This document shows, in pieces, positions 1 to 64,000 of a stretch of 64,000 nt of DNA (positions are counted from its first letter, which is position 1; every line of letters begins with the position of its first letter). Source of the DNA: Curtobacterium sp. 9128 (GTDB lineage Bacteria > Actinomycetota > Actinomycetes > Actinomycetales > Microbacteriaceae); NCBI RefSeq assembly GCF_900086645.1, contig NZ_LT576451.1, positions 868,001 through 932,000 on the forward strand, read 5' to 3'. The translations under genes and the position numbers were made by a program. Below the pieces are notes generated by a model. That model was not told the origin of the DNA. It ran no database searches and saw only the letters and a program-made list of their open reading frames with translations.

Positions 1-1
1 G

Positions 2-703
2 CCGCTCGGTCTCGTCGGGCTCTACCTCCGCACGAAGCTCGAGGACACCCCGGAGTTCCGGGCGCTCAAGGCGAAGGGCGAGGTCGCGGCGAACCCGCTG
101 CGCCGCTCGATCCGCAGCTCGTGGAAGGCGCTGCTGTTCTGCGTCGGGTTCGTCGTGATCAAGGCCGTCGGTCACTGGATCCTGCAGACGTTCATGCCGT
201 CCTACCTGCAGACCGACCTCGGGTACTCCCCGCTGGTGTCCTACGGCGCCGTCGTCCTCGGGTTCATCGTGATCGCCGCCCTGGTGCCGTTCTTCGGGCT
301 GCTGTCGGACAAGATCGGCCGGAAGCCCGTCATGCTGGCCGGTTGCGCGGGGTTCGTCGTGTTGACCTACCCGACGCTCATGCTCATGAACGCCGGCAAC
401 TTCTGGGCGGCGGCCGGGGCGATGATGCTCCTCGGGTTGTTCATGGCCGCGTTCGACGGTGCCGTGAGTGCCGCGATGGCCGAGCTCTTCCCGACGAACA
501 TCCGCTACGGCTCGATGGGCATCGCCTACAACATCAGCGTGGCCGTCTTCGGTGGGATCACCCCGTACTTCGCCACCTGGCTGATCGCCTCCACGGGCAA
601 CACGTTCGCACCGGCCTTCTACGTGATGGCCGCCGCGCTGATCAGCGGCATCGCGGTCCTGCGGGCCCGCGAGACCAACAAGGCCTCGTTGCGTCCGGAG
701 TGA
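2..703 (+). CDS. MFS transporter, C-terminal part (window cuts the 5' end)
   Basis: The reading frame is open from the window edge, so only about 233 C-terminal residues are visible. They hold about five to six hydrophobic helices of the second half of a major facilitator. A cytoplasmic loop motif of the type GLLSDKIGRKPVM is visible (about residues 99-111 of this fragment), the signature between helices of MFS carriers. The sequence GTVSA-like stretch and the IRYGSMGIAYN segment resemble the metabolite:H+ symporter (MHS, ProP/KgtP-like) subfamily, which imports organic acids or osmolytes. The substrate cannot be read from this part. It ends 17 bases before a strong terminator, so it is the last gene of its unit. 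Confidence 0.85.
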   Translation, partial: PLGLVGLYLRTKLEDTPEFRALKAKGEVAANPLRRSIRSSWKALLFCVGFVVIKAVGHWILQTFMPSYLQTDLGYSPLVSYGAVVLGFIVIAALVPFFGLLSDKIGRKPVMLAGCAGFVVLTYPTLMLMNAGNFWAAAGAMMLLGLFMAAFDGAVSAAMAELFPTNIRYGSMGIAYNISVAVFGGITPYFATWLIASTGNTFAPAFYVMAAALISGIAVLRARETNKASLRPE

Positions 704-720
704 CGCGGCGACCCGGAGCC

Positions 721-762
721 GGTCTGGAGGTCCGTGGCGGGGGTGCCACGGGCCTCCAGGCC
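721..762 (+). terminator. Hairpin terminator after the MFS gene
   Basis: Arms CTGGAGG/CCTCCAG and CCGTGGC/GCCACGG pair around a short G-rich loop and are followed by a run of four T (764-767). It belongs to a family of similar GGAGG-containing terminators in this window (see 12901, 29893, 42509). Confidence 0.8.
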
Positions 763-815
763 GTTTTGCAGGGCGGTTTCATGCTCGACTCACGGTCCGC
801 CGCTATCGTGCTCAC

Positions 816-2336
816 GTGAGTTCGCAACCCGATGAGACGACTGTGCGCCGCGGACGCGGCGCCGTGCCGCCCCGGCACGGCCGCCAGAAGCGCGGTTTCG
901 GCGTGGTGCTGCCCGCCGTCGCCGGTGTGCTCACGATGGCCCTGCTGCTCGGCGGCGGCTACGCGGCGTACGCGTACAACCGCCTGGCGTCCAGCGTCAC
1001 CAAGGTCGACGCGATCACCGGTTCGACGGACAAGAAGGACGACGTCGACGGCAAGGCGATGAACATCCTGCTGGTCGGGGACGACCACCGGCCGGACAAC
1101 GCCACACCCGAGCAGATGGCGGAACTCAGCACCGAGTCGGACGGCGGTGCGACGAACACCGACACGATGATCGTGTTGCACATCTCCGCGGACGGCAAGG
1201 ACGCGACGATGATCTCGTTCCCGCGCGACTCCTACGTCGCGATCCCCGGCGTCGGCAAGGGCAAGCTCAACAGTGCCTTCTACTACGGCACCCTCAACGG
1301 CGGTGGTGCCGCCGGCGGTGCACAGCTGCTCATCAAGACGATCGAGGGGCTCAGCGGGCTGTCGATCGACCACTACGTGCGCGTCTCCCTGCTCGGGTTC
1401 TACGAGATCGTCAAGCAACTGGGACCGGTCTCGGTCTGCCTCAAGGAGCCGGCCAAGGACAGCTACTCGGGCGTCGACCTGCCGGCCGGCACGTCCGAGC
1501 TCGACGCCAAGCAGGCGCTGTCGTTCGTGCGGCAGCGGCACGGACTGCCGAACGGCGACCTCGACCGCCAGGTCCGTCAGCAGTACTTCCTGTCGCAGGA
1601 AGCGCGGAAGATCCTGTCGGCGGGCACCCTGCTCAACCCCGTGAAGACGACGAACATCATCGATGCCATCGGCGGGTCCATCGAGACCGACCAGGGGCTC
1701 GACATGCTCTCGCTCGCCACCCAGCTGCGGAACCTGCGGCCGGCGAACATCAAGTCGGCGACGATCCCGATCCTCGGCACCCCCACGATCTACGTCGGCG
1801 GCTCCGCCCTGTCGATCGTGGAGGTCGACACCGCCGGCATGCCCGCCTTCGTCCAGAGCCTCGTCGGACAGCCGGAGGCGTACACGAAGGCCACGGCGGC
1901 CGACCCGGCGAGCGTCGCGGTGACCGTGCTCAACGGCAGCGGCGTGACGGGCGCGGCAGGTGCCGCCGCCACGGTGCTCGCCGGACGGTCGTTCCAGGTC
2001 GGCGCACCGGGATCGTCGGACACCACCGCGACGACGATGGTGCAGTACCCCGCGGGCATGGAAGCGCAGGCCAAGGCCGTCGCCGCCGCGGTCCCCGGCG
2101 CGGTCGCCGTGCAGACCTCCTCGGTGCAGGGCGTGACGCTCGTCCTCGGCACGGACGGCAAGACGGCGGTCGCGGCCGAGCAGCCGGCCGACCCGGCGGC
2201 ACCGTCGGACGCGGCGTCCCCGTCGGACCAGGCGTCGTCGGACTCTGGCTCGTCGGACTCGGGATCGTCGTCCGAGCCGAGCCCGACGTCCACCGCCGTG
2301 CACAACTACGGCTCGGCGGACGCCTGCATCTACTAG
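816..2336 (+). CDS. LytR-CpsA-Psr (LCP) family cell-wall glycopolymer ligase
   Basis: A 506-residue membrane-anchored protein. A basic cytoplasmic N-terminus (1-28) is followed by one transmembrane helix (about 29-54). The LCP domain (about 80-300) shows MNILLVGDD, TDTMIVLHI and SFPRDSYVAIPG, the polyprenyl-phosphate-binding Arg/Asp region, and later SFVRQRHGLPNGDLDRQ. A LytR_C domain follows (about 368-450), then a Ser/Pro-rich tail. LCP enzymes transfer lipid-linked secondary polymers such as teichoic acid or arabinogalactan to peptidoglycan at the outer membrane face. The GTG at 816 is chosen because a TATCGT hexamer lies exactly 6 nt upstream, the pattern of a leaderless actinobacterial promoter. 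No Shine-Dalgarno sequence is present. Confidence 0.93.
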   Translation: MSSQPDETTVRRGRGAVPPRHGRQKRGFGVVLPAVAGVLTMALLLGGGYAAYAYNRLASSVTKVDAITGSTDKKDDVDGKAMNILLVGDDHRPDNATPEQMAELSTESDGGATNTDTMIVLHISADGKDATMISFPRDSYVAIPGVGKGKLNSAFYYGTLNGGGAAGGAQLLIKTIEGLSGLSIDHYVRVSLLGFYEIVKQLGPVSVCLKEPAKDSYSGVDLPAGTSELDAKQALSFVRQRHGLPNGDLDRQVRQQYFLSQEARKILSAGTLLNPVKTTNIIDAIGGSIETDQGLDMLSLATQLRNLRPANIKSATIPILGTPTIYVGGSALSIVEVDTAGMPAFVQSLVGQPEAYTKATAADPASVAVTVLNGSGVTGAAGAAATVLAGRSFQVGAPGSSDTTATTMVQYPAGMEAQAKAVAAAVPGAVAVQTSSVQGVTLVLGTDGKTAVAAEQPADPAAPSDAASPSDQASSDSGSSDSGSSSEPSPTSTAVHNYGSADACIY

Positions 2337-2346
2337 GTTCGAGGGT

Positions 2347-3129
2347 GTGGACAACGCATCGCGTCCGATCACCCTGATGACCTACAACATCAAGAACCCG
2401 GATCCGGCGCACGACTGGCCGGCCAGGCTCCCCGTCCTGCTCGACATCGTGCGGCGCCACGACCCGGACGTCCTGTGCGTGCAAGAGGCCTTCGACCACC
2501 AGATGGACGACCTCCGGCAGGGGCTCGGCGGCTACACGGCCGTCGGACAGGGGCGCGAGGGCGGCAGCGCGGGGGAGCACGCCGCGGTCTTCTTCCGACA
2601 TGACCGCCTCCGCCCGATCGAGGACGGGTCGTTCTGGCTGTCGGACACCCCGGACGAGCCGGTGTCGAACACGTGGGGCAGCCTGTTCCCCCGCATCGCG
2701 AACCACGTCCGCTTCCTGGACGTCGACGGGGCAGCGTTCACCCTGCTGACCACGCACCTGGACCACGAGGCGAACGAGCACGGGGACGAGATCCGCGGCA
2801 AGAGTGCTGCGCTCATCGTCGAGCGGCTCGCGGGTGTGGACGGCCCCGTCGTCGTCGCGGGGGACTGCAACGAACCGGCCGGCGCGGGGACGGCGTCGCG
2901 CGTCTTCGCCGACGGTGGGTACGTCGACACGTGGACGGTCGCGGGGGACCTGGACGACCGGACCGCGACGTTCAACGACTGGCTGCCACCGGTGGAGTCG
3001 GGGGAGCGGATCGACTGGGTCCTGACGAAGGACGTGACCGGGGTGGACCGTGTCGTGATCGACCACGACGGTCCGGAGACCTGGTTCGCGAGCGATCACT
3101 TCCCGGTGGTCGCGACGATCCGGATGTGA
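2347..3129 (+). CDS. Endonuclease/exonuclease/phosphatase (EEP) fold hydrolase
   Basis: A 260-residue protein of the DNase I-like EEP superfamily, which cleaves phosphodiester or phosphomonoester bonds with Mg2+. Visible signatures run in order: MTYNIKNPD near residue 12, VLCVQEAF (metal-binding Glu) near 45, GDCNEPAG near 178 and the C-terminal SDHFPVVATI with the catalytic Asp-His pair. No signal peptide or membrane helix is seen, so a cytoplasmic enzyme is likely. The substrate may be a nucleic acid, sphingolipid or inositol phosphate and cannot be decided. A TAGGTT hexamer lies 7 nt before the GTG start, suggesting its own leaderless transcript although it sits only 10 bases after the LCP gene. 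Confidence 0.85.
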   Translation: MDNASRPITLMTYNIKNPDPAHDWPARLPVLLDIVRRHDPDVLCVQEAFDHQMDDLRQGLGGYTAVGQGREGGSAGEHAAVFFRHDRLRPIEDGSFWLSDTPDEPVSNTWGSLFPRIANHVRFLDVDGAAFTLLTTHLDHEANEHGDEIRGKSAALIVERLAGVDGPVVVAGDCNEPAGAGTASRVFADGGYVDTWTVAGDLDDRTATFNDWLPPVESGERIDWVLTKDVTGVDRVVIDHDGPETWFASDHFPVVATIRM

Positions 3130-3138
3130 CCCGGGGGG

Positions 3139-3852
3139 TCAGCAGCTCTTCGTCGCGTTGACCGGCATCGGCGATCCGATCACGGTCACGGTGGTGTCGT
3201 CGGTCAACGCCGAGACGCCGTTCGTCCCCGCGCCCGGGCGGTCGGAAGCCCATCCCTCGGCGAGGAGCAGCTGCCAGGCTTCGGCGTCCCCCGACCCCAG
3301 GGACTCGCGGTCGCGCTTCGGGGTGTCGTGGATCAGGTCCGAGACGTCGTCGCCGACCTGGACGCCGTCGGGTCCGCTCAGCTCGACGATGCCGCCCGTG
3401 CGTGAACGGACCTCGTCGCGGAGCACGCGGACCTCGAGCGAGTTGCCGAGGTCGGACGGCTCGGAGAGCGCGGCGACACGGAGGGACCCGCCCCAGGTGT
3501 AGGTCGTCCCCGCCGGCAGGCAGCGTCCGCCGTCACCCTCGGCGGTGAGGGTGCGCGACGGGGTGCCGAACAGCCGGTCGAGGAGCTCCACGGTCGCGGA
3601 ACCGTTCCGCATCGACGCGACGGCCACGGTGCGGTCGCCGCGGCGGAGCGTGATGGACTCGGCACCCAGCTCGAGTCCGTCGACACGCTTCAGCTTGGCG
3701 TTCGAGACCGGAGACGGCGTGGTCGCCGGTGTCACCTCTGCTGCTGCGGCCCGGTCGTCAGCGGCCGCACCGGTCGTCAGATCGACGCTCGTGGTGCCGG
3801 CCACGAGGGCGAGCACGACGGCACCGGTCGCGAGCAGGGTCCGTGTGGTCAC
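3139..3852 (-). CDS. Secreted protein of unknown function
   Basis: A protein of about 237 residues. The N-terminus (TRTLLATGAVVLALVAGTTS) is a typical signal peptide core followed by an Ala/Thr/Pro-rich linker and about 180 residues of unrecognised exported domain ending in a Cys (MPVNATKSC). One other Cys (GGRCLPAG) could form a disulfide with it. The start is placed at GTG 3852 because TACCGT lies exactly 6 nt upstream; the ATG at 3855 would be too close to that hexamer. It converges with the EEP gene (9 bases between stops) and diverges from the GntR regulator. I recognise no family. Confidence 0.7.
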   Translation of the reverse strand: MTTRTLLATGAVVLALVAGTTSVDLTTGAAADDRAAAAEVTPATTPSPVSNAKLKRVDGLELGAESITLRRGDRTVAVASMRNGSATVELLDRLFGTPSRTLTAEGDGGRCLPAGTTYTWGGSLRVAALSEPSDLGNSLEVRVLRDEVRSRTGGIVELSGPDGVQVGDDVSDLIHDTPKRDRESLGSGDAEAWQLLLAEGWASDRPGAGTNGVSALTDDTTVTVIGSPMPVNATKSC

Positions 3853-3954
3853 CATTCGACGGTAGGGCCGACGGGCTCGTTGCACGACGTGTGTTACCGA
3901 ATCGGGGCCTGGCCGAAACCGGACCGTGACCTTGTGGTGGACTGGACAGGTCTT

Positions 3955-3967
3955 GTACATGTACCAT
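3955..3967 (+). promoter_or_regulatory. Operator and -10 of the HutC-type regulator operon
   Basis: The 10-base perfect palindrome GTACATGTAC (3955-3964) overlaps a TACCAT hexamer (3962-3967) that lies 7 nt before the ATG at 3975. A palindrome on the -10 of a GntR gene is the usual arrangement for autoregulation; HutC-type operators are often short AT-centred palindromes like this. Confidence 0.65.
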
Positions 3968-3974
3968 CACCGTC

Positions 3975-4688
3975 ATGCCCGTCTCATCGAAGCGACGCCT
4001 CGTCGCCGACGCCCTCCGCGACGCGATCGCGACGGGCCGGTACGTCTCCGGCGAACGACTCCCGGGGGAGCACGACCTCGCCGAGCGCTTCGCGGTCAGC
4101 CGCGGCACCGTCCGTGCAGCGCTCGCCGACCTTGCCGACGACGAGTACATCGCCACGCACGGCGGCATCGGTTCGGTCGTCACCTTCGACGGTGCTGCGC
4201 TCGACCCGCGTGCCGGGTGGGCACGGTCCATCGCCGGGAGCGGCACCGAGGTCCGGGCGTCCACGCTGCGGATCGAACGGATCGAGGACGCCGAACTCGC
4301 GAGCCTTGTCGACGCCGAACCGGCCTTCGTCGCCGTTGACCGGGTGCGCTCCGTGGTCGACGGTCCGCACGTCTCCTACGAGCGCAGCGTCGTGCCGCGC
4401 ATCGGCCGGCTCGACCGTGCCGTCGAGGACGGACTCGTCGAGGGGTCGTTGAGCGCGACGATCGAGGCGGCCGGCCTCGTCCCGGCGCGAGCGGAGCAGT
4501 GGATCGACGTCCGCCCGCTCGACGACGCCGAGGCCGCGGTCCTCGACCGCACCCCTGGTACCCCCTTCCTGCACAGCCGTCGGGTCTCCCGCACCGCGGG
4601 CGGTGCCTTCGTCGAGGCCGTCGACAGCCTGCTCGACCCCGAGCGCTTCCGCATCCACATGCGCTTCGGACAAGGAGACCCCCGATGA
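3975..4688 (+). CDS. GntR-family transcriptional regulator, HutC subfamily (UTRA domain)
   Basis: A 237-residue regulator. The N-terminal winged helix (about 5-68) contains YVSGERLPGEHDLAERF and SRGTVRAALADL, the canonical GntR helix-turn-helix. The C-terminal UTRA ligand-binding domain (about 85-232) has a well conserved ending with VSYERSVVPR and AEAVLDRTPGTPF-like sequence. It heads an operon: its stop overlaps the ATG of the ADP-ribosylglycohydrolase gene by 4 bases. It most likely senses the substrate or a phosphorylated product of the pathway encoded downstream and represses at the palindrome in front of its own start. In E. coli the comparable yeg cluster also carries a GntR/UTRA regulator (YegW). 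Confidence 0.9.
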   Translation: MPVSSKRRLVADALRDAIATGRYVSGERLPGEHDLAERFAVSRGTVRAALADLADDEYIATHGGIGSVVTFDGAALDPRAGWARSIAGSGTEVRASTLRIERIEDAELASLVDAEPAFVAVDRVRSVVDGPHVSYERSVVPRIGRLDRAVEDGLVEGSLSATIEAAGLVPARAEQWIDVRPLDDAEAAVLDRTPGTPFLHSRRVSRTAGGAFVEAVDSLLDPERFRIHMRFGQGDPR

Positions 4689-5731
4689 CCCGCACGACCA
4701 CCTCCGACCACGCGCTCGCTGCCTTCCGGGGCCTCGCGATCGGTGACGCCCTCGGCATGCCGACGCAGTCGATGTCCCTCGGGGAGATCCGCGAGGACCA
4801 CGGACGCATCACCGGGTTCGTCGACGCCGGCCCCCGGCAGCGCATCGCGCACGGCATGCCCGCCGCGAGCATCACCGACGACACCGAGCAGGCCGTGCTC
4901 GTCGCACGGCTGCTCGTCGAGGGCGACGGCCGGCTCGACCCGACCCGGTTCGCCGAGGCGCTCATCGACTGGGAGCGCGGGATGGCGGCGAAGGGATCCC
5001 TCGACCTGCTCGGCCCGAGCACGAAGACCGCGGTGCAGCGCATCCTCGACGGCGTCCCCGCGTCCGAAGCCGGTTCCACGGGCACCACCAACGGTGCGGC
5101 GATGCGGATCACGCCGGTCGGCATCACCACGACCGCTGACGACCTCGACGCGCTCGTCGACGCCGTGCAGGACGCCTCCCGCGTCACCCACGACACCGGG
5201 CTCGGCATCGGCGGCGCGGCCGCGATCGCCGCTGCCGTCAGTGCCGGCATCGACGGAGCGTCGCGTGCCGAGGCGCTGGACGTCGCGGTCGCCGCCGCCC
5301 GGATCGGGGAGCGACGGGGCCACTGGATCGCCGGGGCGTCGATCGCCGACAAGACCGCCTGGGCGCGGGAGTGGCTCCCGACCGTGCCGTCGTCCGACCG
5401 GATCGCCGCCATCGACGGCGTGATCGGCACGAGCGTCGCCAGTCAGGAGTCCGTCGTCGCCGCACTCGCCCTCGTGTCGCTCGACCTCGACCCGTGGGAG
5501 ACGCTCTGCACCGCCGCGAGCATCGGTGGCGACACCGACACGATCGCCGCGATGGCCGGCGCGGTGCTCGGCGCCGTGCACGGTGCCGGCGCGTGGTCGC
5601 CCGAGACCGTCGACCAGGTCGAGTCCGTGAACGACATCCGCTTCGCCGACGTCGTGACCCCCCTGCTGCAGCTCCGCGCGAGCCGCGTGGAGCGCGTGGA
5701 CCGCGCCCGCACCGCGAGCAGCACCTCCTAG
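4685..5731 (+). CDS. ADP-ribosylglycohydrolase-fold N-glycosidase (YegU-like)
   Basis: A 348-residue protein of the ADP-ribosylglycohydrolase (ARH/DraG) family, metal-dependent enzymes that cleave N-ribosidic bonds. Family motifs are complete: GLAIGDALGMPTQ near residue 17, SITDDTEQAV near 60 (metal-binding Thr-Asp-Asp), GTTNGAAMRI near 138 and SIGGDTDTIAAMAGAVLGA near 280 (the second metal Asp pair). All metal ligands look intact. The ATG at 4685 overlaps the regulator stop and is preceded by AAGGAG. Its place between a regulator, a nucleobase-type permease and a sugar kinase suggests that it hydrolyses a free nucleoside-like metabolite rather than reversing protein ADP-ribosylation. That is an inference from context. 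Confidence 0.88.
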   Translation: MTRTTTSDHALAAFRGLAIGDALGMPTQSMSLGEIREDHGRITGFVDAGPRQRIAHGMPAASITDDTEQAVLVARLLVEGDGRLDPTRFAEALIDWERGMAAKGSLDLLGPSTKTAVQRILDGVPASEAGSTGTTNGAAMRITPVGITTTADDLDALVDAVQDASRVTHDTGLGIGGAAAIAAAVSAGIDGASRAEALDVAVAAARIGERRGHWIAGASIADKTAWAREWLPTVPSSDRIAAIDGVIGTSVASQESVVAALALVSLDLDPWETLCTAASIGGDTDTIAAMAGAVLGAVHGAGAWSPETVDQVESVNDIRFADVVTPLLQLRASRVERVDRARTASSTS

Positions 5732-5806
5732 CCCCCGGTCGGTGGCATCCCCCACGAGCCACCGCCCGGTCCCACCCCAAGCCCTTCCGACGACGTAAGA
5801 GGAACC

Positions 5807-7294
5807 ATGGCAGACACCCCGAGCTCGGGAACCCTCACCAGCATCGAGCAGCGCGGCATCGAACCGGTGCCCGCCGCCGAGCGCACCGGGAACGCCGGCG
5901 CGCTGTTCTGGGTGTGGTTCGCCGCCAACATCTCCATCCTCGGTCTGCCCCTCGGCGCGACCCTGGTGGCGTTCCAGCACCTGAACATCTGGCAGGCGCT
6001 CCTCGTCGCCGTGATCGGCGCCGCGGGGTCGTTCGCCGTGGTCGGTGTGATCTCGATCGCCGGGCGCCGTGGTGGCGCACCCGGCCTGACCCTGAGCCGC
6101 GCGGTCTTCGGCGTCCGCGGCAACATCGGCCCGACGTTCGTCTCGCTGCTGTCCCGCCTGGGCTGGGAGACGGTGAACACCACGACCGCGGCCTTCGTGC
6201 TGCTGTCGCTGTTCACGATCCTCTTCGGCACGGACGGGGACGCCAAGCACAACCCGGTCCTGACGATCGTCGCGATCCTGGTCTTCGTCGTCGCGACCGT
6301 GCTCATCTCCGGCCTGGGCCACGCCTTCATCGTCGCCGTGCAGAAGTGGGCCACGTGGGTCTTCGGCGCGCTGAACGTCTTCGTCGCCGTGTTCCTGGTC
6401 GTCCGCGTGGACTGGCACGTCGTCGGCAGCGCCCCCGCCGGGCCCGTCGCAGCGATGGTGATCGGCATCGGGACCATCGCCGCCGGCACCGGCATCGGGT
6501 GGGCGACCGCCGGTGCGGACATCGCCCGCTACTCGAAGACGAGCGTCCGCGCGGCCAAGCTGGTCAGCGCGAGCGCAGCCGGTGCCGGCATCCCGCTCGT
6601 CGTGCTCGTCGGCCTGGGCGCGCTGGTCTCCGCTGGCGATCCGACGCTGGCGCAGGCGGGCGACCCCGTCGCCGCGATCCGTGACCTGCTGCCCGGCTGG
6701 ATGGCGGTGCCGTACCTCATCGCGGCGTTCGGCGGGCTGCTCCTCTCGAACCACCTGTCCGTGTACTCGGCGAGCCTCACGACGCTCACGCTCGGCATCA
6801 AGGTGCCCCGGGTCTGGGCGGTCACCGTGGACGTCGTGGTCACGTTCCTCGGGGCGATGTACTTCATGCTCGTCGCGGACGGCTTCTACGCGCCGTTCAT
6901 CACCTTCATCTCGGTGCTCGCCGTGCCGATCACCGCCTGGCTCGGCGTCTTCATCGCCGACATCCTCCGTCGCACCTGGTACGACCCGGTGGCCCTGCTC
7001 GACCTCCGCGCCGGCGGCCGGTACTGGTACTCGGGCGGCATCGCGTGGCGCGCCGTCATCGCGTGGGCCGTCGCGATCGTCGTCGGCTTCCTGTTCACGA
7101 GCGTGCAGGTCGGCGACGCGGACCCGGTCTTCGTCGGCGCGTTCTCGAGCACCTGGATCGGCGCCAACGGACTCGGTTGGATCGTCACCTTCTTCGTCGC
7201 CGCAGCCGTGTACGTGCTCACGGGCGGCCCGAAGGGCGTGCTCCACGAGCCGGTCGACGAGTCCGCGCCGATGCACGTGACGGAGCACGCCTGA
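5807..7294 (+). CDS. NCS1-family nucleobase/cation symporter (CodB-like permease)
   Basis: A 495-residue integral membrane protein with about 12 hydrophobic helices. The first region (NAGALFWVWFAANISILGLP) and the SRAVFGVRGN motif near residue 100 are typical of the cytosine/allantoin/purine permease group (NCS1), sodium- or proton-coupled importers of nucleobases and related compounds. The TNLYSASL-equivalent region reads SVYSASLTTLTLG. An AAGAGG ribosome-binding site lies just upstream of the ATG. It overlaps the kinase gene by one base. In the E. coli yegTUVW cluster the transporter is a nucleoside:H+ symporter (YegT), so a functionally related but unrelated permease seems to fill the same slot here. 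The transported compound is unknown. Confidence 0.88.
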   Translation: MADTPSSGTLTSIEQRGIEPVPAAERTGNAGALFWVWFAANISILGLPLGATLVAFQHLNIWQALLVAVIGAAGSFAVVGVISIAGRRGGAPGLTLSRAVFGVRGNIGPTFVSLLSRLGWETVNTTTAAFVLLSLFTILFGTDGDAKHNPVLTIVAILVFVVATVLISGLGHAFIVAVQKWATWVFGALNVFVAVFLVVRVDWHVVGSAPAGPVAAMVIGIGTIAAGTGIGWATAGADIARYSKTSVRAAKLVSASAAGAGIPLVVLVGLGALVSAGDPTLAQAGDPVAAIRDLLPGWMAVPYLIAAFGGLLLSNHLSVYSASLTTLTLGIKVPRVWAVTVDVVVTFLGAMYFMLVADGFYAPFITFISVLAVPITAWLGVFIADILRRTWYDPVALLDLRAGGRYWYSGGIAWRAVIAWAVAIVVGFLFTSVQVGDADPVFVGAFSSTWIGANGLGWIVTFFVAAAVYVLTGGPKGVLHEPVDESAPMHVTEHA

Positions 7295-8226
7295 TGCCGC
7301 GGCTCGTCTCCGTCGGCAACGTCATCGTCGACATCGTGATGCGCGTCGGGGAACTGCCGGAGCCCGGTGGCGACGTGATCGCGTCGTCGTCGGACATCAC
7401 GGCCGGTGGCGGCCTGAACACGATGGTCGCCGCTCGGCGTGACGGCCTCGAGGTCGTGTTCGCCGGGCAGTACGGCACCGGCCCGTTCGGCGACGTGGTC
7501 CGCGCCGCGCTCGCCGCTGCCGACGTCGAGGTCCTGCAGCCCGGGGTTCCCGACCAGGACAGCGGGTACTGCGTCGCGCTGGTGGACGCCTCAACCGAGC
7601 GCACCTTCGTCACGAGTGTCGGCGCGGAGGGGCGTCTCGGGACCGCCGAGCTGGACCGCGTCGACCTCCGGGACGACGACACCCTGTTCGTGTCCGGGTA
7701 CGGGCTCGCCCACCCGGTGAACGGGCGTGCGATCGCGTCCTGGATCACGACGATCCCGGCATCGGTACGGGTCGTGTTCGACCCGTCGCCACTCGTCGCG
7801 ACGCTGGACCCGCAGGTGGTCGCGCCCGTGACGGCGCGTACCGACGTCCTGTCCACGAACGCCCGGGAGGCCCGGCTCATGTCGCCGGGATCGGCCGACC
7901 TCCGGCAGGCGGTCACCGCCATGGCCGCGGTCGCGCGGGGCGCGGTGCTGGTGCGTGACGGCGGGGCCGGGTGCTGGATCGCGGACGATTCGCTCCCCGA
8001 CGGGCCCGTCCTGGTGCCGGGGTTCACGGTCGCAGCCGTGGACACGAACGGAGCCGGCGACGCCCACGGTGGCGTCCTGGTCGCGGCGCTGTCCCGTGGT
8101 GCGCCGCTCCTCGACGCCGTGCGGCGTGCCAACGCCGCGGCGGCGATCGCCGTCTCGCGCCTCGGTCCCGCGACCGCGCCCACCCGGGCCGAGACCGACG
8201 CGTTCCTCGCCGCCCACCCGGCGTAG
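7294..8226 (+). CDS. PfkB-family sugar/nucleoside kinase (YegV-like)
   Basis: A 310-residue ribokinase-fold kinase. The N-terminal substrate motif is ITAGGGLNTMVAARR and the C-terminal anion-hole/catalytic motif is DTNGAGDAHGG, in which the Asp of GAGD is the catalytic base. The start ATG shares its A with the permease stop (TGATG), so translation is coupled. Given the N-glycosidase and permease in the same operon, the likely reaction is ATP-dependent phosphorylation of the sugar released by the glycosidase, or of the imported nucleoside. The His after GAGDA (where most relatives have Phe) is slightly unusual. It ends the operon; no clear terminator hairpin follows. Confidence 0.88.
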   Translation: MPRLVSVGNVIVDIVMRVGELPEPGGDVIASSSDITAGGGLNTMVAARRDGLEVVFAGQYGTGPFGDVVRAALAAADVEVLQPGVPDQDSGYCVALVDASTERTFVTSVGAEGRLGTAELDRVDLRDDDTLFVSGYGLAHPVNGRAIASWITTIPASVRVVFDPSPLVATLDPQVVAPVTARTDVLSTNAREARLMSPGSADLRQAVTAMAAVARGAVLVRDGGAGCWIADDSLPDGPVLVPGFTVAAVDTNGAGDAHGGVLVAALSRGAPLLDAVRRANAAAAIAVSRLGPATAPTRAETDAFLAAHPA

Positions 8227-8348
8227 GCCGACCGCCGGGGCCGCACCGGGCCTCCCGTCCGGCGAGCACCCGCCGGCCTGGCCGCTGCGCGCATCGGGGG
8301 ACAGCCTCCTGGAGCGGTCCTGACGGCGGCCTGCGTACCGTCGGCGGC

Positions 8349-9260
8349 ATGACGGACCAGCAGATCGACCAGTACACGATGCAGGACCCGACGAAGCTCT
8401 ACGCCGACAAGCAGCCCGACGAGCAGTACCTCGAGGGTGCTGGCACCGACGAGGAGATGGCGAAGAACGTCCCGGCCGACCACGGCGAGGAGACGTACCG
8501 CGGCTCCGGGCGCCTGCAGGGCCGGAAGGCGCTCGTCACCGGCGGCGACTCCGGGATCGGCGCGGCGGTCGCGATCGCCTACGCCCGCGAGGGTGCCGAC
8601 GTCGCGATCGGCTACCTGCCGGAGGAGCAGGAGGACGCCGACCGGATCGTCTCGCTCATCGAGGCCGCCGGCCGCAAGGCCGTCGCGATCCCGGGTGACA
8701 TCACGTCGCTCGCGTTCTGCGAGGAGCTCGTCGCGACCGCCGTGCAGGAGCTCGGTGGGCTCGACATCCTCGTGAACAACGCCGGCAAGCAGCAGAACGT
8801 GTCCTCGATCGAGGACATCTCGGACGAGGAGTTCGACGAGACCTTCAAGACGAACGTCTACGCGACGTTCCGGATCACGAAGGCGGCCGTGCCGCACCTG
8901 CAGCCGGGATCGACGATCATCAACACGACCTCGATCCAGGCCTACGCGCCGTCGCCGCACCTGGTGCACTACGCGGCGACCAAGTCGACCGTGAACAACC
9001 TGGCCAAGGGCCTCGCGGCGCAGCTCGCGCCGAAGGGCATCCGCGTGAACGCGGTCGCGCCGGGTCCGATCTGGACGCCGCTGCAGCCCGCCGGTGGGCA
9101 GCCGCCTGAGGCCCTGCCGACCGCGGGTGAGCAGACGTACCTCGGCCGCTGGGGGCAGCCGGCCGAGCTCGCGCCGGCGTACGTGTTCCTCGCGAGCGGG
9201 GAGTCGTCCTACGTGGTCGGCGAGACGCTGCACGTCGACGGCGGCATGCCGACGCCGTAG
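8349..9260 (+). CDS. SDR-family oxidoreductase (general-stress type, YdaD/YghA-like)
   Basis: A 303-residue NAD(P)-dependent short-chain dehydrogenase with the 45-residue N-terminal extension typical of the YghA/GSP39 group. The cofactor motif GGDSGIGAA is at about residues 65-73, NNAG at about 145 and the catalytic YAATK near 204. The extension contains KLYADKQPDEQYLEGAG. The usual role is reduction of an aldehyde or ketone during stress; the substrate is unknown. A TACCGT hexamer lies 7 nt before the ATG, so a leaderless transcript is likely. A paralogue is encoded at 52215-53105. It ends before a long bidirectional terminator. Confidence 0.9.
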   Translation: MTDQQIDQYTMQDPTKLYADKQPDEQYLEGAGTDEEMAKNVPADHGEETYRGSGRLQGRKALVTGGDSGIGAAVAIAYAREGADVAIGYLPEEQEDADRIVSLIEAAGRKAVAIPGDITSLAFCEELVATAVQELGGLDILVNNAGKQQNVSSIEDISDEEFDETFKTNVYATFRITKAAVPHLQPGSTIINTTSIQAYAPSPHLVHYAATKSTVNNLAKGLAAQLAPKGIRVNAVAPGPIWTPLQPAGGQPPEALPTAGEQTYLGRWGQPAELAPAYVFLASGESSYVVGETLHVDGGMPTP

Positions 9261-9296
9261 CGCGCCAGCGCCCGGCCGGCCGGGAGCCCGCCGCTC

Positions 9297-9356
9297 GCAC
9301 AACCGAAAGCACCCCGCACCACGTGTTCGCGTGGCGCGGGGTGCTTTCGGTTGTGC
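9297..9356. terminator. Long bidirectional terminator
   Basis: Perfect 21-bp arms (9297-9317 and 9336-9356) enclose a loop that itself contains CCACG/CGTGG. The stem ends in the T-rich segment TTTCGGTTGT and, read on the minus strand, a similar tract. It separates the convergent SDR gene and the small minus-strand gene that follows. Confidence 0.85.
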
Positions 9357-9399
9357 GCAGAGCTGCGGCGAGTCGGCGAGCCGGCGAGTTGCCGGCCGG

Positions 9400-9780
9400 T
9401 CAGCTCGCGACGCCGCAGGACCTCGCCATGCGCTCGAGGAGCTCACGCGCGGACAGTGCGGCCGCGAGTTCGACCTCGACCGGGTTGATGCCGAACGCCC
9501 GCTCGAGCCTGCGACGACGGGCCTGGTCGGCCACGGGCACCTCCGGACGCTGCGGCAGCACCGCGATCGCCTGAGCCGCCGCCTCGAACGCGCCGTCCGG
9601 CCGACCGACCTGCTCCCACATCGCGCGGACGTCGTGGGCGACCTGATCGGCGTCGCCGCCGAACTCGAAGCCGGCGGAGGCCATGGTCGCCAAGCCCTGT
9701 GCGGTGGGGTCGTTCGGGGTCATCCCGGCATCGTCACACAGCTCGCCGGGAACCCGCCAGGAGTCCGTGACCGCCAGCAC
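9400..9780 (-). CDS. Hypothetical protein
   Basis: An ORF of about 126 residues with a GTG start at 9780, or 107 residues if the internal ATG at 9723 is used. The sequence is mildly acidic and Ala-rich, with a helical C-terminus (PVEVELAAALSARELLERM). No family is recognised. The segment upstream of the ATG (VTDSWRVPGELCDDAGMTP) reads like real protein, which favours the longer form. It is convergent with the SDR gene and divergent from the TetR gene, whose promoter region lies directly upstream. Codon usage fits the surrounding genes, but without a recognised domain it remains a moderate call. Confidence 0.5.
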   Translation of the reverse strand: MLAVTDSWRVPGELCDDAGMTPNDPTAQGLATMASAGFEFGGDADQVAHDVRAMWEQVGRPDGAFEAAAQAIAVLPQRPEVPVADQARRRRLERAFGINPVEVELAAALSARELLERMARSCGVAS

Positions 9781-9806
9781 CTCGACGTTCTGTCCCCCAT
9801 CATGCC

Positions 9807-9848
9807 GACCCCCGGAACGGGGATTCTGTCGCACCCCGGAATCCGTTT
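9807..9848. promoter_or_regulatory. Putative operator between the TetR gene and its divergent neighbour
   Basis: ACCCCCGGAACGGGG and CACCCCGGAATCCG repeat the CCCCGGAA core 22 bp apart, and GGATTC/GAATCC forms an inverted pair across them. Dyads of this kind in front of a TetR gene are usually its own binding site. Confidence 0.4.
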
Positions 9849-9889
9849 GGATGGACGTGCGGACAGGACGTCCGCAGACGGAGGGCACG

Positions 9890-10564
9890 ATGCTCGAGGA
9901 CACCAGCGCGGACACCCAGGCAGCTGCAGCCGCAGCAGCGACCCTGCACCTGCGGATCACCATCGTCGGCGCGACCGTGGACCTGCTCCGCGACGTCCCG
10001 TTCCACGAGGCCCGTCCCGAGGCCGTCGCCGAGCGCCTGGACATCAGCGTCGCCGAGCTCCGTCAACACTTCCCGTCGTGGGACGGTCTCGTGCTCGCCG
10101 CACTCGACCGCTGGAACGGCGGCCGCATGGACGAGGTCACGCGCGAGGTCGGTGACGGCAGCACGGTCGAGCTGCTCCGTGCGATCGTCGCCTCGAACGC
10201 CGAGGACCCGGCCCTGATGCGGCTCCTCGTCGCCCTGCTGTCCGTCGCGGGCAACCCGGCGCACCCGATGTCGACGTACCTCCGCTCGCGCTACCAGCTC
10301 TTCTACTCGCAGATCCGGCGCGGGCTGGAGCACGACGTCGCCGTCGGCCGCGCCCCGCACACGATGGACCCGCGCCGCGGCGCCGAGCAGCTCATCGCGC
10401 TCTACGAGGGGCTCCAGCTGCAGGCCCTGTTGCGCAGCGATCTCGACCTGGTGCCCGCGTTCGACCGTGCGGTCGCGCGGATGGAGCGCGGCTGGATGGA
10501 ACGGTACGAGCCGCAGGCGCAGCGTCGGCTGTCCACCTGGTCGGACGGCGGCTGGGACATCTAG
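9890..10564 (+). CDS. TetR/AcrR-family transcriptional regulator
   Basis: A 224-residue protein. The N-terminal DNA-binding region (about 20-70) is atypical: VPFHEARPEAVAERLDISVAEL followed by RQHFPSWDGLVLAALDRW corresponds to the helix-turn-helix and the F/Y-x-H-F-x-S/N segment of TetR proteins. The rest is helical, as in TetR ligand/dimer domains. The ATG at 9890 is preceded by GGAGG at the right distance; an upstream in-frame ATG at 9851 would add 13 residues of poor quality. It may control itself, the divergent small gene, or the exporter gene that converges with it. The target is unknown. Confidence 0.8.
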   Translation: MLEDTSADTQAAAAAAATLHLRITIVGATVDLLRDVPFHEARPEAVAERLDISVAELRQHFPSWDGLVLAALDRWNGGRMDEVTREVGDGSTVELLRAIVASNAEDPALMRLLVALLSVAGNPAHPMSTYLRSRYQLFYSQIRRGLEHDVAVGRAPHTMDPRRGAEQLIALYEGLQLQALLRSDLDLVPAFDRAVARMERGWMERYEPQAQRRLSTWSDGGWDI

Positions 10565-10592
10565 CCCGCCGCGGTCACCTGGGTCACCTGGG

Positions 10593-12101
10593 TCATCGCG
10601 TGCGGGAACCGCGGGGGACCGAGCCGTTGCCCGGGTCGTAGCCCGTGTCGCGCAGCACCGGGATCGCCGTCGTGTCGTTGTGCACCGAGTGCACCACCAC
10701 GCGGCGGGTCCGCCGGAGCGCACGCCGAGCCCCCGGGGTCGCGAACAGGCCGCCGAGCACGAGCCCCGCGCCGATCCCGAGCGCGACCGAGACCGCTGCG
10801 ACGAAGTCGAGCGCGGCGCTCGACGACCCCGACATGAAGTTCAGCAGCGCGTTCGACACCGCGACACCGGGCAGGAGCGCGCCGCAGAACGCCGGGACCG
10901 CGATCGCCGCGACCGCCGTGCGCATCCGGACGGCGGCGTACGTGGACAGGACGCCGAGGAGCACGGCGGCGATGAACGTCGCGCCGAGCAGCGGGAGACC
11001 GAGCTGGCGCAGCCCCCACAGCGAGGCAGCCGCCGCGACCGAGAACACCACCGCGACCGGGATCACCCGGGCGCTGGCCTGCTGCACGAAGCAGTTCGCA
11101 CCCGCCGACACGACCGTCAGCGCGAGCGAGGCCCACAGGGGTAGGGCCTGGGTGACGATGCCGGACGGGTCGACCTCGAGGTGGAGCCACTTCGTCAGCG
11201 CGATGCCCGCCGGGACCCCGACCACGATCGCCGCGATGACCAGCCCGATGTAGAACGCGCGGGCGACGGCCATCGCCCGGAAACCGGAGATCGCGTCCTG
11301 CGCCCATGTGACGAGCGACACGTGGGGCAGGAGCAGCACCACCAGGGCCGCCACCATCGTCGCGGCGCCTGCCGGGTGCAGGATCCCGATGCCGATCGCC
11401 AGGGTGCCGATCACGGACGCCACCGCCCCCTGCGCACCGGAGACGAAGAACTGGGGGTAGCCCCTGCCCGTCAGCCAGCGCCCGGAGACGATGATGCCGA
11501 GCATGAGCACGAACGCCCCGATGCCCGCGCGCCAGCCCCCGCCGGCCTGCATCGCGATCGACGTGCCCAGGATGGACAGGCCGACGTCGGCGGTCCACAT
11601 CGGCCACCGGGAGGGCATCCGCAGGACGGCCACGAGCGCGCTCACCGCCGACGACATGTCCCGCTCGTCGTGGATGACGTCGTCGACGATCTGGTTCGCC
11701 CACGCGAGCCGGTTCAGGTCGGAGCCGTCCGAGCGGATCGTCCGCATCTTGACGAGCATCGGCGCGTCCGACGGCGCGTACTGGATCGTGACCGAGCTGC
11801 CCGTGAAGTCGAGTTCGAGGGGTGCGAGGTTCCACTTGGTCGCCACGGCGACCAGGGCGATCTCGACGCTGCGGGTGTCGGCGCCCGAGGCCAGCATCAC
11901 CTCGGCGAGGTCGAGACAGAAGTCGACGATCTGCTGCGCGGAGTACTGCTCGCGCCGGGACCGGGTGTCCGGCTCGACGTGCTCGTAGATCGTGCCGCGG
12001 AGCCGGGCACGGATGTCGCGGAGGTCGTGCTGGGCGACGCTGCGGGCCCGCGGACGGTGCGGACGACCGGGCCGGGCGCCGGGGAGGAGCGGTTCGGCCA
12101 T
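10593..12101 (-). CDS. Threonine/serine exporter family protein (ThrE-like)
   Basis: A 502-residue membrane protein. The N-terminal soluble DUF1212-type half (about 45-185) contains QQIVDFCLDLAEVMLASGAD and SVEIALVAVATKWNL, hallmarks of ThrE. About ten hydrophobic helices follow, including a DUF3815-like second half (about 330-470) and the PAFCGALLPG segment. ThrE of Corynebacterium exports threonine and serine by proton antiport; related proteins may export other small molecules. A CACAAT hexamer lies 6 nt before the ATG at 12101, consistent with a leaderless start. A stretch of repeated GGTCACCTG follows the stop codon. Confidence 0.88.
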   Translation of the reverse strand: MAEPLLPGARPGRPHRPRARSVAQHDLRDIRARLRGTIYEHVEPDTRSRREQYSAQQIVDFCLDLAEVMLASGADTRSVEIALVAVATKWNLAPLELDFTGSSVTIQYAPSDAPMLVKMRTIRSDGSDLNRLAWANQIVDDVIHDERDMSSAVSALVAVLRMPSRWPMWTADVGLSILGTSIAMQAGGGWRAGIGAFVLMLGIIVSGRWLTGRGYPQFFVSGAQGAVASVIGTLAIGIGILHPAGAATMVAALVVLLLPHVSLVTWAQDAISGFRAMAVARAFYIGLVIAAIVVGVPAGIALTKWLHLEVDPSGIVTQALPLWASLALTVVSAGANCFVQQASARVIPVAVVFSVAAAASLWGLRQLGLPLLGATFIAAVLLGVLSTYAAVRMRTAVAAIAVPAFCGALLPGVAVSNALLNFMSGSSSAALDFVAAVSVALGIGAGLVLGGLFATPGARRALRRTRRVVVHSVHNDTTAIPVLRDTGYDPGNGSVPRGSRTR

Positions 12102-12171
12102 CGCTCCATTGTGCCTGCCACGTCCACCCGAGTCCGGACGTCCGCTGAACGCCACGACTACCGTGCTGCCC

Positions 12172-12876
12172 ATGGCGACCACCGACGGAGATCCCTGGGC
12201 GACGGTCCTCGACGTGCTGCCCGACGGTGCCACGCACCACGACGCCGACCGCGCCCTCCGAGCCGCCGGCTGGACCGACTGCGGCACCGGTGACTGGGCA
12301 TGGGCCCTCCGCGCTCCCGACGGCCGGTCCGTTGCACGGATCAGCCCGTTCGACCCCGCCGCTCCGTACTCGGCAGCGCTCTACCGGGAGGCGTCGGACA
12401 CCAGGCAGGTGCCCGTGCTGTTCGGGCACCGGGTCCTGGACGGCGGCGGTGACCTCACGCTGATGGAGGCCCTGGAGCCCGTCGCGGAACCCGAGGCCGC
12501 GGCGTTCCACCGATCGCTCGCAGCCGGGGACCCCGAGGTCGCGACACTCGTCCGGCACATCCGGACCGTGCACGCGCAGGGAGCGGACGAGCAGCCGTGG
12601 TGGGGCCCGCTCGACGACAACCCGGCGAACGTGATGCGCGGTGCCGATGGTCGGTTGGTGGTCGCCGACCTCTACTACGCCGACGGGCCGAACCTGTACC
12701 GCACCGTGCTCGAGGACCCCGATCGCGTCGTCCGCGCGTTCCCCGAGGAGCGTCGCCGGTTCATGACGGAGCTGCCGCTCGCGAGCTCGGGCGGCTGGCC
12801 GGACGGCGAGGCCGAACGGATGCGGGCCGCGCTCGCCGCAGCCGATGCCCGGCTCCGCGTCGCCGACGCGCGGTGA
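12172..12876 (+). CDS. Kinase-like (aminoglycoside phosphotransferase fold) protein
   Basis: A 234-residue cytoplasmic protein. The segment DDNPANVMRGADGRLVVADL (about residues 147-166) corresponds to the catalytic loop and metal-binding Asp of phosphotransferase-fold kinases (D-x-x-x-x-N then V-x-D). The N-terminal lobe is short and its Lys/Gly-rich strand is not obvious, so activity is uncertain. TACCGT lies 7 nt before the ATG, indicating a leaderless start. It is divergent from the ThrE gene and followed by a strong terminator shared with the convergent OsmC gene. The substrate is unknown. Confidence 0.65.
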   Translation: MATTDGDPWATVLDVLPDGATHHDADRALRAAGWTDCGTGDWAWALRAPDGRSVARISPFDPAAPYSAALYREASDTRQVPVLFGHRVLDGGGDLTLMEALEPVAEPEAAAFHRSLAAGDPEVATLVRHIRTVHAQGADEQPWWGPLDDNPANVMRGADGRLVVADLYYADGPNLYRTVLEDPDRVVRAFPEERRRFMTELPLASSGGWPDGEAERMRAALAAADARLRVADAR

Positions 12877-12900
12877 CGCTCCGAGGGTGACCAGGAGACG

Positions 12901-12940
12901 GACTGGAGGCTCGTGGCGGGATCGCCACGAGCCTCCAGTC
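12901..12940. terminator. Bidirectional terminator of the GGAGGCTCGTGGCG family
   Basis: Perfect 18-bp arms (12901-12918 and 12923-12940) around GGAT. It lies between the convergent kinase-like and OsmC genes and shares GGAGGCTCGTGGC with the hairpin at 29893-29926. Confidence 0.85.
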
Positions 12941-12952
12941 AGGTGGTGCCGA

Positions 12953-13393
12953 CTACTGCTCGAACGTCGCGTTCAGCGTGATGTCGACCCCGGTGAGCGC
13001 CTTGCTGACGGGGCAGGTCGCCTTGGCGTCCTCTGCCGCCTTGAGGAAGGTCGCCTCGTCGATGCCGGACACCTCGCCGCTCACGGTGAGGGCGATGCCG
13101 GTGAACTTGAACCCGCCGGCCGAGTCCGGGCCGAGCGAGACGTCGGCCTTGACGTCGAGGGCCTCGACGGTGCCGCCGGCCTCGCCGAGGACCGCGGAGA
13201 ACTGCATCGCGTAGCAGGCGGAGTGCGCTGCGGCGATGAGTTCCTCGGGGCTGGTCGTGCCGTCGGCGTCCTCGGCGGCGCGCTTCGGGAACGAGACGTC
13301 GTACGTGCCGACCTTCGAGCTGGAGAGTTCGACCTGGCCGGAGCCGTCCTGGAGGCCGCCGTTCCAGGCGGTGCGTGCGGTGCGCGTGGGCAT
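12953..13393 (-). CDS. osmC: OsmC-family peroxiredoxin
   Basis: A 146-residue thiol peroxidase of the OsmC/Ohr superfamily, which reduces organic hydroperoxides. Both catalytic cysteines are visible: AHSACYAMQFS near residue 58 and ATCPVSKALTG near 126. The TSPEELIAAAHSACYAM segment and the length match the OsmC branch rather than Ohr. The ATG at 13393 is preceded by AGGAG. It is a single-gene unit ending at a terminator. An inverted repeat GAGAACG/CGTTCTC (13452-13467) lies upstream in the divergent promoter region and could be a redox-regulator site; that reading is tentative. Confidence 0.92.
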   Translation of the reverse strand: MPTRTARTAWNGGLQDGSGQVELSSSKVGTYDVSFPKRAAEDADGTTSPEELIAAAHSACYAMQFSAVLGEAGGTVEALDVKADVSLGPDSAGGFKFTGIALTVSGEVSGIDEATFLKAAEDAKATCPVSKALTGVDITLNATFEQ

Positions 13394-13512
13394 GGCCGCT
13401 CCTTTCGTGTGGGGTGCGGTCCCGAGCGGGAGCCGCGGTGCCGAGTCAATCGGAGAACGCACGTTCTCGCAAGGGGTTCCCGGCGAAGACGCAGGTCGGT
13501 AGGGTCGAACGC

Positions 13513-14136
13513 ATGGGGGATCGATCGTCGTTCCGTTCGCGCGCGCTCCGGCAGGGGCCGCTGCGCGACGCCGGCCCGCTCGAGGCCTGGGTCCGGTTCT
13601 GGACACAGGGCTGGCGGTTCTCCGGTCGGGCGAGCCGGTCCGAGTTCTTCTGGCCGATGGGGTTCGAGCTGGTCGTCGTGGTGCTCGCGGTGGGGATCCC
13701 GGTGTGGTCCGGGACACCGTGGCGGTGGGACTCGTACGCGGACCCGTTCGGGATCGTCCCGACGCCGGCCGTGCACTTCCACCTGTTCGGCAGCCCGACG
13801 TGGTGGTGGGGGTACGGCGACGGCGCGGACGTCCCGCCGAACCCGTGGGACGTGGTGCTGCTCCTGTGGGTCGCGGTGACGGCGATCCCGCGCTGGACCC
13901 TGCTGGTCCGGCGGCTGCACGACCGAGACCACACCGGGCTCTGGGTGCTGCTGCTCGCGCTCACCGGGCCCTTCGGGTGGTTGGTCGTGACCGCCATGGT
14001 CGTGCGTCGGCCTCGTGCGGCGGGCGTGCGGTTTGACCGCACGATGTGGGACGCCTACAAGCCGAGCGCCACCTTGCCGCCCGAGCCTCACGACACGGCG
14101 ACGGCGACCCCTGCGGCGCCGAGCAGCACCACGTAG
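13513..14136 (+). CDS. DUF805 family membrane protein
   Basis: A 207-residue inner-membrane protein. The segment RFSGRASRSEFFWPMGFELV (about residues 36-55) is the DUF805 signature (FxGRasRseFW), followed by three to four hydrophobic helices and the RRLHDRDHTGLWVLL motif of the family (RLHDtgrSGwW). The role of DUF805 proteins is unknown. The start is supported by TAGGGT 7 nt upstream. The last 49 bases overlap the convergent TauE gene, so the two 3' ends are antisense to each other. A periplasm-facing Trp/Gly/Asp-rich loop (about 90-105) enlarges the usual domain. Confidence 0.85.
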   Translation: MGDRSSFRSRALRQGPLRDAGPLEAWVRFWTQGWRFSGRASRSEFFWPMGFELVVVVLAVGIPVWSGTPWRWDSYADPFGIVPTPAVHFHLFGSPTWWWGYGDGADVPPNPWDVVLLLWVAVTAIPRWTLLVRRLHDRDHTGLWVLLLALTGPFGWLVVTAMVVRRPRAAGVRFDRTMWDAYKPSATLPPEPHDTATATPAAPSSTT

Positions 14137-14927
14137 CCCCATGCGTGCACCGCCTCGGGGATGCGCGGGGGGCGTCGGCGGAGCAGCACGATCACCGGCA
14201 TCGCGCCGAGCAGCAGCGCGACCGCGGCCGGGACGTCCACGGCGCCGACGAGGCGGGGCGCATCGGGCACCTGCCCGTGCACGAGCAGTGTGACGAGGAC
14301 CGCCGGCGCGGCGATCGCGAGCGTCAGCGGGTTCGCCAGGGCGGTCGCCACCGGCATGGACGCACCGGCCCGGCGCATCACCGGGACGGTCATGACGCTG
14401 CCACCGACACCCAGGAACGCCGCGACCGCGCCGACCGGGAGGCCGAACACCGTCCGCATGCCGCGTCCGTCCGGCGTGCTGCCGGACGCCACGGCCGTCG
14501 GGCGCGTCCCGATGGACGGCTCGCGTCGGGGCCGGGGACCAGCCTCGCGTCGGAAGAACCCGGGGCGGACGAGCAGGTCGACGACAGTGGCCCCGACGTA
14601 CGCGACGAAGCCCCACCGCAACAGCGCGTCGGGCGCGAACCGAGCGGCTGCGGCGCCGACCGCACCGCCGAGGACGAGCAGCGCGAAGAGCCCGGTGCGT
14701 CCGCGGAGTCCCCGGAGGACGACGCGCTTCGTGGACGCCGTCGCGACCGCGGCGTTCACGAGCATCACGAGCGCCGAGGTCGCCGTCGCCACGCGGACCG
14801 CATCGCCTCCGAGTGCGGCATCGGCGACCGTGATGATCGGGACCGTCACGAATCCGCCGCCGAAGCCGAACAACACGGTCGTCAGCCCGACGAGGACCCC
14901 GATGAGCACCAGCACGAAGAACGTCAT
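14088..14927 (-). CDS. TauE/SafE-family anion permease
   Basis: A 279-residue protein with about eight hydrophobic helices and the family's internal duplication: GLTTVLFGFGGGFVTVPII in the first half and AAFLGVGGSVMTVPVM in the second. TauE/SafE proteins export or import sulfite, sulfoacetate or other organosulfur anions. The ATG at 14927 starts directly before the first helix; the ORF could be extended upstream but would add polar sequence. It is divergent from the AraC regulator (77 bases), which is its probable controller. A second TauE/SafE protein is encoded at 26538-27341. Confidence 0.88.
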   Translation of the reverse strand: MTFFVLVLIGVLVGLTTVLFGFGGGFVTVPIITVADAALGGDAVRVATATSALVMLVNAAVATASTKRVVLRGLRGRTGLFALLVLGGAVGAAAARFAPDALLRWGFVAYVGATVVDLLVRPGFFRREAGPRPRREPSIGTRPTAVASGSTPDGRGMRTVFGLPVGAVAAFLGVGGSVMTVPVMRRAGASMPVATALANPLTLAIAAPAVLVTLLVHGQVPDAPRLVGAVDVPAAVALLLGAMPVIVLLRRRPPRIPEAVHAWGYVVLLGAAGVAVAVS

Positions 14928-14981
14928 GGCATCCAGTCCAGCGCCGACCGTCGCGGCGAGCAATCGATGGTCGGTCGCAGA

Positions 14982-15004
14982 CCTTCGAGGGTTAGCCTCG
15001 AAGG
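14982..15004. promoter_or_regulatory. Inverted repeat and -10 abutting the AraC start codon
   Basis: CCTTCGAGG (14982-14990), GTTAG and CCTCGAAGG (14996-15004) form a perfect 9-bp dyad ending one base before the GTG. TAGCCT (14993-14998) sits inside it, exactly 6 nt from the start. Regulator binding, or a hairpin, would block a leaderless promoter. Confidence 0.6.
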
Positions 15005-15760
15005 GTGCGCAACGTCCGGGTCGAGGACCACGACCACCTGCCGCTCGACGTCCTGCCCATCGGGACCGAGTACCCGCCCGACTTCCTGCTCGCCCGGCAC
15101 GCCCACCGGCGTGCTCAGGTGCTCTACGGGGCCAGCGGGACGATGCTCGTCGAGACGGACGAGGGGTCGTGGACGGTGCCGACCGACCGTGCCGTCCTGA
15201 TCCCTCCGGGAGTCGAGCACGAGGTCAGGATGCTCGACGTCACCACGTGGAGCCTCTACATCGAGCCGGACGCGGTGCCGTGGTGGCCGACCTCGTGCAC
15301 GGTCGTCGAGGTCGGGCCGCTCCTGCGTGAACTGCTCCGCGCGGCGTTCGACCTGCCGCTCGACCTCGACGTCCACGGACGTGACGGCGCGGTGCTCGAC
15401 CTCGCGCTGCACGAACTCCAGCGCGTGGCGCCCGTCCCGCTGTCCATCCGACTGCCGGCGGAGGGCGTCCTCCGCGACCTGTGCCGCGCGTACCTCGCCG
15501 ACCCCGACGTGCACGTGACGAACGCGGACTGGGCGATCCGGGCCTCCGTGAGCGGCCGGACGCTCGATCGGCGGTTCCGGGCGGCCACGGGGGTGGGGCC
15601 TGCGGTCTGGCGGGTGCGTGCGCGACTGCTGGCGAGCCTCCCGTCGCTCCGCACGGCGTCCGTGACGGACGTCGCCGGCCGGCTCGGCTACGCGACCCCT
15701 GCCGCGTTCACCGCGGCGTTCACCCGGGCGTTCGGGGTGCCGCCGTCGCGGTTCCGCTGA
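15005..15760 (+). CDS. AraC-family transcriptional regulator with N-terminal cupin
   Basis: A 251-residue protein. The N-terminal cupin-like sensing domain (about 1-140) includes LLARHAHRRAQVLYG and LIPPGVEHEV with potential metal or ligand His residues. The C-terminal pair of helix-turn-helix motifs (about 155-250) shows VSGRTLDRRFRAATGVGP and the classic ending VAGRLGYATPAAFTAAFTRAFGVPPSRFR-type sequence. It is divergent from the TauE permease gene and probably regulates it. The GTG at 15005 has no Shine-Dalgarno but a perfectly placed TAGCCT hexamer within an inverted repeat. Confidence 0.9.
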   Translation: MRNVRVEDHDHLPLDVLPIGTEYPPDFLLARHAHRRAQVLYGASGTMLVETDEGSWTVPTDRAVLIPPGVEHEVRMLDVTTWSLYIEPDAVPWWPTSCTVVEVGPLLRELLRAAFDLPLDLDVHGRDGAVLDLALHELQRVAPVPLSIRLPAEGVLRDLCRAYLADPDVHVTNADWAIRASVSGRTLDRRFRAATGVGPAVWRVRARLLASLPSLRTASVTDVAGRLGYATPAAFTAAFTRAFGVPPSRFR

Positions 15761-15823
15761 GGCCTTGACGGATGCTGCTCGCGGGCCGTCCTGATCGGCG
15801 TCTGCACAGGTTCGCTCGGGCGT

Positions 15824-15846
15824 ACAGCCCCCACGACTGGGGCTGT
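15824..15846 (+). terminator. Hairpin after the AraC gene
   Basis: ACAGCCCC (15824-15831) pairs with GGGGCTGT (15839-15846) around a 7-base loop. There is no T-tract, so it may be a weak or Rho-assisted terminator. Confidence 0.5.
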
Positions 15847-15873
15847 GTCGGTCCGGCACCCCTCGGTGACCAT

Positions 15874-15957
15874 CGTTCGGCGGCCTGTACAGGGCGGGCC
15901 GCCGAACGACTCGGGAGCCGAGTCGCCGCACGGCTCGTTGAGAGCGAGCCGCCGAAC
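15874..15957 (+). repeat. Inverted and direct repeats in the leader of the lectin-peptidase gene
   Basis: CGTTCGGCGGCC (15874-15885) pairs perfectly with GGCCGCCGAACG (15897-15908). The core GCCGCCGAAC recurs at 15948-15957, only 15 bases before the TTG start, and could pair with the first arm instead. Alternative pairing in a 5' leader could control translation, or the dyad could be an operator. Confidence 0.5.
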
Positions 15958-15972
15958 CAGGGGATCCACCAC

Positions 15973-17133
15973 TTGCAGAGCTCACTCACCGCGCGGCTCG
16001 CCGCGATCACCACAGCCGTGCTCGTCACGGTGCTCGGCGGCGTCGTGCTCGCCGCTCCCGCCCACGCAGCCACCACCTACAAGGGCGTCCTGCCCGCCGG
16101 GACCACCATGGTCGCCGGTGACCAGCTCACCTCGGACAACGGGCAGTTCCGCCTCGTCATGCAGGGCGACGGGAACCTCGTCGAGTACGGCATCGGGAAC
16201 GTCGTGCTGTACGCGTCGAACACGACGGACAAGCCCGGCGCGACCGCGGTCTACGGGACGAACGGCGTGCTGACCCTGCGATCCGGCGGCAAGGCGTTCA
16301 AGCAGTGGGGATCGGGTGCCAACCGCGGGCTCGGCCTCATCCTCGAGTCGGACGGATCGATCCACTCCGTGGACACCGCGGTCCGTGTGCTCTGGGGGAT
16401 CGAGTCCTTCCAGAACACGGTGCGCTCCGGGACGAACATCATGCCCGGCACCGTCCTCCGCTCGGATGCGAGCAAGAGCCGCACCTTCACGATGCAGGCC
16501 GACGGCAACCTCGTGCAGTACGTCAACGGCCGGGCGACCTGGTCGACGCACACCAACCGGAACCCGGGAGCGTGGGCTGCGGTGCAGGCCGACGGGAACA
16601 TCGTGGTCTACGCGCCGGACAAGCGGGTCCTCTGGGCATCGAGCACCAGCCGCGCCGGCGCGGGCTCCTTGATCGTGCAGCTCGACGCGAACGTCGTGTT
16701 CTACGGCAAGAGCGACACGCGTGCCTGGTCGACGCAGAAGGTCACGGGACTGCTGTGGCCGGTCGCGAGCCGGAGCATCACCGGCCGCTACGGTGACGAC
16801 CGCGGGGCCGGACACACCCCGCGCTACCACCAGGGCACGGACGCCGGGGTGAAGACGGGCACGCCGGTGTACGCCTCGGGTGCTGGATCGGTGACGAGCA
16901 CCGTGGCGAACGACAAGACGTTCGGCAACTACGTCGTCGTGAAGTACGGCCTGACGACCGTGCTCACCGCGCACCTCTCCGCGATCGAGGTCTCGAAGGG
17001 GCAGCTCGTGTCGCCGGGGACGGAGATCGCGAAGTCGGGCAACACCGGGCAGTCGACGGGGCCGCACGTGCACGTGGAGACGCGGGTGAACGGGACGCTG
17101 AAGGACCCGCTGACGATCCTCTCCTTCCGCTGA
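15973..17133 (+). CDS. Secreted B-lectin/M23 metallopeptidase fusion protein
   Basis: A 386-residue exported protein. The signal peptide (ITTAVLVTVLGGVVLAAPAHA) is followed by two bulb-type (D-mannose binding) lectin regions, about residues 30-140 and 145-250. They carry repeats of the QxDxNxVxY type: MQGDGNLVEY, MQADGNLVQY, VQADGNIVVY and VQLDANVVFY. The C-terminal M23 endopeptidase domain (about 275-386) shows the zinc ligands RYHQGTDAG and GPHVHVETRV. M23 enzymes cut peptidoglycan cross-bridges, so the lectin half may target the enzyme to cell-surface glycans. The TTG at 15973 is chosen because the signal peptide begins there after AGGGGAT; upstream ATG codons would add 67 residues of unlikely sequence. 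Confidence 0.88.
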   Translation: MQSSLTARLAAITTAVLVTVLGGVVLAAPAHAATTYKGVLPAGTTMVAGDQLTSDNGQFRLVMQGDGNLVEYGIGNVVLYASNTTDKPGATAVYGTNGVLTLRSGGKAFKQWGSGANRGLGLILESDGSIHSVDTAVRVLWGIESFQNTVRSGTNIMPGTVLRSDASKSRTFTMQADGNLVQYVNGRATWSTHTNRNPGAWAAVQADGNIVVYAPDKRVLWASSTSRAGAGSLIVQLDANVVFYGKSDTRAWSTQKVTGLLWPVASRSITGRYGDDRGAGHTPRYHQGTDAGVKTGTPVYASGAGSVTSTVANDKTFGNYVVVKYGLTTVLTAHLSAIEVSKGQLVSPGTEIAKSGNTGQSTGPHVHVETRVNGTLKDPLTILSFR

Positions 17134-17206
17134 CGCGCGCCGGGCGCCGGGCGCCGGACATGCAACATGTTCGGCACCCGCGCCCCGGATCGCCGATCAT
17201 CGGCGG

Positions 17207-17923
17207 ATGCCCACCCTGACCTCCACTGCCGGGAAGCCGACGGCCGCCGTGTACGTCGACGGCTTCAACCTCTTCCGCCGTGCCCTCCATGGTCGTGGCG
17301 ACCTCAAGTGGCTCGACCTCGAACTGCTCTGCAGCCATCTCCTGCCGACCTACGACGTCGGCCAGATCCGTTACTTCACGGCGAGGGTGCGCCACGTCGA
17401 GGGAAGGAATCCAAGCGGGCCGCAGAACCAGGAGGCGTACCTCCGAGCACTCGCCACCCTGCCGTCCGTCTCGTTGCACTTCGGGACGTTCCGTGCGGAC
17501 AAGCGCTGGATGGCGCTGTCCCCGCTCGAGCGCGATGCCGCCGGGGAGCCGAGGCGGGTCCGCGTGCGGAAGATCGAGGAGAAGGGGACGGACGTGAGTC
17601 TCGCGTCGCACATGGTGTGCGACGCGATGCACGACCTGGTCGACACGTACTTCCTGCTCTCGAACGACTCCGACTTCGCGGAGGCACTGCGGCTCGTGCG
17701 ATCACGTGCCCGTCGACAGGTCGGGCTCATCGTTCCGGCGGGGGCGGCGGCGCGGGAGCTGCTCCGGCTCGAACCGGACGAGATCCGTGTCGTTCGGGAA
17801 GGAAATCTGCGGGAAAGTCAGTTCCCCGACCGGATCGTCGACGAGCTCGGCGGGTTCTCGCGCCCGAAGGCCTGGAGAGAAGCAGGGGCCCCGTTCCGTG
17901 GAACAGGGCCCCGCGCCGGTTAG
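17207..17923 (+). CDS. NYN-domain (PIN-like) ribonuclease
   Basis: A 238-residue protein of the NYN/LabA group of the PIN nuclease superfamily. Conserved acidic motifs are complete: AVYVDGFNLF near residue 15, IEEKGTDVSLASHMVCDAM near 124 and LLSNDSDFAEALRLV near 150, which together form the Mg2+ site of these RNases. The C-terminus (about 200-238) differs strongly from the decayed copy at 26 kb because it is encoded by a GC hairpin. The start is ATG 17207 (CGGCGG upstream, no clear Shine-Dalgarno; TCATCG lies 9 nt away). The stop TAG is inside a conserved 3' element, see 17885. The RNA target is unknown. Confidence 0.87.
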   Translation: MPTLTSTAGKPTAAVYVDGFNLFRRALHGRGDLKWLDLELLCSHLLPTYDVGQIRYFTARVRHVEGRNPSGPQNQEAYLRALATLPSVSLHFGTFRADKRWMALSPLERDAAGEPRRVRVRKIEEKGTDVSLASHMVCDAMHDLVDTYFLLSNDSDFAEALRLVRSRARRQVGLIVPAGAAARELLRLEPDEIRVVREGNLRESQFPDRIVDELGGFSRPKAWREAGAPFRGTGPRAG

Positions 17924-17998
17924 CCGTTTGCGGCACCCCGGGTTGCGTGACGAGCGTAACCTGACTGGTCGCCGCCCGCAACTGCAGTATCACATTCA
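17885..17998 (+). ncRNA. Candidate structured 3' RNA element, copy A
   Basis: It overlaps the 3' end of the NYN gene. In order: a 12-bp hairpin (GGGGCCC-C-GTTCC pairing with GGAAC-A-GGGCCCC, 17885-17912), the small stem CGG-TTAG-CCG (17917-17926), helix GCGGC (17930-17934)/GCCGC (17971-17975) enclosing ACCCCGGG, an AGCGTA motif, and a conserved tail beginning CCGCAACTG. Copy B at 26383-26505 keeps the same order with different helix sequences. The tail overlaps the stop codon of the convergent GntR gene. Function is unknown; it could be a terminator/3' stabiliser, a target of the nuclease, or an independent small RNA. Confidence 0.6.
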
Positions 17999-18730
17999 GA
18001 TCGCGGGGCCTGCTGACCGCAGGGCCTCGGCGCGGTCGGGCGACGAACGCGCCGCGTACCCGATCCGGCTCTCGCGGACGTGCCACCCCATCCGCTCAGC
18101 CGCCGCATCCACGTCGCCGGCGTCGATCGCCGCGAGGATGCGTCGGTGCTCGGGCCACAGCCGCTTGCCACGGGAGAACGTGTCCGTGGCGTACAACCAC
18201 TCGATCTTCCGGGACAACTGCCGGAGCAGCGTCGCGAGCGTCGCACTGCCGGAGAGTTCGGCGACCAGGAAGTGGAAGCGGTCGTTGAGGTCGACGAGCA
18301 GGTCGAGTTCGTCCCGCTCGACCGCGTCGTCACCGGCGTCCAGGACCGCGCCGAGCTCGCGCCGGATCCGCCACCAGTCCTCGGGCGGGGCGTCACCGTC
18401 GAAGAGCGTGCGCGCCCGGGTGGCCGCACGCCTGGCGGTGGCGATCTCGAGCGACTCCCGCACGGCGAACAGGTCGTCGGCCTCGTCGAACGGGATCGCC
18501 GCGATCCTGGAGCCCACGTTCGGCTGCGACACGACGAAGCCCTCGCCCTCGAGGCCGCGCAACGCCTCGCGCACCGGGACCCGGGAGACGCCGTACCGCT
18601 CCGCGAGGAACGCCTCCGTCACCCGGGTCCCGGGCAGCAGCGCGCCGGCGACGATGTCGCGGCGGATCGCGTCGAGGACGCCGGCACCGTTCAGCACGGT
18701 CACGATCGTCTCACGCGGACGACCGCCCAC
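17996..18730 (-). CDS. GntR-family transcriptional regulator, FadR/FCD type
   Basis: About 244 residues from GTG 18730; an upstream ATG at 18781 would overlap the ABC gene by 41 bases and GTG 18703 is also possible. The winged helix (VLDAIRRDIVAGALLPGTRV, then FLAERYGVSRVPVREALRGL) is followed by an all-helical FCD ligand domain (about 90-230) with the metal-binding pattern of Asp/His residues (DLNDRFHFLVAELS, LWPEHRRILAAI, ERMGWHVRES). It is the last gene of the peptide-transport/GGT operon. Its likely operators are the TGATTG-CATA-CAATCA and TGTATACA palindromes in front of oppA-like gene 25719, which fit the FCD-type consensus. The ligand is probably the transported peptide or its product. 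Confidence 0.88.
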   Translation of the reverse strand: MGGRPRETIVTVLNGAGVLDAIRRDIVAGALLPGTRVTEAFLAERYGVSRVPVREALRGLEGEGFVVSQPNVGSRIAAIPFDEADDLFAVRESLEIATARRAATRARTLFDGDAPPEDWWRIRRELGAVLDAGDDAVERDELDLLVDLNDRFHFLVAELSGSATLATLLRQLSRKIEWLYATDTFSRGKRLWPEHRRILAAIDAGDVDAAAERMGWHVRESRIGYAARSSPDRAEALRSAGPAI

Positions 18731-18740
18731 GGCGAGTGCG

Positions 18741-20376
<1,636 letters not shown>

Positions 20377-20393
<17 letters not shown>

Positions 20394-22233
20394 GTCCCTG
20401 TGCTCCTCTCGGGTTGGCTGCGGCGCCCATGACGCCGGTTGCGGGGTCGCGCGTCACGCACGACAGGCGGCCGAGCGCCCAGTCGCCGGCTCGGGTGACG
20501 ACGTGGCCGAGTTCCTCGAGGCCGGCGATCACGTCCTCGCCGAGCCGGTCCTCGACGACGAGGCCGCCCGGGGTCCAGGTCCGCGGCCAGAACGACCCGG
20601 GGAACGAGGTCGTGTGCAGCGCGGGCGCGTCGATGGCCTGCTGCGGGGAGTACCCGCCGACGATCGTGCGGAGCAGGAAGAGCAGCTGCCACTGGTCCTG
20701 CTGGTCGCCGCCGGGGGACCCGAGCGCCACGACGGGCTCGCCGTCACGGAGCACGAGCGTCGGGGTCAGTGTCGTCCGAGGGCGCTCGCCGGGGCGGAGC
20801 GTCGACGCGGTGCCCTCCTCGAGCCAGGTCATCTGCATGCGGGTGCCGAGGCAGAACCCGAGCTCGGGGATCGTCGGGGAGGACTGCAGCCATCCGCCGG
20901 ACGGCGTCGCGCTGATGATGTTGCCCCAGCGGTCGACGACGTCGATGTGGACCGTGTCGCCGCGGGTCTCGCCGGTCGCCATCACGATCGGCTCACCTCG
21001 GTCCTCGACGGGTGCCGGGACGGTCGGTTCGCCGACGCCGGCGATGGGTTCGCCGCCCGGTGTGTACGTCTCGCGGAGCGGCGGGAGCGTGCTCGGGCCG
21101 TCGGCGGTCGTCCCCGGGCGGAACTCGTGGGACGCGTGGTCGCCGATCAGCGCACGACGGGCGTCGGTGTACGCGTCGCTCAGCAGCGCGTCCATCGGGA
21201 CGTCGTGGTCGCCGTAGTACGCCTCGCGGTCGGCCATGGCGAGCTTCTGCGCCTCGACGATGGTGTGTGCGCCGTCGACCGTCGACGGGTCGAGCTGGGC
21301 GTCGTCGAAGGGCTCGAGCAACCGCAGGGTCTGCAGCAGTGCGGGTCCCTGCCCCCACGGGCCGGTCTTCGCGACCGTGTACCCGCGGAACTCGGCGGTC
21401 GTCGCGGGCTCGTAGGACGCCCGGAACGCGGCCATGTCGCTCGCGCGGATGACGCCGGCGTGGTCGGTGCCCGAGGCGTGCCGGTGCGGGGCGCGCACGA
21501 ACCGGTCGATCGCCTCCGCGACGAACCCGCTCGACCACGCATCGCGCGCAGCGTCGATGCGGGCGACCCGGTCGTCCGCGCTGCCGCCCGTGTGCGCAGA
21601 GCCGGCGTCGACGAGCCGGTCGAGCACTGCAGCCCACGTCTCGTTGCGGATGACGGTCCCGGGGACCGGCACCCAGCCTCCCGGCATCCACCGAGCAGCG
21701 GAGGACGGCCAGTGATCCCGGAACAGGTCCTGGACCGTGCTGATCGTGGCGACCACGCGGGGCGCGACCGGGTGGCCGTCGCGCGCGTAGCCGATGGCGA
21801 AGGCGAGGACGTCGGCCAGTTCCCACGTGCCGTGGTCTCGGAGGAGCATGAGCCAGGCGTCGACGGCACCGGGCACGGCGGCCGCGAGTGCGCCGGCGCC
21901 GGGGACCAGGTCGAGGCCCTCGGCCCGGAAGTGTTCCGGGGTGGCGCCCGCCGGTGCCGGACCCTGGCCGACCAGCACCGTCGGTGTCTTGTCGTCGGCG
22001 GTGGCGAAGACGGCGGTCATGTCGCCGCCTGGACCGTTCAGGTGCGGTTCGACGACGTGCAGGACGAATGCGCCGGCGACGGCGGCGTCGAATGCGTTGC
22101 CGCCGCGTTCCAGGACGGCCTGCGCGCTCGCGGTGGCGATCCAGTGCGTGGCGGCGGCCATGCCGAACGTGCCCTGCAGGTCGGGACGTGTGGTGTGGGC
22201 GGTCGGCTGGACGAAGGCGGGGTTGGTGCTCAT
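20377..22233 (-). CDS. ggt: Gamma-glutamyltransferase / gamma-glutamyl hydrolase family enzyme
   Basis: A 618-residue Ntn-hydrolase of the GGT family, which removes the gamma-glutamyl group from glutathione and gamma-glutamyl peptides. The N-terminal part contains GGNAFDAAVAGAFVLHVVEP and HLNGPGGDM, typical of GGT. The autoprocessing and nucleophile region reads GETRGDTVHIDVVDRWGN (about residue 412), with Thr before V-H as nucleophile, in place of the classic TTHF. Downstream, LTPTLVLRDGEPVVALGSPGGDQ matches the small subunit. No signal peptide is seen, so unlike many GGTs it is probably cytoplasmic and acts on imported peptides. It lies inside a peptide ABC operon, 5 bases after dppC. Confidence 0.9.
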
Positions 22234-22238
22234 GGTGC

Positions 22239-23114
22239 TCACTTGCGGTCCGATGCGGTCGGGTCGAGGGCGTCGCGCAGGGCGTCCCCGAACAGGTTGA
22301 AGCCGAGGCAGATCACGGCGATGGCGATGCCGGGGACCACTGCGGCCCACGGTGCCTGACCGAGGTACTGCTGCGCGTCCGAGAGCATGATGCCGAGGCT
22401 CGGGGTCGGCGGCTGGATGCCCAGACCGAGGAACGACAGCAGCGCTTCGCCGATCACCGCGACCGGCATGATCACCGTCGCCTGCACGATGATCGCGGAG
22501 ACGCAGTTCGGCAGGACGTGCTGCGCGATGATCCGGGCACCACCGGCGTCGAGGGTCTTCGCGCTCGTCACGAAGTCGGCGCTCGTGATGCGCAGCGTCT
22601 CACCGCGCACGATGCGGATCATCGCCGGGACGTGCGAGACGCCGATGGCGATGACGGCGTTCGACAGGCTGGGGCCGCTGATCGCGGCGAGGCCGACCGC
22701 GATGATGAGGAACGGGAACGCCAGGGCGACGTCGGTCAGGCGCGAGATGATCGCGTCGAGCCACTTCCAGTAGCCAGCGAGGAGCCCGAGCGGGGTCCCG
22801 ACGACGACGGCGACGAGCACGGAGAGTGCGCCGACCACGAGTGAGACCTGCACGCCGTAGAGCGTGCGGGACAGGATGTCGCGACCGAGGTCGTCGGTAC
22901 CGAGGCCGAAGCCGACGGTGAACGGCACCTGGAACGGCAGGTCGAAGTGCGTCTGCGTGGGGTCGTGCGGCGCGACGAGCGGAGCGGTCAGCGCGGCGAG
23001 CACGACGACCGCGAGCATGACGCCGCCGGTGAGCCCGAGGCGGTTCGCCCTGACCTGCTTCCAGACGCGGCCGCGGCTGGAGCCGAGGTCGAACGTGGGT
23101 GTCACGGTGGTCAT
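22239..23114 (-). CDS. Peptide ABC transporter permease (DppC type)
   Basis: A 291-residue membrane protein with about six helices. An N-terminal OppC_N segment (RVWKQVRANRLGLTGGVMLA) precedes the permease domain. The EAA loop reads EALLSFLGLGIQPPTPSLGIML, the highly conserved DppC signature that contacts the ATPase. The ATG at 23114 overlaps the stop of the dppB-like gene (ATGA). It forms the translocation pore together with the DppB-type subunit; with the GGT gene next, the substrate is likely a gamma-glutamyl peptide or glutathione. Confidence 0.93.
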   Translation of the reverse strand: MTTVTPTFDLGSSRGRVWKQVRANRLGLTGGVMLAVVVLAALTAPLVAPHDPTQTHFDLPFQVPFTVGFGLGTDDLGRDILSRTLYGVQVSLVVGALSVLVAVVVGTPLGLLAGYWKWLDAIISRLTDVALAFPFLIIAVGLAAISGPSLSNAVIAIGVSHVPAMIRIVRGETLRITSADFVTSAKTLDAGGARIIAQHVLPNCVSAIIVQATVIMPVAVIGEALLSFLGLGIQPPTPSLGIMLSDAQQYLGQAPWAAVVPGIAIAVICLGFNLFGDALRDALDPTASDRK

Positions 23115-24064
23115 CGGGTGCCTCCCACGCGGATCTTCGGGTTGATGACCGAGTACAGGACGTCCACGGCCAGGTTGATCACGACGTAGCCGACCGTGAT
23201 GACGAGCACGACCGCCTGGATCACCGGGTAGTCGCGGGTGAACACCGAGTCGAGCGTCAGCTTGCCGAACCCGGGGAGCGCGAAGATGCGCTCGGTGACG
23301 ACGGCGCCCGAGATGAGCCCGCCGAGCTGCAGCCCGACGATGGTGACGACCACGATCATCGAGTTGCGGAGCCCGTACCGGAACAGCACCCGGCCGCGGC
23401 CGAGCCCCTTCGCCCGTGCGGTCCGGACGAAGTCGGTCTTCATCGTCTCGATCATCGACGCACGGGTCTGCCGCATGATCACGGCCGCGAGCGAGGTGCC
23501 GAGGATGAGTGCCGGCAGGGTCAGGTGGTAGAGCGCACTGAGCGGGTTCGACGTCATCGGGACGTACCCGGACGCCGGGAACCAGCCGAGGCCTGCCGCC
23601 AGCCACACGATCGCCAGGATGCCGAGCCAGAAGTTCGGGACGCTGAGGCCGACGAGCGCAGCGGCGTTCGCCATCCACTCCGGCCACTGCCCGCGGTAGC
23701 GCTCGGCCAGGGTGCCGAGGGCGACCCCGACGAGCACGGCGACGACGATGGCGTAGAGCGCGAGCCACAGTGTGACCGGGAGCGTCGAACCGATGAGCTC
23801 GGTCACCGGGGTGCCCGTGCGGGTCGAGCGGCCGAAGTCGCCCTGGAACGCGTTCACCAGGAAGCGCCAGTACTGCACGACGATCGAGTCGTCGAGGCCG
23901 AGCTGCGCCCGGACCGCGGCGAGCCGTGCAGGGCTCGCCTCCTCGCCGGCCAGCGCGAGCGCCGGGTCGCCCGGGAGCTGCCGGACCCCGAAGAACACGA
24001 CGATCGACGCGAGCACCAGCGTGATCGCCGACTGCCAGATGCGGGTGCTGACGTAGCGGATCAC
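23111..24064 (-). CDS. Peptide ABC transporter permease (DppB type)
   Basis: A 317-residue membrane protein. The N-terminal signature RIWQSAITLVLASIVVFF and FFGVRQLPGDPA is typical of DppB/OppB, and the EAA-type loop includes DFVRTARAKGLGRGRVLFRY. About six transmembrane helices are present. The GTG start at 24064 overlaps the stop of the substrate-binding-protein gene (GTGA), so the operon is tightly coupled. It pairs with the DppC-type permease. Confidence 0.93.
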   Translation of the reverse strand: MIRYVSTRIWQSAITLVLASIVVFFGVRQLPGDPALALAGEEASPARLAAVRAQLGLDDSIVVQYWRFLVNAFQGDFGRSTRTGTPVTELIGSTLPVTLWLALYAIVVAVLVGVALGTLAERYRGQWPEWMANAAALVGLSVPNFWLGILAIVWLAAGLGWFPASGYVPMTSNPLSALYHLTLPALILGTSLAAVIMRQTRASMIETMKTDFVRTARAKGLGRGRVLFRYGLRNSMIVVVTIVGLQLGGLISGAVVTERIFALPGFGKLTLDSVFTRDYPVIQAVVLVITVGYVVINLAVDVLYSVINPKIRVGGTR

Positions 24065-25719
24065 TTCGTCGCTCCTTCCACGAACGCGGCCTTGCTCAGC
24101 CGCACGACGCCGTCCGCGTACGTTGAGACGCCCGCGATCGTGTTCCCGACGCCGGTGATGCTCCGGGTCCGGTAGAGGTAGATGATCGGGTCGTCTCGTT
24201 GGACGATCTTCGTCATCTCGCCGTAGAGGTCGGCTCGCTCCTGCTCGTCGGTCGACTGCGCGGCGCGGGTGATGAGGTCGTCGACCTCGGCGTTGCTGTA
24301 GCCGGCGTAGTTGTTGCCGCCACCCGTCGTCAGGAAGCCGCCGATGTTGCCGTGCGGGTCGACGCGGCCGGACCAACCGAGCTGCAGCGCCTGGAAGTCG
24401 CCGCGGGTCTGGTCGTCGAGCAGTGTCGTGTACTCGACCGGGGTGATCGTGATCGCGAAGCCGCCACTGCGGGCCTGCGCCTGCAGTGCCTGGGCGAACC
24501 GCACGGTGTCGGGGGTGTTCGTCACCTCCATCTCGATCGGGAACGGCTGCTGGACGCCCGCATTCTCGAGGATCTTCTTCGCGGCGGCCGGGTCGTACTC
24601 CGGGCACGCCTTGCTCGCCGTGCTGGCGAACACGCTCGTGTCCGGCACGGGCGAGCACGCGACGTCGGCCCAACCGTGGAACACGCTCTGCACGAGTTCC
24701 GCCCGGTTGATCGACATCGACAGGGCCCGGCGGACGTCCGCGCGCTTCGCCAGCGGGGTGTCGATCTGCTTCGGGTCCGTGCCGACGCCGTCCTGGTTGC
24801 CGATGTTCACGGTGATGCCCTGGTAGCCGAGGGAACCCGTCCGCAGGATGGACAGGTCCTTGCGCTTCCGCAGGTCGTCGACGTCCTGCGTGGAGATCGT
24901 GTCCGCCACCTGGACGTCGCCGGAGCGGAGGTTCGCCGCCCGGATGCTGGCGTCGGTGATGATCCGGTAGGTGATCGTGTCGAAGTGCGCCGACGACGGG
25001 TCGTAGTACTCCGGGTCCTTCTCGACCTGGATCGAGGTCTGCGGGACGCGCTTCACGAACTTGTACGGGCCGACGCACACCGGGGAGTCGCCGAAGTCGT
25101 CGCCCTTCTCCGCGAGCGCCGTCGGCGACATCACCATGCCCGCGCGGTCCGCGAGCGCCGCGGTGAGCGGGGCGAACGGGGTGTCGTAGTGGAGCCGCAC
25201 GGTGTGGTCGTCCACCGCCTCGACGTCGGACACCGGGCCGAGCTCGCTCTTCCGGCTGGAGTCCGCCTTCGTCAGGTTCCGCTCGAGCGTCGTCACGACC
25301 GCGTCGGCGTCGAACGGCGTGCCGTCGGCGAACCGCACGCCGGTCTTGACCGGGAACGTGACGGTCTTGCCGCCGTCGCTCACCGTCGGGAGCTCCGTCG
25401 CGAGCATCGGGACGAGGGTGCCCTCGGCGTCGATGTCGTAGAGCTTCTGGCACATCGTCTCCATGACGTACCGGGTGTACAGCGACGACGAGGTGGTCGG
25501 GTCGAGGCGGTCGGGCTCTGCCGAGAGCGCCATCACCAGGTCACCGCCCTCCTTGATCTGCTGGTCGCCGATCGGGGCGGTGGTGACGGTGCCGGCGGTG
25601 GTGCCGCCGGCCTTCGAGCGTTGGACGGGGACGCAGGCGGTGAGTGCGAGCGTCGCGGCGATGAGGACGGCGGGCAGCGCGATGAGCGTGCGTCGTCGTC
25701 GGGGGCTGATCGGGGACAT
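24061..25719 (-). CDS. Peptide ABC transporter substrate-binding lipoprotein
   Basis: A 552-residue family 5 (DppA/OppA/GsiB) solute-binding protein. The signal peptide RRRRTLIALPAVLIAATLAL ends in a lipobox LTAC, so the mature protein is anchored to the outer face of the membrane. The family hallmark EGGDLVMALSAEPDRLDP (about residues 50-67) and the FRDG-like KTGVRFADGTPFDADAVV (about 130) are clear. It captures peptides for the permease pair encoded downstream. The start is ATG 25719 with AGGA upstream; 25 further residues upstream to ATG 25794 would destroy the signal peptide. It is the first and promoter-proximal gene of the six-gene operon. Confidence 0.93.
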   Translation of the reverse strand: MSPISPRRRRTLIALPAVLIAATLALTACVPVQRSKAGGTTAGTVTTAPIGDQQIKEGGDLVMALSAEPDRLDPTTSSSLYTRYVMETMCQKLYDIDAEGTLVPMLATELPTVSDGGKTVTFPVKTGVRFADGTPFDADAVVTTLERNLTKADSSRKSELGPVSDVEAVDDHTVRLHYDTPFAPLTAALADRAGMVMSPTALAEKGDDFGDSPVCVGPYKFVKRVPQTSIQVEKDPEYYDPSSAHFDTITYRIITDASIRAANLRSGDVQVADTISTQDVDDLRKRKDLSILRTGSLGYQGITVNIGNQDGVGTDPKQIDTPLAKRADVRRALSMSINRAELVQSVFHGWADVACSPVPDTSVFASTASKACPEYDPAAAKKILENAGVQQPFPIEMEVTNTPDTVRFAQALQAQARSGGFAITITPVEYTTLLDDQTRGDFQALQLGWSGRVDPHGNIGGFLTTGGGNNYAGYSNAEVDDLITRAAQSTDEQERADLYGEMTKIVQRDDPIIYLYRTRSITGVGNTIAGVSTYADGVVRLSKAAFVEGATK

Positions 25720-25781
25720 GCGGTTCCTGATGCTGGGGAGGTGCGTGGCGTCCCTTGTGGGGTCGCGCTCAGGATCGGGGT

Positions 25782-25843
25782 TGATTGCATACAATCACAC
25801 GCGTTGGCTGTCGCTTGTATACATTTCGTTTCGGTTGTGTAAA
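25782..25843 (-). promoter_or_regulatory. Promoter and GntR operators of the peptide/GGT operon
   Basis: Read on the minus strand, TTTACA (25843-25838), a 16-nt spacer and TATACA (25821-25816) form a good -35/-10 promoter. The perfect palindrome TGTATACA (25816-25823) covers the -10. A second dyad TGATTG-CATA-CAATCA (25782-25797) lies just downstream. Both resemble FCD-type GntR sites, and the operon ends with an FCD regulator. The region is conspicuously AT-rich for this genome. Confidence 0.7.
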
Positions 25844-25943
25844 ACCGTTTCCGGACTTCGAGCTGGTTCCCTTCGATCGAGTGCGCAGAAGTGGCGGCCG
25901 CCCGCGCGCTCGAGACCCCACGTCAGCGCACTCGATCCGCGTG

Positions 25944-26429
25944 TCGAGGGGAAGGGCCCGCGTGAGCCGCCGGACCGGGAGTGGTACCTCCGGGCGCTCG
26001 CCACGCTGCCTCCGGTCTCGGTGCAAGCAGAGGTGTTCCTGGCACCGGCGCACGGAGTCCGCTCGAGGTCAGGTCTGATCGCATGGGCATGCCAAGGAGG
26101 CGGCGCTCCGCGAGAACCGACGCGATGGCGGGACCTTCGACGTGTCCTTCCTGTTGTCGAACGACTCCGACTTCGTCGACGCCCTCCGCATCGTGCGGGA
26201 GCGCGCGCGGAAGGAGATCGGCCTCATCGTGCCGAATGAGTCTGCGCCAGCTCGGAGTCTGCGCGAGGTCAGGCCGGGCCACATCCGGTACATCAAGCAG
26301 AGCGCGCTCCGCGGAAGTCAGTTCCCGGCGCGGGTGGTCGACGAGTTGGGCACCTTCGGGTGGCCGAGCGCTTGGGAGATGCAGAAGCCCCTCTCGATGG
26401 AGAGGGGCTTCTGGCCGGTTAGCCGTTGA
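25944..26429 (+). pseudogene. Decayed NYN-domain nuclease gene (second copy)
   Basis: It is homologous to the intact gene at 17207-17923 but broken. One frame (about 25944-26020) gives VEGKGP...EWYLRALATLPPVS, matching VEGRNP...EAYLRALATLPSVS of the intact copy. After a frameshift and a garbled middle, another frame (26142-26429) gives SFLLSNDSDFVDALRIVRERARKEIGLIVP and GSQFPARVVDELGTF. The N-terminal VDGFN motif and the central KGTDV motif are missing, so it cannot be an active nuclease. The 5' end appears replaced by the promoter region of the neighbouring operon. The 3' structured element is nevertheless well preserved. Confidence 0.8.
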
Positions 26430-26505
26430 CGTGGCACCCCGGGGGGTGATCTCAGCGTAGAGCCACCCACGCACCCGCCGCAACTGTCATGTCGTATTTG
26501 AATCC
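26383..26505 (+). ncRNA. Candidate structured 3' RNA element, copy B
   Basis: The same order of parts as copy A at 17885: a perfect 12-bp hairpin AGAAGCCCCTCT/AGAGGGGCTTCT (26383-26394, 26401-26412), CGG-TTAG-CCG (26416-26425), helix GTGGC (26431-26435)/GCCAC (26462-26466) around ACCCCGGGG, the AGCGTA motif (26454-26459) and the tail CCGCAACTG (26477-26485) ending in ATTTGAAT. The helix GTGGC/GCCAC differs from GCGGC/GCCGC of copy A by a compensated T:A to C:G pair. It lies just before the promoter of the TauE gene. Confidence 0.6.
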
Positions 26506-26537
26506 ACGGTGCCGTGCGCGGCCGTACTCTGGACAGG

Positions 26538-27341
26538 ATGAGATCCCGCGCCGCGCAACTGACCGTGCTCGTCGCGATCGGGATCGTCGCCGGGGTGCTC
26601 TCCGGCCTGTTCGGTGTCGGCGGCGGCGTGATCGTCGTCCCCGCACTCATGGCCTTCCTGCACATGGACCAGCGCGGCGCCTCCGCGAGCTCCCTCGTGG
26701 CGATCGCTCCCGCGGCGGTCGTCGGTGCGATCACCTACGCCGTGCAGGGCGAGGTGCACTGGCTCGCGGCGCTGACCCTGGCGATCGGCAGTGTCGTCGG
26801 AGCGCCCATCGGCTCCAGGCTCCTGCGAGCGATCCCGCTTCGGGTGCTCCCGTGGATCTTCGTCGGCTTCATCGTCGTCGTCCTCGTCTCCCTGTTCACC
26901 AACGTGCCCACCCGTGAGGGTGACGTGCACTTCGGCCCGATCGAGGCGGTCGTGCTGCTCGGGATCGGGCTGCTGGCCGGCGTCCTCTCCGGCCTGATCG
27001 GTGTCGGCGGCGGGGTGGTGATCGTGCCCGGGATGGAACTCGCACTGGGTGCGGGTGACCTGCTCGCGAAGGGGACGTCGCTGCTCACGATGGTGCCAAC
27101 GTCGGTCTCCGGCACGGTGGCGAACCTGCGCCGTGGCGTCGTGGACATCCGCGTGGGACTGACGGTGGGCATCACGGCGGCGGTCTGCTCACCGATCGGG
27201 GCGTTCATCGCAGGGGTCGTCGACCCGCAGGTCGGGACGTGGATGTTCGCCGGGTTCTTGGTCGTGGTGGCGGTGATCGTGCTGCGACGCGGACTCAGGA
27301 AGGCGAGCAAGCCCGATCCGCAGGTCGGAGAGGTCGCGTGA
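26538..27341 (+). CDS. TauE/SafE-family sulfite/anion permease
   Basis: A 267-residue membrane protein with about eight helices and clear internal duplication: GVLSGLFGVGGGVIVVPALM (about 17-36) and GVLSGLIGVGGGVVIVPGME (about 149-168). Such proteins transport sulfite, thiosulfate or organosulfonates. TACTCT lies 7 nt before the ATG, indicating a leaderless start. Its stop overlaps the GTG of the HEAT-repeat gene that follows, so the pair is co-transcribed. It is distinct from the TauE paralogue at 14088-14927. Confidence 0.9.
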   Translation: MRSRAAQLTVLVAIGIVAGVLSGLFGVGGGVIVVPALMAFLHMDQRGASASSLVAIAPAAVVGAITYAVQGEVHWLAALTLAIGSVVGAPIGSRLLRAIPLRVLPWIFVGFIVVVLVSLFTNVPTREGDVHFGPIEAVVLLGIGLLAGVLSGLIGVGGGVVIVPGMELALGAGDLLAKGTSLLTMVPTSVSGTVANLRRGVVDIRVGLTVGITAAVCSPIGAFIAGVVDPQVGTWMFAGFLVVVAVIVLRRGLRKASKPDPQVGEVA

Positions 27342-27964
27342 CGGTCACCGCCGAGGACGTCCTCGCCGCGTTCGCGAAGACGCCGGGCGACGTCGCGGGT
27401 GCCCGGCGGGTGGCCCGGGCGCACCGGGACCTCGACGAGGGCGAACGGTCCGCGCTGCTGTGGAGCGAGGACCCCGGCGGACGGCTCGTCGCCGTCGTGC
27501 TGCTCGTGCAGGCGATGCGGGAGCGCGCCGATCCCGAACTCACCGAGGAGTACCTGTCGGCGGCACGCGCCGAGCGGATCGACCGCGCAGAACTCGTCGA
27601 CATCGCTGCCGAGGAGCTCGTCGGCGCGCCGATGCTCGACGGCTCGACCGGTCCACTGTTCGCGCTCGCGAAGTCGGACGTCGCGTGGGTCAGGCGCATC
27701 GCGGTGGTCGCGACGCTGGCGTTCGCCAAACAGGGCGACGCGGACGTGCCGCTCGCGGTGGCCGGCCGACTCGTCCGTGAGCGCGGGGACACCGTGCAGT
27801 CGGCCCTCGGCTGGGTGCTTCGAGAGGTCGGCAAGCGGGCGTCCGAGCCGGCACTCGTCGCGTTCCTCGAGCGACAGGGGCGGTTCCTCAGCCGGAGCGC
27901 GCTCGAGACCGCGACCGAGCACCTGCCGGCGGCCGAGCGCGACCGCCTCCGCCAGACCAGCTGA
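27338..27964 (+). CDS. HEAT-like repeat protein, DNA alkylation repair (AlkD) family
   Basis: A 208-residue all-helical protein. The spacing of helices and motifs such as RLVAVVLLVQAMRERADPEL, DVAWVRRIAVVATLAF and SALGWVLREVGKRASEPALV are those of AlkD/AlkC-type DNA glycosylases built from HEAT-like repeats. The catalytic Trp and Asp of AlkD have plausible counterparts (SDVAWVRR, GWVLRE), but the match is by eye. AlkD removes cationic alkylated purines from DNA. GTG 27338 overlaps the permease stop (GTGA). Co-transcription with an anion permease gives no clear functional link. Confidence 0.75.
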   Translation: MTVTAEDVLAAFAKTPGDVAGARRVARAHRDLDEGERSALLWSEDPGGRLVAVVLLVQAMRERADPELTEEYLSAARAERIDRAELVDIAAEELVGAPMLDGSTGPLFALAKSDVAWVRRIAVVATLAFAKQGDADVPLAVAGRLVRERGDTVQSALGWVLREVGKRASEPALVAFLERQGRFLSRSALETATEHLPAAERDRLRQTS

Positions 27965-27999
27965 ACGCGAGAGCTGCCGAACGCGAGACCGCCTGCGCG

Positions 28000-28845
28000 C
28001 TACCGTTCGAACACGTCGTCCAACGTGAACGTCGACAACTTCCGCTCCTGCAACAGCGCGTGCAACCGCGGCAGCGCTCCGATGGTCCCCCGGAAGTTCG
28101 CGTGCCCGATCACGATGTGCGCCGGCTGGAACCACTGCTCCGCGAACCCGACGATCTGGTCCGACGTGATGTCACCGGAGTCGGCCAGCGACCCGTACCA
28201 GAGCAGCGGCGTCGTGTAACCGGCACGCGCGGCTGCGGCGTCGACCCGGGCGTCGTGGTACCCGAACGGCGGCCGGAAGTACGGCTTCGCGTCCACGCCG
28301 TAGGTGTCCTGGATGAAGTCGTGGTTCCGGGTGAGCTGGTCGATGATGCCCTGGTCGGAGAGCTTCGTGAGCGCCGGGTGGTCCCACGTGTGGTTCCCGA
28401 GCTGCACCTGCCCGGAGGTCACCAACGGTCGCAGCAGGTCGGCGTGCTCGGTCCACGCGGGGCGCACCCCGTTCACGAAGAACGTCAGGCGGGTCCCGGT
28501 CTCGGCGGCGAACCGGGCGTAGGCCTCGACCACCTCGCTCGACGCTCCGTCGTCGACGGTCCAGGCGATCCCGGGCGTCCCCTCCGGCAGCCCGGTGATC
28601 GTCCCAGCGGGGAGCGGCTGTCGTTGCAGGGCGACCGGCGGAACAGTCGCGGTCGCCGTCGCAGTCGCAGTCGCGGATGACGAAGCAGAAGGGGACGGCG
28701 ACGCGGAAGCCGGAGAAGTCGGCGAACCCGTCGGCCGTGACGACGGCCCGGCCGAACACGCGGCGAGCGCCCCCGTCAGCACGGTCCCACCGACCCCGGC
28801 CAACAGTGCGCGACGGGACGGACGGGAAGGAGCGCGGTGGTTCAT
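28000..28845 (-). CDS. Polysaccharide deacetylase-family lipoprotein (NodB homology)
   Basis: A 281-residue exported protein. The N-terminus SRRALLAGVGGTVLTG followed by the lipobox LAAC looks like a Tat-type lipoprotein signal, then a Ser/Thr/Pro/Ala linker (about 38-72). The NodB domain (about 95-280) shows TVDDGASSEVVE (metal/catalytic Asp pair) and LGNHTWDHPAL (His zinc ligands). These enzymes remove acetyl groups from peptidoglycan or other polysaccharides at the cell surface. The start is ATG 28845, directly before the twin-arginine region. It is convergent with the AlkD-like gene (35 bases between stops). Confidence 0.87.
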   Translation of the reverse strand: MNHRAPSRPSRRALLAGVGGTVLTGALAACSAGPSSRPTGSPTSPASASPSPSASSSATATATATATVPPVALQRQPLPAGTITGLPEGTPGIAWTVDDGASSEVVEAYARFAAETGTRLTFFVNGVRPAWTEHADLLRPLVTSGQVQLGNHTWDHPALTKLSDQGIIDQLTRNHDFIQDTYGVDAKPYFRPPFGYHDARVDAAAARAGYTTPLLWYGSLADSGDITSDQIVGFAEQWFQPAHIVIGHANFRGTIGALPRLHALLQERKLSTFTLDDVFER

Positions 28846-28940
28846 CGCCGTCCAGCGTCCCCGCGCGGTGCACTGCCGCGCATCAGTCACCAGGACGATC
28901 CCCGATGGCCGATCGGCCACCGATGCGGCACGATGACCCC

Positions 28941-29828
28941 ATGCCGCACACCGAGGTGCCCGTCATCGACGCCGATCTCGTCCGACGCCTCGTCGCCGAG
29001 CAGTTCCCCGCATGGTCGGACCTGCTCGTCACCGAGGTCGACCCGCAGGGCTGGGACAACCGCACCTACCGGCTCGGCGACGCACTGTCGGTCCGGCTGC
29101 CGAGCGCGGAGGGCTACGTCGCAGCCGTCGAGAAGGAGCAGCGCGTCCTGCCGTTCCTGGCGCCGTCCCTCGATGTCCCGGTTCCCGAGCCCGTCGGACT
29201 CGGACGCGCTGGCTGCGGCTACCCGTTCCCGTGGTCGGTGCGTCGCTGGCTCGACGGCACGGTGGCAGCACGCGCCGATCCGGACCGGTCGGCGCTCGCC
29301 GCGGACGTCGGCCGGGTCCTCCGGCAGCTCCGGGCCGTCCCGGCCGACGGCGGTCCGGCCGCCGGGGCGCACTCGTTCCACCGCGGCGCGCACCCGACGT
29401 TCTACGACCACGAGGTCCGCGACGCACTCGACCGGCTCGGCGACGACATCGACCGGGCGGCCTGCGAGGCGGTCTGGGACACGGCGTGCGCCACGGCCTG
29501 GGAGCGACCCGCCGTGTGGTTCCACGGCGACGTCGCCCCGACGAACCTGCTCGTGGGCGACGACGGCCGGCTCACGGCACTCATCGACTTCGGCACGTGC
29601 GGCGTCGGCGATCCGGCGTGCGACCTGGTGCTGGCGTGGACGTTCCTCGACCCGGCGGCGCGGCAGGTGTTCCGCGATGCGGTCGGTCTGGACGACGCGA
29701 CCTGGGCCAGGGGTCGTGGGTGGGTCCTCTGGAAGTCCCTCATCATGCTGGCCGGCAGTGCCGGCCCCGGCGACCGCGCAGGCCACCAGGCGGTCCTGGC
29801 CGCCGCCCTGGACGACGCGGTCGCTTGA
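28941..29828 (+). CDS. Aminoglycoside phosphotransferase (APH)-family kinase
   Basis: A 295-residue APH-fold protein. The Brenner motif WFHGDVAPTNLLV (catalytic Asp) is at about residue 195 and LIDFGTCGVGDPACDL (metal Asp) at about 214; the N-terminal lobe contains GWDNRTYRLGDALSVRLP. The family includes antibiotic, choline, homoserine and macrolide kinases, and close relatives annotated as APH in actinobacteria are mostly of unknown substrate. CACGAT lies 6 nt before the ATG at 28941, fitting a leaderless start. It is divergent from the deacetylase gene. Confidence 0.9.
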   Translation: MPHTEVPVIDADLVRRLVAEQFPAWSDLLVTEVDPQGWDNRTYRLGDALSVRLPSAEGYVAAVEKEQRVLPFLAPSLDVPVPEPVGLGRAGCGYPFPWSVRRWLDGTVAARADPDRSALAADVGRVLRQLRAVPADGGPAAGAHSFHRGAHPTFYDHEVRDALDRLGDDIDRAACEAVWDTACATAWERPAVWFHGDVAPTNLLVGDDGRLTALIDFGTCGVGDPACDLVLAWTFLDPAARQVFRDAVGLDDATWARGRGWVLWKSLIMLAGSAGPGDRAGHQAVLAAALDDAVA

Positions 29829-29892
29829 CTGGCGCGGACCGCTCAGCGGTGACGCGCCAGCGGCACGCGGGCCGCGCCGACCGAGCCTGCGA

Positions 29893-29926
29893 GGGAGGGG
29901 TGGCGGCGCCGCCACGAGCCTCCCGT
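29893..29926 (+). terminator. Hairpin terminator of the GGAGG family
   Basis: TGGCGGC (29901-29907) abuts its complement GCCGCCA (29908-29914), extended by GGGAGG/CCTCCC. The right flank CGAGCCTCCC (29915-29924) is an exact copy of a motif found eight times in the window. Confidence 0.7.
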
Positions 29927-29994
29927 CCGACCCGCGCTGAGAAGGCGCGCCGGTGCATCCGGGTACACGGGAGGTACCGACGATAGGAGCGTTC

Positions 29995-31182
29995 ATGCGC
30001 GCACTCACCTGGCAGGGCACGGAGAAGGTCTCGGTCGAGACCGTCCCGGACCCGACCATCCACGAGCCCACCGACGCGATCGTGCGGATCACCTCCACCG
30101 CGATCTGTGGCTCCGACCTGCACCTGTACCGCGTGCTCGGCCCCTACATCGACAGGGGCGACGTGCTCGGTCACGAGCCGATGGGCATCGTCGAGGCGGT
30201 CGGCAGCGCCGTCACGAACCTGAAGGTCGGCGACCGCGTCGTCGTCCCCTTCAACATCTCCTGCGGCCACTGCTGGATGTGCCAGCGAGGCCTGCAGTCG
30301 CAGTGCGAGACCACCCAGGTCACCGAGTACGGCAGCGGAGCGGCGCTGTTCGGCTACACGAAGATGTACGGCCAGGTCCCCGGTGGCCAGGCCGAGTACC
30401 TCCGCGTCCCGCACGCCGACTACGGACCCATCGTCATCCCCGACGACGGCACCCCCGACGACCGCTGGCTGTTCCTCAGCGACATCCTCCCGACGGCGTG
30501 GCAGGCCGTGCAGTACGCCGACGTGCCGGAGGGCGGGACCCTGGCGGTCCTCGGTCTCGGACCGGTCGGGCAGTTCGCCGCTCGGATCGGCAGACACCTC
30601 GGCTACCGCGTCCTCGCGGTCGACCCGGAGCAGGTCCGCCGCGACCTCGGGTCGCGCCACGACGTGGAGACGTTCGACCTGACGAAGGACGTCGTCGCCC
30701 AGCTGGTCGACCTGACCGACGGTCGCGGGCCGGACGGCGTCGTGGACGCGGTCGGCATGGAGGCGCACGGCAACCCCCTCGCCGGTTTCGCCCAGCGCGC
30801 TGCCGGACTGTTGCCCGACGCCCTCGCGCAGAAGGCGATCGAGACCGCCGGGGTCGATCGGCTCGCTGCCGTGCACGCCGCGATCGACCTGGTCCGCCGC
30901 GGTGGCACCGTCTCGCTGAGCGGGGTCTACGGGGGCATGGCGGATCCGATGCCGATGATGACGCTCTTCGACAAGCAGATCACCGTCCGCGAAGGCCAGT
31001 GCAACGTGAAGCGCTGGATCGACGACATCATGCCGCTCGTGTCCGACCCGGCCGACCCGCTCGGCACACTCGACCTGGTCACGCACCGGGTCCCGCTCGA
31101 GGACGCCCCGCACATGTACGAGGTCTTCCAGAAGAAGCAGGACGGCTGCGTCAAGGTCGTCCTGGAACCGGCCACGGCGTGA
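29995..31182 (+). CDS. Zinc-dependent alcohol dehydrogenase (glutathione-independent formaldehyde dehydrogenase-like)
   Basis: A 395-residue medium-chain dehydrogenase. The catalytic zinc region shows TAICGSDLHLY and GHEPMGIVEAVG. The structural zinc loop is complete (CGHCWMCQRGLQSQC), and the coenzyme motif is GLGPVGQFA (about residue 183). The insert around YTKMYGQVPGGQAEYLRVPHAD is typical of the FDH-like class that acts on formaldehyde or small alcohols with NAD+. ATG 29995 is preceded by TAGGAG. The following epimerase-like gene overlaps by 4 bases, so both are in one transcript. Confidence 0.92.
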   Translation: MRALTWQGTEKVSVETVPDPTIHEPTDAIVRITSTAICGSDLHLYRVLGPYIDRGDVLGHEPMGIVEAVGSAVTNLKVGDRVVVPFNISCGHCWMCQRGLQSQCETTQVTEYGSGAALFGYTKMYGQVPGGQAEYLRVPHADYGPIVIPDDGTPDDRWLFLSDILPTAWQAVQYADVPEGGTLAVLGLGPVGQFAARIGRHLGYRVLAVDPEQVRRDLGSRHDVETFDLTKDVVAQLVDLTDGRGPDGVVDAVGMEAHGNPLAGFAQRAAGLLPDALAQKAIETAGVDRLAAVHAAIDLVRRGGTVSLSGVYGGMADPMPMMTLFDKQITVREGQCNVKRWIDDIMPLVSDPADPLGTLDLVTHRVPLEDAPHMYEVFQKKQDGCVKVVLEPATA

Positions 31183-32207
31183 CCCGCATCGTGGTCGTCG
31201 GCGCGACCGGCAACGTCGGCACCGCCGTCGTCCGCCGGCTCGCTGCCGAGCCCGACGTGCAGGTCGTCGGGGTCGCCCGGCGGCTGCCCGACGTGCACAC
31301 CGCGCCGTACGGCGATGCCGTCTGGCACGCGGTGGACGTCGGTGCCTCCGACGCCGTCGACCAGCTCGCTGCCGTGTTCCGCGGCGCGGACGCCGTGATC
31401 CACCTGGCGTGGGCACTGCAGCCGACGCACGACATCCCGGTGCAGTACCGCACGAACGTGACCGGGACGGCGAACGTGCTCGCCGCCGTGGCCCGGGTGT
31501 CGGTCCCGCAGGTCGTCGTGGCGTCGTCGGTGGGGACCTACCGCGGGGTCGATGCAGCAGGCAAGCGCTTGCGCGTCGACGAGTCGTGGCCGGTGGACGG
31601 CATCCCGACCGCGACCTACTCGATCCACAAGGCCGAGAACGAGCGGGCGATGGACGCCTTCGCGCAGGCGAACCCGGACGTCGTGGTGACGCGACTCCGA
31701 CCGGGGCTGATCTTCCAACGGGCGGCTGCTGCCGAGATCCGTGGGCTGTTCCTCGGTCCGCTGGTGCCGATGCAGATCGTGCGCTGGGTGCAGTGGGCGG
31801 TGCTGCCGCTGCCGTACCCGTTCGTGTTCCAGGCCGTGCACGCCGACGACGTCGCCGACGCGTACTGGCGTGCGGTGGACCGGCGGGCGGCAGGAGCGTT
31901 CAACATCGCCGCGGCGCCCGTGCTCACCCCGCCCCGGATCGCGGCGGTGCTCGGGATGCGTGGGGCCGTCCGGATCCCGCTCCGACTGCTCCGCGGGCTG
32001 GTCACCCTGACCTGGCGGCTCCGGATCCAGCCGACGGACGCCGGGTGGATCGACATCGCCGCGTCCGTCCCGATCATGCGGACGGACCGTGCGCGCACGG
32101 AACTCGGGTGGGAGGCTCGGCACACCTCCGAAGACGCGTTGCGTGATCTCGTGTCCGGGTTCGCGGACGGTGCGAACGTCGAGGGGTCGGGCCCTCTCCG
32201 CGGGTAG
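31179..32207 (+). CDS. NAD-dependent epimerase/dehydratase (extended SDR)
   Basis: A 342-residue extended short-chain dehydrogenase. The N-terminal Rossmann motif reads VVVGATGNVGTAV and the catalytic segment YSIHKAENE (YxxxK) is near residue 147, preceded by VVASSVGTYRG with the partner Ser. The substrate, usually a nucleotide sugar or a small carbonyl, cannot be told. GTG 31179 overlaps the stop of the dehydrogenase (GTGA). Together the two genes suggest oxidoreductive handling of a small metabolite, possibly detoxification. Confidence 0.88.
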   Translation: MTRIVVVGATGNVGTAVVRRLAAEPDVQVVGVARRLPDVHTAPYGDAVWHAVDVGASDAVDQLAAVFRGADAVIHLAWALQPTHDIPVQYRTNVTGTANVLAAVARVSVPQVVVASSVGTYRGVDAAGKRLRVDESWPVDGIPTATYSIHKAENERAMDAFAQANPDVVVTRLRPGLIFQRAAAAEIRGLFLGPLVPMQIVRWVQWAVLPLPYPFVFQAVHADDVADAYWRAVDRRAAGAFNIAAAPVLTPPRIAAVLGMRGAVRIPLRLLRGLVTLTWRLRIQPTDAGWIDIAASVPIMRTDRARTELGWEARHTSEDALRDLVSGFADGANVEGSGPLRG

Positions 32208-32244
32208 CGGTCGGTCGGCGGCGCTGGGTGTGGTCGGGCGGGTT

Positions 32245-32310
32245 GTTTCGCGCGTAGGGGGTCGAATCGCGCGTAGGCGGTCGAGTTTCCGTGACTCCTA
32301 CGCGCGAAAC
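32245..32310 (+). terminator. Large stem-loop after the epimerase gene
   Basis: GTTTCGCGCGTAGG (32245-32258) and CCTACGCGCGAAAC (32297-32310) are perfect complements. The loop holds a third, direct copy of CGCGCGTAGG (32268-32277), so the right arm could pair with either of two partners. Confidence 0.6.
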
Positions 32311-32361
32311 CGCATCCCAGGGCGGGCGTGATGGGAAAGTTCGGGCGGGTACGCTCGCCCC

Positions 32362-32802
32362 GTGATGCCGGACCAGCTGCTCGGGGAGTGGGCGCTCGAG
32401 CGAGCCGTGGTCGATCGTCGTGCAGGCGTGCGGGGCACCGTCCGAGGGACCACGACGCTGACGCTCGAACACGCCGGGCTCGTGCGGTGGGAAGAGTCCG
32501 GCACGATGGTGCTCGCGGGCCGCTCGACACCGGTGTCCCGGACGCTCATCGTGCGGCGGGACGACGACGGCGCCTGGACGGTGTGCTTCGCCGACGGCCG
32601 CCTGTTCCACGACTGGGTCTGGGGCGTGTCCGTGGTGCATGACTGTGCGCCGGACGAGTACACCGGCGAGCTCGACGGCGACGCATCGCGCTGGACCGTG
32701 CGGTGGGACGCGGTCGGTCCGGCGAAGGACTACCGGCTCGACAGCGTCCTGACCCCGCTCGACCTGCGGCTCGACCTCCCGCTCGGCCTCCCGCTCGTGT
32801 GA
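32362..32802 (+). CDS. DUF6314-like family protein
   Basis: A 146-residue cytoplasmic protein with the pattern of the DUF6314 family: an N-terminal LLGEWALERAVVDR, a run of beta strands, FHDWVWGVSVVHDCAPDEYTG and the late VRWDAVGPAKDYRLDS motif. The fold resembles a lipocalin-like barrel; function is unknown. GTG 32362 is preferred over ATG 32365 because TACGCT lies exactly 6 nt upstream of it, the leaderless spacing. The last residues are Leu/Pro-rich. Confidence 0.72.
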   Translation: MMPDQLLGEWALERAVVDRRAGVRGTVRGTTTLTLEHAGLVRWEESGTMVLAGRSTPVSRTLIVRRDDDGAWTVCFADGRLFHDWVWGVSVVHDCAPDEYTGELDGDASRWTVRWDAVGPAKDYRLDSVLTPLDLRLDLPLGLPLV

Positions 32803-32831
32803 GCGTCGGCGGGGCGCGGCAGACTGGATGC

Positions 32832-33509
32832 ATGGCCCGCACCTCCGGCAAGTCCTCCGGCACCGACGCCCCTCGGATCACCCTGACCGAACCCGCCGAC
32901 CTCGACGACTGGGCCCCGGCACCAGGCGACGTGCTCTCCGGTGACCGCATCGACGGCAAGCGCATCGCGTCGCTCGACATCGCGGGCGAGCGTCTCCCCG
33001 ACCTCGAGATCGAGGAGTGCGTCATCGAGGAACTCCGTGCCGACGGCGCCGACCTCCGCGGGGTGCGCGTGCACGACACCGTGATCGATGCCCTCGACGC
33101 CCCGGTCCTGCGGGCATCGAGCAGCTCGTGGCGCGAGGTCCGGATCGGCGGCGGCCGGGTCGGCTCCGCGGAGCTCTACGACGCGGGGCTGAACGGCGTC
33201 GAGTTCGTCGGGATGAAGCTCGGGTTCGTGAACCTCCGCGGGGCGACGGTCACCGACGTGGTGTTCCGCGACTGCGTCATCGACGAGCTTGACATCGCCG
33301 ACGCCAAGCTCCTGCGGGTGTCCTTCGAGGGGACCCGCATCCGTGCTGCCGAGGGCTCGAACACCCGGATCGAGCACGTGGACCTGCGCGGCGCCGACCT
33401 CGACCGGGTCGAGCGGCTCGAGGGTTTCCGCGGTGCGACGATCGCGGCTGACCAGCTCTACACGCTCGCACCGCTGCTGGCGGCGCAGGCGGGCTACCGC
33501 GTGGACTGA
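32832..33509 (+). CDS. Pentapeptide repeat-containing protein
   Basis: A 225-residue protein. After a charged N-terminus come degenerate pentapeptide repeats (A[D/N]LxX), for example GADLRGVRV, FVNLRGATVTDVVF and HVDLRGADLDRVERL, forming the right-handed quadrilateral helix of this family. Some such proteins mimic DNA and protect gyrase (MfpA/Qnr), but the repeats here are irregular and no quinolone link is shown. CAGACT lies 6 nt before the ATG. Its end overlaps the convergent FAD oxidoreductase gene by 16 bases. Confidence 0.82.
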   Translation: MARTSGKSSGTDAPRITLTEPADLDDWAPAPGDVLSGDRIDGKRIASLDIAGERLPDLEIEECVIEELRADGADLRGVRVHDTVIDALDAPVLRASSSSWREVRIGGGRVGSAELYDAGLNGVEFVGMKLGFVNLRGATVTDVVFRDCVIDELDIADAKLLRVSFEGTRIRAAEGSNTRIEHVDLRGADLDRVERLEGFRGATIAADQLYTLAPLLAAQAGYRVD

Positions 33510-34483
33510 CCCGCTCGCGTGGTCACGCCGGCCAGCGCCGCGGCCAGGTCGGCCTGCACGAGGTCCCCGTGCACCGCGGCACCCGCCTGGGTCCCCGCCG
33601 CCGACGAGGCGATGACGGTGGCCATCGGCGACGCCACGTTGCCCGCGGCGTAGACTCCGCGCGCGGACGTCTTCCCCATGCCGTCGACGGTGACCGCACC
33701 CGCGATCCGCACGTCGCCCATCAGGACATCCTCCGCGACGATCCCGAGTCCCTCGAGGCCGTCGATGCGCGCCTCGGCCGAGCTCGCGGCAGCCAGGGCA
33801 TCGAGTGCGACCGTCGTGCCGTCGGCGAGCTCGACGCCCGTCAGGACATCGCCGTCGGACAGCACCCGGGTCACCGGGCCGTCGTGGACCGTGATCCCGC
33901 GGGCGTCGAAACCAGCACGGGCGGTGTCGTCGACGAGCGCGGGGTCGGTCGCGAACACGGTGACGTGCTCGCTCAGCGCGCGCCAGAGCAGCGCCTGATG
34001 CGCGCCGAACGGTGTCGTGACGAGCACGCCGATCCGTTGGTCGCGGATCTCCCACCCGTGGCAGAACGGACAATGCACGACCCCGCGGCCCCACTGTTCC
34101 GCGAGACCCGGCACGTCCGGCAGGACGTCCACGGCGCCGGAGGCGACGACCACGCGACGGGCCGTCACCCGCGCGCCGGAGTCGAGGGTGGCGGTGAAGG
34201 CGACCTCGTCGGCATCGCTCGCCGGCGCGGGGGACGCGGCCACGAGCCTCCCGGCCGTGATGTCGACCCCGTACCGGGCGACCTCCGCACGACCGGTCCG
34301 GGTCAGCTCGAGCGGTCGCGTGCCCTCCTGTCCGAGGTAGTTGTGGACGCCCGCCGCCGGGGCGTTGCGGGGGTCGCCCGCGTCCACCACCAGCACGGAA
34401 CGGCGAGAGCGGCCGAGGATGAGAGCGGCGGCGAGTCCGGCGGCTCCGCCGCCGATGACGATCACGTCGTAGGTGTCACGCAT
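33494..34483 (-). CDS. NAD(P)/FAD-dependent oxidoreductase, thioredoxin-reductase-like
   Basis: A 329-residue flavoprotein. The FAD-binding motif VIVIGGGAAGLAAALILGRS starts at residue 8, the redox-active CPFCHGWE is near 145, and a second flavin motif appears at GVYAAGNVASPMA. The CxxC position and length place it with thioredoxin-reductase-like proteins, of which many actinobacterial members lack a thioredoxin partner. The NAD(P) motif (GVLVTTPFGAHQALLW) lacks the classical GxGxxA, so its electron donor is uncertain. CACGAT lies 6 nt before the ATG. It is divergent from an XRE-cupin regulator. Confidence 0.88.
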   Translation of the reverse strand: MRDTYDVIVIGGGAAGLAAALILGRSRRSVLVVDAGDPRNAPAAGVHNYLGQEGTRPLELTRTGRAEVARYGVDITAGRLVAASPAPASDADEVAFTATLDSGARVTARRVVVASGAVDVLPDVPGLAEQWGRGVVHCPFCHGWEIRDQRIGVLVTTPFGAHQALLWRALSEHVTVFATDPALVDDTARAGFDARGITVHDGPVTRVLSDGDVLTGVELADGTTVALDALAAASSAEARIDGLEGLGIVAEDVLMGDVRIAGAVTVDGMGKTSARGVYAAGNVASPMATVIASSAAGTQAGAAVHGDLVQADLAAALAGVTTRAGQSTR

Positions 34484-34511
34484 GCCGACATCGTGCGGCA
34501 CCGCCCATGAC

Positions 34512-34540
34512 CTGGCAACGAACCTTGCCGCTCTGGCAAC
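34512..34540. promoter_or_regulatory. Repeated operator between oxidoreductase and XRE-cupin genes
   Basis: CTGGCAAC occurs twice (34512-34519 and 34533-34540), with an inverted CTTGCC between them. It lies in the 57-66 bp gap between divergent genes, so the XRE-cupin protein probably binds here. Confidence 0.55.
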
Positions 34541-34549
34541 ATGGTCGGC

Positions 34550-35164
34550 ATGGACCACGGACAGGAGGCTCGGCCCACCTCGCGGACGACGGCTGAGGTC
34601 GTCGACGGGGTCGGGCCCCGGCTGCGCACGTTGCGTCAGCGACGTGACGTCACGTTGGCTGCGCTGGCGACGGAGACCGGGATCTCGGTGAGCACGCTCT
34701 CGCGGCTGGAGTCGGGGCAGCGCAAGCCGACGCTGGAGCTGCTGCTGCCGCTGGCCCGGGCGTACCAGGTGCCGCTCGACGACCTCGTGGGGGCGCCGCA
34801 GACCGGCGATCCGCGGGTGCACATGAAGCCCGAGATGCACGGTGGGCGGGTCGTCGTGCCGCTCACCCGGCGGACCGGGGGAGTGCGGTCGTTCAAGCAG
34901 CTCTTCCCGCCGCACTCGCCCGGTGGTGAACCGTCCCCGAAGACGCACGAGGGCTACGAGTGGCTCTACGTGCTGTCCGGTCGGCTGCGGCTGGTGCTCG
35001 GCGAACACGACTTCGACCTCGGGCCGGGTGAGGTCGTCGAGTTCGACACGCACACGCCGCACTGGATCGGGAACGTGACGGACCACGTGACCGAGGTGCT
35101 CTGCCTGTACGGGCCGCAGGGCGAGCGGGCGCACGTGCGGTCGCGGCCGGTGTCGGCCGGCTGA
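34550..35164 (+). CDS. XRE-family regulator with C-terminal cupin domain
   Basis: About 204 residues from ATG 34550; ATG 34541 is also possible. The helix-turn-helix (about 22-75: LRTLRQRRDVTLAALATETG, VSTLSRLESGQRKPTLELLL) is followed by a cupin barrel (about 110-200) with HEGYEWLYVLSGRLRLVLGE and DTHTPHWIGN, the usual metal/ligand His pattern. Such XRE-cupin proteins often control one adjacent enzyme, here the divergent FAD oxidoreductase. The start codon directly follows the second operator repeat, so initiation would be blocked when it is bound. Confidence 0.9.
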   Translation: MDHGQEARPTSRTTAEVVDGVGPRLRTLRQRRDVTLAALATETGISVSTLSRLESGQRKPTLELLLPLARAYQVPLDDLVGAPQTGDPRVHMKPEMHGGRVVVPLTRRTGGVRSFKQLFPPHSPGGEPSPKTHEGYEWLYVLSGRLRLVLGEHDFDLGPGEVVEFDTHTPHWIGNVTDHVTEVLCLYGPQGERAHVRSRPVSAG

Positions 35165-35274
35165 GGCGCCGATGCGGTTTGCGACCTTCCTGTGTCGGAG
35201 CGCATCGGCGGCCGCGCAGCGTTGCACGGGCACGTCGTCCGCAGTTCGTGGGCCGTGCACGCGGGAGGCCGCTC

Positions 35275-35997
35275 ATGAACACCAACCGATCCGAGGACGA
35301 CCTCGGGACCCCGATCCACGACCGCACGGCGGCTGCTGAAGGCCACGAGGTGCACCCGGGAGTGACGGTGCCGTCGTGGTCGAACGCCACGCCGGTGCCG
35401 CCCGCTGCCACTCCGACTCCTGTTCCGGCTCCTGCTGGTGCTGCTTCTGGTGGTGCTGCTTCTGGCGGGGGCACTTCTGGCGGGGGCGCTTCCGGCGCCG
35501 GGGACGCCGCGAAGGACGTGGCTGGGGATGCGAAGGAGAAGGCCGGTGACGTCGCCGGTACGGCGAAGGAGCAGGCGTCGAAGGTCGCCTCCGAGGCCGC
35601 CGACCACGCCAAGGAGCTCTACGGACAGGCATCCGAGAACCTCAAGGAGCAGGCGTCGCAGCAGCAGCAGCGTGCCGCAGGCGGCCTCCGGAGTCTCGGC
35701 GAACAGCTCGGGCACATGGCCGAGAAGGACGACGAGCAGGGCATCGCGGCGAAGGTCGTCCGTGACCTGGCCGGGAGGGCGACCTCGGTCGCCGGGTACC
35801 TCGACGACCGTGACCCCGGTTCCCTCCTCGGCGAGGTGAAGTCGTTCGCCGCCAAGCGTCCTGCGACCTTCATCGCGATCGCGGCAGGCGCGGGGATCCT
35901 CGCGGGCCGCCTGACGAAGGCGCTCACCGCGGACGCGAAGCACACCCACGAGGCGGAAGCAGCACGCCACGACCCGACGACGGGGCCGACGGCATGA
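35275..35997 (+). CDS. Hypothetical protein with LEA-like helix and membrane anchor
   Basis: A 240-residue protein. An acidic start is followed by a Pro/Ala/Gly/Ser low-complexity linker with internal DNA repeats (GGTGCTGCTTCTG-like units, about 35431-35490). A long amphipathic Ala/Lys/Glu helix (about 75-130) with KDVAGDAKEKAGDVAGTAKE resembles LEA/CsbD-type stress proteins. One hydrophobic segment (PATFIAIAAGAGILAGRL, about 198-215) lies near the C-terminus. GGGAGG precedes the ATG. It begins a three-gene unit with overlapping stops and starts; the general look is of an envelope/stress cluster common in actinobacteria. Confidence 0.75.
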   Translation: MNTNRSEDDLGTPIHDRTAAAEGHEVHPGVTVPSWSNATPVPPAATPTPVPAPAGAASGGAASGGGTSGGGASGAGDAAKDVAGDAKEKAGDVAGTAKEQASKVASEAADHAKELYGQASENLKEQASQQQQRAAGGLRSLGEQLGHMAEKDDEQGIAAKVVRDLAGRATSVAGYLDDRDPGSLLGEVKSFAAKRPATFIAIAAGAGILAGRLTKALTADAKHTHEAEAARHDPTTGPTA

Positions 35998-36428
35998 GCC
36001 ACTCCGGTGCGCTCCCGACCGACGAGCCGTCTCCGGGGGAACGCGCGGCGAGCACGCCGCTCGGCACGCTGCTGTCCGACGCCACCCGCGACCTGTCGGA
36101 GCTGTTCCGGCAGGAGGTCGCTCTGGCCAAGGCCGAACTCACCGAGTCCGGGAAGAAGGCGGCCAAGGGTGCCGGCCTGCTGAGCGGTGCCGGCGTGGCC
36201 GGTCTGTTCGCGCTCCTGTTCCTGACGATCGCGGCCTGGTGGGGCCTCGGGTACCTGATCGGCAACGCCTGGTCGGGCCTCGTCGTCGCCGTCGTCTACG
36301 CGATCGTCGCCGCCGTGCTGGCGCTGCGGGGACGCAAGGAACTGAAGACCATCACGGGCGCGCCGCAGACGGTCGCCACCGCCAAGGAAGTCCCCGAAGC
36401 ACTGAAGCCCAACCGGAGGAAGCCATGA
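35994..36428 (+). CDS. Phage holin-superfamily III (DUF1469) membrane protein
   Basis: A 144-residue protein. An N-terminal amphipathic helix DLSELFRQEVALAKAELTE (about 31-49) is the hallmark of DUF1469, followed by two transmembrane helices (about 60-82 and 90-112). Despite the holin name, these are chromosomal genes of unknown function, often next to DUF3618. Its ATG overlaps the preceding stop (ATGA), and its own stop overlaps the next ATG. Confidence 0.87.
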   Translation: MSHSGALPTDEPSPGERAASTPLGTLLSDATRDLSELFRQEVALAKAELTESGKKAAKGAGLLSGAGVAGLFALLFLTIAAWWGLGYLIGNAWSGLVVAVVYAIVAAVLALRGRKELKTITGAPQTVATAKEVPEALKPNRRKP

Positions 36429-36997
36429 GCACCCCAGACGAGATCCGCGCCGAGATCGAGCGCACCAGAGGGGACCTCGGCTCCGACGTCGACGCCCTCG
36501 CCGACAAGGTCAGCCCGTCGTCGATCGCCCACCGACAGTCCGAGAAGGTGAAGACGCGTTTCCAGGGCGTCCGCGACTCGGTGATGGGGGCTGCCGACTC
36601 CGCTCGGTCGAGTGCGTCCGAGAGTGCCTCCGGCGCTGCCGACTCGGCGAAGGGAGCCGTGCGCCAGGCTTCCGGCACGGCGAAGGGCAACCCGCTCGCC
36701 GTCGGGCTCATCGCCTTCGGGGCCGGGTGGCTCGTCTCGGCGCTGCTGCCGTCGACGGACCGCGAGGAGGAGCTCGCGAGCGAGGTCAAGGAACGCTCCA
36801 AGCCGCTCGTCGACGAGGTGAAGGAGCAGGCGCAGGACGCCGGCTCGCAGCTCGGTGACGCGGCGAAGGGGCACGTGTCGGACCTGAAGGACTCTGCGCA
36901 GCACGCGGCGCAGACGGTGAAGGACGAGGCGCAGGGGGCGGCGTCCGACGTGCGCGACCACGCGCAGTCGGCCACTGAGGACGTGCGCGGGGCCTGA
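36425..36997 (+). CDS. DUF3618 family membrane protein
   Basis: A 190-residue protein. The first 30 residues (STPDEIRAEIERTRGDLGSD) match DUF3618. A short hydrophobic helix (PLAVGLIAFGAGWLVSALL, about 89-107) separates two Ala/Ser/Lys/Asp-rich amphipathic stretches that look like LEA-type helices. It is translationally coupled to the DUF1469 gene. The trio probably forms or coats a membrane structure; no function is established. Confidence 0.85.
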   Translation: MSTPDEIRAEIERTRGDLGSDVDALADKVSPSSIAHRQSEKVKTRFQGVRDSVMGAADSARSSASESASGAADSAKGAVRQASGTAKGNPLAVGLIAFGAGWLVSALLPSTDREEELASEVKERSKPLVDEVKEQAQDAGSQLGDAAKGHVSDLKDSAQHAAQTVKDEAQGAASDVRDHAQSATEDVRGA

Positions 36998-37025
36998 CGG
37001 TCTCGTTGCGGGCGGACGGTGTCGT

Positions 37026-37050
37026 GCCGGCCGCCAGGATGGCGGTCGGC
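37026..37050. terminator. Hairpin between convergent genes
   Basis: GCCGGCCGCC (37026-37035) pairs with GGCGGTCGGC (37041-37050) with one G:T. GTGCCGGCCGCC recurs at 37054-37065 and offers an alternative partner. Confidence 0.5.
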
Positions 37051-37082
37051 GTGGTGCCGGCCGCCTTCCGCGTACGTTCGGG

Positions 37083-37754
37083 TCAGAACACGTGTGCCAT
37101 GACGTCGTCCAGGAGTCCCGACGTGGGGACGTTCGCCTGGCTGATGTGGATCGCGATGTCACCACGGGTGAAGTAGGTCACACCCGTCTCGACGCCGTAC
37201 TGGTTGTCGGTGCTGATCCGTTGGCACCGGTAGCCCTCGGCGAGGTGCTCGCACTGGAAGCCCTGCAGGCCCTGCAGCACGGCGAACGCCTTCGACGAGT
37301 CGACCACCTGCACGGCGATCGTCACGTTCGTGATGTCCGCTCGGGGGTCGCGCCAGACGCAGTAGAGGCGCTTGCCGTCGGGCTGCAGCACCGGCGTGAA
37401 CACCGACTTCGGGATCTCGACGGGATCGCCGACGACCGCGGGGTCGTTGAGCGGCGCGCGGAGGAACGAGTCCTTCCACTTGCTCGTGGTGATGAGTCCG
37501 TCGCACGTGTCCGGGACCGTGCCGCCGTCGTAGTCGACCCCCGGGACCGGCGTGATCGTCGAGGTCGGGCGCGGGGTGGTGCTCGTGCTCGGACCCGGTG
37601 TCGTGCTAGTGCTGGGGGCCGGTGTCGTGCTCGGTGTCGTACTCGCGCTCGGCGTCGGGTCCGGGGTGGTGTTCCCGGTGCAGCCGCTGAGCAGCGTCGC
37701 CGTCACTGCCAGCGCGATCGCGATCCCCGCGGCGCGCCGTCGTGCGTTCCCCAT
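37083..37754 (-). CDS. Lipoprotein of unknown function
   Basis: A 223-residue protein. The signal peptide IAIALAVTATLLSGC ends in a lipobox LLSGC, so it is lipid-anchored outside. A Thr/Pro/Ser-rich linker (about 26-70) with STTP/TSTTPGP repeats follows, and then a globular domain of about 150 residues with three to four Cys (PDTCDGL, LYCVWRD, FQCEHLAEGYRCQ). The domain is reminiscent of small actinobacterial DUF3558-like lipoproteins, but I cannot confirm this. A GGGGAG Shine-Dalgarno lies before the ATG. It is convergent with the DUF3618 gene. Confidence 0.75.
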   Translation of the reverse strand: MGNARRRAAGIAIALAVTATLLSGCTGNTTPDPTPSASTTPSTTPAPSTSTTPGPSTSTTPRPTSTITPVPGVDYDGGTVPDTCDGLITTSKWKDSFLRAPLNDPAVVGDPVEIPKSVFTPVLQPDGKRLYCVWRDPRADITNVTIAVQVVDSSKAFAVLQGLQGFQCEHLAEGYRCQRISTDNQYGVETGVTYFTRGDIAIHISQANVPTSGLLDDVMAHVF

Positions 37755-37896
37755 CGTGTGCTCCCCTCCGCTCCCCGAATCTACGGACGTCGCGCCTGGT
37801 GTGCGGTTGCTGTTCGATCACGATGCGGTCCTCGACGTGGTGGTCGCCGGCACGACGCCCCGGAGGGTGTTCGGCGCCAGGCGATACGGTCGGGGC

Positions 37897-38325
37897 ATGG
37901 ACTCGCCCGATGACCTCGCCGACGAACTCCGGGAGTCGATCGGGCGGATCGTCCGTGCGACCCGCGGCAAGGTCGACACGATCCCGCCGGCGCACTCGGC
38001 GACGCTCGGGCTGCTCGACCGGCAGGGTGCCATGACGATCGCCGACCTCGCCCGCAAGCGCGGGGTGAAGCACCAGGGGCAGTCCCGCACGATCGGCGAG
38101 CTCGAGGAACGCGGGCTGGTCGTACGGGAGACCTCGGCCGAGGACCGCCGGGTGTCGGTGATCGGCATCACCCCGACCGGACGCGACGTGGTGCTGCGGG
38201 ACCGACGGGCGCGGGCGGACTGGCTCGCCACGGCGATCGCGGAGGACCTGTCGGCCGACGAACGGGAGATGCTCGCCCGGATGCCGCCGTTGCTCCACCG
38301 GATCGCCCGGCGCGTCGAGGAGTGA
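37897..38325 (+). CDS. MarR-family transcriptional regulator
   Basis: A 142-residue winged-helix protein. The recognition region reads GAMTIADLARKRGVKHQGQSRTIGELEERGLVVR and the wing AEDRRVSVIGITPTGRDVV (DxR motif of MarR). These proteins bind small phenolics or oxidants and repress efflux or stress genes. A TACGGT hexamer sits exactly 6 nt before the ATG. No dedicated target is adjacent; the HAD gene follows 72 bases later on the same strand. Confidence 0.9.
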   Translation: MDSPDDLADELRESIGRIVRATRGKVDTIPPAHSATLGLLDRQGAMTIADLARKRGVKHQGQSRTIGELEERGLVVRETSAEDRRVSVIGITPTGRDVVLRDRRARADWLATAIAEDLSADEREMLARMPPLLHRIARRVEE

Positions 38326-38397
38326 CGACCACGGCGCACCGGTGACACGTCGTCGCGGACTGAGCCGGTGCAGAGGCGGGCAGAGTTGCCTGGGCTG

Positions 38398-39099
38398 ATG
38401 TCTGCCGACCCCAGCACCGCTGTCCTGTTCGACATCGACGGGACGCTCGTCGACTCGAACTACGCCCATGTCGACGCGTGGTGGCGGGCGTTCCGCGCCG
38501 TCGACGAGTCCGTCGACGCCTGGCGCATCCACCGCGCGATCGGCATGGACTCCTCCCGCCTGCTCGGGTCGTTGCTCCCCGACGCACCCGACGACGTCCG
38601 CGCGACCGCGAAGCAGTACCACTCCGCGTACTACGCCGAGCAGATGCCACGGTTGCGCACACTGCCCGGAGCCGGCGAACTGTTGCGGGCCGTCGGCTCC
38701 CTGGGGCATGCGGTGGTGCTCGCCACGAGTGCTCCCGCTTCCGAGCTCGTCCGGCTGCGGGAAGTCCTCGACGCCGAGGAGTGGATCACCGCGGTGACCA
38801 GCTCCGAGGACGTCGACGAGGCGAAGCCGGCGCCCGGGATCGTCCAGGTCGCGCTCGACCGGGTCGGGGTCGTCGCGGAGCGGGCGGTCATGGTCGGGGA
38901 CGCGATGTGGGACGTCGAGGCGTCGGCGAGGGTCGGCGTGCCGTGCGTCTCCGTGATGACGGGCGGCATCGGTGGCGACGAACTGCGGCAGGCCGGAGCC
39001 GCTGCCGTGTACGACGACGCGGCAGCGGTCCTGGCGGATCTCGACGGCGGCCCGATCGGCGCGCTCGGATCGCCCGGGTCGATCGGCGGGCGCTCGTGA
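38398..39099 (+). CDS. HAD-superfamily hydrolase (phosphoglycolate phosphatase-like)
   Basis: A 233-residue haloacid dehalogenase-type phosphatase. Motif I is VLFDIDGTLVDSN (nucleophile Asp), motif II VLATSAPAS, motif III Lys in DEAKPAPG and motif IV MVGDAMWDVEAS. The helical cap lies between residues 20 and 85. It dephosphorylates a small sugar or glycolate phosphate. Its stop overlaps the GTG of the VOC gene (GTGA), so the two are translated together. Confidence 0.9.
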   Translation: MSADPSTAVLFDIDGTLVDSNYAHVDAWWRAFRAVDESVDAWRIHRAIGMDSSRLLGSLLPDAPDDVRATAKQYHSAYYAEQMPRLRTLPGAGELLRAVGSLGHAVVLATSAPASELVRLREVLDAEEWITAVTSSEDVDEAKPAPGIVQVALDRVGVVAERAVMVGDAMWDVEASARVGVPCVSVMTGGIGGDELRQAGAAAVYDDAAAVLADLDGGPIGALGSPGSIGGRS

Positions 39100-39608
39100 C
39101 GGTGCGCGGCGTCGACCACGTCGGGCTCACCGTGCCGGACGTCGACGCGGCGACGACCTTCCTCGTCGAGGCCTTCGACGCGGTCGTGCTCTACGACACG
39201 CTCCCCGCCGACGCGCCGCCGAAGGGCGGCCACGAGACGGACGAGCGACTCGGCGTACCGGACGGTGCCCGCGAGGTCCGCGTCCGGATGCTCGCCCTGC
39301 CCGGCGGGCCCGGCATCGAGCTGTTCGCGTTCGACGGTGCTGCGCAAGGGGCCCCAGCGGTGCCGACGGACCTCGGATGGCAGCACGTCGCGCTGTACGT
39401 CGACGACCTCGACGTGACACTCGACCGGGTCGTGCGTGCCGGCGCCGTCGCGCTCGGTGTACCCCGCCCGCTCCCGGGGCCCGAGGAGGGTGCCCGGAAC
39501 CGGTTCGTCTACGTCCGGACACCGTGGGGGAGCACCGTCGAGCTGCTGACGTACCCCGATCCGCAGCCGTACGAGGCGCACACGGACCGTCGTCGCTGGC
39601 ACCCCTGA
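39096..39608 (+). CDS. VOC-family (glyoxalase/dioxygenase fold) protein
   Basis: A 170-residue protein with two beta-alpha-beta-beta-beta modules. It starts VRGVDHVGLTVPDVDAATTF with a metal-ligand His, has GWQHVALYVDDLDVTLD in the second module and ends with VYVRTPWGSTVELLTYP, where the Glu is the last metal ligand. It may be a lactoylglutathione lyase-like, epimerase-like or dioxygenase-like enzyme. Coupling to a HAD phosphatase gives no specific clue. Confidence 0.85.
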   Translation: MTVRGVDHVGLTVPDVDAATTFLVEAFDAVVLYDTLPADAPPKGGHETDERLGVPDGAREVRVRMLALPGGPGIELFAFDGAAQGAPAVPTDLGWQHVALYVDDLDVTLDRVVRAGAVALGVPRPLPGPEEGARNRFVYVRTPWGSTVELLTYPDPQPYEAHTDRRRWHP

Positions 39609-39659
39609 CCCCGAACCCGCGTTCGGCGGTGTCGTCCGTGCGTGTCAGGATGGTCGATC

Positions 39660-40142
39660 GTGATCACGATCGAACGCGTCGCCTGGGAAGACCCCCGCGG
39701 AGTCGTCCTCCGCGCCCGCATGGACGAGGAGATGCACGAGCGCTACGGGTCGGCAGCCGCCGACGAGGACCCCGCCGTCACCGCCGAGCGCGACCGGTCG
39801 CTCGCCGTCGATCCGGCCACGGTCATCACCTCGGTGCTCGCGATCGACGAGGACGGCGAGGCCGTCGGGCACATCGCGGTCCGTCGGCTCCGTGACGAGG
39901 TCGAGCTCAAGCGCCTCATCGTGCTGTCGTCCGCTCGCGGCAAGGGTGCGGCGACGGCGCTGCTCGACGAATGTGAACACATCGGTCGCGAACACGGTGC
40001 ACGGCGGTTGATCCTGCAGACCGGCAATCGGCAGCCCGACGCCGTCGCCCTGTACGAGAAGACCGGATGGCGCTCGATCCCCGTGTACGAGCCGTACGCG
40101 GCGACGATGCCGTGGTCGTTCTGCTTCGACAAGGCGTTGTAG
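39660..40142 (+). CDS. GNAT-family N-acetyltransferase
   Basis: A protein of about 160 residues from GTG 39660; GTG 39642 is an alternative. The acetyl-CoA-binding core reads VELKRLIVLSSARGKGAATALLDECEHIG (motif A R/Q-x-x-G-x-G/A is RGKGAA) and is followed by RLILQTGNRQPDAVALYEKTGW, a standard motif B. The acceptor is unknown. The next gene, a TetR regulator, begins 46 bases downstream behind its operator. Confidence 0.88.
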   Translation: MITIERVAWEDPRGVVLRARMDEEMHERYGSAAADEDPAVTAERDRSLAVDPATVITSVLAIDEDGEAVGHIAVRRLRDEVELKRLIVLSSARGKGAATALLDECEHIGREHGARRLILQTGNRQPDAVALYEKTGWRSIPVYEPYAATMPWSFCFDKAL

Positions 40143-40152
40143 CACCTCCCGT

Positions 40153-42503
<2,351 letters not shown>

Positions 42504-42508
42504 ACGCC

Positions 42509-42572
42509 CACCCCACGACGGACGGGAGGCACGGTGCCAGCTGGCACCGTGCCTCCCGTCCGTCGTGGGGTG
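42509..42572. terminator. 64-base perfect palindrome acting as terminator
   Basis: Both halves (42509-42540 and 42541-42572) are exact complements with no central loop. The arms contain GGACGGGAGGC, the motif shared by other hairpins in the window. It lies 6 bases after the DHA2 exporter stop. Confidence 0.8.
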
Positions 42573-42600
42573 CGTTCCGGGCCGTGCGCCGGTCCGCGTG

Positions 42601-42778
42601 CTTGTTGCGCGTGCAAGTAGCCCTGGTTCCCGCACTTGTTGCGTGTGCAAGGAGCGACACTGTCGATGTCGTACGACAGCGACGCTGTCGCTCCCGGGCG
42701 CGTGCAACTGTTGCGCGTGCAAGGGGCGACAGGATCGTTGTCGTACGACAGCGAGCATGTCGTTCCGAGTCGGCAACC
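42601..42778 (+). repeat. Tandem 72-bp hairpin repeats
   Basis: Two full units (42635-42706 and 42707-42778) and a partial first one (42601-42634). Each unit begins with a CTTGTTGCGCGTGCAAG-like dyad and has the palindrome TGTCGTACGACA at its centre (42667-42678, 42739-42750). Outer arms are GGAGCGACA/TGTCGCTCC in unit 1; in unit 2 GGGGCGACA/TGTCGTTCC would still pair as RNA through G:U. It is non-coding and lies between the exporter and LacI genes. Confidence 0.75.
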
Positions 42779-42841
42779 GCTCCCGCCTCCCGCCTCCCGC
42801 CGCCCGCCGCCCGCTGCCCGCCAGCCCTGCACCCGCCCGCG
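42779..42841. repeat. C/G-rich short tandem repeat
   Basis: A run of CCCGCCT/CCCGCCG/CCCGCTG heptamers (about 42782-42822) just downstream of the LacI stop. It is probably slippage-prone low-complexity DNA; no function is visible. Confidence 0.5.
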
Positions 42842-43840
42842 TCAGCCGCCCGTACTCGCGCGCGGTACCAGGCGCGTCGGGAGTGACGGGGCCGGCGCCT
42901 CCGTGCCGTCGAGCGTCGCGAGCAGCCGGAGCGCTGCGGCACGTCCGAGTTCCGCCCCCGGCAGTGCCACGCTCGTGAGCGCGGGCGCGGTGACCGAGGA
43001 CGACGGCAGGTCGTCGAAGCCCGCGACGGCGAGTGTGCCCGGGACTGCGACGCCACGGGACGCAGCGACCCGCAGCACCCCGTACGCCAGCGTGTCGGCT
43101 GCGGCCACGACGGCCGTCACGCCGGAGTCGAGCCACGCGTCGAGGACGCCGGACACCGCGGTCGTGGCGGCCTCGATCGTCAGGTCGGCACTCGCGGGGA
43201 GGTCCGACACGGTGATGCCCGCGGCGGCGCACGCGTCCTCGAACAGGGTGCGGCGCACGGCGAAGGTCGTCGCGCGCGAGGTGCCGTCGAGGTAACCGAC
43301 ACGCCGGTGCCCCGCGTCGGCGAGGTGCGAGACGAGCGCCGAGACCCCGGGGGACAGGTCGTAGTTGACGGCTCCTGGGCCTCCCGGCGCGTCGAGGAGC
43401 ACGACGGGCACACCGGCCGACATCGACTCGCCGGCTGCCGGGGCGTCGACGAGGATCCCCGCTGGCCGGAGCCGCTCGAAGCGCCGGACATCGGCGTCGA
43501 CGGGTTGCTCGCCGCGCTCGGTCACCGACAGCACGAGCTGGAACCGGTCGCCGATGGTGTCCCGGACGCCGCGGATGACCTCGGCGAAGAACGGGTTCGA
43601 CAGGTCGGGGGCGATGAGCACGACGAGGTCGCCGCTGCCTCGCGCGAGGGAGCTGGCGGCGTGGTCGACGACGTACCCGAGCTCCTCGACGGCATCGCGG
43701 ACCCTGGTGGCGATCGGCACGGAGACACGGCCGCGGTCCTTGCCGTTCACGACGAGCGACACCGTGGCGATGCTGGTGCCGGCGCGTTCGGCGACCATCG
43801 CGGCGGTGACGCGACGAGGGGTCCCGGAGGATGCTGGCAC
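42842..43840 (-). CDS. LacI-family transcriptional repressor of the nucleoside operon
   Basis: A 332-residue regulator. The LacI helix-turn-helix (RVTAAMVAERAGTSIATVSLVVNGKDR) is at about residues 9-35 and the hinge follows. The periplasmic-binding-protein-like core (about 65-330) contains VVLIAPDLSNPFFAEVIRGV and GFDDLPSSSVTAPALTSV. Ribose, ribonucleosides or their phosphates are likely effectors, because the divergent operon encodes a nucleoside hydrolase and ribokinase. GTG 43840 has TAGCAT exactly 6 nt upstream, a leaderless pattern. Two LacI-type operators lie between it and the operon. Confidence 0.92.
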   Translation of the reverse strand: MPASSGTPRRVTAAMVAERAGTSIATVSLVVNGKDRGRVSVPIATRVRDAVEELGYVVDHAASSLARGSGDLVVLIAPDLSNPFFAEVIRGVRDTIGDRFQLVLSVTERGEQPVDADVRRFERLRPAGILVDAPAAGESMSAGVPVVLLDAPGGPGAVNYDLSPGVSALVSHLADAGHRRVGYLDGTSRATTFAVRRTLFEDACAAAGITVSDLPASADLTIEAATTAVSGVLDAWLDSGVTAVVAAADTLAYGVLRVAASRGVAVPGTLAVAGFDDLPSSSVTAPALTSVALPGAELGRAAALRLLATLDGTEAPAPSLPTRLVPRASTGG

Positions 43841-43878
43841 CCGTCGATGCTACCGACCGAGCCCTGCTCGACTTGACG

Positions 43879-43914
43879 TCAAGCGTTTGATGAGGTGTGA
43901 TGTCAAACGCTTGA
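43879..43914. promoter_or_regulatory. Two LacI-type operators
   Basis: TCAAGCGTTTGA (43879-43890) and TCAAACGCTTGA (43903-43914) both match the TCAAnCGnTTGA pattern with a central CG, as bound by LacI-family proteins. Their centres are 24 bp apart, about two helical turns, suiting cooperative binding. Confidence 0.85.
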
Positions 43915-43989
43915 CGCGGAGTGCATGGCCGCGTCGAGCCACAGCCACCGCCGGCGAGCCCGGCATCCCCGACGAAGTGGAGCGCACAC

Positions 43990-44985
43990 GTGCCGAACGC
44001 GACCAAGCAGAAGATCATCCTCGACTGCGACCCCGGCCACGACGACGCCGTCGCCATCCTGCTGGCACACGGCAACCCCGACATCGAGCTGCTCGCCGTG
44101 ACGACCGTCGTGGGCAACCAGACGCTGCCGAAGGTCACCCGCAACGCCCTCGCTGTCGCCCGCATCGCGGGGATCACCGGCGTGCCGTTCGCCGCCGGTG
44201 CCGACCGGCCGATCCTCCGCGAGATCGAGGTCGCGCAGGACATCCACGGCGAGAGCGGCCTCGACGGGCCGATGCTGCCCGAGCCCTCGTTCGACCTGGA
44301 CGAGCGGCATGCGGTCGACCTCATCATCGAGACCGTCATGGCGCACGAGCCGGGCACCGTCACCCTCGTGCCGACCGGCGGCCTGACGAACATCGCGCTC
44401 GCAGCCCGCAAGGAGCCCCGCATCGTCGAGCGCGTCAAGCAGGTCGTGCTGATGGGCGGCGGCGTGCACGTCGGCAACTGGAGCCCGGTCGCCGAGTTCA
44501 ACATCGTCATCGACCCCGAGGCCGCGTCGATCGTCTTCGACGCCGGCTGGGACGTCGTGATGGTCGGGCTCGACCTCACCCACCAGGCCCTGGCGACGCC
44601 CGAGGTCGCTGCCCGGATCAGCGAGGTCGGCACCGGACCCGCCGCCTTCGTCGGGGAGCTGCTCGACTTCTTCGGCCAGACCTACAAGGACGCGCAGGGC
44701 TTCGACTCCCCGCCGGTCCACGACCCCTGCGCCGTCGCGTACGTCATCGACCCGACGATCGTGCGGGCCGTGAAGGTCCCGATCCACGTCGAGACCCAGG
44801 GCACGCTGACCCTCGGCATGACCGTCGCCGACTTCCGCGCCCCCGCGCCGGAGGACTGCCGCACGAGCGCCGCGATGGAGCTCGACCACGGCCGCTTCTG
44901 GGACCTCGTCGTCGACGCCCTCGAGCGCATCGGCGAGACACCGGACACCGGCTGGACCCCGCGAACCGAGACCCAGAAGGCCTGA
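43990..44985 (+). CDS. Inosine-uridine preferring nucleoside hydrolase
   Basis: A 331-residue enzyme of the IUNH family, which cleaves ribonucleosides to ribose and base. The Ca2+-binding N-terminal cluster LDCDPGHDDAVAILLA is at about residue 10 and the catalytic His region VHDPCAVAYVIDP at about 240; MGGGVHVGNWSPVAEFNI is also typical. GTG 43990 is chosen because it directly precedes the first strand and has GTGGAG upstream. It opens the LacI-controlled operon. Released ribose is then phosphorylated by the ribokinase at the end of the operon. Confidence 0.93.
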   Translation: MPNATKQKIILDCDPGHDDAVAILLAHGNPDIELLAVTTVVGNQTLPKVTRNALAVARIAGITGVPFAAGADRPILREIEVAQDIHGESGLDGPMLPEPSFDLDERHAVDLIIETVMAHEPGTVTLVPTGGLTNIALAARKEPRIVERVKQVVLMGGGVHVGNWSPVAEFNIVIDPEAASIVFDAGWDVVMVGLDLTHQALATPEVAARISEVGTGPAAFVGELLDFFGQTYKDAQGFDSPPVHDPCAVAYVIDPTIVRAVKVPIHVETQGTLTLGMTVADFRAPAPEDCRTSAAMELDHGRFWDLVVDALERIGETPDTGWTPRTETQKA

Positions 44986-44990
44986 CCCCC

Positions 44991-46430
44991 ATGACCCCCA
45001 CACCGACGACGATGTCGAAGAAGTCCATCGGCGCCCTCACCGCGGCGCTCCTCGCAGCATGCATCGCGTTCCAGCTGAACGCGAGCATGCTCAGCCCGGC
45101 CCTCGTCACCATGGCACGGGAGCTGCACACCGACGACGCGACGATCGGCCTCTCGCAGACGCTGTACTTCACCCTCGCCGCGCTGTTCTCGCTGTTCCTG
45201 CCCCGCCTGTCCGACATCGTCGGCCGCAAGCGCGTGCTGATCGGCATGCTCGCCGTGATGCTCATCGGCAGTGTCGTCGCCGCCCTCGCGGTGAACGTGC
45301 CGATGCTCTTCGCCGGCCGCATCATCCAGGGCGTCACCGGCCCCGTCGTCCCGATCTGCCTGCTCGTGCTCCGCAACGAGATCGCCGACCCGAAGCGCTA
45401 CGGCGCCGCGCTCGGCCTCCTCACCGCGGTGAACGGCGGCATCGCCGGGATCGACTCCCTCGCCGGCGGTTGGATCGCCACGAACTTCGGGTTCCGCGGG
45501 ATCTTCTGGGTCATCGCCGTCGTCACCGTGGTCGCGCTCGCGCTGGTCACCGTGTGGGGCGTGGAGTCCCACCCGTCCAAGGGCACCCGCATGGACTGGA
45601 TCGGTGTCGTGCCCCTCGTGGTGAGCGTCGGCGCCCTGCTGACCGCCTTCAACGAGGCCGGCAAGCTCGGCGCCGCGAACCCGGTCCTCGTCATCGGCGG
45701 GATCGTCGTCGCGCTCGCTGCCTTCGCCGTGTTCTGGGCGGTCGAGTCCCGCGTGAAGGAACCACTCGTCGAGACGCGGTTCCTGAAGCGCCGTGCGACG
45801 TGGGCGCTCCTCGCCACGACGTTCCTCACCATGACGGGCGTCTTCGCCGTCGTGAACGGACTCGTCACGAGCCTCGCGCAGAACCACGACGCCGGCTTCG
45901 GGATGGAGGCGGACCTCGCCTCCCTCGTGTTCCTCACGCCGTACGCGCTCGTCGGATGGATCGTCGGACCGTTCGCCGGACGCCTCGCCCCGACCCTCGG
46001 CTACCGGGCGATCCTGCGCGTCGGACTCGTCGGCAGCATCGTCGCGACGCTCCTGATGGCGTTCGTCGGCGTGCACTCCCTGCCGGTGCTCATCGCCGCG
46101 ACCGTGCTCATCGGCATCACCTACGCCGGCATCGCGAACATCATCCTGAACGGGCTCGGCATCGTGTTGTCGCCGGACTCGAACCCCGGGTTCCTGCCCG
46201 GCCTCAACGCGGGCGCGTTCAACCTCGGTGCCGGTGTGAGCTTCGCCGTCCTGCCCGCGCTGCAGATCGCCCTCGGGGTCGGCGGGTCCGCCGGGACCGC
46301 CGGCTACTCCGGTGGGATGCTGCTCGGTGCCGTCATCACGATCGCCGCCCTCGCGACGTCGTTCCTCATCCCGCGCCCGTCGAGCGCCGAGACGACGTCC
46401 GTCGCCCCGCAGAAGGAGACCGTCCGTTGA
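44991..46430 (+). CDS. MFS transporter of the nucleoside operon
   Basis: A 479-residue protein with about 14 hydrophobic helices, DHA2-like in outline. Motif A appears as PRLSDIVGRKRVLIGMLAVM (about 62-81), and the region GRIIQGVTGPVVPICLLVL corresponds to helix 4. Genomic position between a nucleoside hydrolase and a ribokinase makes a nucleoside or nucleobase the likely cargo: import of nucleosides, or export of the unused base. Which of the two cannot be decided. It starts 5 bases after the hydrolase stop. Confidence 0.87.
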   Translation: MTPTPTTMSKKSIGALTAALLAACIAFQLNASMLSPALVTMARELHTDDATIGLSQTLYFTLAALFSLFLPRLSDIVGRKRVLIGMLAVMLIGSVVAALAVNVPMLFAGRIIQGVTGPVVPICLLVLRNEIADPKRYGAALGLLTAVNGGIAGIDSLAGGWIATNFGFRGIFWVIAVVTVVALALVTVWGVESHPSKGTRMDWIGVVPLVVSVGALLTAFNEAGKLGAANPVLVIGGIVVALAAFAVFWAVESRVKEPLVETRFLKRRATWALLATTFLTMTGVFAVVNGLVTSLAQNHDAGFGMEADLASLVFLTPYALVGWIVGPFAGRLAPTLGYRAILRVGLVGSIVATLLMAFVGVHSLPVLIAATVLIGITYAGIANIILNGLGIVLSPDSNPGFLPGLNAGAFNLGAGVSFAVLPALQIALGVGGSAGTAGYSGGMLLGAVITIAALATSFLIPRPSSAETTSVAPQKETVR

Positions 46431-47284
46431 ACACCATCGTCGTCGTCGGGTCGCTGAACGCGGACCTGGTGGTCCGCACCGAGCGCTTCCCGAAGCCGGG
46501 GGAGACCCTGCACGGTTCCGACCTCGCGATCCTGCCGGGCGGCAAGTCCGCCAACCAGGCGGTGGCAGCCGGGAGGCTCGGGGGCACGGTGCGCATGATC
46601 GGTGCGGTCGGCGACGACGGGAACGGTGCGCTGCTCCGCGACTCCGTCGCGGCGGCGGGTGCGGACACGACGCACGTCGCCGTCCGGGAGGGCGTGGCCA
46701 CCGGCACCGCCGTCATCACGGTCGACGCGCACGGGGAGAACACCATCGTGATCTCCGGCGGCGCGAACGCCACGCTGACACCGGACGACGTCCCTGCCGA
46801 TGCCCTCGACGGGGCCGCGGTGCTCGGGCTCTGCCTCGAGGTCTCGATCGACGTCGTCCTCGCAGCCGCACGGGCCGCGCACGAGGCCGGCGTGACCGTC
46901 CTCACGAACCTGTCCCCGTTCGGCGACGTGCCGCGCGAGCTCCTCGACCTCACCGACGTGCTGCTGGTGAACGAGCACGAGGCGGAACTGCTCGGCGACC
47001 ACGGCGTCGCCCGGTCGATCGTCACGCGGGGTGGCGACGGGTCGATCGTGCACGACGGCGACGCCGCGCCCGTCGAGGTCCCCGCGATCCCCGTCGAGGC
47101 CGTCGACACCACGGGCTGCGGCGACGCGTTCATGGGTGCCGTGGCGCTCCGACTCGCCGCAGGCGACGACCTCGCGGACGCCGCGCGGTTCGCCGCCGCG
47201 GTCGGGGCGTACGCCGCGACCGGAGCCGGGGCACAGGCGTCCTACCCGACCACGGAGCAGCTGGAGGCGTTCCTGCGGTCGTAG
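46427..47284 (+). CDS. rbsK: Ribokinase
   Basis: A 285-residue PfkB-family kinase. The N-terminal ribokinase signature [21 protein letters not shown] and [17 protein letters not shown] are complete, and the catalytic motif is [12 protein letters not shown]. It phosphorylates D-ribose at O-5 and feeds the pentose phosphate pathway. TTG 46427 overlaps the MFS stop (TTGA) and is preceded by AGAAGGAGA, a strong ribosome-binding site. In this operon it takes the ribose freed by the nucleoside hydrolase. Confidence 0.93.
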
Positions 47285-47315
47285 GACGAGCCTCCCGGGC
47301 CGGTACGGTTTTCGC

Positions 47316-48254
47316 ATGCGCGTGGGAGTCCTCGACATCGGGTCCAACACCGGTCACCTGCTGGTGGTCGACGCCCACGGCGGCGCTGCGCCGCTGCCGG
47401 CCTCGTCGTTCAAGCAGCCGCTGCGGCTCGCCGAGCACCTCGACGACCGGGGCGCCGTCACGCAGGTCGGCATCGACGCGCTGACCGGCTTCGTCGCGGA
47501 CTCGGTGCGCGTGGCCGAGGAGCGCGGCTGCGAGGACATGCTCGGATTCGCGACCTCGGCGGTCCGTGACGCCGTGAACTCCGAGGCCGTCCTCGCCCAC
47601 GTCGAGGAGCGCACCGGCGTTGAGCTCGCCGTGCTGTCCGGCTCCGACGAGGCGCGACTCACCTTCCTGGCCGTCCGCCGCTGGTTCGGCTGGTCCGCCG
47701 GGCGGCTCGCGGTGTTCGACATCGGCGGCGGCTCGCTCGAGATCGCCGGCGGTGCGGACGAGGCACCGGACGTCGCGTGGTCGATGCCGATCGGCGCCGC
47801 CCGGCTCGCGCGGTCGTTCTTCGCGGCGGGCACCCCGACCGAGGACGACGTCCGCCGGATCCGGCACGAGATCCGCGTCGAGATCGCCCGGGATGCCGGC
47901 AAGCTGCTCCGCTCGGGTGCGCCGGATCGTGCCGTGGCGACCTCGAAGACGTTCCGCTCGATCGCACGGATCTGCGGGGCCGCACCGTCCGGGGCCGGTC
48001 CGCTCGTGCCGCGCTCGCTCGACGGTGCGACCCTGCGGGCGAAGCTGCCGTCCCTGCTGCAGATGTCCGTCGCCGAACTCGCCACGCTTCCGGGGGTCTC
48101 CGCGAGCCGGGCGCACCAGGTCGTCCCGGGAGCGCTCGTCGCCGAGGCGTGCCTGGACATCTTCGACCTGCCAGCACTCGAGATCTGCCCGTGGGCACTC
48201 CGCGAGGGCGTGATCCTCGAGCGGCTCGACCAGCTGTCCGTGCTCGGGGCGTAG
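47316..48254 (+). CDS. Ppx/GppA-family phosphatase
   Basis: A 312-residue protein of the ASKHA fold. Phosphate loops are [18 protein letters not shown] (residues 4-21) and [13 protein letters not shown] (about 132-144). The family contains exopolyphosphatases and pppGpp 5'-phosphohydrolases; this size, without the C-terminal HD domain, is typical of actinobacterial Ppx1/2-like proteins. TACGGT lies exactly 6 nt before the ATG, so a separate leaderless transcript is likely although rbsK ends 31 bases upstream. Confidence 0.9.
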
Positions 48255-48260
48255 GGCTCG

Positions 48261-48926
48261 CTAGTGCCCCCGTGGCGGCGCGAGGAGCCACGGGCGGATC
48301 AACTTCGTCACGAAGGGCAGCACCCAGAACGTCATGATCGGTGTGAGCACCAGCGTCGTGATGAGGACCCGGGGCAGTGCTGCGAGCCCGGCGAAGGACG
48401 GCACGAGCACGCCGACGAGGATCGTGAACGCCAGGTTCACCGGGAAGAACCCGAGCCAGATGCTCACCGCCTGCTTCCACCGCGGGGGAGCACTCGACGC
48501 TGGGGTGTCGGACGGGGCGTCGAACCAGCCCTCGATCCCGGTGCGCTTCTCGACGCGGGACTCCACCACGAGGTCACGGCCCAGGTCGAGCCACCGCAGC
48601 CGGTCGTCGGAGTTCTCCCACGTCGCCAGGGAGTCGTGGTCGGCGAAGCGGTAGAGCATGTGCCACTCGCGGGACTGCGCTCGGGAGCGGACCCATCCGG
48701 AGCCGAGGAATCCCGGGTACCGGTTGGCGAGGTTCACGCCGGACTGCACCCAGTGGGTGACCTCGGGGATGCGGTCGGGGTCGACGAGACGGGTGATGGA
48801 CACGGTGACGGGCGGGCCAGCGGTCTCGGATGACGACGGGGCCCCCGTCGCCGGTTCCCGACCGACGCGCCAGCGGCGGGCGGGCCGTGCCGATGGGGAA
48901 AGGCTCCCTGGCTCTTGTGGAGTCAT
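48261..48926 (-). CDS. ABM-domain (antibiotic biosynthesis monooxygenase-like) membrane protein
   Basis: A 221-residue protein. After a disordered N-terminus, the segment about 38-130 (PVTVSITRLVDPDRIPEVTH, GWVRSRAQSREWHMLYRFAD) has the ferredoxin-like ABM fold. Two transmembrane helices follow (about 152-175 and 185-207: WLGFFPVNLAFTILVGVLVP, VLITTLVLTPIMTFWVLPF). ABM proteins oxidise or bind hydrophobic compounds; the membrane-fused form is widespread but uncharacterised. GACACT lies 6 nt before the ATG at 48926. It is convergent with the Ppx gene. Confidence 0.83.
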   Translation of the reverse strand: MTPQEPGSLSPSARPARRWRVGREPATGAPSSSETAGPPVTVSITRLVDPDRIPEVTHWVQSGVNLANRYPGFLGSGWVRSRAQSREWHMLYRFADHDSLATWENSDDRLRWLDLGRDLVVESRVEKRTGIEGWFDAPSDTPASSAPPRWKQAVSIWLGFFPVNLAFTILVGVLVPSFAGLAALPRVLITTLVLTPIMTFWVLPFVTKLIRPWLLAPPRGH

Positions 48927-48951
48927 GGCACCAGTGTCCCCGACCCGTGTT

Positions 48952-49716
48952 TCACGCTCGTGACGGGTACGCCCTCGACGGGATCTGCGTCGCCAGCTTG
49001 CCGCCCGACACGTCGTGCAGCGTCCCCGTGATGTACCCGGCCTGGTCGCTCGCCAGGAACAGCAGCAGGTTCGACACGTCGTCCGCCGTCTCCCACCGGC
49101 GCAGCGACAGCGTGTCGAGCAGCACGTCCTGCTCCTCCTGCGGGCGCGTTGCGAACCCGTTCATCGCCGTCGGCACCATCCCCGGCGCGTAGGCGTTCAC
49201 GGTGATGCCCCACGGGCCGAGCTCCGACGCGAGCACGCGGGTGAACGACACGACGGCGGCCTTCGATGCCGCGTAGGCCGCGCTGCCGACGCTCGGGATG
49301 ATCGCCGCGAACGACGCCGCGTTGATGATCCGTCCGCGGCCGGCGCGCTGCATCACCGGTGCCACGGCCTGGCTCATGAGGAACACCCCGCCCAGGTTGA
49401 CGTCCATGCACCGCTGCCAGTCGGTCCACCGGAGCTCGGCGACCGGTCCGTCGACGTTGATCCCGGCGTTGTTGACGAGGACGTCGATCGTGCCGTGCCG
49501 CTCGACGACGGTGTCGATGGCGGTGCGGACGGAGTCCGGATCGGCGACGTTGCAGGTCACGGTGTCCGCCGAGTCCGTCGGCGCTCCGTCCGGGAACGCC
49601 AGGTCGAGCGCGACGACCCGCGCTCCGTCGTCGGCGAACCGCTCGGCGATCGTGCGACCGATCCCGCGACCGGCTCCGGTGATGACGACCACGCGGCCGG
49701 TGATGTCGAGTTTCAT
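48952..49716 (-). CDS. SDR-family oxidoreductase (FabG-like)
   Basis: A 254-residue classical short-chain dehydrogenase. The cofactor motif is VVVITGAGRGIGRTIAERF (residues 9-27), NNAGIN is near 83 and the catalytic YAASKAAVV is near 148. Residues ahead of the cofactor site (LDLAF) favour NAD over NADP. It shares a 22-bp promoter gap with the divergent SDR gene and, with the FCD regulator downstream of that gene, probably forms a small sugar-acid or polyol catabolic module. A TATGCT hexamer lies 6 nt before its ATG. Confidence 0.9.
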   Translation of the reverse strand: MKLDITGRVVVITGAGRGIGRTIAERFADDGARVVALDLAFPDGAPTDSADTVTCNVADPDSVRTAIDTVVERHGTIDVLVNNAGINVDGPVAELRWTDWQRCMDVNLGGVFLMSQAVAPVMQRAGRGRIINAASFAAIIPSVGSAAYAASKAAVVSFTRVLASELGPWGITVNAYAPGMVPTAMNGFATRPQEEQDVLLDTLSLRRWETADDVSNLLLFLASDQAGYITGTLHDVSGGKLATQIPSRAYPSRA

Positions 49717-49738
49717 GCAATGAGCATACTATTGAGCC
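49717..49738. promoter_or_regulatory. 22-bp divergent promoter with overlapping -10 elements
   Basis: On the plus strand TACTAT (49727-49732) lies 6 nt before ATG 49739. On the minus strand TATGCT (complement of 49723-49728) lies 6 nt before ATG 49716. The two hexamers share bases, and CAAT/ATTG arms surround them, so one regulator could block both leaderless promoters. Confidence 0.7.
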
Positions 49739-50461
49739 ATGACGACGGAACGTGTGCTCTGGATCACCGGCGGCGGCAGCGGCATGGGGGCCGCCAGCGC
49801 GACAGCCGCCGCCCGTTCCGGCTGGACCGTCGTGCTGAGCGGCCGCCGTGCCGAGCAGCTCGACGCAGTGGCGGACGGCATCCGCGCCGAGGGCGGAACC
49901 GCGCACGTGCTCCCGCTCGACGTGACCGATCCGGACGCGGTGCGAGCCGCAAGGGACACCGTCATCGCCGAGCACGGTCGGCTCGACGGACTCGTGCTCG
50001 CAGCCGGGCTCAACGCACCCGCCCGACGGTGGGACGACCAGACGATGGACTCCTTCCGGAGCATCGTCGACACGAACCTCACCGCCGTGGCGACCGTCAC
50101 GGACGCGGCCCTCCCCGCCCTGCGGGAGACCGGCGGCGTCGTCGTGGTGATCTCCTCGTACGCCGGGTGGTCGTTCCAGCCCGGTGCCGGGGTCGCCTAC
50201 TCCGCGAGCAAGACCGCGCTCGGCGCCCTCACGAGGTCGCTCAACCAGCAGGAAGCGCAGCACGGCGTCCGGGCGACGCACCTCTGCCCCGGTGACGTCG
50301 CGACGGACTTCCTCGAGCAGCGACCGTCGGTACCGGATGCTGCGGCTCGTGCGGTCATGCTCACACCGGAGGACATCGGCCGCACCGTCGCATTCGTCCT
50401 CGACGCCCCAGCACACGTCCGGATCGACGAGCTCGTCATCTCCCCGGTGTCGCAGCGGTGA
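49739..50461 (+). CDS. SDR-family oxidoreductase
   Basis: A 240-residue short-chain dehydrogenase. The cofactor loop reads LWITGGGSGMGAASA (residues 7-21), the Asn-Ala-Gly position is AAGLN near 90, and the catalytic YSASKTALG is near 155. SGRRAEQL after the second strand suggests NADP preference. The stop overlaps the GTG of the FCD regulator. Substrate is unknown; the pairing of two SDR enzymes with an FCD regulator suggests stepwise oxidation and reduction of a polyol or hydroxy acid. Confidence 0.9.
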   Translation: MTTERVLWITGGGSGMGAASATAAARSGWTVVLSGRRAEQLDAVADGIRAEGGTAHVLPLDVTDPDAVRAARDTVIAEHGRLDGLVLAAGLNAPARRWDDQTMDSFRSIVDTNLTAVATVTDAALPALRETGGVVVVISSYAGWSFQPGAGVAYSASKTALGALTRSLNQQEAQHGVRATHLCPGDVATDFLEQRPSVPDAAARAVMLTPEDIGRTVAFVLDAPAHVRIDELVISPVSQR

Positions 50462-51114
50462 TCTTCGACCGGGTGCTCGACGAGCTCGGCACCGCGATCG
50501 TCCGCGGCGACCTGCCCGTCGGGCACGCCGACAGCGTCGAGGGTTTCGTCGCCCGCACGGGCGCCTCGAGGAGCATCGTCCGCGAGGCCACCCGCGTCCT
50601 CGTCTCCCTCGGCATGCTCAGTGCTGGCCGACGCGTCGGGCTCCGGGTCCTGCCCGCCGAGCAGTGGGACGTGATCGACCCGCACGTGGTCCGGTGGCGC
50701 CTCGACGGCCCCGACCGAGCGGTCGCGCTGGCCGAACTCCGCGCCCTCCGTCGTGCCGTCGAGCCCGCGGCTGCTGCGGCAGCCGCCCGCGCGGTCGCGT
50801 CCGGAGCGCACGACCGATCCGACCTGGAGGCCCTGCTCGCCTCCGCCGAACGCCTCGCCTCCGCCGCCAGTGCGGCGGACCCGGCCCCGATCCTCCCGGC
50901 CGACCGCGCGTTCCACGGACGGTTGCTGGCCCTGTCGGGCAACGCGATGTTCGCGCGCCTGCAGCGTGTGGTCGAGCGAGCGCTCGAGGAGCGCGCGGAC
51001 GTCGAGCCGGACGCCCACGACGTGGCGCTGCACCGGACGCTCGCGGACGCGGTCGCCGCCGGCGACGCCGAACTCGCTGCGGCCGCGATGCGGGAGATCG
51101 TCGACCGCACCTGA
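50458..51114 (+). CDS. GntR-family transcriptional regulator, FCD type
   Basis: A 218-residue regulator. The winged helix (about 2-65) is IFDRVLDELGTAIVRGDLPV with TGASRSIVREATRVLVSLGM. The FCD domain (about 85-215) has the metal-binding pattern DRAFHGRLLALSGN and DVALHRTLADAVAAGD. VDPHVVRWRL near residue 65 resembles sugar-acid regulators such as DgoR/KdgR-type proteins. GTG 50458 overlaps the SDR stop (GTGA). It probably acts on the 22-bp divergent promoter in front of the two SDR genes. Confidence 0.9.
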   Translation: MIFDRVLDELGTAIVRGDLPVGHADSVEGFVARTGASRSIVREATRVLVSLGMLSAGRRVGLRVLPAEQWDVIDPHVVRWRLDGPDRAVALAELRALRRAVEPAAAAAAARAVASGAHDRSDLEALLASAERLASAASAADPAPILPADRAFHGRLLALSGNAMFARLQRVVERALEERADVEPDAHDVALHRTLADAVAAGDAELAAAAMREIVDRT

Positions 51115-51139
51115 CCGCCGCCCGCGTCGCACCCCCACA

Positions 51140-51177
51140 CGGACATCGCGCCCCGTCGCGGCAGGGCGCGATGTCCG
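51140..51177. terminator. Bidirectional terminator between GntR and ku genes
   Basis: CGGACATCGCGCCC (51140-51153) pairs perfectly with GGGCGCGATGTCCG (51164-51177) around a 10-base loop. It serves two convergent genes. Confidence 0.85.
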
Positions 51178-51198
51178 CGCGTGGGCGCGATCTCCGGC

Positions 51199-52152
51199 CT
51201 AGCTGGCCTTCTTCTTCGCGGCGGGCTTCTTCGCCGGGGACTTCTTGGCCGGTGCGCGCTTCGCCGGGGCCTTCTTCGCCGGCGCCTTCTTCTCCGGTGT
51301 CTTGTCGGCAGTGGAGCTGCCGGACGACGAGCGCGACCCGGACGACGAGCGCGACCCCGAGCCTCCCGTCCGCTTCTTGTCCACGGACGCACGGAGGGCG
51401 GCCATCAGGTCGATGACGTCACCGCCCTCGTCGTCGGACGACTCCTGCTCCCCGAACGTCTCGGACGTGTCGACGTCGTCGCCGGACTCCAACTTCGCGT
51501 CGATGAGCTGCTGCAGCTCGGCTTGGTACTCGTCGGTGTAGCGCTCCGGATCGAAGTCGGTCGACATGCTCTCCACGAGCGACGACGACATCTTCAGCTC
51601 GTTGGCGCTGACCTTCACCGAGGTGTCGAGTGCCGTGAAGTCGGCTGCACGGACCTCGTCGCCCCAGAGGAGCCCCTGCAGGAGCAGGACGTCGTCGTGC
51701 ACGCGCAGGACACCGAGCCGGGTCTTCTGGCGGAGCGTGAACTGCACGATCGCCAGGCGGTCGGTCTCCTCGAGCGTCCGGCGGAGCAGCACGTAGGCCT
51801 TGGGGGAGCGGGAGTCCGGTTCGAGGTAGTACGTCTTCTCGAACATCATCGGGTCGACCTGGTCGACGGGCACGAACTCGAGGACCTCGATCTCGTGCGA
51901 CTGCTCCTGGGGGAGCTTCTTGAAGTCGTCGGCGGTGAGCACGACGGTCTTCTCGCCGTCGTCGTAGGCGCGCTCGATGTCGGCGAACTCGACCTCGTGC
52001 CCCAGCTCGCATACGCGCTTGTACCGGATGCGGGCCTTGTCCTCGTCGTGGACCTGGTGCAGGGACACGTCGTGGGTCTCGGTGGCGGCGTAGACCTTGA
52101 TGGGCACGTTGACGAGCCCGAACGCGATGGAGCCCTTCCAGATCGACCTCAT
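51199..52152 (-). CDS. ku: Ku protein, non-homologous end joining
   Basis: A 317-residue bacterial Ku. The N-terminal segment RSIWKGSIAFGLVNVPIKVY (residues 2-21) and the central beta-barrel and bridge region (about 20-225) match the family. It forms a ring-shaped homodimer that binds DNA ends and recruits LigD. The C-terminal 55 residues are a Ser/Gly linker followed by Lys/Ala/Pro repeats (KKAPAKKAPAKRAPAKK), an extended DNA-binding tail common in actinobacteria. The linker RTGGSG is encoded by an 18-mer also present in ligD. CATCAT lies 6 nt before the ATG. Confidence 0.96.
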   Translation of the reverse strand: MRSIWKGSIAFGLVNVPIKVYAATETHDVSLHQVHDEDKARIRYKRVCELGHEVEFADIERAYDDGEKTVVLTADDFKKLPQEQSHEIEVLEFVPVDQVDPMMFEKTYYLEPDSRSPKAYVLLRRTLEETDRLAIVQFTLRQKTRLGVLRVHDDVLLLQGLLWGDEVRAADFTALDTSVKVSANELKMSSSLVESMSTDFDPERYTDEYQAELQQLIDAKLESGDDVDTSETFGEQESSDDEGGDVIDLMAALRASVDKKRTGGSGSRSSSGSRSSSGSSTADKTPEKKAPAKKAPAKRAPAKKSPAKKPAAKKKAS

Positions 52153-52214
52153 GCGCTCATGATGCCCGTGCCGAGGCTGGAGCGCCCGGAGTTCGCAGGG
52201 AGCACGATGGGCTG

Positions 52215-53105
52215 ATGAGCCAGCTGGACAAGGACGACCCGCGGACGAAGTACGCGCGGCCGCCGTTCCCCGCGCAGACCCAGCAGGGATCGGGGAGCGC
52301 GAGTGCGATGGACCCGCAGCCCGACAACGGGGAGACGAGCTACCTCGGCACGGGGCGGATGCCCGGCTACCGGGTGCTCGTGACGGGGGCGGACTCGGGC
52401 ATCGGCCGCGCTGCCGCGATCGCCATGGCGAAGGAGGGTGCCGACGTCGCGCTGAACGCCCTGCCCGAGGAGCTCGACGACCTCACCGAGGTCCGCGACC
52501 TGATCGCCGACCTCGGCCGGAACGCCGTGATGCTCCCGGGGGACCTCACCGACGAGGCGTTCTGCGACGAACTCGTGCGGACCGCCGTCAGCGAGCTCGG
52601 CGGGCTCGACGCACTCGTCCTCGTCGCCGGGCACCAGCGCGTGCACGAGGACGTCACCGAGCAGTCCACGGAGGACTTCGACCGCACGATGAAGGTCAAC
52701 GTCTACGCGATGTTCTGGCTCGTCCGTGCGGCGGTCCCGCACATGGCCCCGGGGAGCTCGATCGTCACGACGAGCTCGGTGTCGGCGTACCAGCCGCAGG
52801 ACCGGATGATCGACTACGCGGCGACGAAGGCGGCGATCATCGCGTACACGAACGGGCTCGCGCGGCAGCTCGCGGCGAAGGGCATCCGTGCGAACACCGT
52901 GGTGCCCGGGCCGGTGTGGACGCCGCTCCAACCGATCAGCTACCCGGGCGACGAGATCGCGCACTACGGCGAGGGCACGCCGTTCGGACGGCCGGCGCAG
53001 CCCGTCGAGCTCGGCAGCGCCTACGTGTACCTGGCCGGGCCGGAGTCGTCCTACACGTCCGGGTCCACGCTCACGGTGGCCGGAGCAACCGGGGTCGCGT
53101 TGTGA
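52215..53105 (+). CDS. SDR-family oxidoreductase (general-stress type), upstream of ligD
   Basis: A 296-residue paralogue of the SDR at 8349-9260. The N-terminal extension contains RTKYARPPFPAQTQQGSG, the cofactor motif is TGADSGIGRAAAIAM (about 57-71) and the catalytic YAATKAAII is near 203. The N-A-G motif is altered to LVAGHQR. It is divergent from ku (62 bases apart), and its stop overlaps the GTG of ligD by 4 bases, so it is co-transcribed with the repair ligase. A metabolic enzyme in an NHEJ operon may reflect a shared stress or stationary-phase promoter. CACGAT lies 6 nt before its ATG. Confidence 0.9.
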   Translation: MSQLDKDDPRTKYARPPFPAQTQQGSGSASAMDPQPDNGETSYLGTGRMPGYRVLVTGADSGIGRAAAIAMAKEGADVALNALPEELDDLTEVRDLIADLGRNAVMLPGDLTDEAFCDELVRTAVSELGGLDALVLVAGHQRVHEDVTEQSTEDFDRTMKVNVYAMFWLVRAAVPHMAPGSSIVTTSSVSAYQPQDRMIDYAATKAAIIAYTNGLARQLAAKGIRANTVVPGPVWTPLQPISYPGDEIAHYGEGTPFGRPAQPVELGSAYVYLAGPESSYTSGSTLTVAGATGVAL

Positions 53106-55627
53106 GTCCGGTTTCCCGGAAGACCACGGTCCTCGTCGGGGACCGCCGCATCGCCCTCACGAACCTCGACAAGGTGATGTACCCGGAGACCGGCACCACG
53201 AAGGGCCGCGTGATCGAGTACTACACGCGGGTCGCGCCGTGGATGATCCCGCACGTCAAGGACCGCCCGGTGACCAGGAAGCGCTGGGCGAACGGCGTCG
53301 ACGGCAAGGTGTTCTTCGAGAAGAACCTGCCGGACTCCGCGCCCGACTGGGTCAAGCACCACACCATCGAGCACACCGAGCACGACAACGAGTACCCGAT
53401 CGTGGACGACCTGCCGACGCTCGTCTGGATGGCGCAGCAGGCCGCGCTCGAGCTGCACGTGCCGCAGTGGCGGTTCGGTCCCCGCGGCGGGCAGCAGCAC
53501 CCCGACCGGCTGGTGCTCGACCTCGACCCCGGCGATGGCGTCGGGCTGCCGGAGTGCGTCGAGGTCGCGGTCGCGGCTCGGGAGATCCTGCAGGGCATGG
53601 GCCTCGAGCCGTACCCGGTGACGTCCGGGTCGAAGGGCATCCACCTGTACGCGGCACTCGACGGGAAGGCCGCCACCAAGCACGTCTCCGAGGTCGCCCA
53701 CGAACTCGCCAAGGCCCTCGAACAGGACCTCCCCGACCTGGTGCTGTCCTCGATGAGCCGTGCGGAGCGGAAGGGCAAGGTCTTCGTCGACTGGTCGCAG
53801 AACAACGGCAACAAGACGACGATCGCCCCGTACTCGTTGCGCGGCCGGTCGCAGCCGACCGTCGCCGCGCCGCGGACGTGGAAGGAACTCACCGAGAAGG
53901 GGCTGGCCCAGCTGACGCTGGACCAGGTGCTCGAACGACTGGAGGACCGTGGCGACCCCCTGCACCCGGTCGCCGCCGCCTCGTTGGCGGTCGGTCGCGC
54001 CGACCACGGTCACTGGGACAGCGACCGGACCCAGCAGGCGAACGACGCGGAACGGACGGGAGGCTCGGGGAACGACCGCCTGTCGGCCTACCGTGCGAAG
54101 CGGGACGCGTCCAAGACGCCGGAGCCGGTTCCGGAAGGAGCGCCGACGGTCCGGCAGGACGGCACCCCGACGTTCGTCATCCAGGAGCACCACGCCACCA
54201 GGGACCACTACGACTTCCGGCTGGAGCACGACGGCGTGCTCGTCAGCTGGGCGCTGCCGAAGGGGGAGCCGACCGATCCGGGGAAGAACCACCTCGCCGT
54301 GATGACCGAGGACCACCCGCTCGAGTACGGCGGCTTCGAGGGGACGATCCCGAAGGACGAGTACGGCGGCGGGACGGTCACAATCTGGGACGAGGGCACG
54401 TACGACCTCGAGAAGTGGCGCGAGGGCGAGGAGGTCATCGTCACGCTGCACGGCCGGACGAACGGCAACCGACGCCTCGCGATCCTGCACACCCGGGGAC
54501 GCGGGCGCGGCCGCGAGGGCGACGAGAAGAACTGGCTCATCCACCGCACCAAGGACCAGCCCGACCCGACGGCGGACGGGACCGGCGGGGCGGAGGCGAG
54601 CCGAGCCTCCCGGCCCCACAGGCACGACGACGGCCGTGAGCGGATCGACGGGGCCGCCGCGTCGGAGACCGAGCCGGTGGAACGGCGGACGATGCAGGCG
54701 ACCCTGGCGAAGGGCGAACCCCGGCTCGATCCGACCGAGTGGGCGTTCGAGCTGAAGTGGGACGGCGTGCGCGCCCTGGCCACCGTCCGTGACGGCGAGG
54801 TCACGCTGCGGAGTCGGAACGGCAACGACCTCACGGCGCAGTACCCGGAACTGCGGGAACTCGGCGAGCGGGCGGGCGTGGACGGGGTGTTCGACGGGGA
54901 GATCGTGGCGCTCGACGAGCGTGGGCGGCCGTCCTTCCAGCTCCTGCAGAACCGGATGGGCCTGACGAAGCCGCGCGAGGTCGAGGCCGCACGGAAGGCC
55001 ACCCCGGTGCGCTTCCTGCTGTTCGACGTGCTCGAGGCGGACGGTCACGAGCTGACACGCCTGGCGTACACCAACCGACGAGAGGCGCTGTCGACGGTCG
55101 TCGATGCCGGCGGTGTCATCGAGGTGCCGCCCGCGCACGACGGTGACCTCGACCAGGCGATGCGCGATTCCCGGAAAGCCGGGCTCGAGGGGGTCGTGGC
55201 GAAGAAGCGCGGGTCGAAGTACGCCGAGGGTCGTCGGTCAGAGGCCTGGCTCAAGCTGAAGCACCACGCGACACAGGAGGTCGTCGTCGGCGGGTGGAAG
55301 CCCGGGAACGGTCGGCGCGCCGGCGGCGTGGGCTCGCTGCTGCTCGGGATCCCCGGCACGGACGGACTGGAGTACGTCGGCAAGGTCGGGACGGGATTCA
55401 GCGATCGTGACCTCGACGAGATCGCCGCGGTGCTCGGCCGGCTGGAACGCGGGACGCCCCCGTTCACGGACGTCCCTCGGCCGGATGCACGCGACGCGCA
55501 CTGGGTGACCCCCGAGCGCGTCGGCGAGGTCGAGTTCGCGGAGTGGACCGGCGACGGGCGACTCCGGCAGCCGTCGTGGCGTGGCTGGCGGATCGACAAG
55601 TCGGCGGGTGACGTCGTCCGAGAGTGA
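53102..55627 (+). CDS. ligD: Multifunctional DNA ligase D (polymerase-phosphoesterase-ligase)
   Basis: An 841-residue NHEJ enzyme in the Pol-PE-Lig order of mycobacterial LigD. The primase/polymerase domain (about 10-290) carries the metal motif DLDPGDG near residue 140 and SGSKGIHLYAAL near 175. The phosphoesterase domain (about 355-485) has HHATRDHYDFRLEHDG and GGFEGTIPKDEYGGG. The ATP-dependent ligase domain (about 535-841) has the nucleotidyl Lys in ELKWDGVRAL and the OB-fold at its end. Disordered linkers lie at about 300-350 and 486-530. GTG 53102 overlaps the SDR stop (GTGA). It fills and seals broken ends held by Ku, which is encoded divergently. Confidence 0.96.
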   Translation: MSPVSRKTTVLVGDRRIALTNLDKVMYPETGTTKGRVIEYYTRVAPWMIPHVKDRPVTRKRWANGVDGKVFFEKNLPDSAPDWVKHHTIEHTEHDNEYPIVDDLPTLVWMAQQAALELHVPQWRFGPRGGQQHPDRLVLDLDPGDGVGLPECVEVAVAAREILQGMGLEPYPVTSGSKGIHLYAALDGKAATKHVSEVAHELAKALEQDLPDLVLSSMSRAERKGKVFVDWSQNNGNKTTIAPYSLRGRSQPTVAAPRTWKELTEKGLAQLTLDQVLERLEDRGDPLHPVAAASLAVGRADHGHWDSDRTQQANDAERTGGSGNDRLSAYRAKRDASKTPEPVPEGAPTVRQDGTPTFVIQEHHATRDHYDFRLEHDGVLVSWALPKGEPTDPGKNHLAVMTEDHPLEYGGFEGTIPKDEYGGGTVTIWDEGTYDLEKWREGEEVIVTLHGRTNGNRRLAILHTRGRGRGREGDEKNWLIHRTKDQPDPTADGTGGAEASRASRPHRHDDGRERIDGAAASETEPVERRTMQATLAKGEPRLDPTEWAFELKWDGVRALATVRDGEVTLRSRNGNDLTAQYPELRELGERAGVDGVFDGEIVALDERGRPSFQLLQNRMGLTKPREVEAARKATPVRFLLFDVLEADGHELTRLAYTNRREALSTVVDAGGVIEVPPAHDGDLDQAMRDSRKAGLEGVVAKKRGSKYAEGRRSEAWLKLKHHATQEVVVGGWKPGNGRRAGGVGSLLLGIPGTDGLEYVGKVGTGFSDRDLDEIAAVLGRLERGTPPFTDVPRPDARDAHWVTPERVGEVEFAEWTGDGRLRQPSWRGWRIDKSAGDVVRE

Positions 55628-55775
55628 GCGGGTGTGCGATCAGATACGTGCGCATGGGGTCCGCTGCGGGCGAACTTCCGTCCCCCGTCGGCCCCCGTTG
55701 TGGGGGACGAAATCATCACGACCGCTGGCATGAACGTGCCGGGCTGTTACGTTCCTCGGGACGAAGGGAGCGGCG

Positions 55776-55931
55776 ATGAGCGCGTCCAACTACCTGCCAC
55801 CGTTCACCACGGAGGAGCGCGTCGCCATGTCGGGGGACCAGCCGCTGCGGAAGCCGGTGGACCCGGCAGCGGCGGTGACGGACCCGGAGGTGACCTACGC
55901 GGACTTCCTCGGCGACGAGGTCGACGACTGA
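55776..55931 (+). CDS. Small acidic protein of unknown function (51 residues)
   Basis: A short ORF with a convincing AAGGGAG ribosome-binding site 6 bases before the ATG. The product begins MSASNYLPPFTTEERVAMSG and ends in an acidic TYADFLGDEVDD. No helix, signal or Cys is seen. It lies in a 504-base gap between ligD and the sigma gene, and a hairpin terminator (55999-56033) follows. No family is recognised. Codon use (third-position G/C) is that of a real gene here. Confidence 0.6.
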   Translation: MSASNYLPPFTTEERVAMSGDQPLRKPVDPAAAVTDPEVTYADFLGDEVDD

Positions 55932-55998
55932 CGCGTCGCGGGGTGTCCCCGACGTCCCGGACCCGGGGTGTCGCCGACCACCCCGTCCTGGGAGAAGA

Positions 55999-56033
55999 CG
56001 GCCCGTGCGCCGGATCAGGGAACGCACGGGCCG
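55999..56033 (+). terminator. Hairpin terminator after the small acidic gene
   Basis: CGGCCCGTGCG (55999-56009) pairs perfectly with CGCACGGGCCG (56023-56033) around a 13-base loop. The rest of the gap to the sigma gene (56034-56131) holds no further gene; a GACCGG repeat (56050, 56067) is the only visible feature. Confidence 0.75.
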
Positions 56034-56131
56034 CCGCAGAAGCGCCGTGACCGGTCGTTCAGGGATGACCGGCCACGGCGCGCTCGAGACCATCAGCACG
56101 CAGGCGCCGATGGTAGGCACGTACTGAAGAC

Positions 56132-56746
56132 GTGCCGAACCCCGAATTCGTCACGCGAGAACCGAAACCCGATCCGAGAGGCCCGACCCTGACCGAGGAC
56201 ACGCAGCTGTCGTCCCTGTCGGACGGGTCGCTCGTCGAACGTTCCGCGGACGGTGACGCCGCCGCGTTCGGCGTGCTGATCCACCGGTACGGGCCGCTCA
56301 TGCGCGCCTACGCCGCGCGCATCCTCGGGCACGGCGACGGCGAAGCGGACGATGCCGTGCAGGAGGCGTCGCTGCTGGCCTGGCAACGGATCGACACCGT
56401 CGAGGAACCGGACCGGGTGCGGACGTGGCTGTTCCGTATCGCGGCGAACAAGGCGCTCGACCGACTTCGCCGCCGCCACCCGCACCTCGACCTCGAGGCG
56501 TTGCCAGAGGCCTCGGAGGACCGCCCGGTCGACGAGGTCGTGGCGACACGCATGCAGGTCGACGCGCTGGCCGTGGTCGTCCAGAACCTCCCGGATGCGC
56601 AGCGAGCAGTGTGGGTGCTGCGCGAGATCGGTGGCGCGTCCTACGCCGAGATCGCCGAGCAGACCGGCCTGTCGGCGGCGAGCGTGCGCGGCCTGCTCGC
56701 ACGTGCGCGCCGGACCGTGCTCGAGCAGATGGAGGGGTGGCGATGA
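56132..56746 (+). CDS. RNA polymerase ECF sigma factor
   Basis: A 204-residue sigma-70 family protein with only regions 2 and 4. Region 2 (about 45-110) is AAFGVLIHRYGPLMRAYAARI, DDAVQEASLLAWQRID and RTWLFRIAANKALDRLRR. Region 4 (about 145-200) is LPDAQRAVWVLREIGGASYA with EIAEQTGLSAASVRGLLARA. It starts at GTG 56132; an internal start near residue 20 is possible because the first 20 residues are low in structure. Its stop overlaps the ATG of the anti-sigma-like/Asp23 gene. It probably directs transcription of its own operon and of an envelope-stress regulon. Confidence 0.92.
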   Translation: MPNPEFVTREPKPDPRGPTLTEDTQLSSLSDGSLVERSADGDAAAFGVLIHRYGPLMRAYAARILGHGDGEADDAVQEASLLAWQRIDTVEEPDRVRTWLFRIAANKALDRLRRRHPHLDLEALPEASEDRPVDEVVATRMQVDALAVVVQNLPDAQRAVWVLREIGGASYAEIAEQTGLSAASVRGLLARARRTVLEQMEGWR

Positions 56747-57324
56747 ACGACGACGACGTCGACGACCGTTTCGGCGCCTTCACGCTCGACGAGCTCTCGG
56801 ACTACCTCGACTCCGGCCGGGATCCCGTGCGGGACGACATCGAGTCGGACGCGGCTGCCCGCGCGGCGCTCGTGCGTCTCGGCGAGTTGCGAGCGGCGTC
56901 GTCGGAGATGCTCGATGCGGACGTTCGCGCTGCCGACGGCGCCGACGAGGGGTGGATCGCCGGTGTCCTGGCCTCGATCCGCACCACCGCGCACGCCGGC
57001 CGGGACATCCCGGTGCCCGACGACGATCCGTCCAGCACACTCGTCGTGACCGAGGGGGCGATCCGGGGCTTGGTCCGTGCGCTCGGTGACACGCTCCCCG
57101 GCGTCCTCGTCCGTCGGACCCGGTTCACGGGCGACCTGTCGATCCCCGGCGGACCGGTCGACGTCGAGGTCGCGATCGTGGTCGATCCCGCCGCCCCGAT
57201 CCGCAGCCGTGCCGACGAGCTCCGCACGATCGTGGCCGCCGCCCTCGCGGAGCACGCGCCGTTCGAGGTGCGCTCCCTCACCGTCCGAGTCGCCGACCTG
57301 CTCGCCCCCGGGAGGAACCCGTGA
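56743..57324 (+). CDS. Anti-sigma-like domain fused to Asp23/Gls24-type domain
   Basis: A 193-residue protein. The first 65 residues (FGAFTLDELSDYLDSGRDPV, IESDAAARAALVRLGELRAA) resemble the N-terminal sigma-binding region of actinobacterial anti-sigma factors but lack a zinc HxxxCxxC. The C-terminal half (about 95-190: VTEGAIRGLVRALGDTLPGV, VDVEVAIVVDPAAPIRSRAD) has the alkaline-shock protein 23 pattern. It is translationally coupled to the ECF sigma gene (ATGA) and to the next Asp23-like gene (GTGA). A role as antagonist of the sigma factor is inferred from position. No membrane helix is visible, so it would be a cytoplasmic antagonist. Confidence 0.75.
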   Translation: MNDDDVDDRFGAFTLDELSDYLDSGRDPVRDDIESDAAARAALVRLGELRAASSEMLDADVRAADGADEGWIAGVLASIRTTAHAGRDIPVPDDDPSSTLVVTEGAIRGLVRALGDTLPGVLVRRTRFTGDLSIPGGPVDVEVAIVVDPAAPIRSRADELRTIVAAALAEHAPFEVRSLTVRVADLLAPGRNP

Positions 57325-57650
57325 CCGCTGACACCCGCGCACTCTCCCGCGCAGCCACCGAAGCCGTGCTCGCCGTCCCCGGGGTGCGGTCGGTGATCCC
57401 GCCGGGGCCGGGTCTCGCCGTGCTCGTCCGCGACGTCCGGTCGGTGCTCGACCTGCCGCGGGACGGCGGAGCGGTGCTCGTGGACGACCAGGGCGAGGGG
57501 CTCCGGGTGCGCGTCGTCGTCGCCGTCGATGCGGGGACGTCGGCCATCGGGCGCGCCAAGGCCGTCCGAGACGTCGTGGTCCGACGCGTCGAGGACGTCG
57601 CCGGTCGTCGACCCACCGACGTCACCGTCCGCGTGGTCGAGATCGTCTGA
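57321..57650 (+). CDS. Asp23/Gls24 family protein
   Basis: A 109-residue protein. ALSRAATEAVLAVPGVRSVI followed by strands VLVDDQGEGLRVRVVVAVDA and RPTDVTVRVVEIV fits the Asp23 envelope-stress family, in which proteins coat the inner face of the membrane through a membrane anchor partner. The partner AmaP is not encoded nearby. GTG 57321 overlaps the preceding stop. It is the last gene of the sigma operon. Confidence 0.78.
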   Translation: MTADTRALSRAATEAVLAVPGVRSVIPPGPGLAVLVRDVRSVLDLPRDGGAVLVDDQGEGLRVRVVVAVDAGTSAIGRAKAVRDVVVRRVEDVAGRRPTDVTVRVVEIV

Positions 57651-57680
57651 CGCCCGGGTCGCCCGGGTCGCCGGGGTCGG

Positions 57681-57860
57681 TCAGGACGCCGGAGCGGGGC
57701 CGTCGGACGGCTCGGCGTCGTCCGCGACCGGCAGACCCTCGTCGATGAGTTCGTCCTCGTCCGGCTCGACGACGTCGGCCGCTGCGGCCTTGGCGTCGTC
57801 GATCGCCTGCTGCGACTCGCGCAGGAGTGCTTCGTCCGCGTTGGGTGCCTGATCGCTCAT
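57681..57860 (-). CDS. Small acidic hypothetical protein (59 residues)
   Basis: A short ORF starting at ATG 57860. The product is rich in Asp, Glu and Ala (ADEALLRESQQAIDDAKAAA, then VEPDEDELIDEGLPVADD) with one predicted helix and an acidic tail. It is convergent with the Asp23 gene and 10 bases downstream of the TIM-barrel isomerase gene on the same strand, so it may be that transcript's last gene. Many actinobacteria encode similar short acidic proteins of unknown role. Confidence 0.65.
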   Translation of the reverse strand: MSDQAPNADEALLRESQQAIDDAKAAAADVVEPDEDELIDEGLPVADDAEPSDGPAPAS

Positions 57861-57870
57861 GCCGGCGACG

Positions 57871-58818
57871 CTACGCGGGCGTCCCTGAACCGGTCTCCCG
57901 ACGCGGACGGTGCTGCGGCTCGTAGTCGACCGCCGAGGTCGGGGCAGGAGACGTCGGCATCGCGGGCGCGGCTGGAGCGCCGTACGCATCGGCGGCGTCC
58001 AGCACCGCGCGGGTCGCTGCGGCAGCCGTCCGCAGCGCGTCGGCGATGGGGAGCGCTCGGTGCGCAGGGGTCCGGACCTCGACACCCCACGGGTCGTCGT
58101 ACCCGAGTTCCCGAGCGACGCGGATGAACCCGGGGATGTCCCAGGCGCCAGCGCCCGGGAGGTACCGGCCGTCGCGCGACTCGTCCGCGAGCGTCATCCC
58201 GCTCGGGGTGGAGAGCAGTCCGTCGCTGAGCTCGACCGCGGCCAGGGTCGACGGGGCGATGCCCTGCCGGATCGACGCGAGCGTGGAGCCACCGCGCAGC
58301 GCGTGCATCGCGTCGAGCAGCAGGCCGCTGTTCTGGTGTCCGGCGGCCGCGACGAAGCGGGATGCCCGCTCGACCGTCGGCAGGTTCGACCACGGTTCCG
58401 GTTCGAGCACGAGCTGCGCGCCGACGCTCTCGGCCTGGGTCGCGAGCACCACCCAGTCGTCGAGCATTGCCGCGGGGGAGACGCCGGGGAGCGTGACGTC
58501 GGCGCGCGCCACCACCTGCCACGCGCGGAGGGACGCCGCCGCCTCGAGGAGGACCCCGCGGTCGGCGTCCTCGCCGGTGGTGCGGCTCGTGCAGGTCCAC
58601 CAGTTGCCGAGCGTACCGAGCTGGATCCACACGATGCCGGCGTCGTCGAGCATGCGTCGGAGCGTGGCGAAGCCGATGGTTGCGCGGACCTCGTGCAGGT
58701 CGTCCAGCGCGAGGGAGATGCCGGCGAACCCGGCGTCACCGACCGCACGGACCCGTTCGTCGATGGGCTCGTCGCCGTCCCACGTCCAGGACGTCGCGAG
58801 CAGGTCGTGTTCGATCAC
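57871..58818 (-). CDS. Sugar phosphate isomerase/epimerase-family TIM-barrel protein
   Basis: A 315-residue protein of the xylose-isomerase-like TIM barrel superfamily. It starts VIEHDLLATSWTWDGDEPID, followed by FAGISLALDDLHEV, the ligand-bearing LVLEPEPWSNLPT, LLLDAMHALRGGS and AVELSDGLLS, and WGVEVRTPAHR near the end. These Glu/Asp/His residues form the metal site of such isomerases. GTG 58818 is preceded by GGAAGG. A C-terminal Pro/Ala/Arg-rich extension (about 280-315) is unusual. It probably isomerises a keto sugar or inositol derivative; the FAH-family gene upstream may act in the same pathway. Confidence 0.85.
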   Translation of the reverse strand: MIEHDLLATSWTWDGDEPIDERVRAVGDAGFAGISLALDDLHEVRATIGFATLRRMLDDAGIVWIQLGTLGNWWTCTSRTTGEDADRGVLLEAAASLRAWQVVARADVTLPGVSPAAMLDDWVVLATQAESVGAQLVLEPEPWSNLPTVERASRFVAAAGHQNSGLLLDAMHALRGGSTLASIRQGIAPSTLAAVELSDGLLSTPSGMTLADESRDGRYLPGAGAWDIPGFIRVARELGYDDPWGVEVRTPAHRALPIADALRTAAAATRAVLDAADAYGAPAAPAMPTSPAPTSAVDYEPQHRPRRETGSGTPA

Positions 58819-58995
58819 GTCGCCACCTTCCGTCTCCGGGCGCGCGGTGGCCGTCCTGACCGTGCTCGGTCCCGCTGTCCCTGTCGATGAGAACCACGAC
58901 GCCGGTTCCCGACACGGCGTCAACGACAGTGATACGCTCCGCGGCTCGGAGTGCTCCCAGGTCACCGTGACACGCAGGAAACGCGACCGTCGTCG

Positions 58996-59679
58996 TCAGA
59001 CGATGCGGGTCGACACCGTCCCCACGCCGTCGATCGTCCCGTGGAGCACGGCGCCGCGGTCGATCGCCCCGACGCCGTCCGGGGTGCCCGTCATCACGAC
59101 GTCGCCCGGCGCGAGTGCCACGAACCGGGAGAGCGTCGCGATGACCTCGGCGACGGACCAGATCTGGTCGGCGAGGTCGCCGTGCTGCCGCGATGCGCCG
59201 TCGACGTCGAGTGCGATCGAGCCGCGGGTCGGGTCCACCGTCGCTGCCGGGACGAGCACGCCGATGGGCGCGGATGCGTCGAACCCCTTCGCGAGGTCCC
59301 ACGGGCGCCCGAGTCGTTTCGCCTCCGCCTGGAGGTCGCGCCGGGTCAGGTCGAGCCCGACGGCGTAGCCCCAGACGTGGTCGAGCGCGGACTCGACGGG
59401 GATGTCCGCCCCGCCGATGCCGATGGCCGCCACGAGTTCGACCTCGTGCTCCAGCTGCCCGGTCATCGTCGGGTACGGGGTGTCCGCGCCGTCGACCACG
59501 ATCGCGTCGGCCGGCTTCGTGAAGAAGAACGGTGGCTCGCGGTCCGGGTCGTGGCCCATCTCGCGGGCGTGTGCGGCGTAGTTCCTCCCGACGCAGAACA
59601 CCCGCCGCACCGGGAAGCGCTCGCCGGTGGACGTCGGGACGGTGGGGACGGGCGGGGCCGGGATCACGAGGTCGGACAC
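58996..59679 (-). CDS. Fumarylacetoacetate hydrolase (FAH) family protein
   Basis: A 227-residue FAH-fold hydrolase or isomerase. Motifs: VFCVGRNYAAHAREMG (residues 26-41), the metal ligands EHEVELVAAIG (about 75) and the late GDVVMTGTPDGVGAI. Small members act as acylpyruvate hydrolases or oxaloacetate decarboxylases; substrates include 2-keto acids from aromatic or sugar catabolism. GTG 59679 has CACGCT 6 nt upstream. The 177-base gap (58819-58995) to the isomerase gene probably holds that gene's promoter, since no start-proximal hexamer is seen in the FAH gene for it. Confidence 0.9.
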   Translation of the reverse strand: MSDLVIPAPPVPTVPTSTGERFPVRRVFCVGRNYAAHAREMGHDPDREPPFFFTKPADAIVVDGADTPYPTMTGQLEHEVELVAAIGIGGADIPVESALDHVWGYAVGLDLTRRDLQAEAKRLGRPWDLAKGFDASAPIGVLVPAATVDPTRGSIALDVDGASRQHGDLADQIWSVAEVIATLSRFVALAPGDVVMTGTPDGVGAIDRGAVLHGTIDGVGTVSTRIV

Positions 59680-59707
59680 CCGTCCAGCGTGGCACGGCGC
59701 CCGGTAG

Positions 59708-59920
59708 TCAGTCGGCGAACGACGCGTCGTCCTTGAGCTTGCGCGCCCGGGCCCGCTCCTGTCGCTCCCGCCACTCGGCACGGAGTTCCGCGAGTTCGAC
59801 GTCCCTGCCCTTCGCGATCATGATCGGGCGGTAGTACTCGCTCTCGAGGAGTCGCGGGATGCAGAGTTCGGCGTCGTCGAGGCGGCGCTTGAACTCACGG
59901 TCGCTGAGCTTGGAGATCAT
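59708..59920 (-). CDS. Hypothetical protein (70 residues)
   Basis: A short basic protein with helical, charged sequence (SKLSDREFKRRLDDAELCIP, then ELAELRAEWRERQERARARK). No family is recognised. It begins at ATG 59920, 26 bases inside the 3' end of the upstream small membrane gene, so the two are overlapping and co-transcribed. ATCGTCTTCCTCC-type sequence upstream carries AGGAAGACG on the coding strand as a ribosome-binding site. Confidence 0.65.
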   Translation of the reverse strand: MISKLSDREFKRRLDDAELCIPRLLESEYYRPIMIAKGRDVELAELRAEWRERQERARARKLKDDASFAD

Positions 59921-60197
59921 CGTCTTCCTCCGGGTTCGGGCCGGGGCTGCGCCCGCGGACCACATCGAACATGTAGGTGTCGTCGTCGGTCGTCCAGTCG
60001 CGCGTTGCGAGCGCCTCCGCCATGATCGACGCCGCGGCTCGATCACGTGCCGTCATCGAGAACGCCCGGTCGACGACCCACGACCAACGCTTCCACCACT
60101 GGTCGCGGTGTGCCGAGAACTCCGTATTTCGCCGGAGCGCTCGACCTTCGCGCATGGTGACGGCCAGCGAAGCGAGCGCCCCGCAGGCGCTCACCAC
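59895..60197 (-). CDS. Hypothetical small membrane-anchored protein (100 residues or slightly more)
   Basis: The ORF reads VSACGALASLAVTMREG, then a polar domain with EFSAHRDQWWKRWSWVVDRA and TRDWTTDDDTYMFDVVRG. The hydrophobic segment continues upstream of the GTG (ITWTSALVAVV), so the true start may lie about 15-20 residues earlier. That would place it against the stop of the phosphoketolase gene, with which it is probably co-transcribed. No family is recognised; topology suggests one N-terminal helix and a cytoplasmic domain. Confidence 0.6.
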   Translation of the reverse strand: MVSACGALASLAVTMREGRALRRNTEFSAHRDQWWKRWSWVVDRAFSMTARDRAAASIMAEALATRDWTTDDDTYMFDVVRGRSPGPNPEEDDDLQAQRP

Positions 60198-60231
60198 CGC
60201 GACGAGTGCGCTCGTCCACGTGATCCGGAGG

Positions 60232-62631
60232 TCAGGCGTCGTCCTGCGGCCACCCCGAGAAGTGCCAGTCGGCGACGGACGGGTGGTCCTCGCCGTTCGT
60301 GTAGGCGTACGAGCGTGCCGCGTCCCGGGCCTCGGTCAGTCGCGCCAGCAGCGGCGCGAACCGGTCGGACCCGTCCGCCACCCGCGTCAGCGCGTCGTGC
60401 GCGAGCGCGAACCGGTCCATCTCGTTCCGGATCAGCATGTCGAACGGGGACGTCGTGGTGCCCTGCTCCAGGAAGCCGTGCACGTGCAGGTCGTCGTGCC
60501 CGTGTCGGCGGTAGGTGAGTTGGTGCACGAGCGCCGGGTACCCGTGGAACGCGAACACCGCCGGTGTGCCGGGCAGGAAGAGCTCGTCGTACCGTTCGTC
60601 CGACAGGGCGTGCGTGTGCTTCCGCGGATCGCCGAGCGACAGCAGGTCGACGACGTTCACGACCCGCACCCCGACGTCTGGAGCGTGCTGGCGGATGAGG
60701 TCGGCTGCGGCGACGGTCTCCACGGTCGGGACGTCACCGGCCGAGACGAGCACGACGTCCGCGTGCCCGACCGCGTCCTCGGTCCCGGCCCAGTCCCAGA
60801 CGCCCGACCCGGCGGCGGCGTGCGCGACGGCGTCGTCGATCGACAGGAACACCGGCTCCTGGTGCTTCCCCGCGACGATCACCTCGATGCGGTCGGTCGT
60901 CTCCATCGCGTGCGAGGCGACGGCGAGCAGGGTGTTGGCGTCGGCGGGGAGCTTGATCCGGACCAGGTCCTGCTGCTTCGACGCGACGACGTCGAGGAAC
61001 CCGGGGTCCTGGTGCGAGAACCCGTTGTGGTCCTGGCGCCAGACGTGCGACGACAGCAGGATCGTGAGGTTCGACACCGGCGCGCGCCAATCGATCTCCG
61101 CCGAGGACTCCAGCCACTTCGTGTACTGCCCGGCCATCGAGTCGATGATGTGCGCGAACGCCTCGTACGTGTTCAGGATGCCGTGCCGCCCGGACAGGAC
61201 GTACCCCTCGAGCATCCCCTCGAGCAGGTGCTCGGACAGGATCTCGATCACTCGGCCGGTCGGCGCGAGGTGTTCGTCGTCCGGACCGTTGCCGGCACGC
61301 CAGACGCGGTTCGTCACGTCGAAGACCGCGTCGAGCTTGTTCGAGATCGTCTCGTCCGGCCCGAACAGGCGGAACGACGACGGGTTCCGTGCCGTCAGGG
61401 CCGCGACCCACGGGCCGAGGGTGCTGGTGGAGGACGCCGGGGACCCGGCCGGCACCCCGAAGTCGGTCACGGGCGGACGGCCGAGAGCGGTCCGGATGCG
61501 CCCGCCGTTGGCGTGCGGGGTCGCGCTCATCCGCAGGTCGCCGGACGGACGGATCGCCTCGAGCAGACCGATGCCCTCTCCGTCCGCGGAGAGCAGCTCG
61601 TCGGGACGGTAGGACTCCATCCACTCCTGCAGCTGCGCCCGGTGCCCGTCGTCGGTGCGGACGGCTGACAGCGGGACCTGGTGCGCGCGGAAGGTGCCCT
61701 CGACCTTCTGTCCGTCGACCTCCTTCGGCCCGGTCCACCCCTTCGGCGTCCGGAGGATGATCATCGGCCAGCGCGGTCGGAGGTCCGCTGCACCGGCCAT
61801 CTCACCGGCCGCCGCGCGTGCCGCCTGTCCACGCGCAGCGGCCTGGATGTCGTCGATCGTCGCGAGTGCTCGGCGCAGTGCCCCGTCGAACAGGGCGTGC
61901 ACCGCGAAGGGGTCGTCGTCGACGCGGGCGGAGTCCACGACGATCGGGTCGTACCCGAGCCCGCGGAAGTACGCCGTCAGGTCTTCGCCGGGGATGCGGG
62001 CGAGGACCGTCGGGTTCGCGATCTTCCACCCGTTGAGGTTGAGGATCGGCAGCACTGCACCGTCCGCGACCGGGTCGATGAACGTGTGCGCCTGCCAGGA
62101 CCCGGCGAGCGGACCGGTCTCCGCCTCGCCGTCACCGACCACGCACGTGACGACGAGGTCCGGGTTGTCGAGGGCCGCTCCGTACGCGTGCGCCAGGGAG
62201 TAGCCGAGCTCGCCGCCCTCGTTGATCGACCCGGGGGTCTCCGGCGCGGCGTGCGACGGGATGCCGCCGGGGAACGAGAACTGCCGGAAGAACTGCTGCA
62301 GCGTCGTGCCCGGGTACAGCTCCTGCCAGGTGCCGTCGAGCCAGGCGTTCGCGTTCATCGCGGGTCCGCCGTGCCCAGGGCCGCACACGTAGAGCATCTG
62401 CCGGTCCGACGATGCGATGAGCGCGTTGCAGTGCGCGTAGACGAGGTTGAGCGCCGGCGAGGTGCCCCAGTGCCCGAGCAGGCGTGGCTTGACGTCCTCC
62501 GGCTCGATCGGACGGGACAGCAGCGGGTTGTCCATCAGGTAGATCTGCCCGACGGTCAGGTAGTTCGCGGCCCGCCACCACGCGTCGATCGCCCGGATGC
62601 GTTCCGTGCTCTGCAGCTGCTCTGTCGCCAT
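60232..62631 (-). CDS. xfp: Phosphoketolase (xylulose-5-phosphate/fructose-6-phosphate)
   Basis: A 799-residue thiamine diphosphate enzyme. The family signatures are clear: GHGGPAMNANAWLDGTW (about residue 87), SINEGGELGYSLAHAYGAA (about 136) and the ThDP-binding GDGEAETGPLAGSW with NLNGWKIANPT. It splits xylulose 5-phosphate with phosphate into acetyl phosphate and glyceraldehyde 3-phosphate, a carbon-saving bypass of glycolysis. ATG 62631 has GGAGGA at the right distance; the 65 in-frame residues further upstream are not conserved-looking. The genes downstream are two small unknown proteins. Confidence 0.96.
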   Translation of the reverse strand: MATEQLQSTERIRAIDAWWRAANYLTVGQIYLMDNPLLSRPIEPEDVKPRLLGHWGTSPALNLVYAHCNALIASSDRQMLYVCGPGHGGPAMNANAWLDGTWQELYPGTTLQQFFRQFSFPGGIPSHAAPETPGSINEGGELGYSLAHAYGAALDNPDLVVTCVVGDGEAETGPLAGSWQAHTFIDPVADGAVLPILNLNGWKIANPTVLARIPGEDLTAYFRGLGYDPIVVDSARVDDDPFAVHALFDGALRRALATIDDIQAAARGQAARAAAGEMAGAADLRPRWPMIILRTPKGWTGPKEVDGQKVEGTFRAHQVPLSAVRTDDGHRAQLQEWMESYRPDELLSADGEGIGLLEAIRPSGDLRMSATPHANGGRIRTALGRPPVTDFGVPAGSPASSTSTLGPWVAALTARNPSSFRLFGPDETISNKLDAVFDVTNRVWRAGNGPDDEHLAPTGRVIEILSEHLLEGMLEGYVLSGRHGILNTYEAFAHIIDSMAGQYTKWLESSAEIDWRAPVSNLTILLSSHVWRQDHNGFSHQDPGFLDVVASKQQDLVRIKLPADANTLLAVASHAMETTDRIEVIVAGKHQEPVFLSIDDAVAHAAAGSGVWDWAGTEDAVGHADVVLVSAGDVPTVETVAAADLIRQHAPDVGVRVVNVVDLLSLGDPRKHTHALSDERYDELFLPGTPAVFAFHGYPALVHQLTYRRHGHDDLHVHGFLEQGTTTSPFDMLIRNEMDRFALAHDALTRVADGSDRFAPLLARLTEARDAARSYAYTNGEDHPSVADWHFSGWPQDDA

Positions 62632-62831
62632 TCCTCCACGGTACGGACCGCCCCGCCGAAAGGGATCAAGAAACTCGTCCAATCCGATCCCGGAGGGGTG
62701 CCGAATCATCTGCACAGGGCAAATGCCCAGGGCGCTCTCCGGTCGAGTTCGGCCGGCGATCTGAATACACACAGCCGGCGTACGCACAGGAGCGTGCCGG
62801 AGGAGCCCACCACAGCAAAGGATCAACCCTC

Positions 62832-63512
62832 ATGCGCAAGTCCCTCAAGACCACCATCACCCTCGCCACGACGGGTGCCCTCGTCCTCGGCGGTGCCGCG
62901 TTCGGTGTCTCCGCCGCGAACGCCTCCACCCCGGCGATCCACACCGTCGCGTCGTCGTCGTCGAAGATCCCCGCACCGGTCGCGTCGGTTCCCGAGGTCC
63001 TCGGTGGCGACACCTCCGTCGCGCTGGACTCCGGCTTCACCGACGCCCTCACCTCGCTGGGCCTGACCCCGGGTGTGTCCGGCAACGCCAAGCTCGCCGA
63101 CGGCGCCGTGTCGTTCCCGATCACCTCCGGCTCGGTCACCTACTGGAGCCCGGATGGCAAGTACCGTCCGTACGTGCAGGGCCTGCTGAACCACGACGAC
63201 TCGGGTCTGACCCTGAAGGCCGGGGACACGACGGTGACGTTGGAGAACTTCGTGGTGAACCCGGGTTCGTCCAAGCTCTACGGTGACGTCCTGGTCAACG
63301 GGCAGGTCGCCGCAGCGAACGCGTACCTGTTCAGCCTGCACGGTGGGACGCTCAAGCCGCTGCAGCTCGAGGGTGACAACGCGATCCTCACCGGCACCAC
63401 CGTCCACGTCTCCGCGGACGCCGCGAAGCTGCTCAACAGCACCTTCAAGACCGACGCCGTCAAGAGCGGCCTCCTGGTCGGCACCGCCACGATCACGGCC
63501 AAGATCAAGTAA
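62832..63512 (+). CDS. Secreted protein, possible HtaA-like domain
   Basis: A 226-residue exported protein. The signal peptide KTTITLATTGALVLGGAAFG ends around VSAANA. The mature part (about 50-226) is beta-rich: GAVSFPITSGSVTYWSPDG, VQGLLNHDDSGLTLKAGDTTV and LENFVVNPGSSKLYGDVLV recall HtaA-like domains of actinobacterial surface heme-binding proteins, though neither an LPXTG motif nor a membrane anchor is visible. The heme link is therefore tentative. ATG 62832 is preceded by AAAGGATC. The 200-base gap to xfp contains both divergent promoters. Confidence 0.7.
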   Translation: MRKSLKTTITLATTGALVLGGAAFGVSAANASTPAIHTVASSSSKIPAPVASVPEVLGGDTSVALDSGFTDALTSLGLTPGVSGNAKLADGAVSFPITSGSVTYWSPDGKYRPYVQGLLNHDDSGLTLKAGDTTVTLENFVVNPGSSKLYGDVLVNGQVAAANAYLFSLHGGTLKPLQLEGDNAILTGTTVHVSADAAKLLNSTFKTDAVKSGLLVGTATITAKIK

Positions 63513-63546
63513 GCACGTCGCCTTACTCGAGACACCGTTCTCGACG

Positions 63547-63576
63547 CGAAACGCCTCCGGAAACGGAGGCGTTTCG
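63547..63576 (+). terminator. Strong hairpin terminator
   Basis: CGAAACGCCTCCG (63547-63559) and CGGAGGCGTTTCG (63564-63576) pair perfectly around a GAAA tetraloop, a very stable form. Confidence 0.9.
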
Positions 63577-63624
63577 TCGTCGAAGCGGTGGTTCGGCGTT
63601 CCGGAGGCGCCGGGCGGGACGGGG

Positions 63625-64000
63625 TCAGCCGCGCCGGCGCCACCAGCGCCGTGGCCGGGACTCGAGCCGCAGCTGTTCCGCAGCCTGCGCTGCGGACGCG
63701 AGACGGGCCTCCCGTCGCTCCGCCCACCGCTGGATCTCGGCGTCCACGTCCCGGAGCGGCGTCACGACCGGTGGCCCGCCGAGGAGCTGCCGACGGGCCT
63801 CCTTCACGCGGGCGTTGAAGTCCACGAGGACATCGCGCACGTCGGACTCCACCGAGAGCGCGTCGAGGGCGTCGTCGAGCTCGGCGTCCTCGGTGCGGAG
63901 CGCGAGGGCAGGCGGGGCGATCCCACGGATGTCCTCGCGTTCGATCTTCGACTTGATCCACCAGTCCGGATCGTGCTGCCCGTCGTTCCCCGGCAGGGGC
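63625..64000 (-). CDS. DUF1992 / DnaJ homologue subfamily C member 28-type protein, C-terminal part
   Basis: The frame is open to the window edge on the right, so the N-terminus is missing. The visible 124 residues include LPGNDGQHDPDWWIKSKIER and APPALALRTEDAELDDAL. These match the DUF1992 pattern (LPGxGKPL, D-x-WW-x-K, PPxLxLRxE), followed by VLVDFNARVKEARRQLLGGP and a basic Arg/Trp tail. The function of the family is unknown; it is named for a J-protein relative but has no J domain here. Confidence 0.75.
   Translation of the reverse strand, partial: PLPGNDGQHDPDWWIKSKIEREDIRGIAPPALALRTEDAELDDALDALSVESDVRDVLVDFNARVKEARRQLLGGPPVVTPLRDVDAEIQRWAERREARLASAAQAAEQLRLESRPRRWWRRRG

Follow-up and report, generated by a model that had tools for sequence, protein, structure and literature searches.

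A small RNA gene probably retained beside a broken NYN nuclease gene in Curtobacterium, and its possible role as an antitoxin-like partner

Why should a structured element persist behind an NYN nuclease gene that has fallen apart? The question arises from a stretch of 64 kb (the window) of a 3.94-Mb genome whose close relatives are Curtobacterium. The window holds two NYN loci, one intact at 17.2 kb and one broken at 26 kb (25939-26380), and the same type of element follows each of them. Our preferred answer, to which we give a probability of about 0.6, is that the element would encode on the minus strand an RNA of about 65 nt, which would be the partner of the HEC-09-type NYN RNase and would restrain it as an RNA antitoxin does. 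The antitoxin-like function is a prediction, probable on the sequence evidence given below.

The intact and the broken NYN gene

The protein coded at 17.2 kb carries the motifs YVDGFN, KGTDV and SNDSDF. It matches Pfam NYN (E 1.4e-9) and, with residues 14-224, positions 5-203 of the 203 in the PADLOC profile HEC-09 (PDLC04163; E 9e-33), and is a full-length NYN nuclease of this type. A search of solved structures gave no sequence match at E 0.01. At 26 kb, a sequence-only reading had taken 25944-26429 as a broken NYN gene, and rightly so, VDGFN and KGTDV being absent and the open stretch 26142-26429 matching the C-terminal part of the NYN domain only. The same reading called the body frameshifted. 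There is indeed a one-base gap within the third piece (which together with the element spans 26119-26459), but a simple frameshift does not describe the locus, in which three NYN pieces stand in scrambled order (Table 1).

The close relative G011, with flanks 94-96% identical to those of the window, carries NYN intact at the 26-kb site, so that the retention of the element is not remarkable by itself. Comparison of the longest piece of the remnant with the G011 gene (79 codons) gave dS 0.46 and dN 0.125. The resulting dN/dS of 0.27 falls inside the range of pairs of intact NYN genes (0.22-0.63), suggesting normal selection on the copy at 26 kb up to a time shortly before its breakage. Since G011 is intact at this site and the remnant evolves like intact genes, the decay is, as far as sequence comparison can tell, recent, as had been offered among other possibilities, and structural. 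The element was also thought to have decayed less than the body. Actually, the identity to G011 was 84% for the body piece and 75% for the whole element (91% in its 5' half and 47% in its 3' half), and by sequence alone the element shows no excess conservation over the body. It can be called intact only in its parts: about 110 bases after the remnant retain the hairpins P1 and P2, the GGCACCCCGGG block and CAACTG.

The surroundings of these loci are variable. The interval between the M23 peptidase and TauE genes is a gene-turnover hot spot, and comparison of the window (17996-25794) with relatives (L104-L136) indicates that the side of the M23 peptidase and NYN genes on which the operon GntR - peptide ABC transporter - SBP is placed differs between Curtobacterium species. 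In many relatives a predicted protein resembling the HsdR N-terminus (restriction-type; family assigned by eye) precedes or follows the RNA gene (for instance L133 2242-3334, L104 11134-12225 and L111 8925-10013); it is frameshifted in G011 and absent from the window. In G059 (L105 11079-11326) the intact NYN gene is preceded by a fragment of NYN and a copy of the M23 C-terminus, which suggests that NYN copies duplicate and break there too. A mobile element of the TnpB/omega RNA kind was considered and rejected, because the Curtobacterium unit is not scattered and keeps to one neighbourhood, M23 - peptide ABC operon - TauE.

The element read on the minus strand

When the element is read on the minus strand, its conserved blocks follow the order TTGnnn, a spacer of 17-18 nt, TAnnnT, P2 and the GC-rich, terminator-like P1. 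The CAACTG motif noticed before overlaps the complement of the -35 box of the 26-kb copy.

Table 1. Features of the two NYN loci in the window
Feature	Position	Strand	Basis
Intact NYN nuclease gene, 238 aa, HEC-09 type	17207..17923	+	ORF list
Putative small-RNA gene, 17.2-kb copy; overlaps the NYN stop codon	17876..17946	-	R1 and R2 matches
Hairpin P1, terminator-like, 17.2-kb copy	about 17883-17915	-	
Hairpin P2, 17.2-kb copy	17916-17941	-	
Putative -10 box TACGCT, 17-nt spacer, 17.2-kb copy	17953..17958	-	TTGnnn-16..18-TAnnnT test
Putative -35 box TTGCGG, 17.2-kb copy	17976..17981	-	sequence reading; TTGnnn-16..18-TAnnnT test
NYN remnant piece A, about residues 55-85	25939..26025	+	blastn, 84% to the intact NYN gene of G011
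NYN remnant piece B, about residues 175-200, out of order	26041..26118	+	blastn, 81% to the NYN gene of G011
NYN remnant piece C, about residue 137 to the end	26119..26380	+	open frame; dN/dS against G011
Putative small-RNA gene retained beside the NYN remnant	26378..26447	-	start placed some 7 nt downstream of the -10 box
Hairpin P1, 14 bp, terminator-like, 26-kb copy	26382..26413	-	covariation
Hairpin P2, CCGG-GGU-GCC-loop-GGC-UAA-CCGG, 26-kb copy	26415..26442	-	consensus fold
Putative -10 box TACGCT, 18-nt spacer, 26-kb copy	26454..26459	-	TTGnnn-16..18-TAnnnT test
Putative -35 box TTGCGG, 26-kb copy	26478..26483	-	TTGnnn-16..18-TAnnnT test

The promoter arrangement TTGnnn-16..18-TAnnnT was found in 9 of 13 Curtobacterium copies, with 0.2 expected, and in 17 of 31 other loci, with 0.7 expected, the expectations coming from mononucleotide shuffles that preserve base composition only. 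The boxes are moderate, and a scan with a stricter promoter consensus reported none. The pattern GGTTAGCC-N0-14-GGCACCCC occurs 10 times in 66 Curtobacterium genomes, every time at an NYN locus; the control pattern, its reverse, has 0 occurrences in the same genomes. The stems and internal loop of P2 are invariant across 10 Curtobacterium copies, and the homologous hairpin covaries across phyla. In P1, compensatory (double) changes affect 7 of the 14 pairs within the genus (0 of 500 shuffles). This hairpin is similar to ordinary terminators of the genus, and the Curtobacterium terminator comes without a clean U-run. The element of 124 nt, folded on the plus strand, has a z score of -5.0. Rfam 15 gave no family at the gathering threshold and only chance-level matches at the element. 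A conserved protein tail was rejected as an explanation, because the reading frame and the stop codon differ between copies while the pairing is kept.

Taken this way, the element is probably a minus-strand gene for an RNA of about 65 nt, a transcription unit of its own and not the 3' UTR of the NYN gene. Of the roles proposed earlier, that of an element working on its own, for example as a small RNA, gains support at the sequence level from the opposite-strand promoter, from the terminator-like hairpin and from persistence where NYN is in pieces or absent. A role as the 3' end of the NYN mRNA is at odds with the minus-strand promoter and with the cross-phylum model matches, also on the minus strand. 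A role as promoter of the TauE gene was rejected, the promoter found reading away from TauE.

Relatives of the RNA in other genera and phyla

We examined the flanks of distant NYN relatives found by protein similarity, and most of them display a promoter, a hairpin and a U-run terminator within about 65-75 nt in total. A second set of loci, obtained with a HEC-09 profile search of 346 genomes of the phylum, shows by eye the same layout in most cases; at one HEC-09 gene (L196, in G372) the RNA was absent by eye. The covariance model R1, whose training set includes both window copies, matches them with E 1.9e-35 (17.2 kb) and 5e-35 (26381-26502). Other weak R1 matches (L155-L161) were rejected as ordinary terminator hairpins or chance.

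A second model, R2, was built from 14 loci, all outside Curtobacterium. Its top match in the whole window is the 17.2-kb copy (minus strand, 17874-17942, E 0.011); at the 26-kb copy there is a weak partial match of 7.9 bits to the P1 part only, so that the family membership of this copy is based on its similarity to the other Curtobacterium copies. R2 also finds, always on the minus strand, the elements of G062 (9e-7), G017 (9e-6), G022 (2e-5), G026 and G025 (0.0012), G033b (0.0027), G049 (0.003) and G058 (0.006). The Curtobacterium RNA thus appears to fit a model derived from other genera, and on the predicted RNA strand, clearly in the 17.2-kb copy and weakly in the 26-kb one. Among NYN loci outside its training, R2 detects L205 (7e-12), L191, L203, L207, L202, L194, L039, L038 and L028.

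In the extension to 37 sequences (R3), held-out matches next to NYN genes came from a prophage of Mycobacterium (E 9e-11), a plasmid of Paenarthrobacter (2e-10) and plasmids of Phaeobacter and Frondihabitans, and weaker ones from loci on E. coli and Klebsiella plasmids. Across the phylum, 15 of the 19 R3 matches below 1e-6 have a HEC-09 match at a distance of about 0.5 kb or less and 4 have none so close, a partly circular figure, as R2 and R3 had many of these loci in their training sets; the family argument is carried by the held-out loci. Strong matches of the RNA model at L214, L219, L221 and G209:C19:6063-6121 have no HEC-09 gene nearby and could be free-standing RNAs. Double changes are found at 14 of 19 pairs in alignment A4 (0 of 500 shuffles) and at 18 of 19 in A5, an alignment fitted to the model. 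From these comparisons, the identity of the RNA as a family appears well supported. In the openly available literature we found no RNA partner reported for these NYN proteins and no description of the RNA family.

Next to HEC-09-type NYN genes, RNAs with this pair of hairpins are present in several phyla, also on plasmids and in a prophage, and their position relative to the gene varies: upstream in the same sense, upstream and divergent, or downstream and convergent. L012-L014, L016, L018, L188 and others have promoter, RNA, Rho-independent terminator and RNase gene on one strand. In the E. coli plasmid locus L256, P2 forms a 33-nt tandem repeat, after which come a terminator and then the NYN gene. 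In the window the RNA is a single unit, convergent to the NYN gene and, as in Curtobacterium generally, not in type III operon order; G033 holds two elements in tandem. On another E. coli plasmid, of 3.5 kb (L255), there are apparently, by eye, two successive hairpin-terminator units upstream of 680, before the NYN gene. Of 72,556 plasmid records, 417 contain NYN relatives, among them very small plasmids of E. coli and Klebsiella; Klebsiella accounts for 203 of the 417. For some of these relatives the annotation reads 6-hydroxy-3-succinoylpyridine 3-monooxygenase HspA, apparently in error. Because the gene order varies, base pairing in cis with the NYN mRNA is an unlikely shared mechanism, and the RNA might act on or with the protein.

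Function of the RNA and comparison with known systems

A protein search found NYN relatives in 15 of the 66 Curtobacterium genomes. The RNA accompanies all 8 intact NYN genes (the 17.2-kb copy of the window's genome, G000, and those of G011, G025, G026, G033, G049, G059 and G062), and at six places it stands without an intact NYN gene. There the gene is a scrambled remnant (the 26-kb copy, G000b), carries a frameshift (G054), survives in fragments (G017) or as no more than its last 44 codons (G022), went undetected (G058) or is missing next to the second tandem element (G033b). G042 keeps part of the element and has no NYN gene. Second elements can be lost too, the deletion in G054 running, by eye, through its own. 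Keeping the RNA while losing the NYN gene is the asymmetry one would expect if the nuclease did harm in the absence of its RNA, in a small sample of cases not all independent, one of which (the G054 frameshift) might be a sequencing error.

We propose that a sigma-70-like promoter would drive a minus-strand RNA made of P2 followed by the terminator-like P1, and that this RNA would bind the NYN protein and hold the RNase in check. The 26-kb NYN copy may have been broken recently by a rearrangement among NYN copies that left the RNA gene standing. Once the nuclease is lost the RNA gene would be harmless, and it may go on protecting against another NYN copy, such as that at 17.2 kb. A wider version has about even odds in our estimation: a phylum-spanning NYN-RNA module that would act on the protein whatever the gene order, be used in addiction or against phages, and leave the RNA to survive as a free antidote.

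Compatible with this antidote reading, the 26-kb RNA copy could already be non-functional and simply undecayed so far, in a family that is real. The divergence of its 3' half from G011 and the second, intact NYN-RNA pair at 17.2 kb would fit, while all boxes and both hairpins are intact and a rough polarisation, which is a hint only, places 9 element changes on the remnant branch against 16 on that of G011 (body, 24 against 16); we consider it rather doubtful. The RNA might instead be a cofactor or guide, which within a ribonucleoprotein activates or targets the nuclease and does not inhibit it. Conserved RNA structure with varying gene order, the labelling of HEC-09 as candidate defence and its carriage on plasmids and a prophage are consistent with this, and a required cofactor would equally leave no intact nuclease without RNA. 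However, the loops are short, no variable guide segment was seen, and an RNA kept without nuclease, together with the absence of intact Curtobacterium nucleases lacking it, fits an antidote better, making a cofactor or guide unlikely. A cis-antisense RNA of the type I kind, repressing NYN by pairing with the 3' end of its mRNA, agrees with the overlap of the Curtobacterium RNA gene with the last NYN codons on the opposite strand; it is improbable, as in many relatives the RNA lies upstream, same-strand or divergent, with no mRNA overlap, and structure is conserved rather than sequence. Slightly more improbable still is a mere 3' UTR or terminator of the NYN mRNA that survives because the decay is recent, for although G011 is intact at the site, the remnant's dN/dS is that of intact pairs and P1 resembles other terminators of the genus, the promoter boxes lie at near-fixed distance on the minus strand, the cross-phylum model matches that strand and the RNA is kept where NYN is gone (G058, G022).

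A minus-strand RNA gene explains how what was seen as a 3' element outlives its gene. The literature found gives no function for the HEC-09 protein, and a conserved RNA partner makes that function testable in a two-gene experiment; it would also extend by one nuclease family the few RNases with a structured RNA as partner. In type III toxin-antitoxin systems a tandem RNA repeat, a terminator and an RNase gene follow each other, with ToxI repeats of 34-36 nt (PMC5086642). The upstream-sense loci resemble ToxIN, CptIN and TenpIN in joining an RNase gene to a small structured RNA with a terminator in between, and on one plasmid the 33-nt repeat of L256 recalls those of ToxI. In contrast, the nuclease here belongs to the Pfam NYN family and not to ToxN, the RNA mostly consists of one unit with two hairpins, and the gene for it may run convergent or divergent to that of the nuclease; the window locus has neither the one-strand order, nor tandem repeats of about 35 nt, nor a ToxN-type toxin. 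Type I antisense antitoxins are similar to the Curtobacterium loci in that a convergent RNA overlaps the 3' end of the toxin gene. However, the orientation is not conserved in the family, the overlap that would give complementarity in cis is absent in most relatives, and the partner protein, at about 210-240 aa, is a nuclease. The PADLOC HEC-09 model differs in covering the protein only, and the papers found mention no RNA partner. In AbiF/Abi_2 a single structured ncRNA lies beside a predicted RNase, in prophages and mobile DNA (PMC12373285), an arrangement and carriage like those described here, although the protein is Abi_2 instead of NYN. The occurrence of related RNAs beside NYN nucleases in many bacteria, on plasmids and in a prophage suggests that the RNA-nuclease pair of the NYN type is an undescribed one, perhaps a toxin with an RNA antidote.
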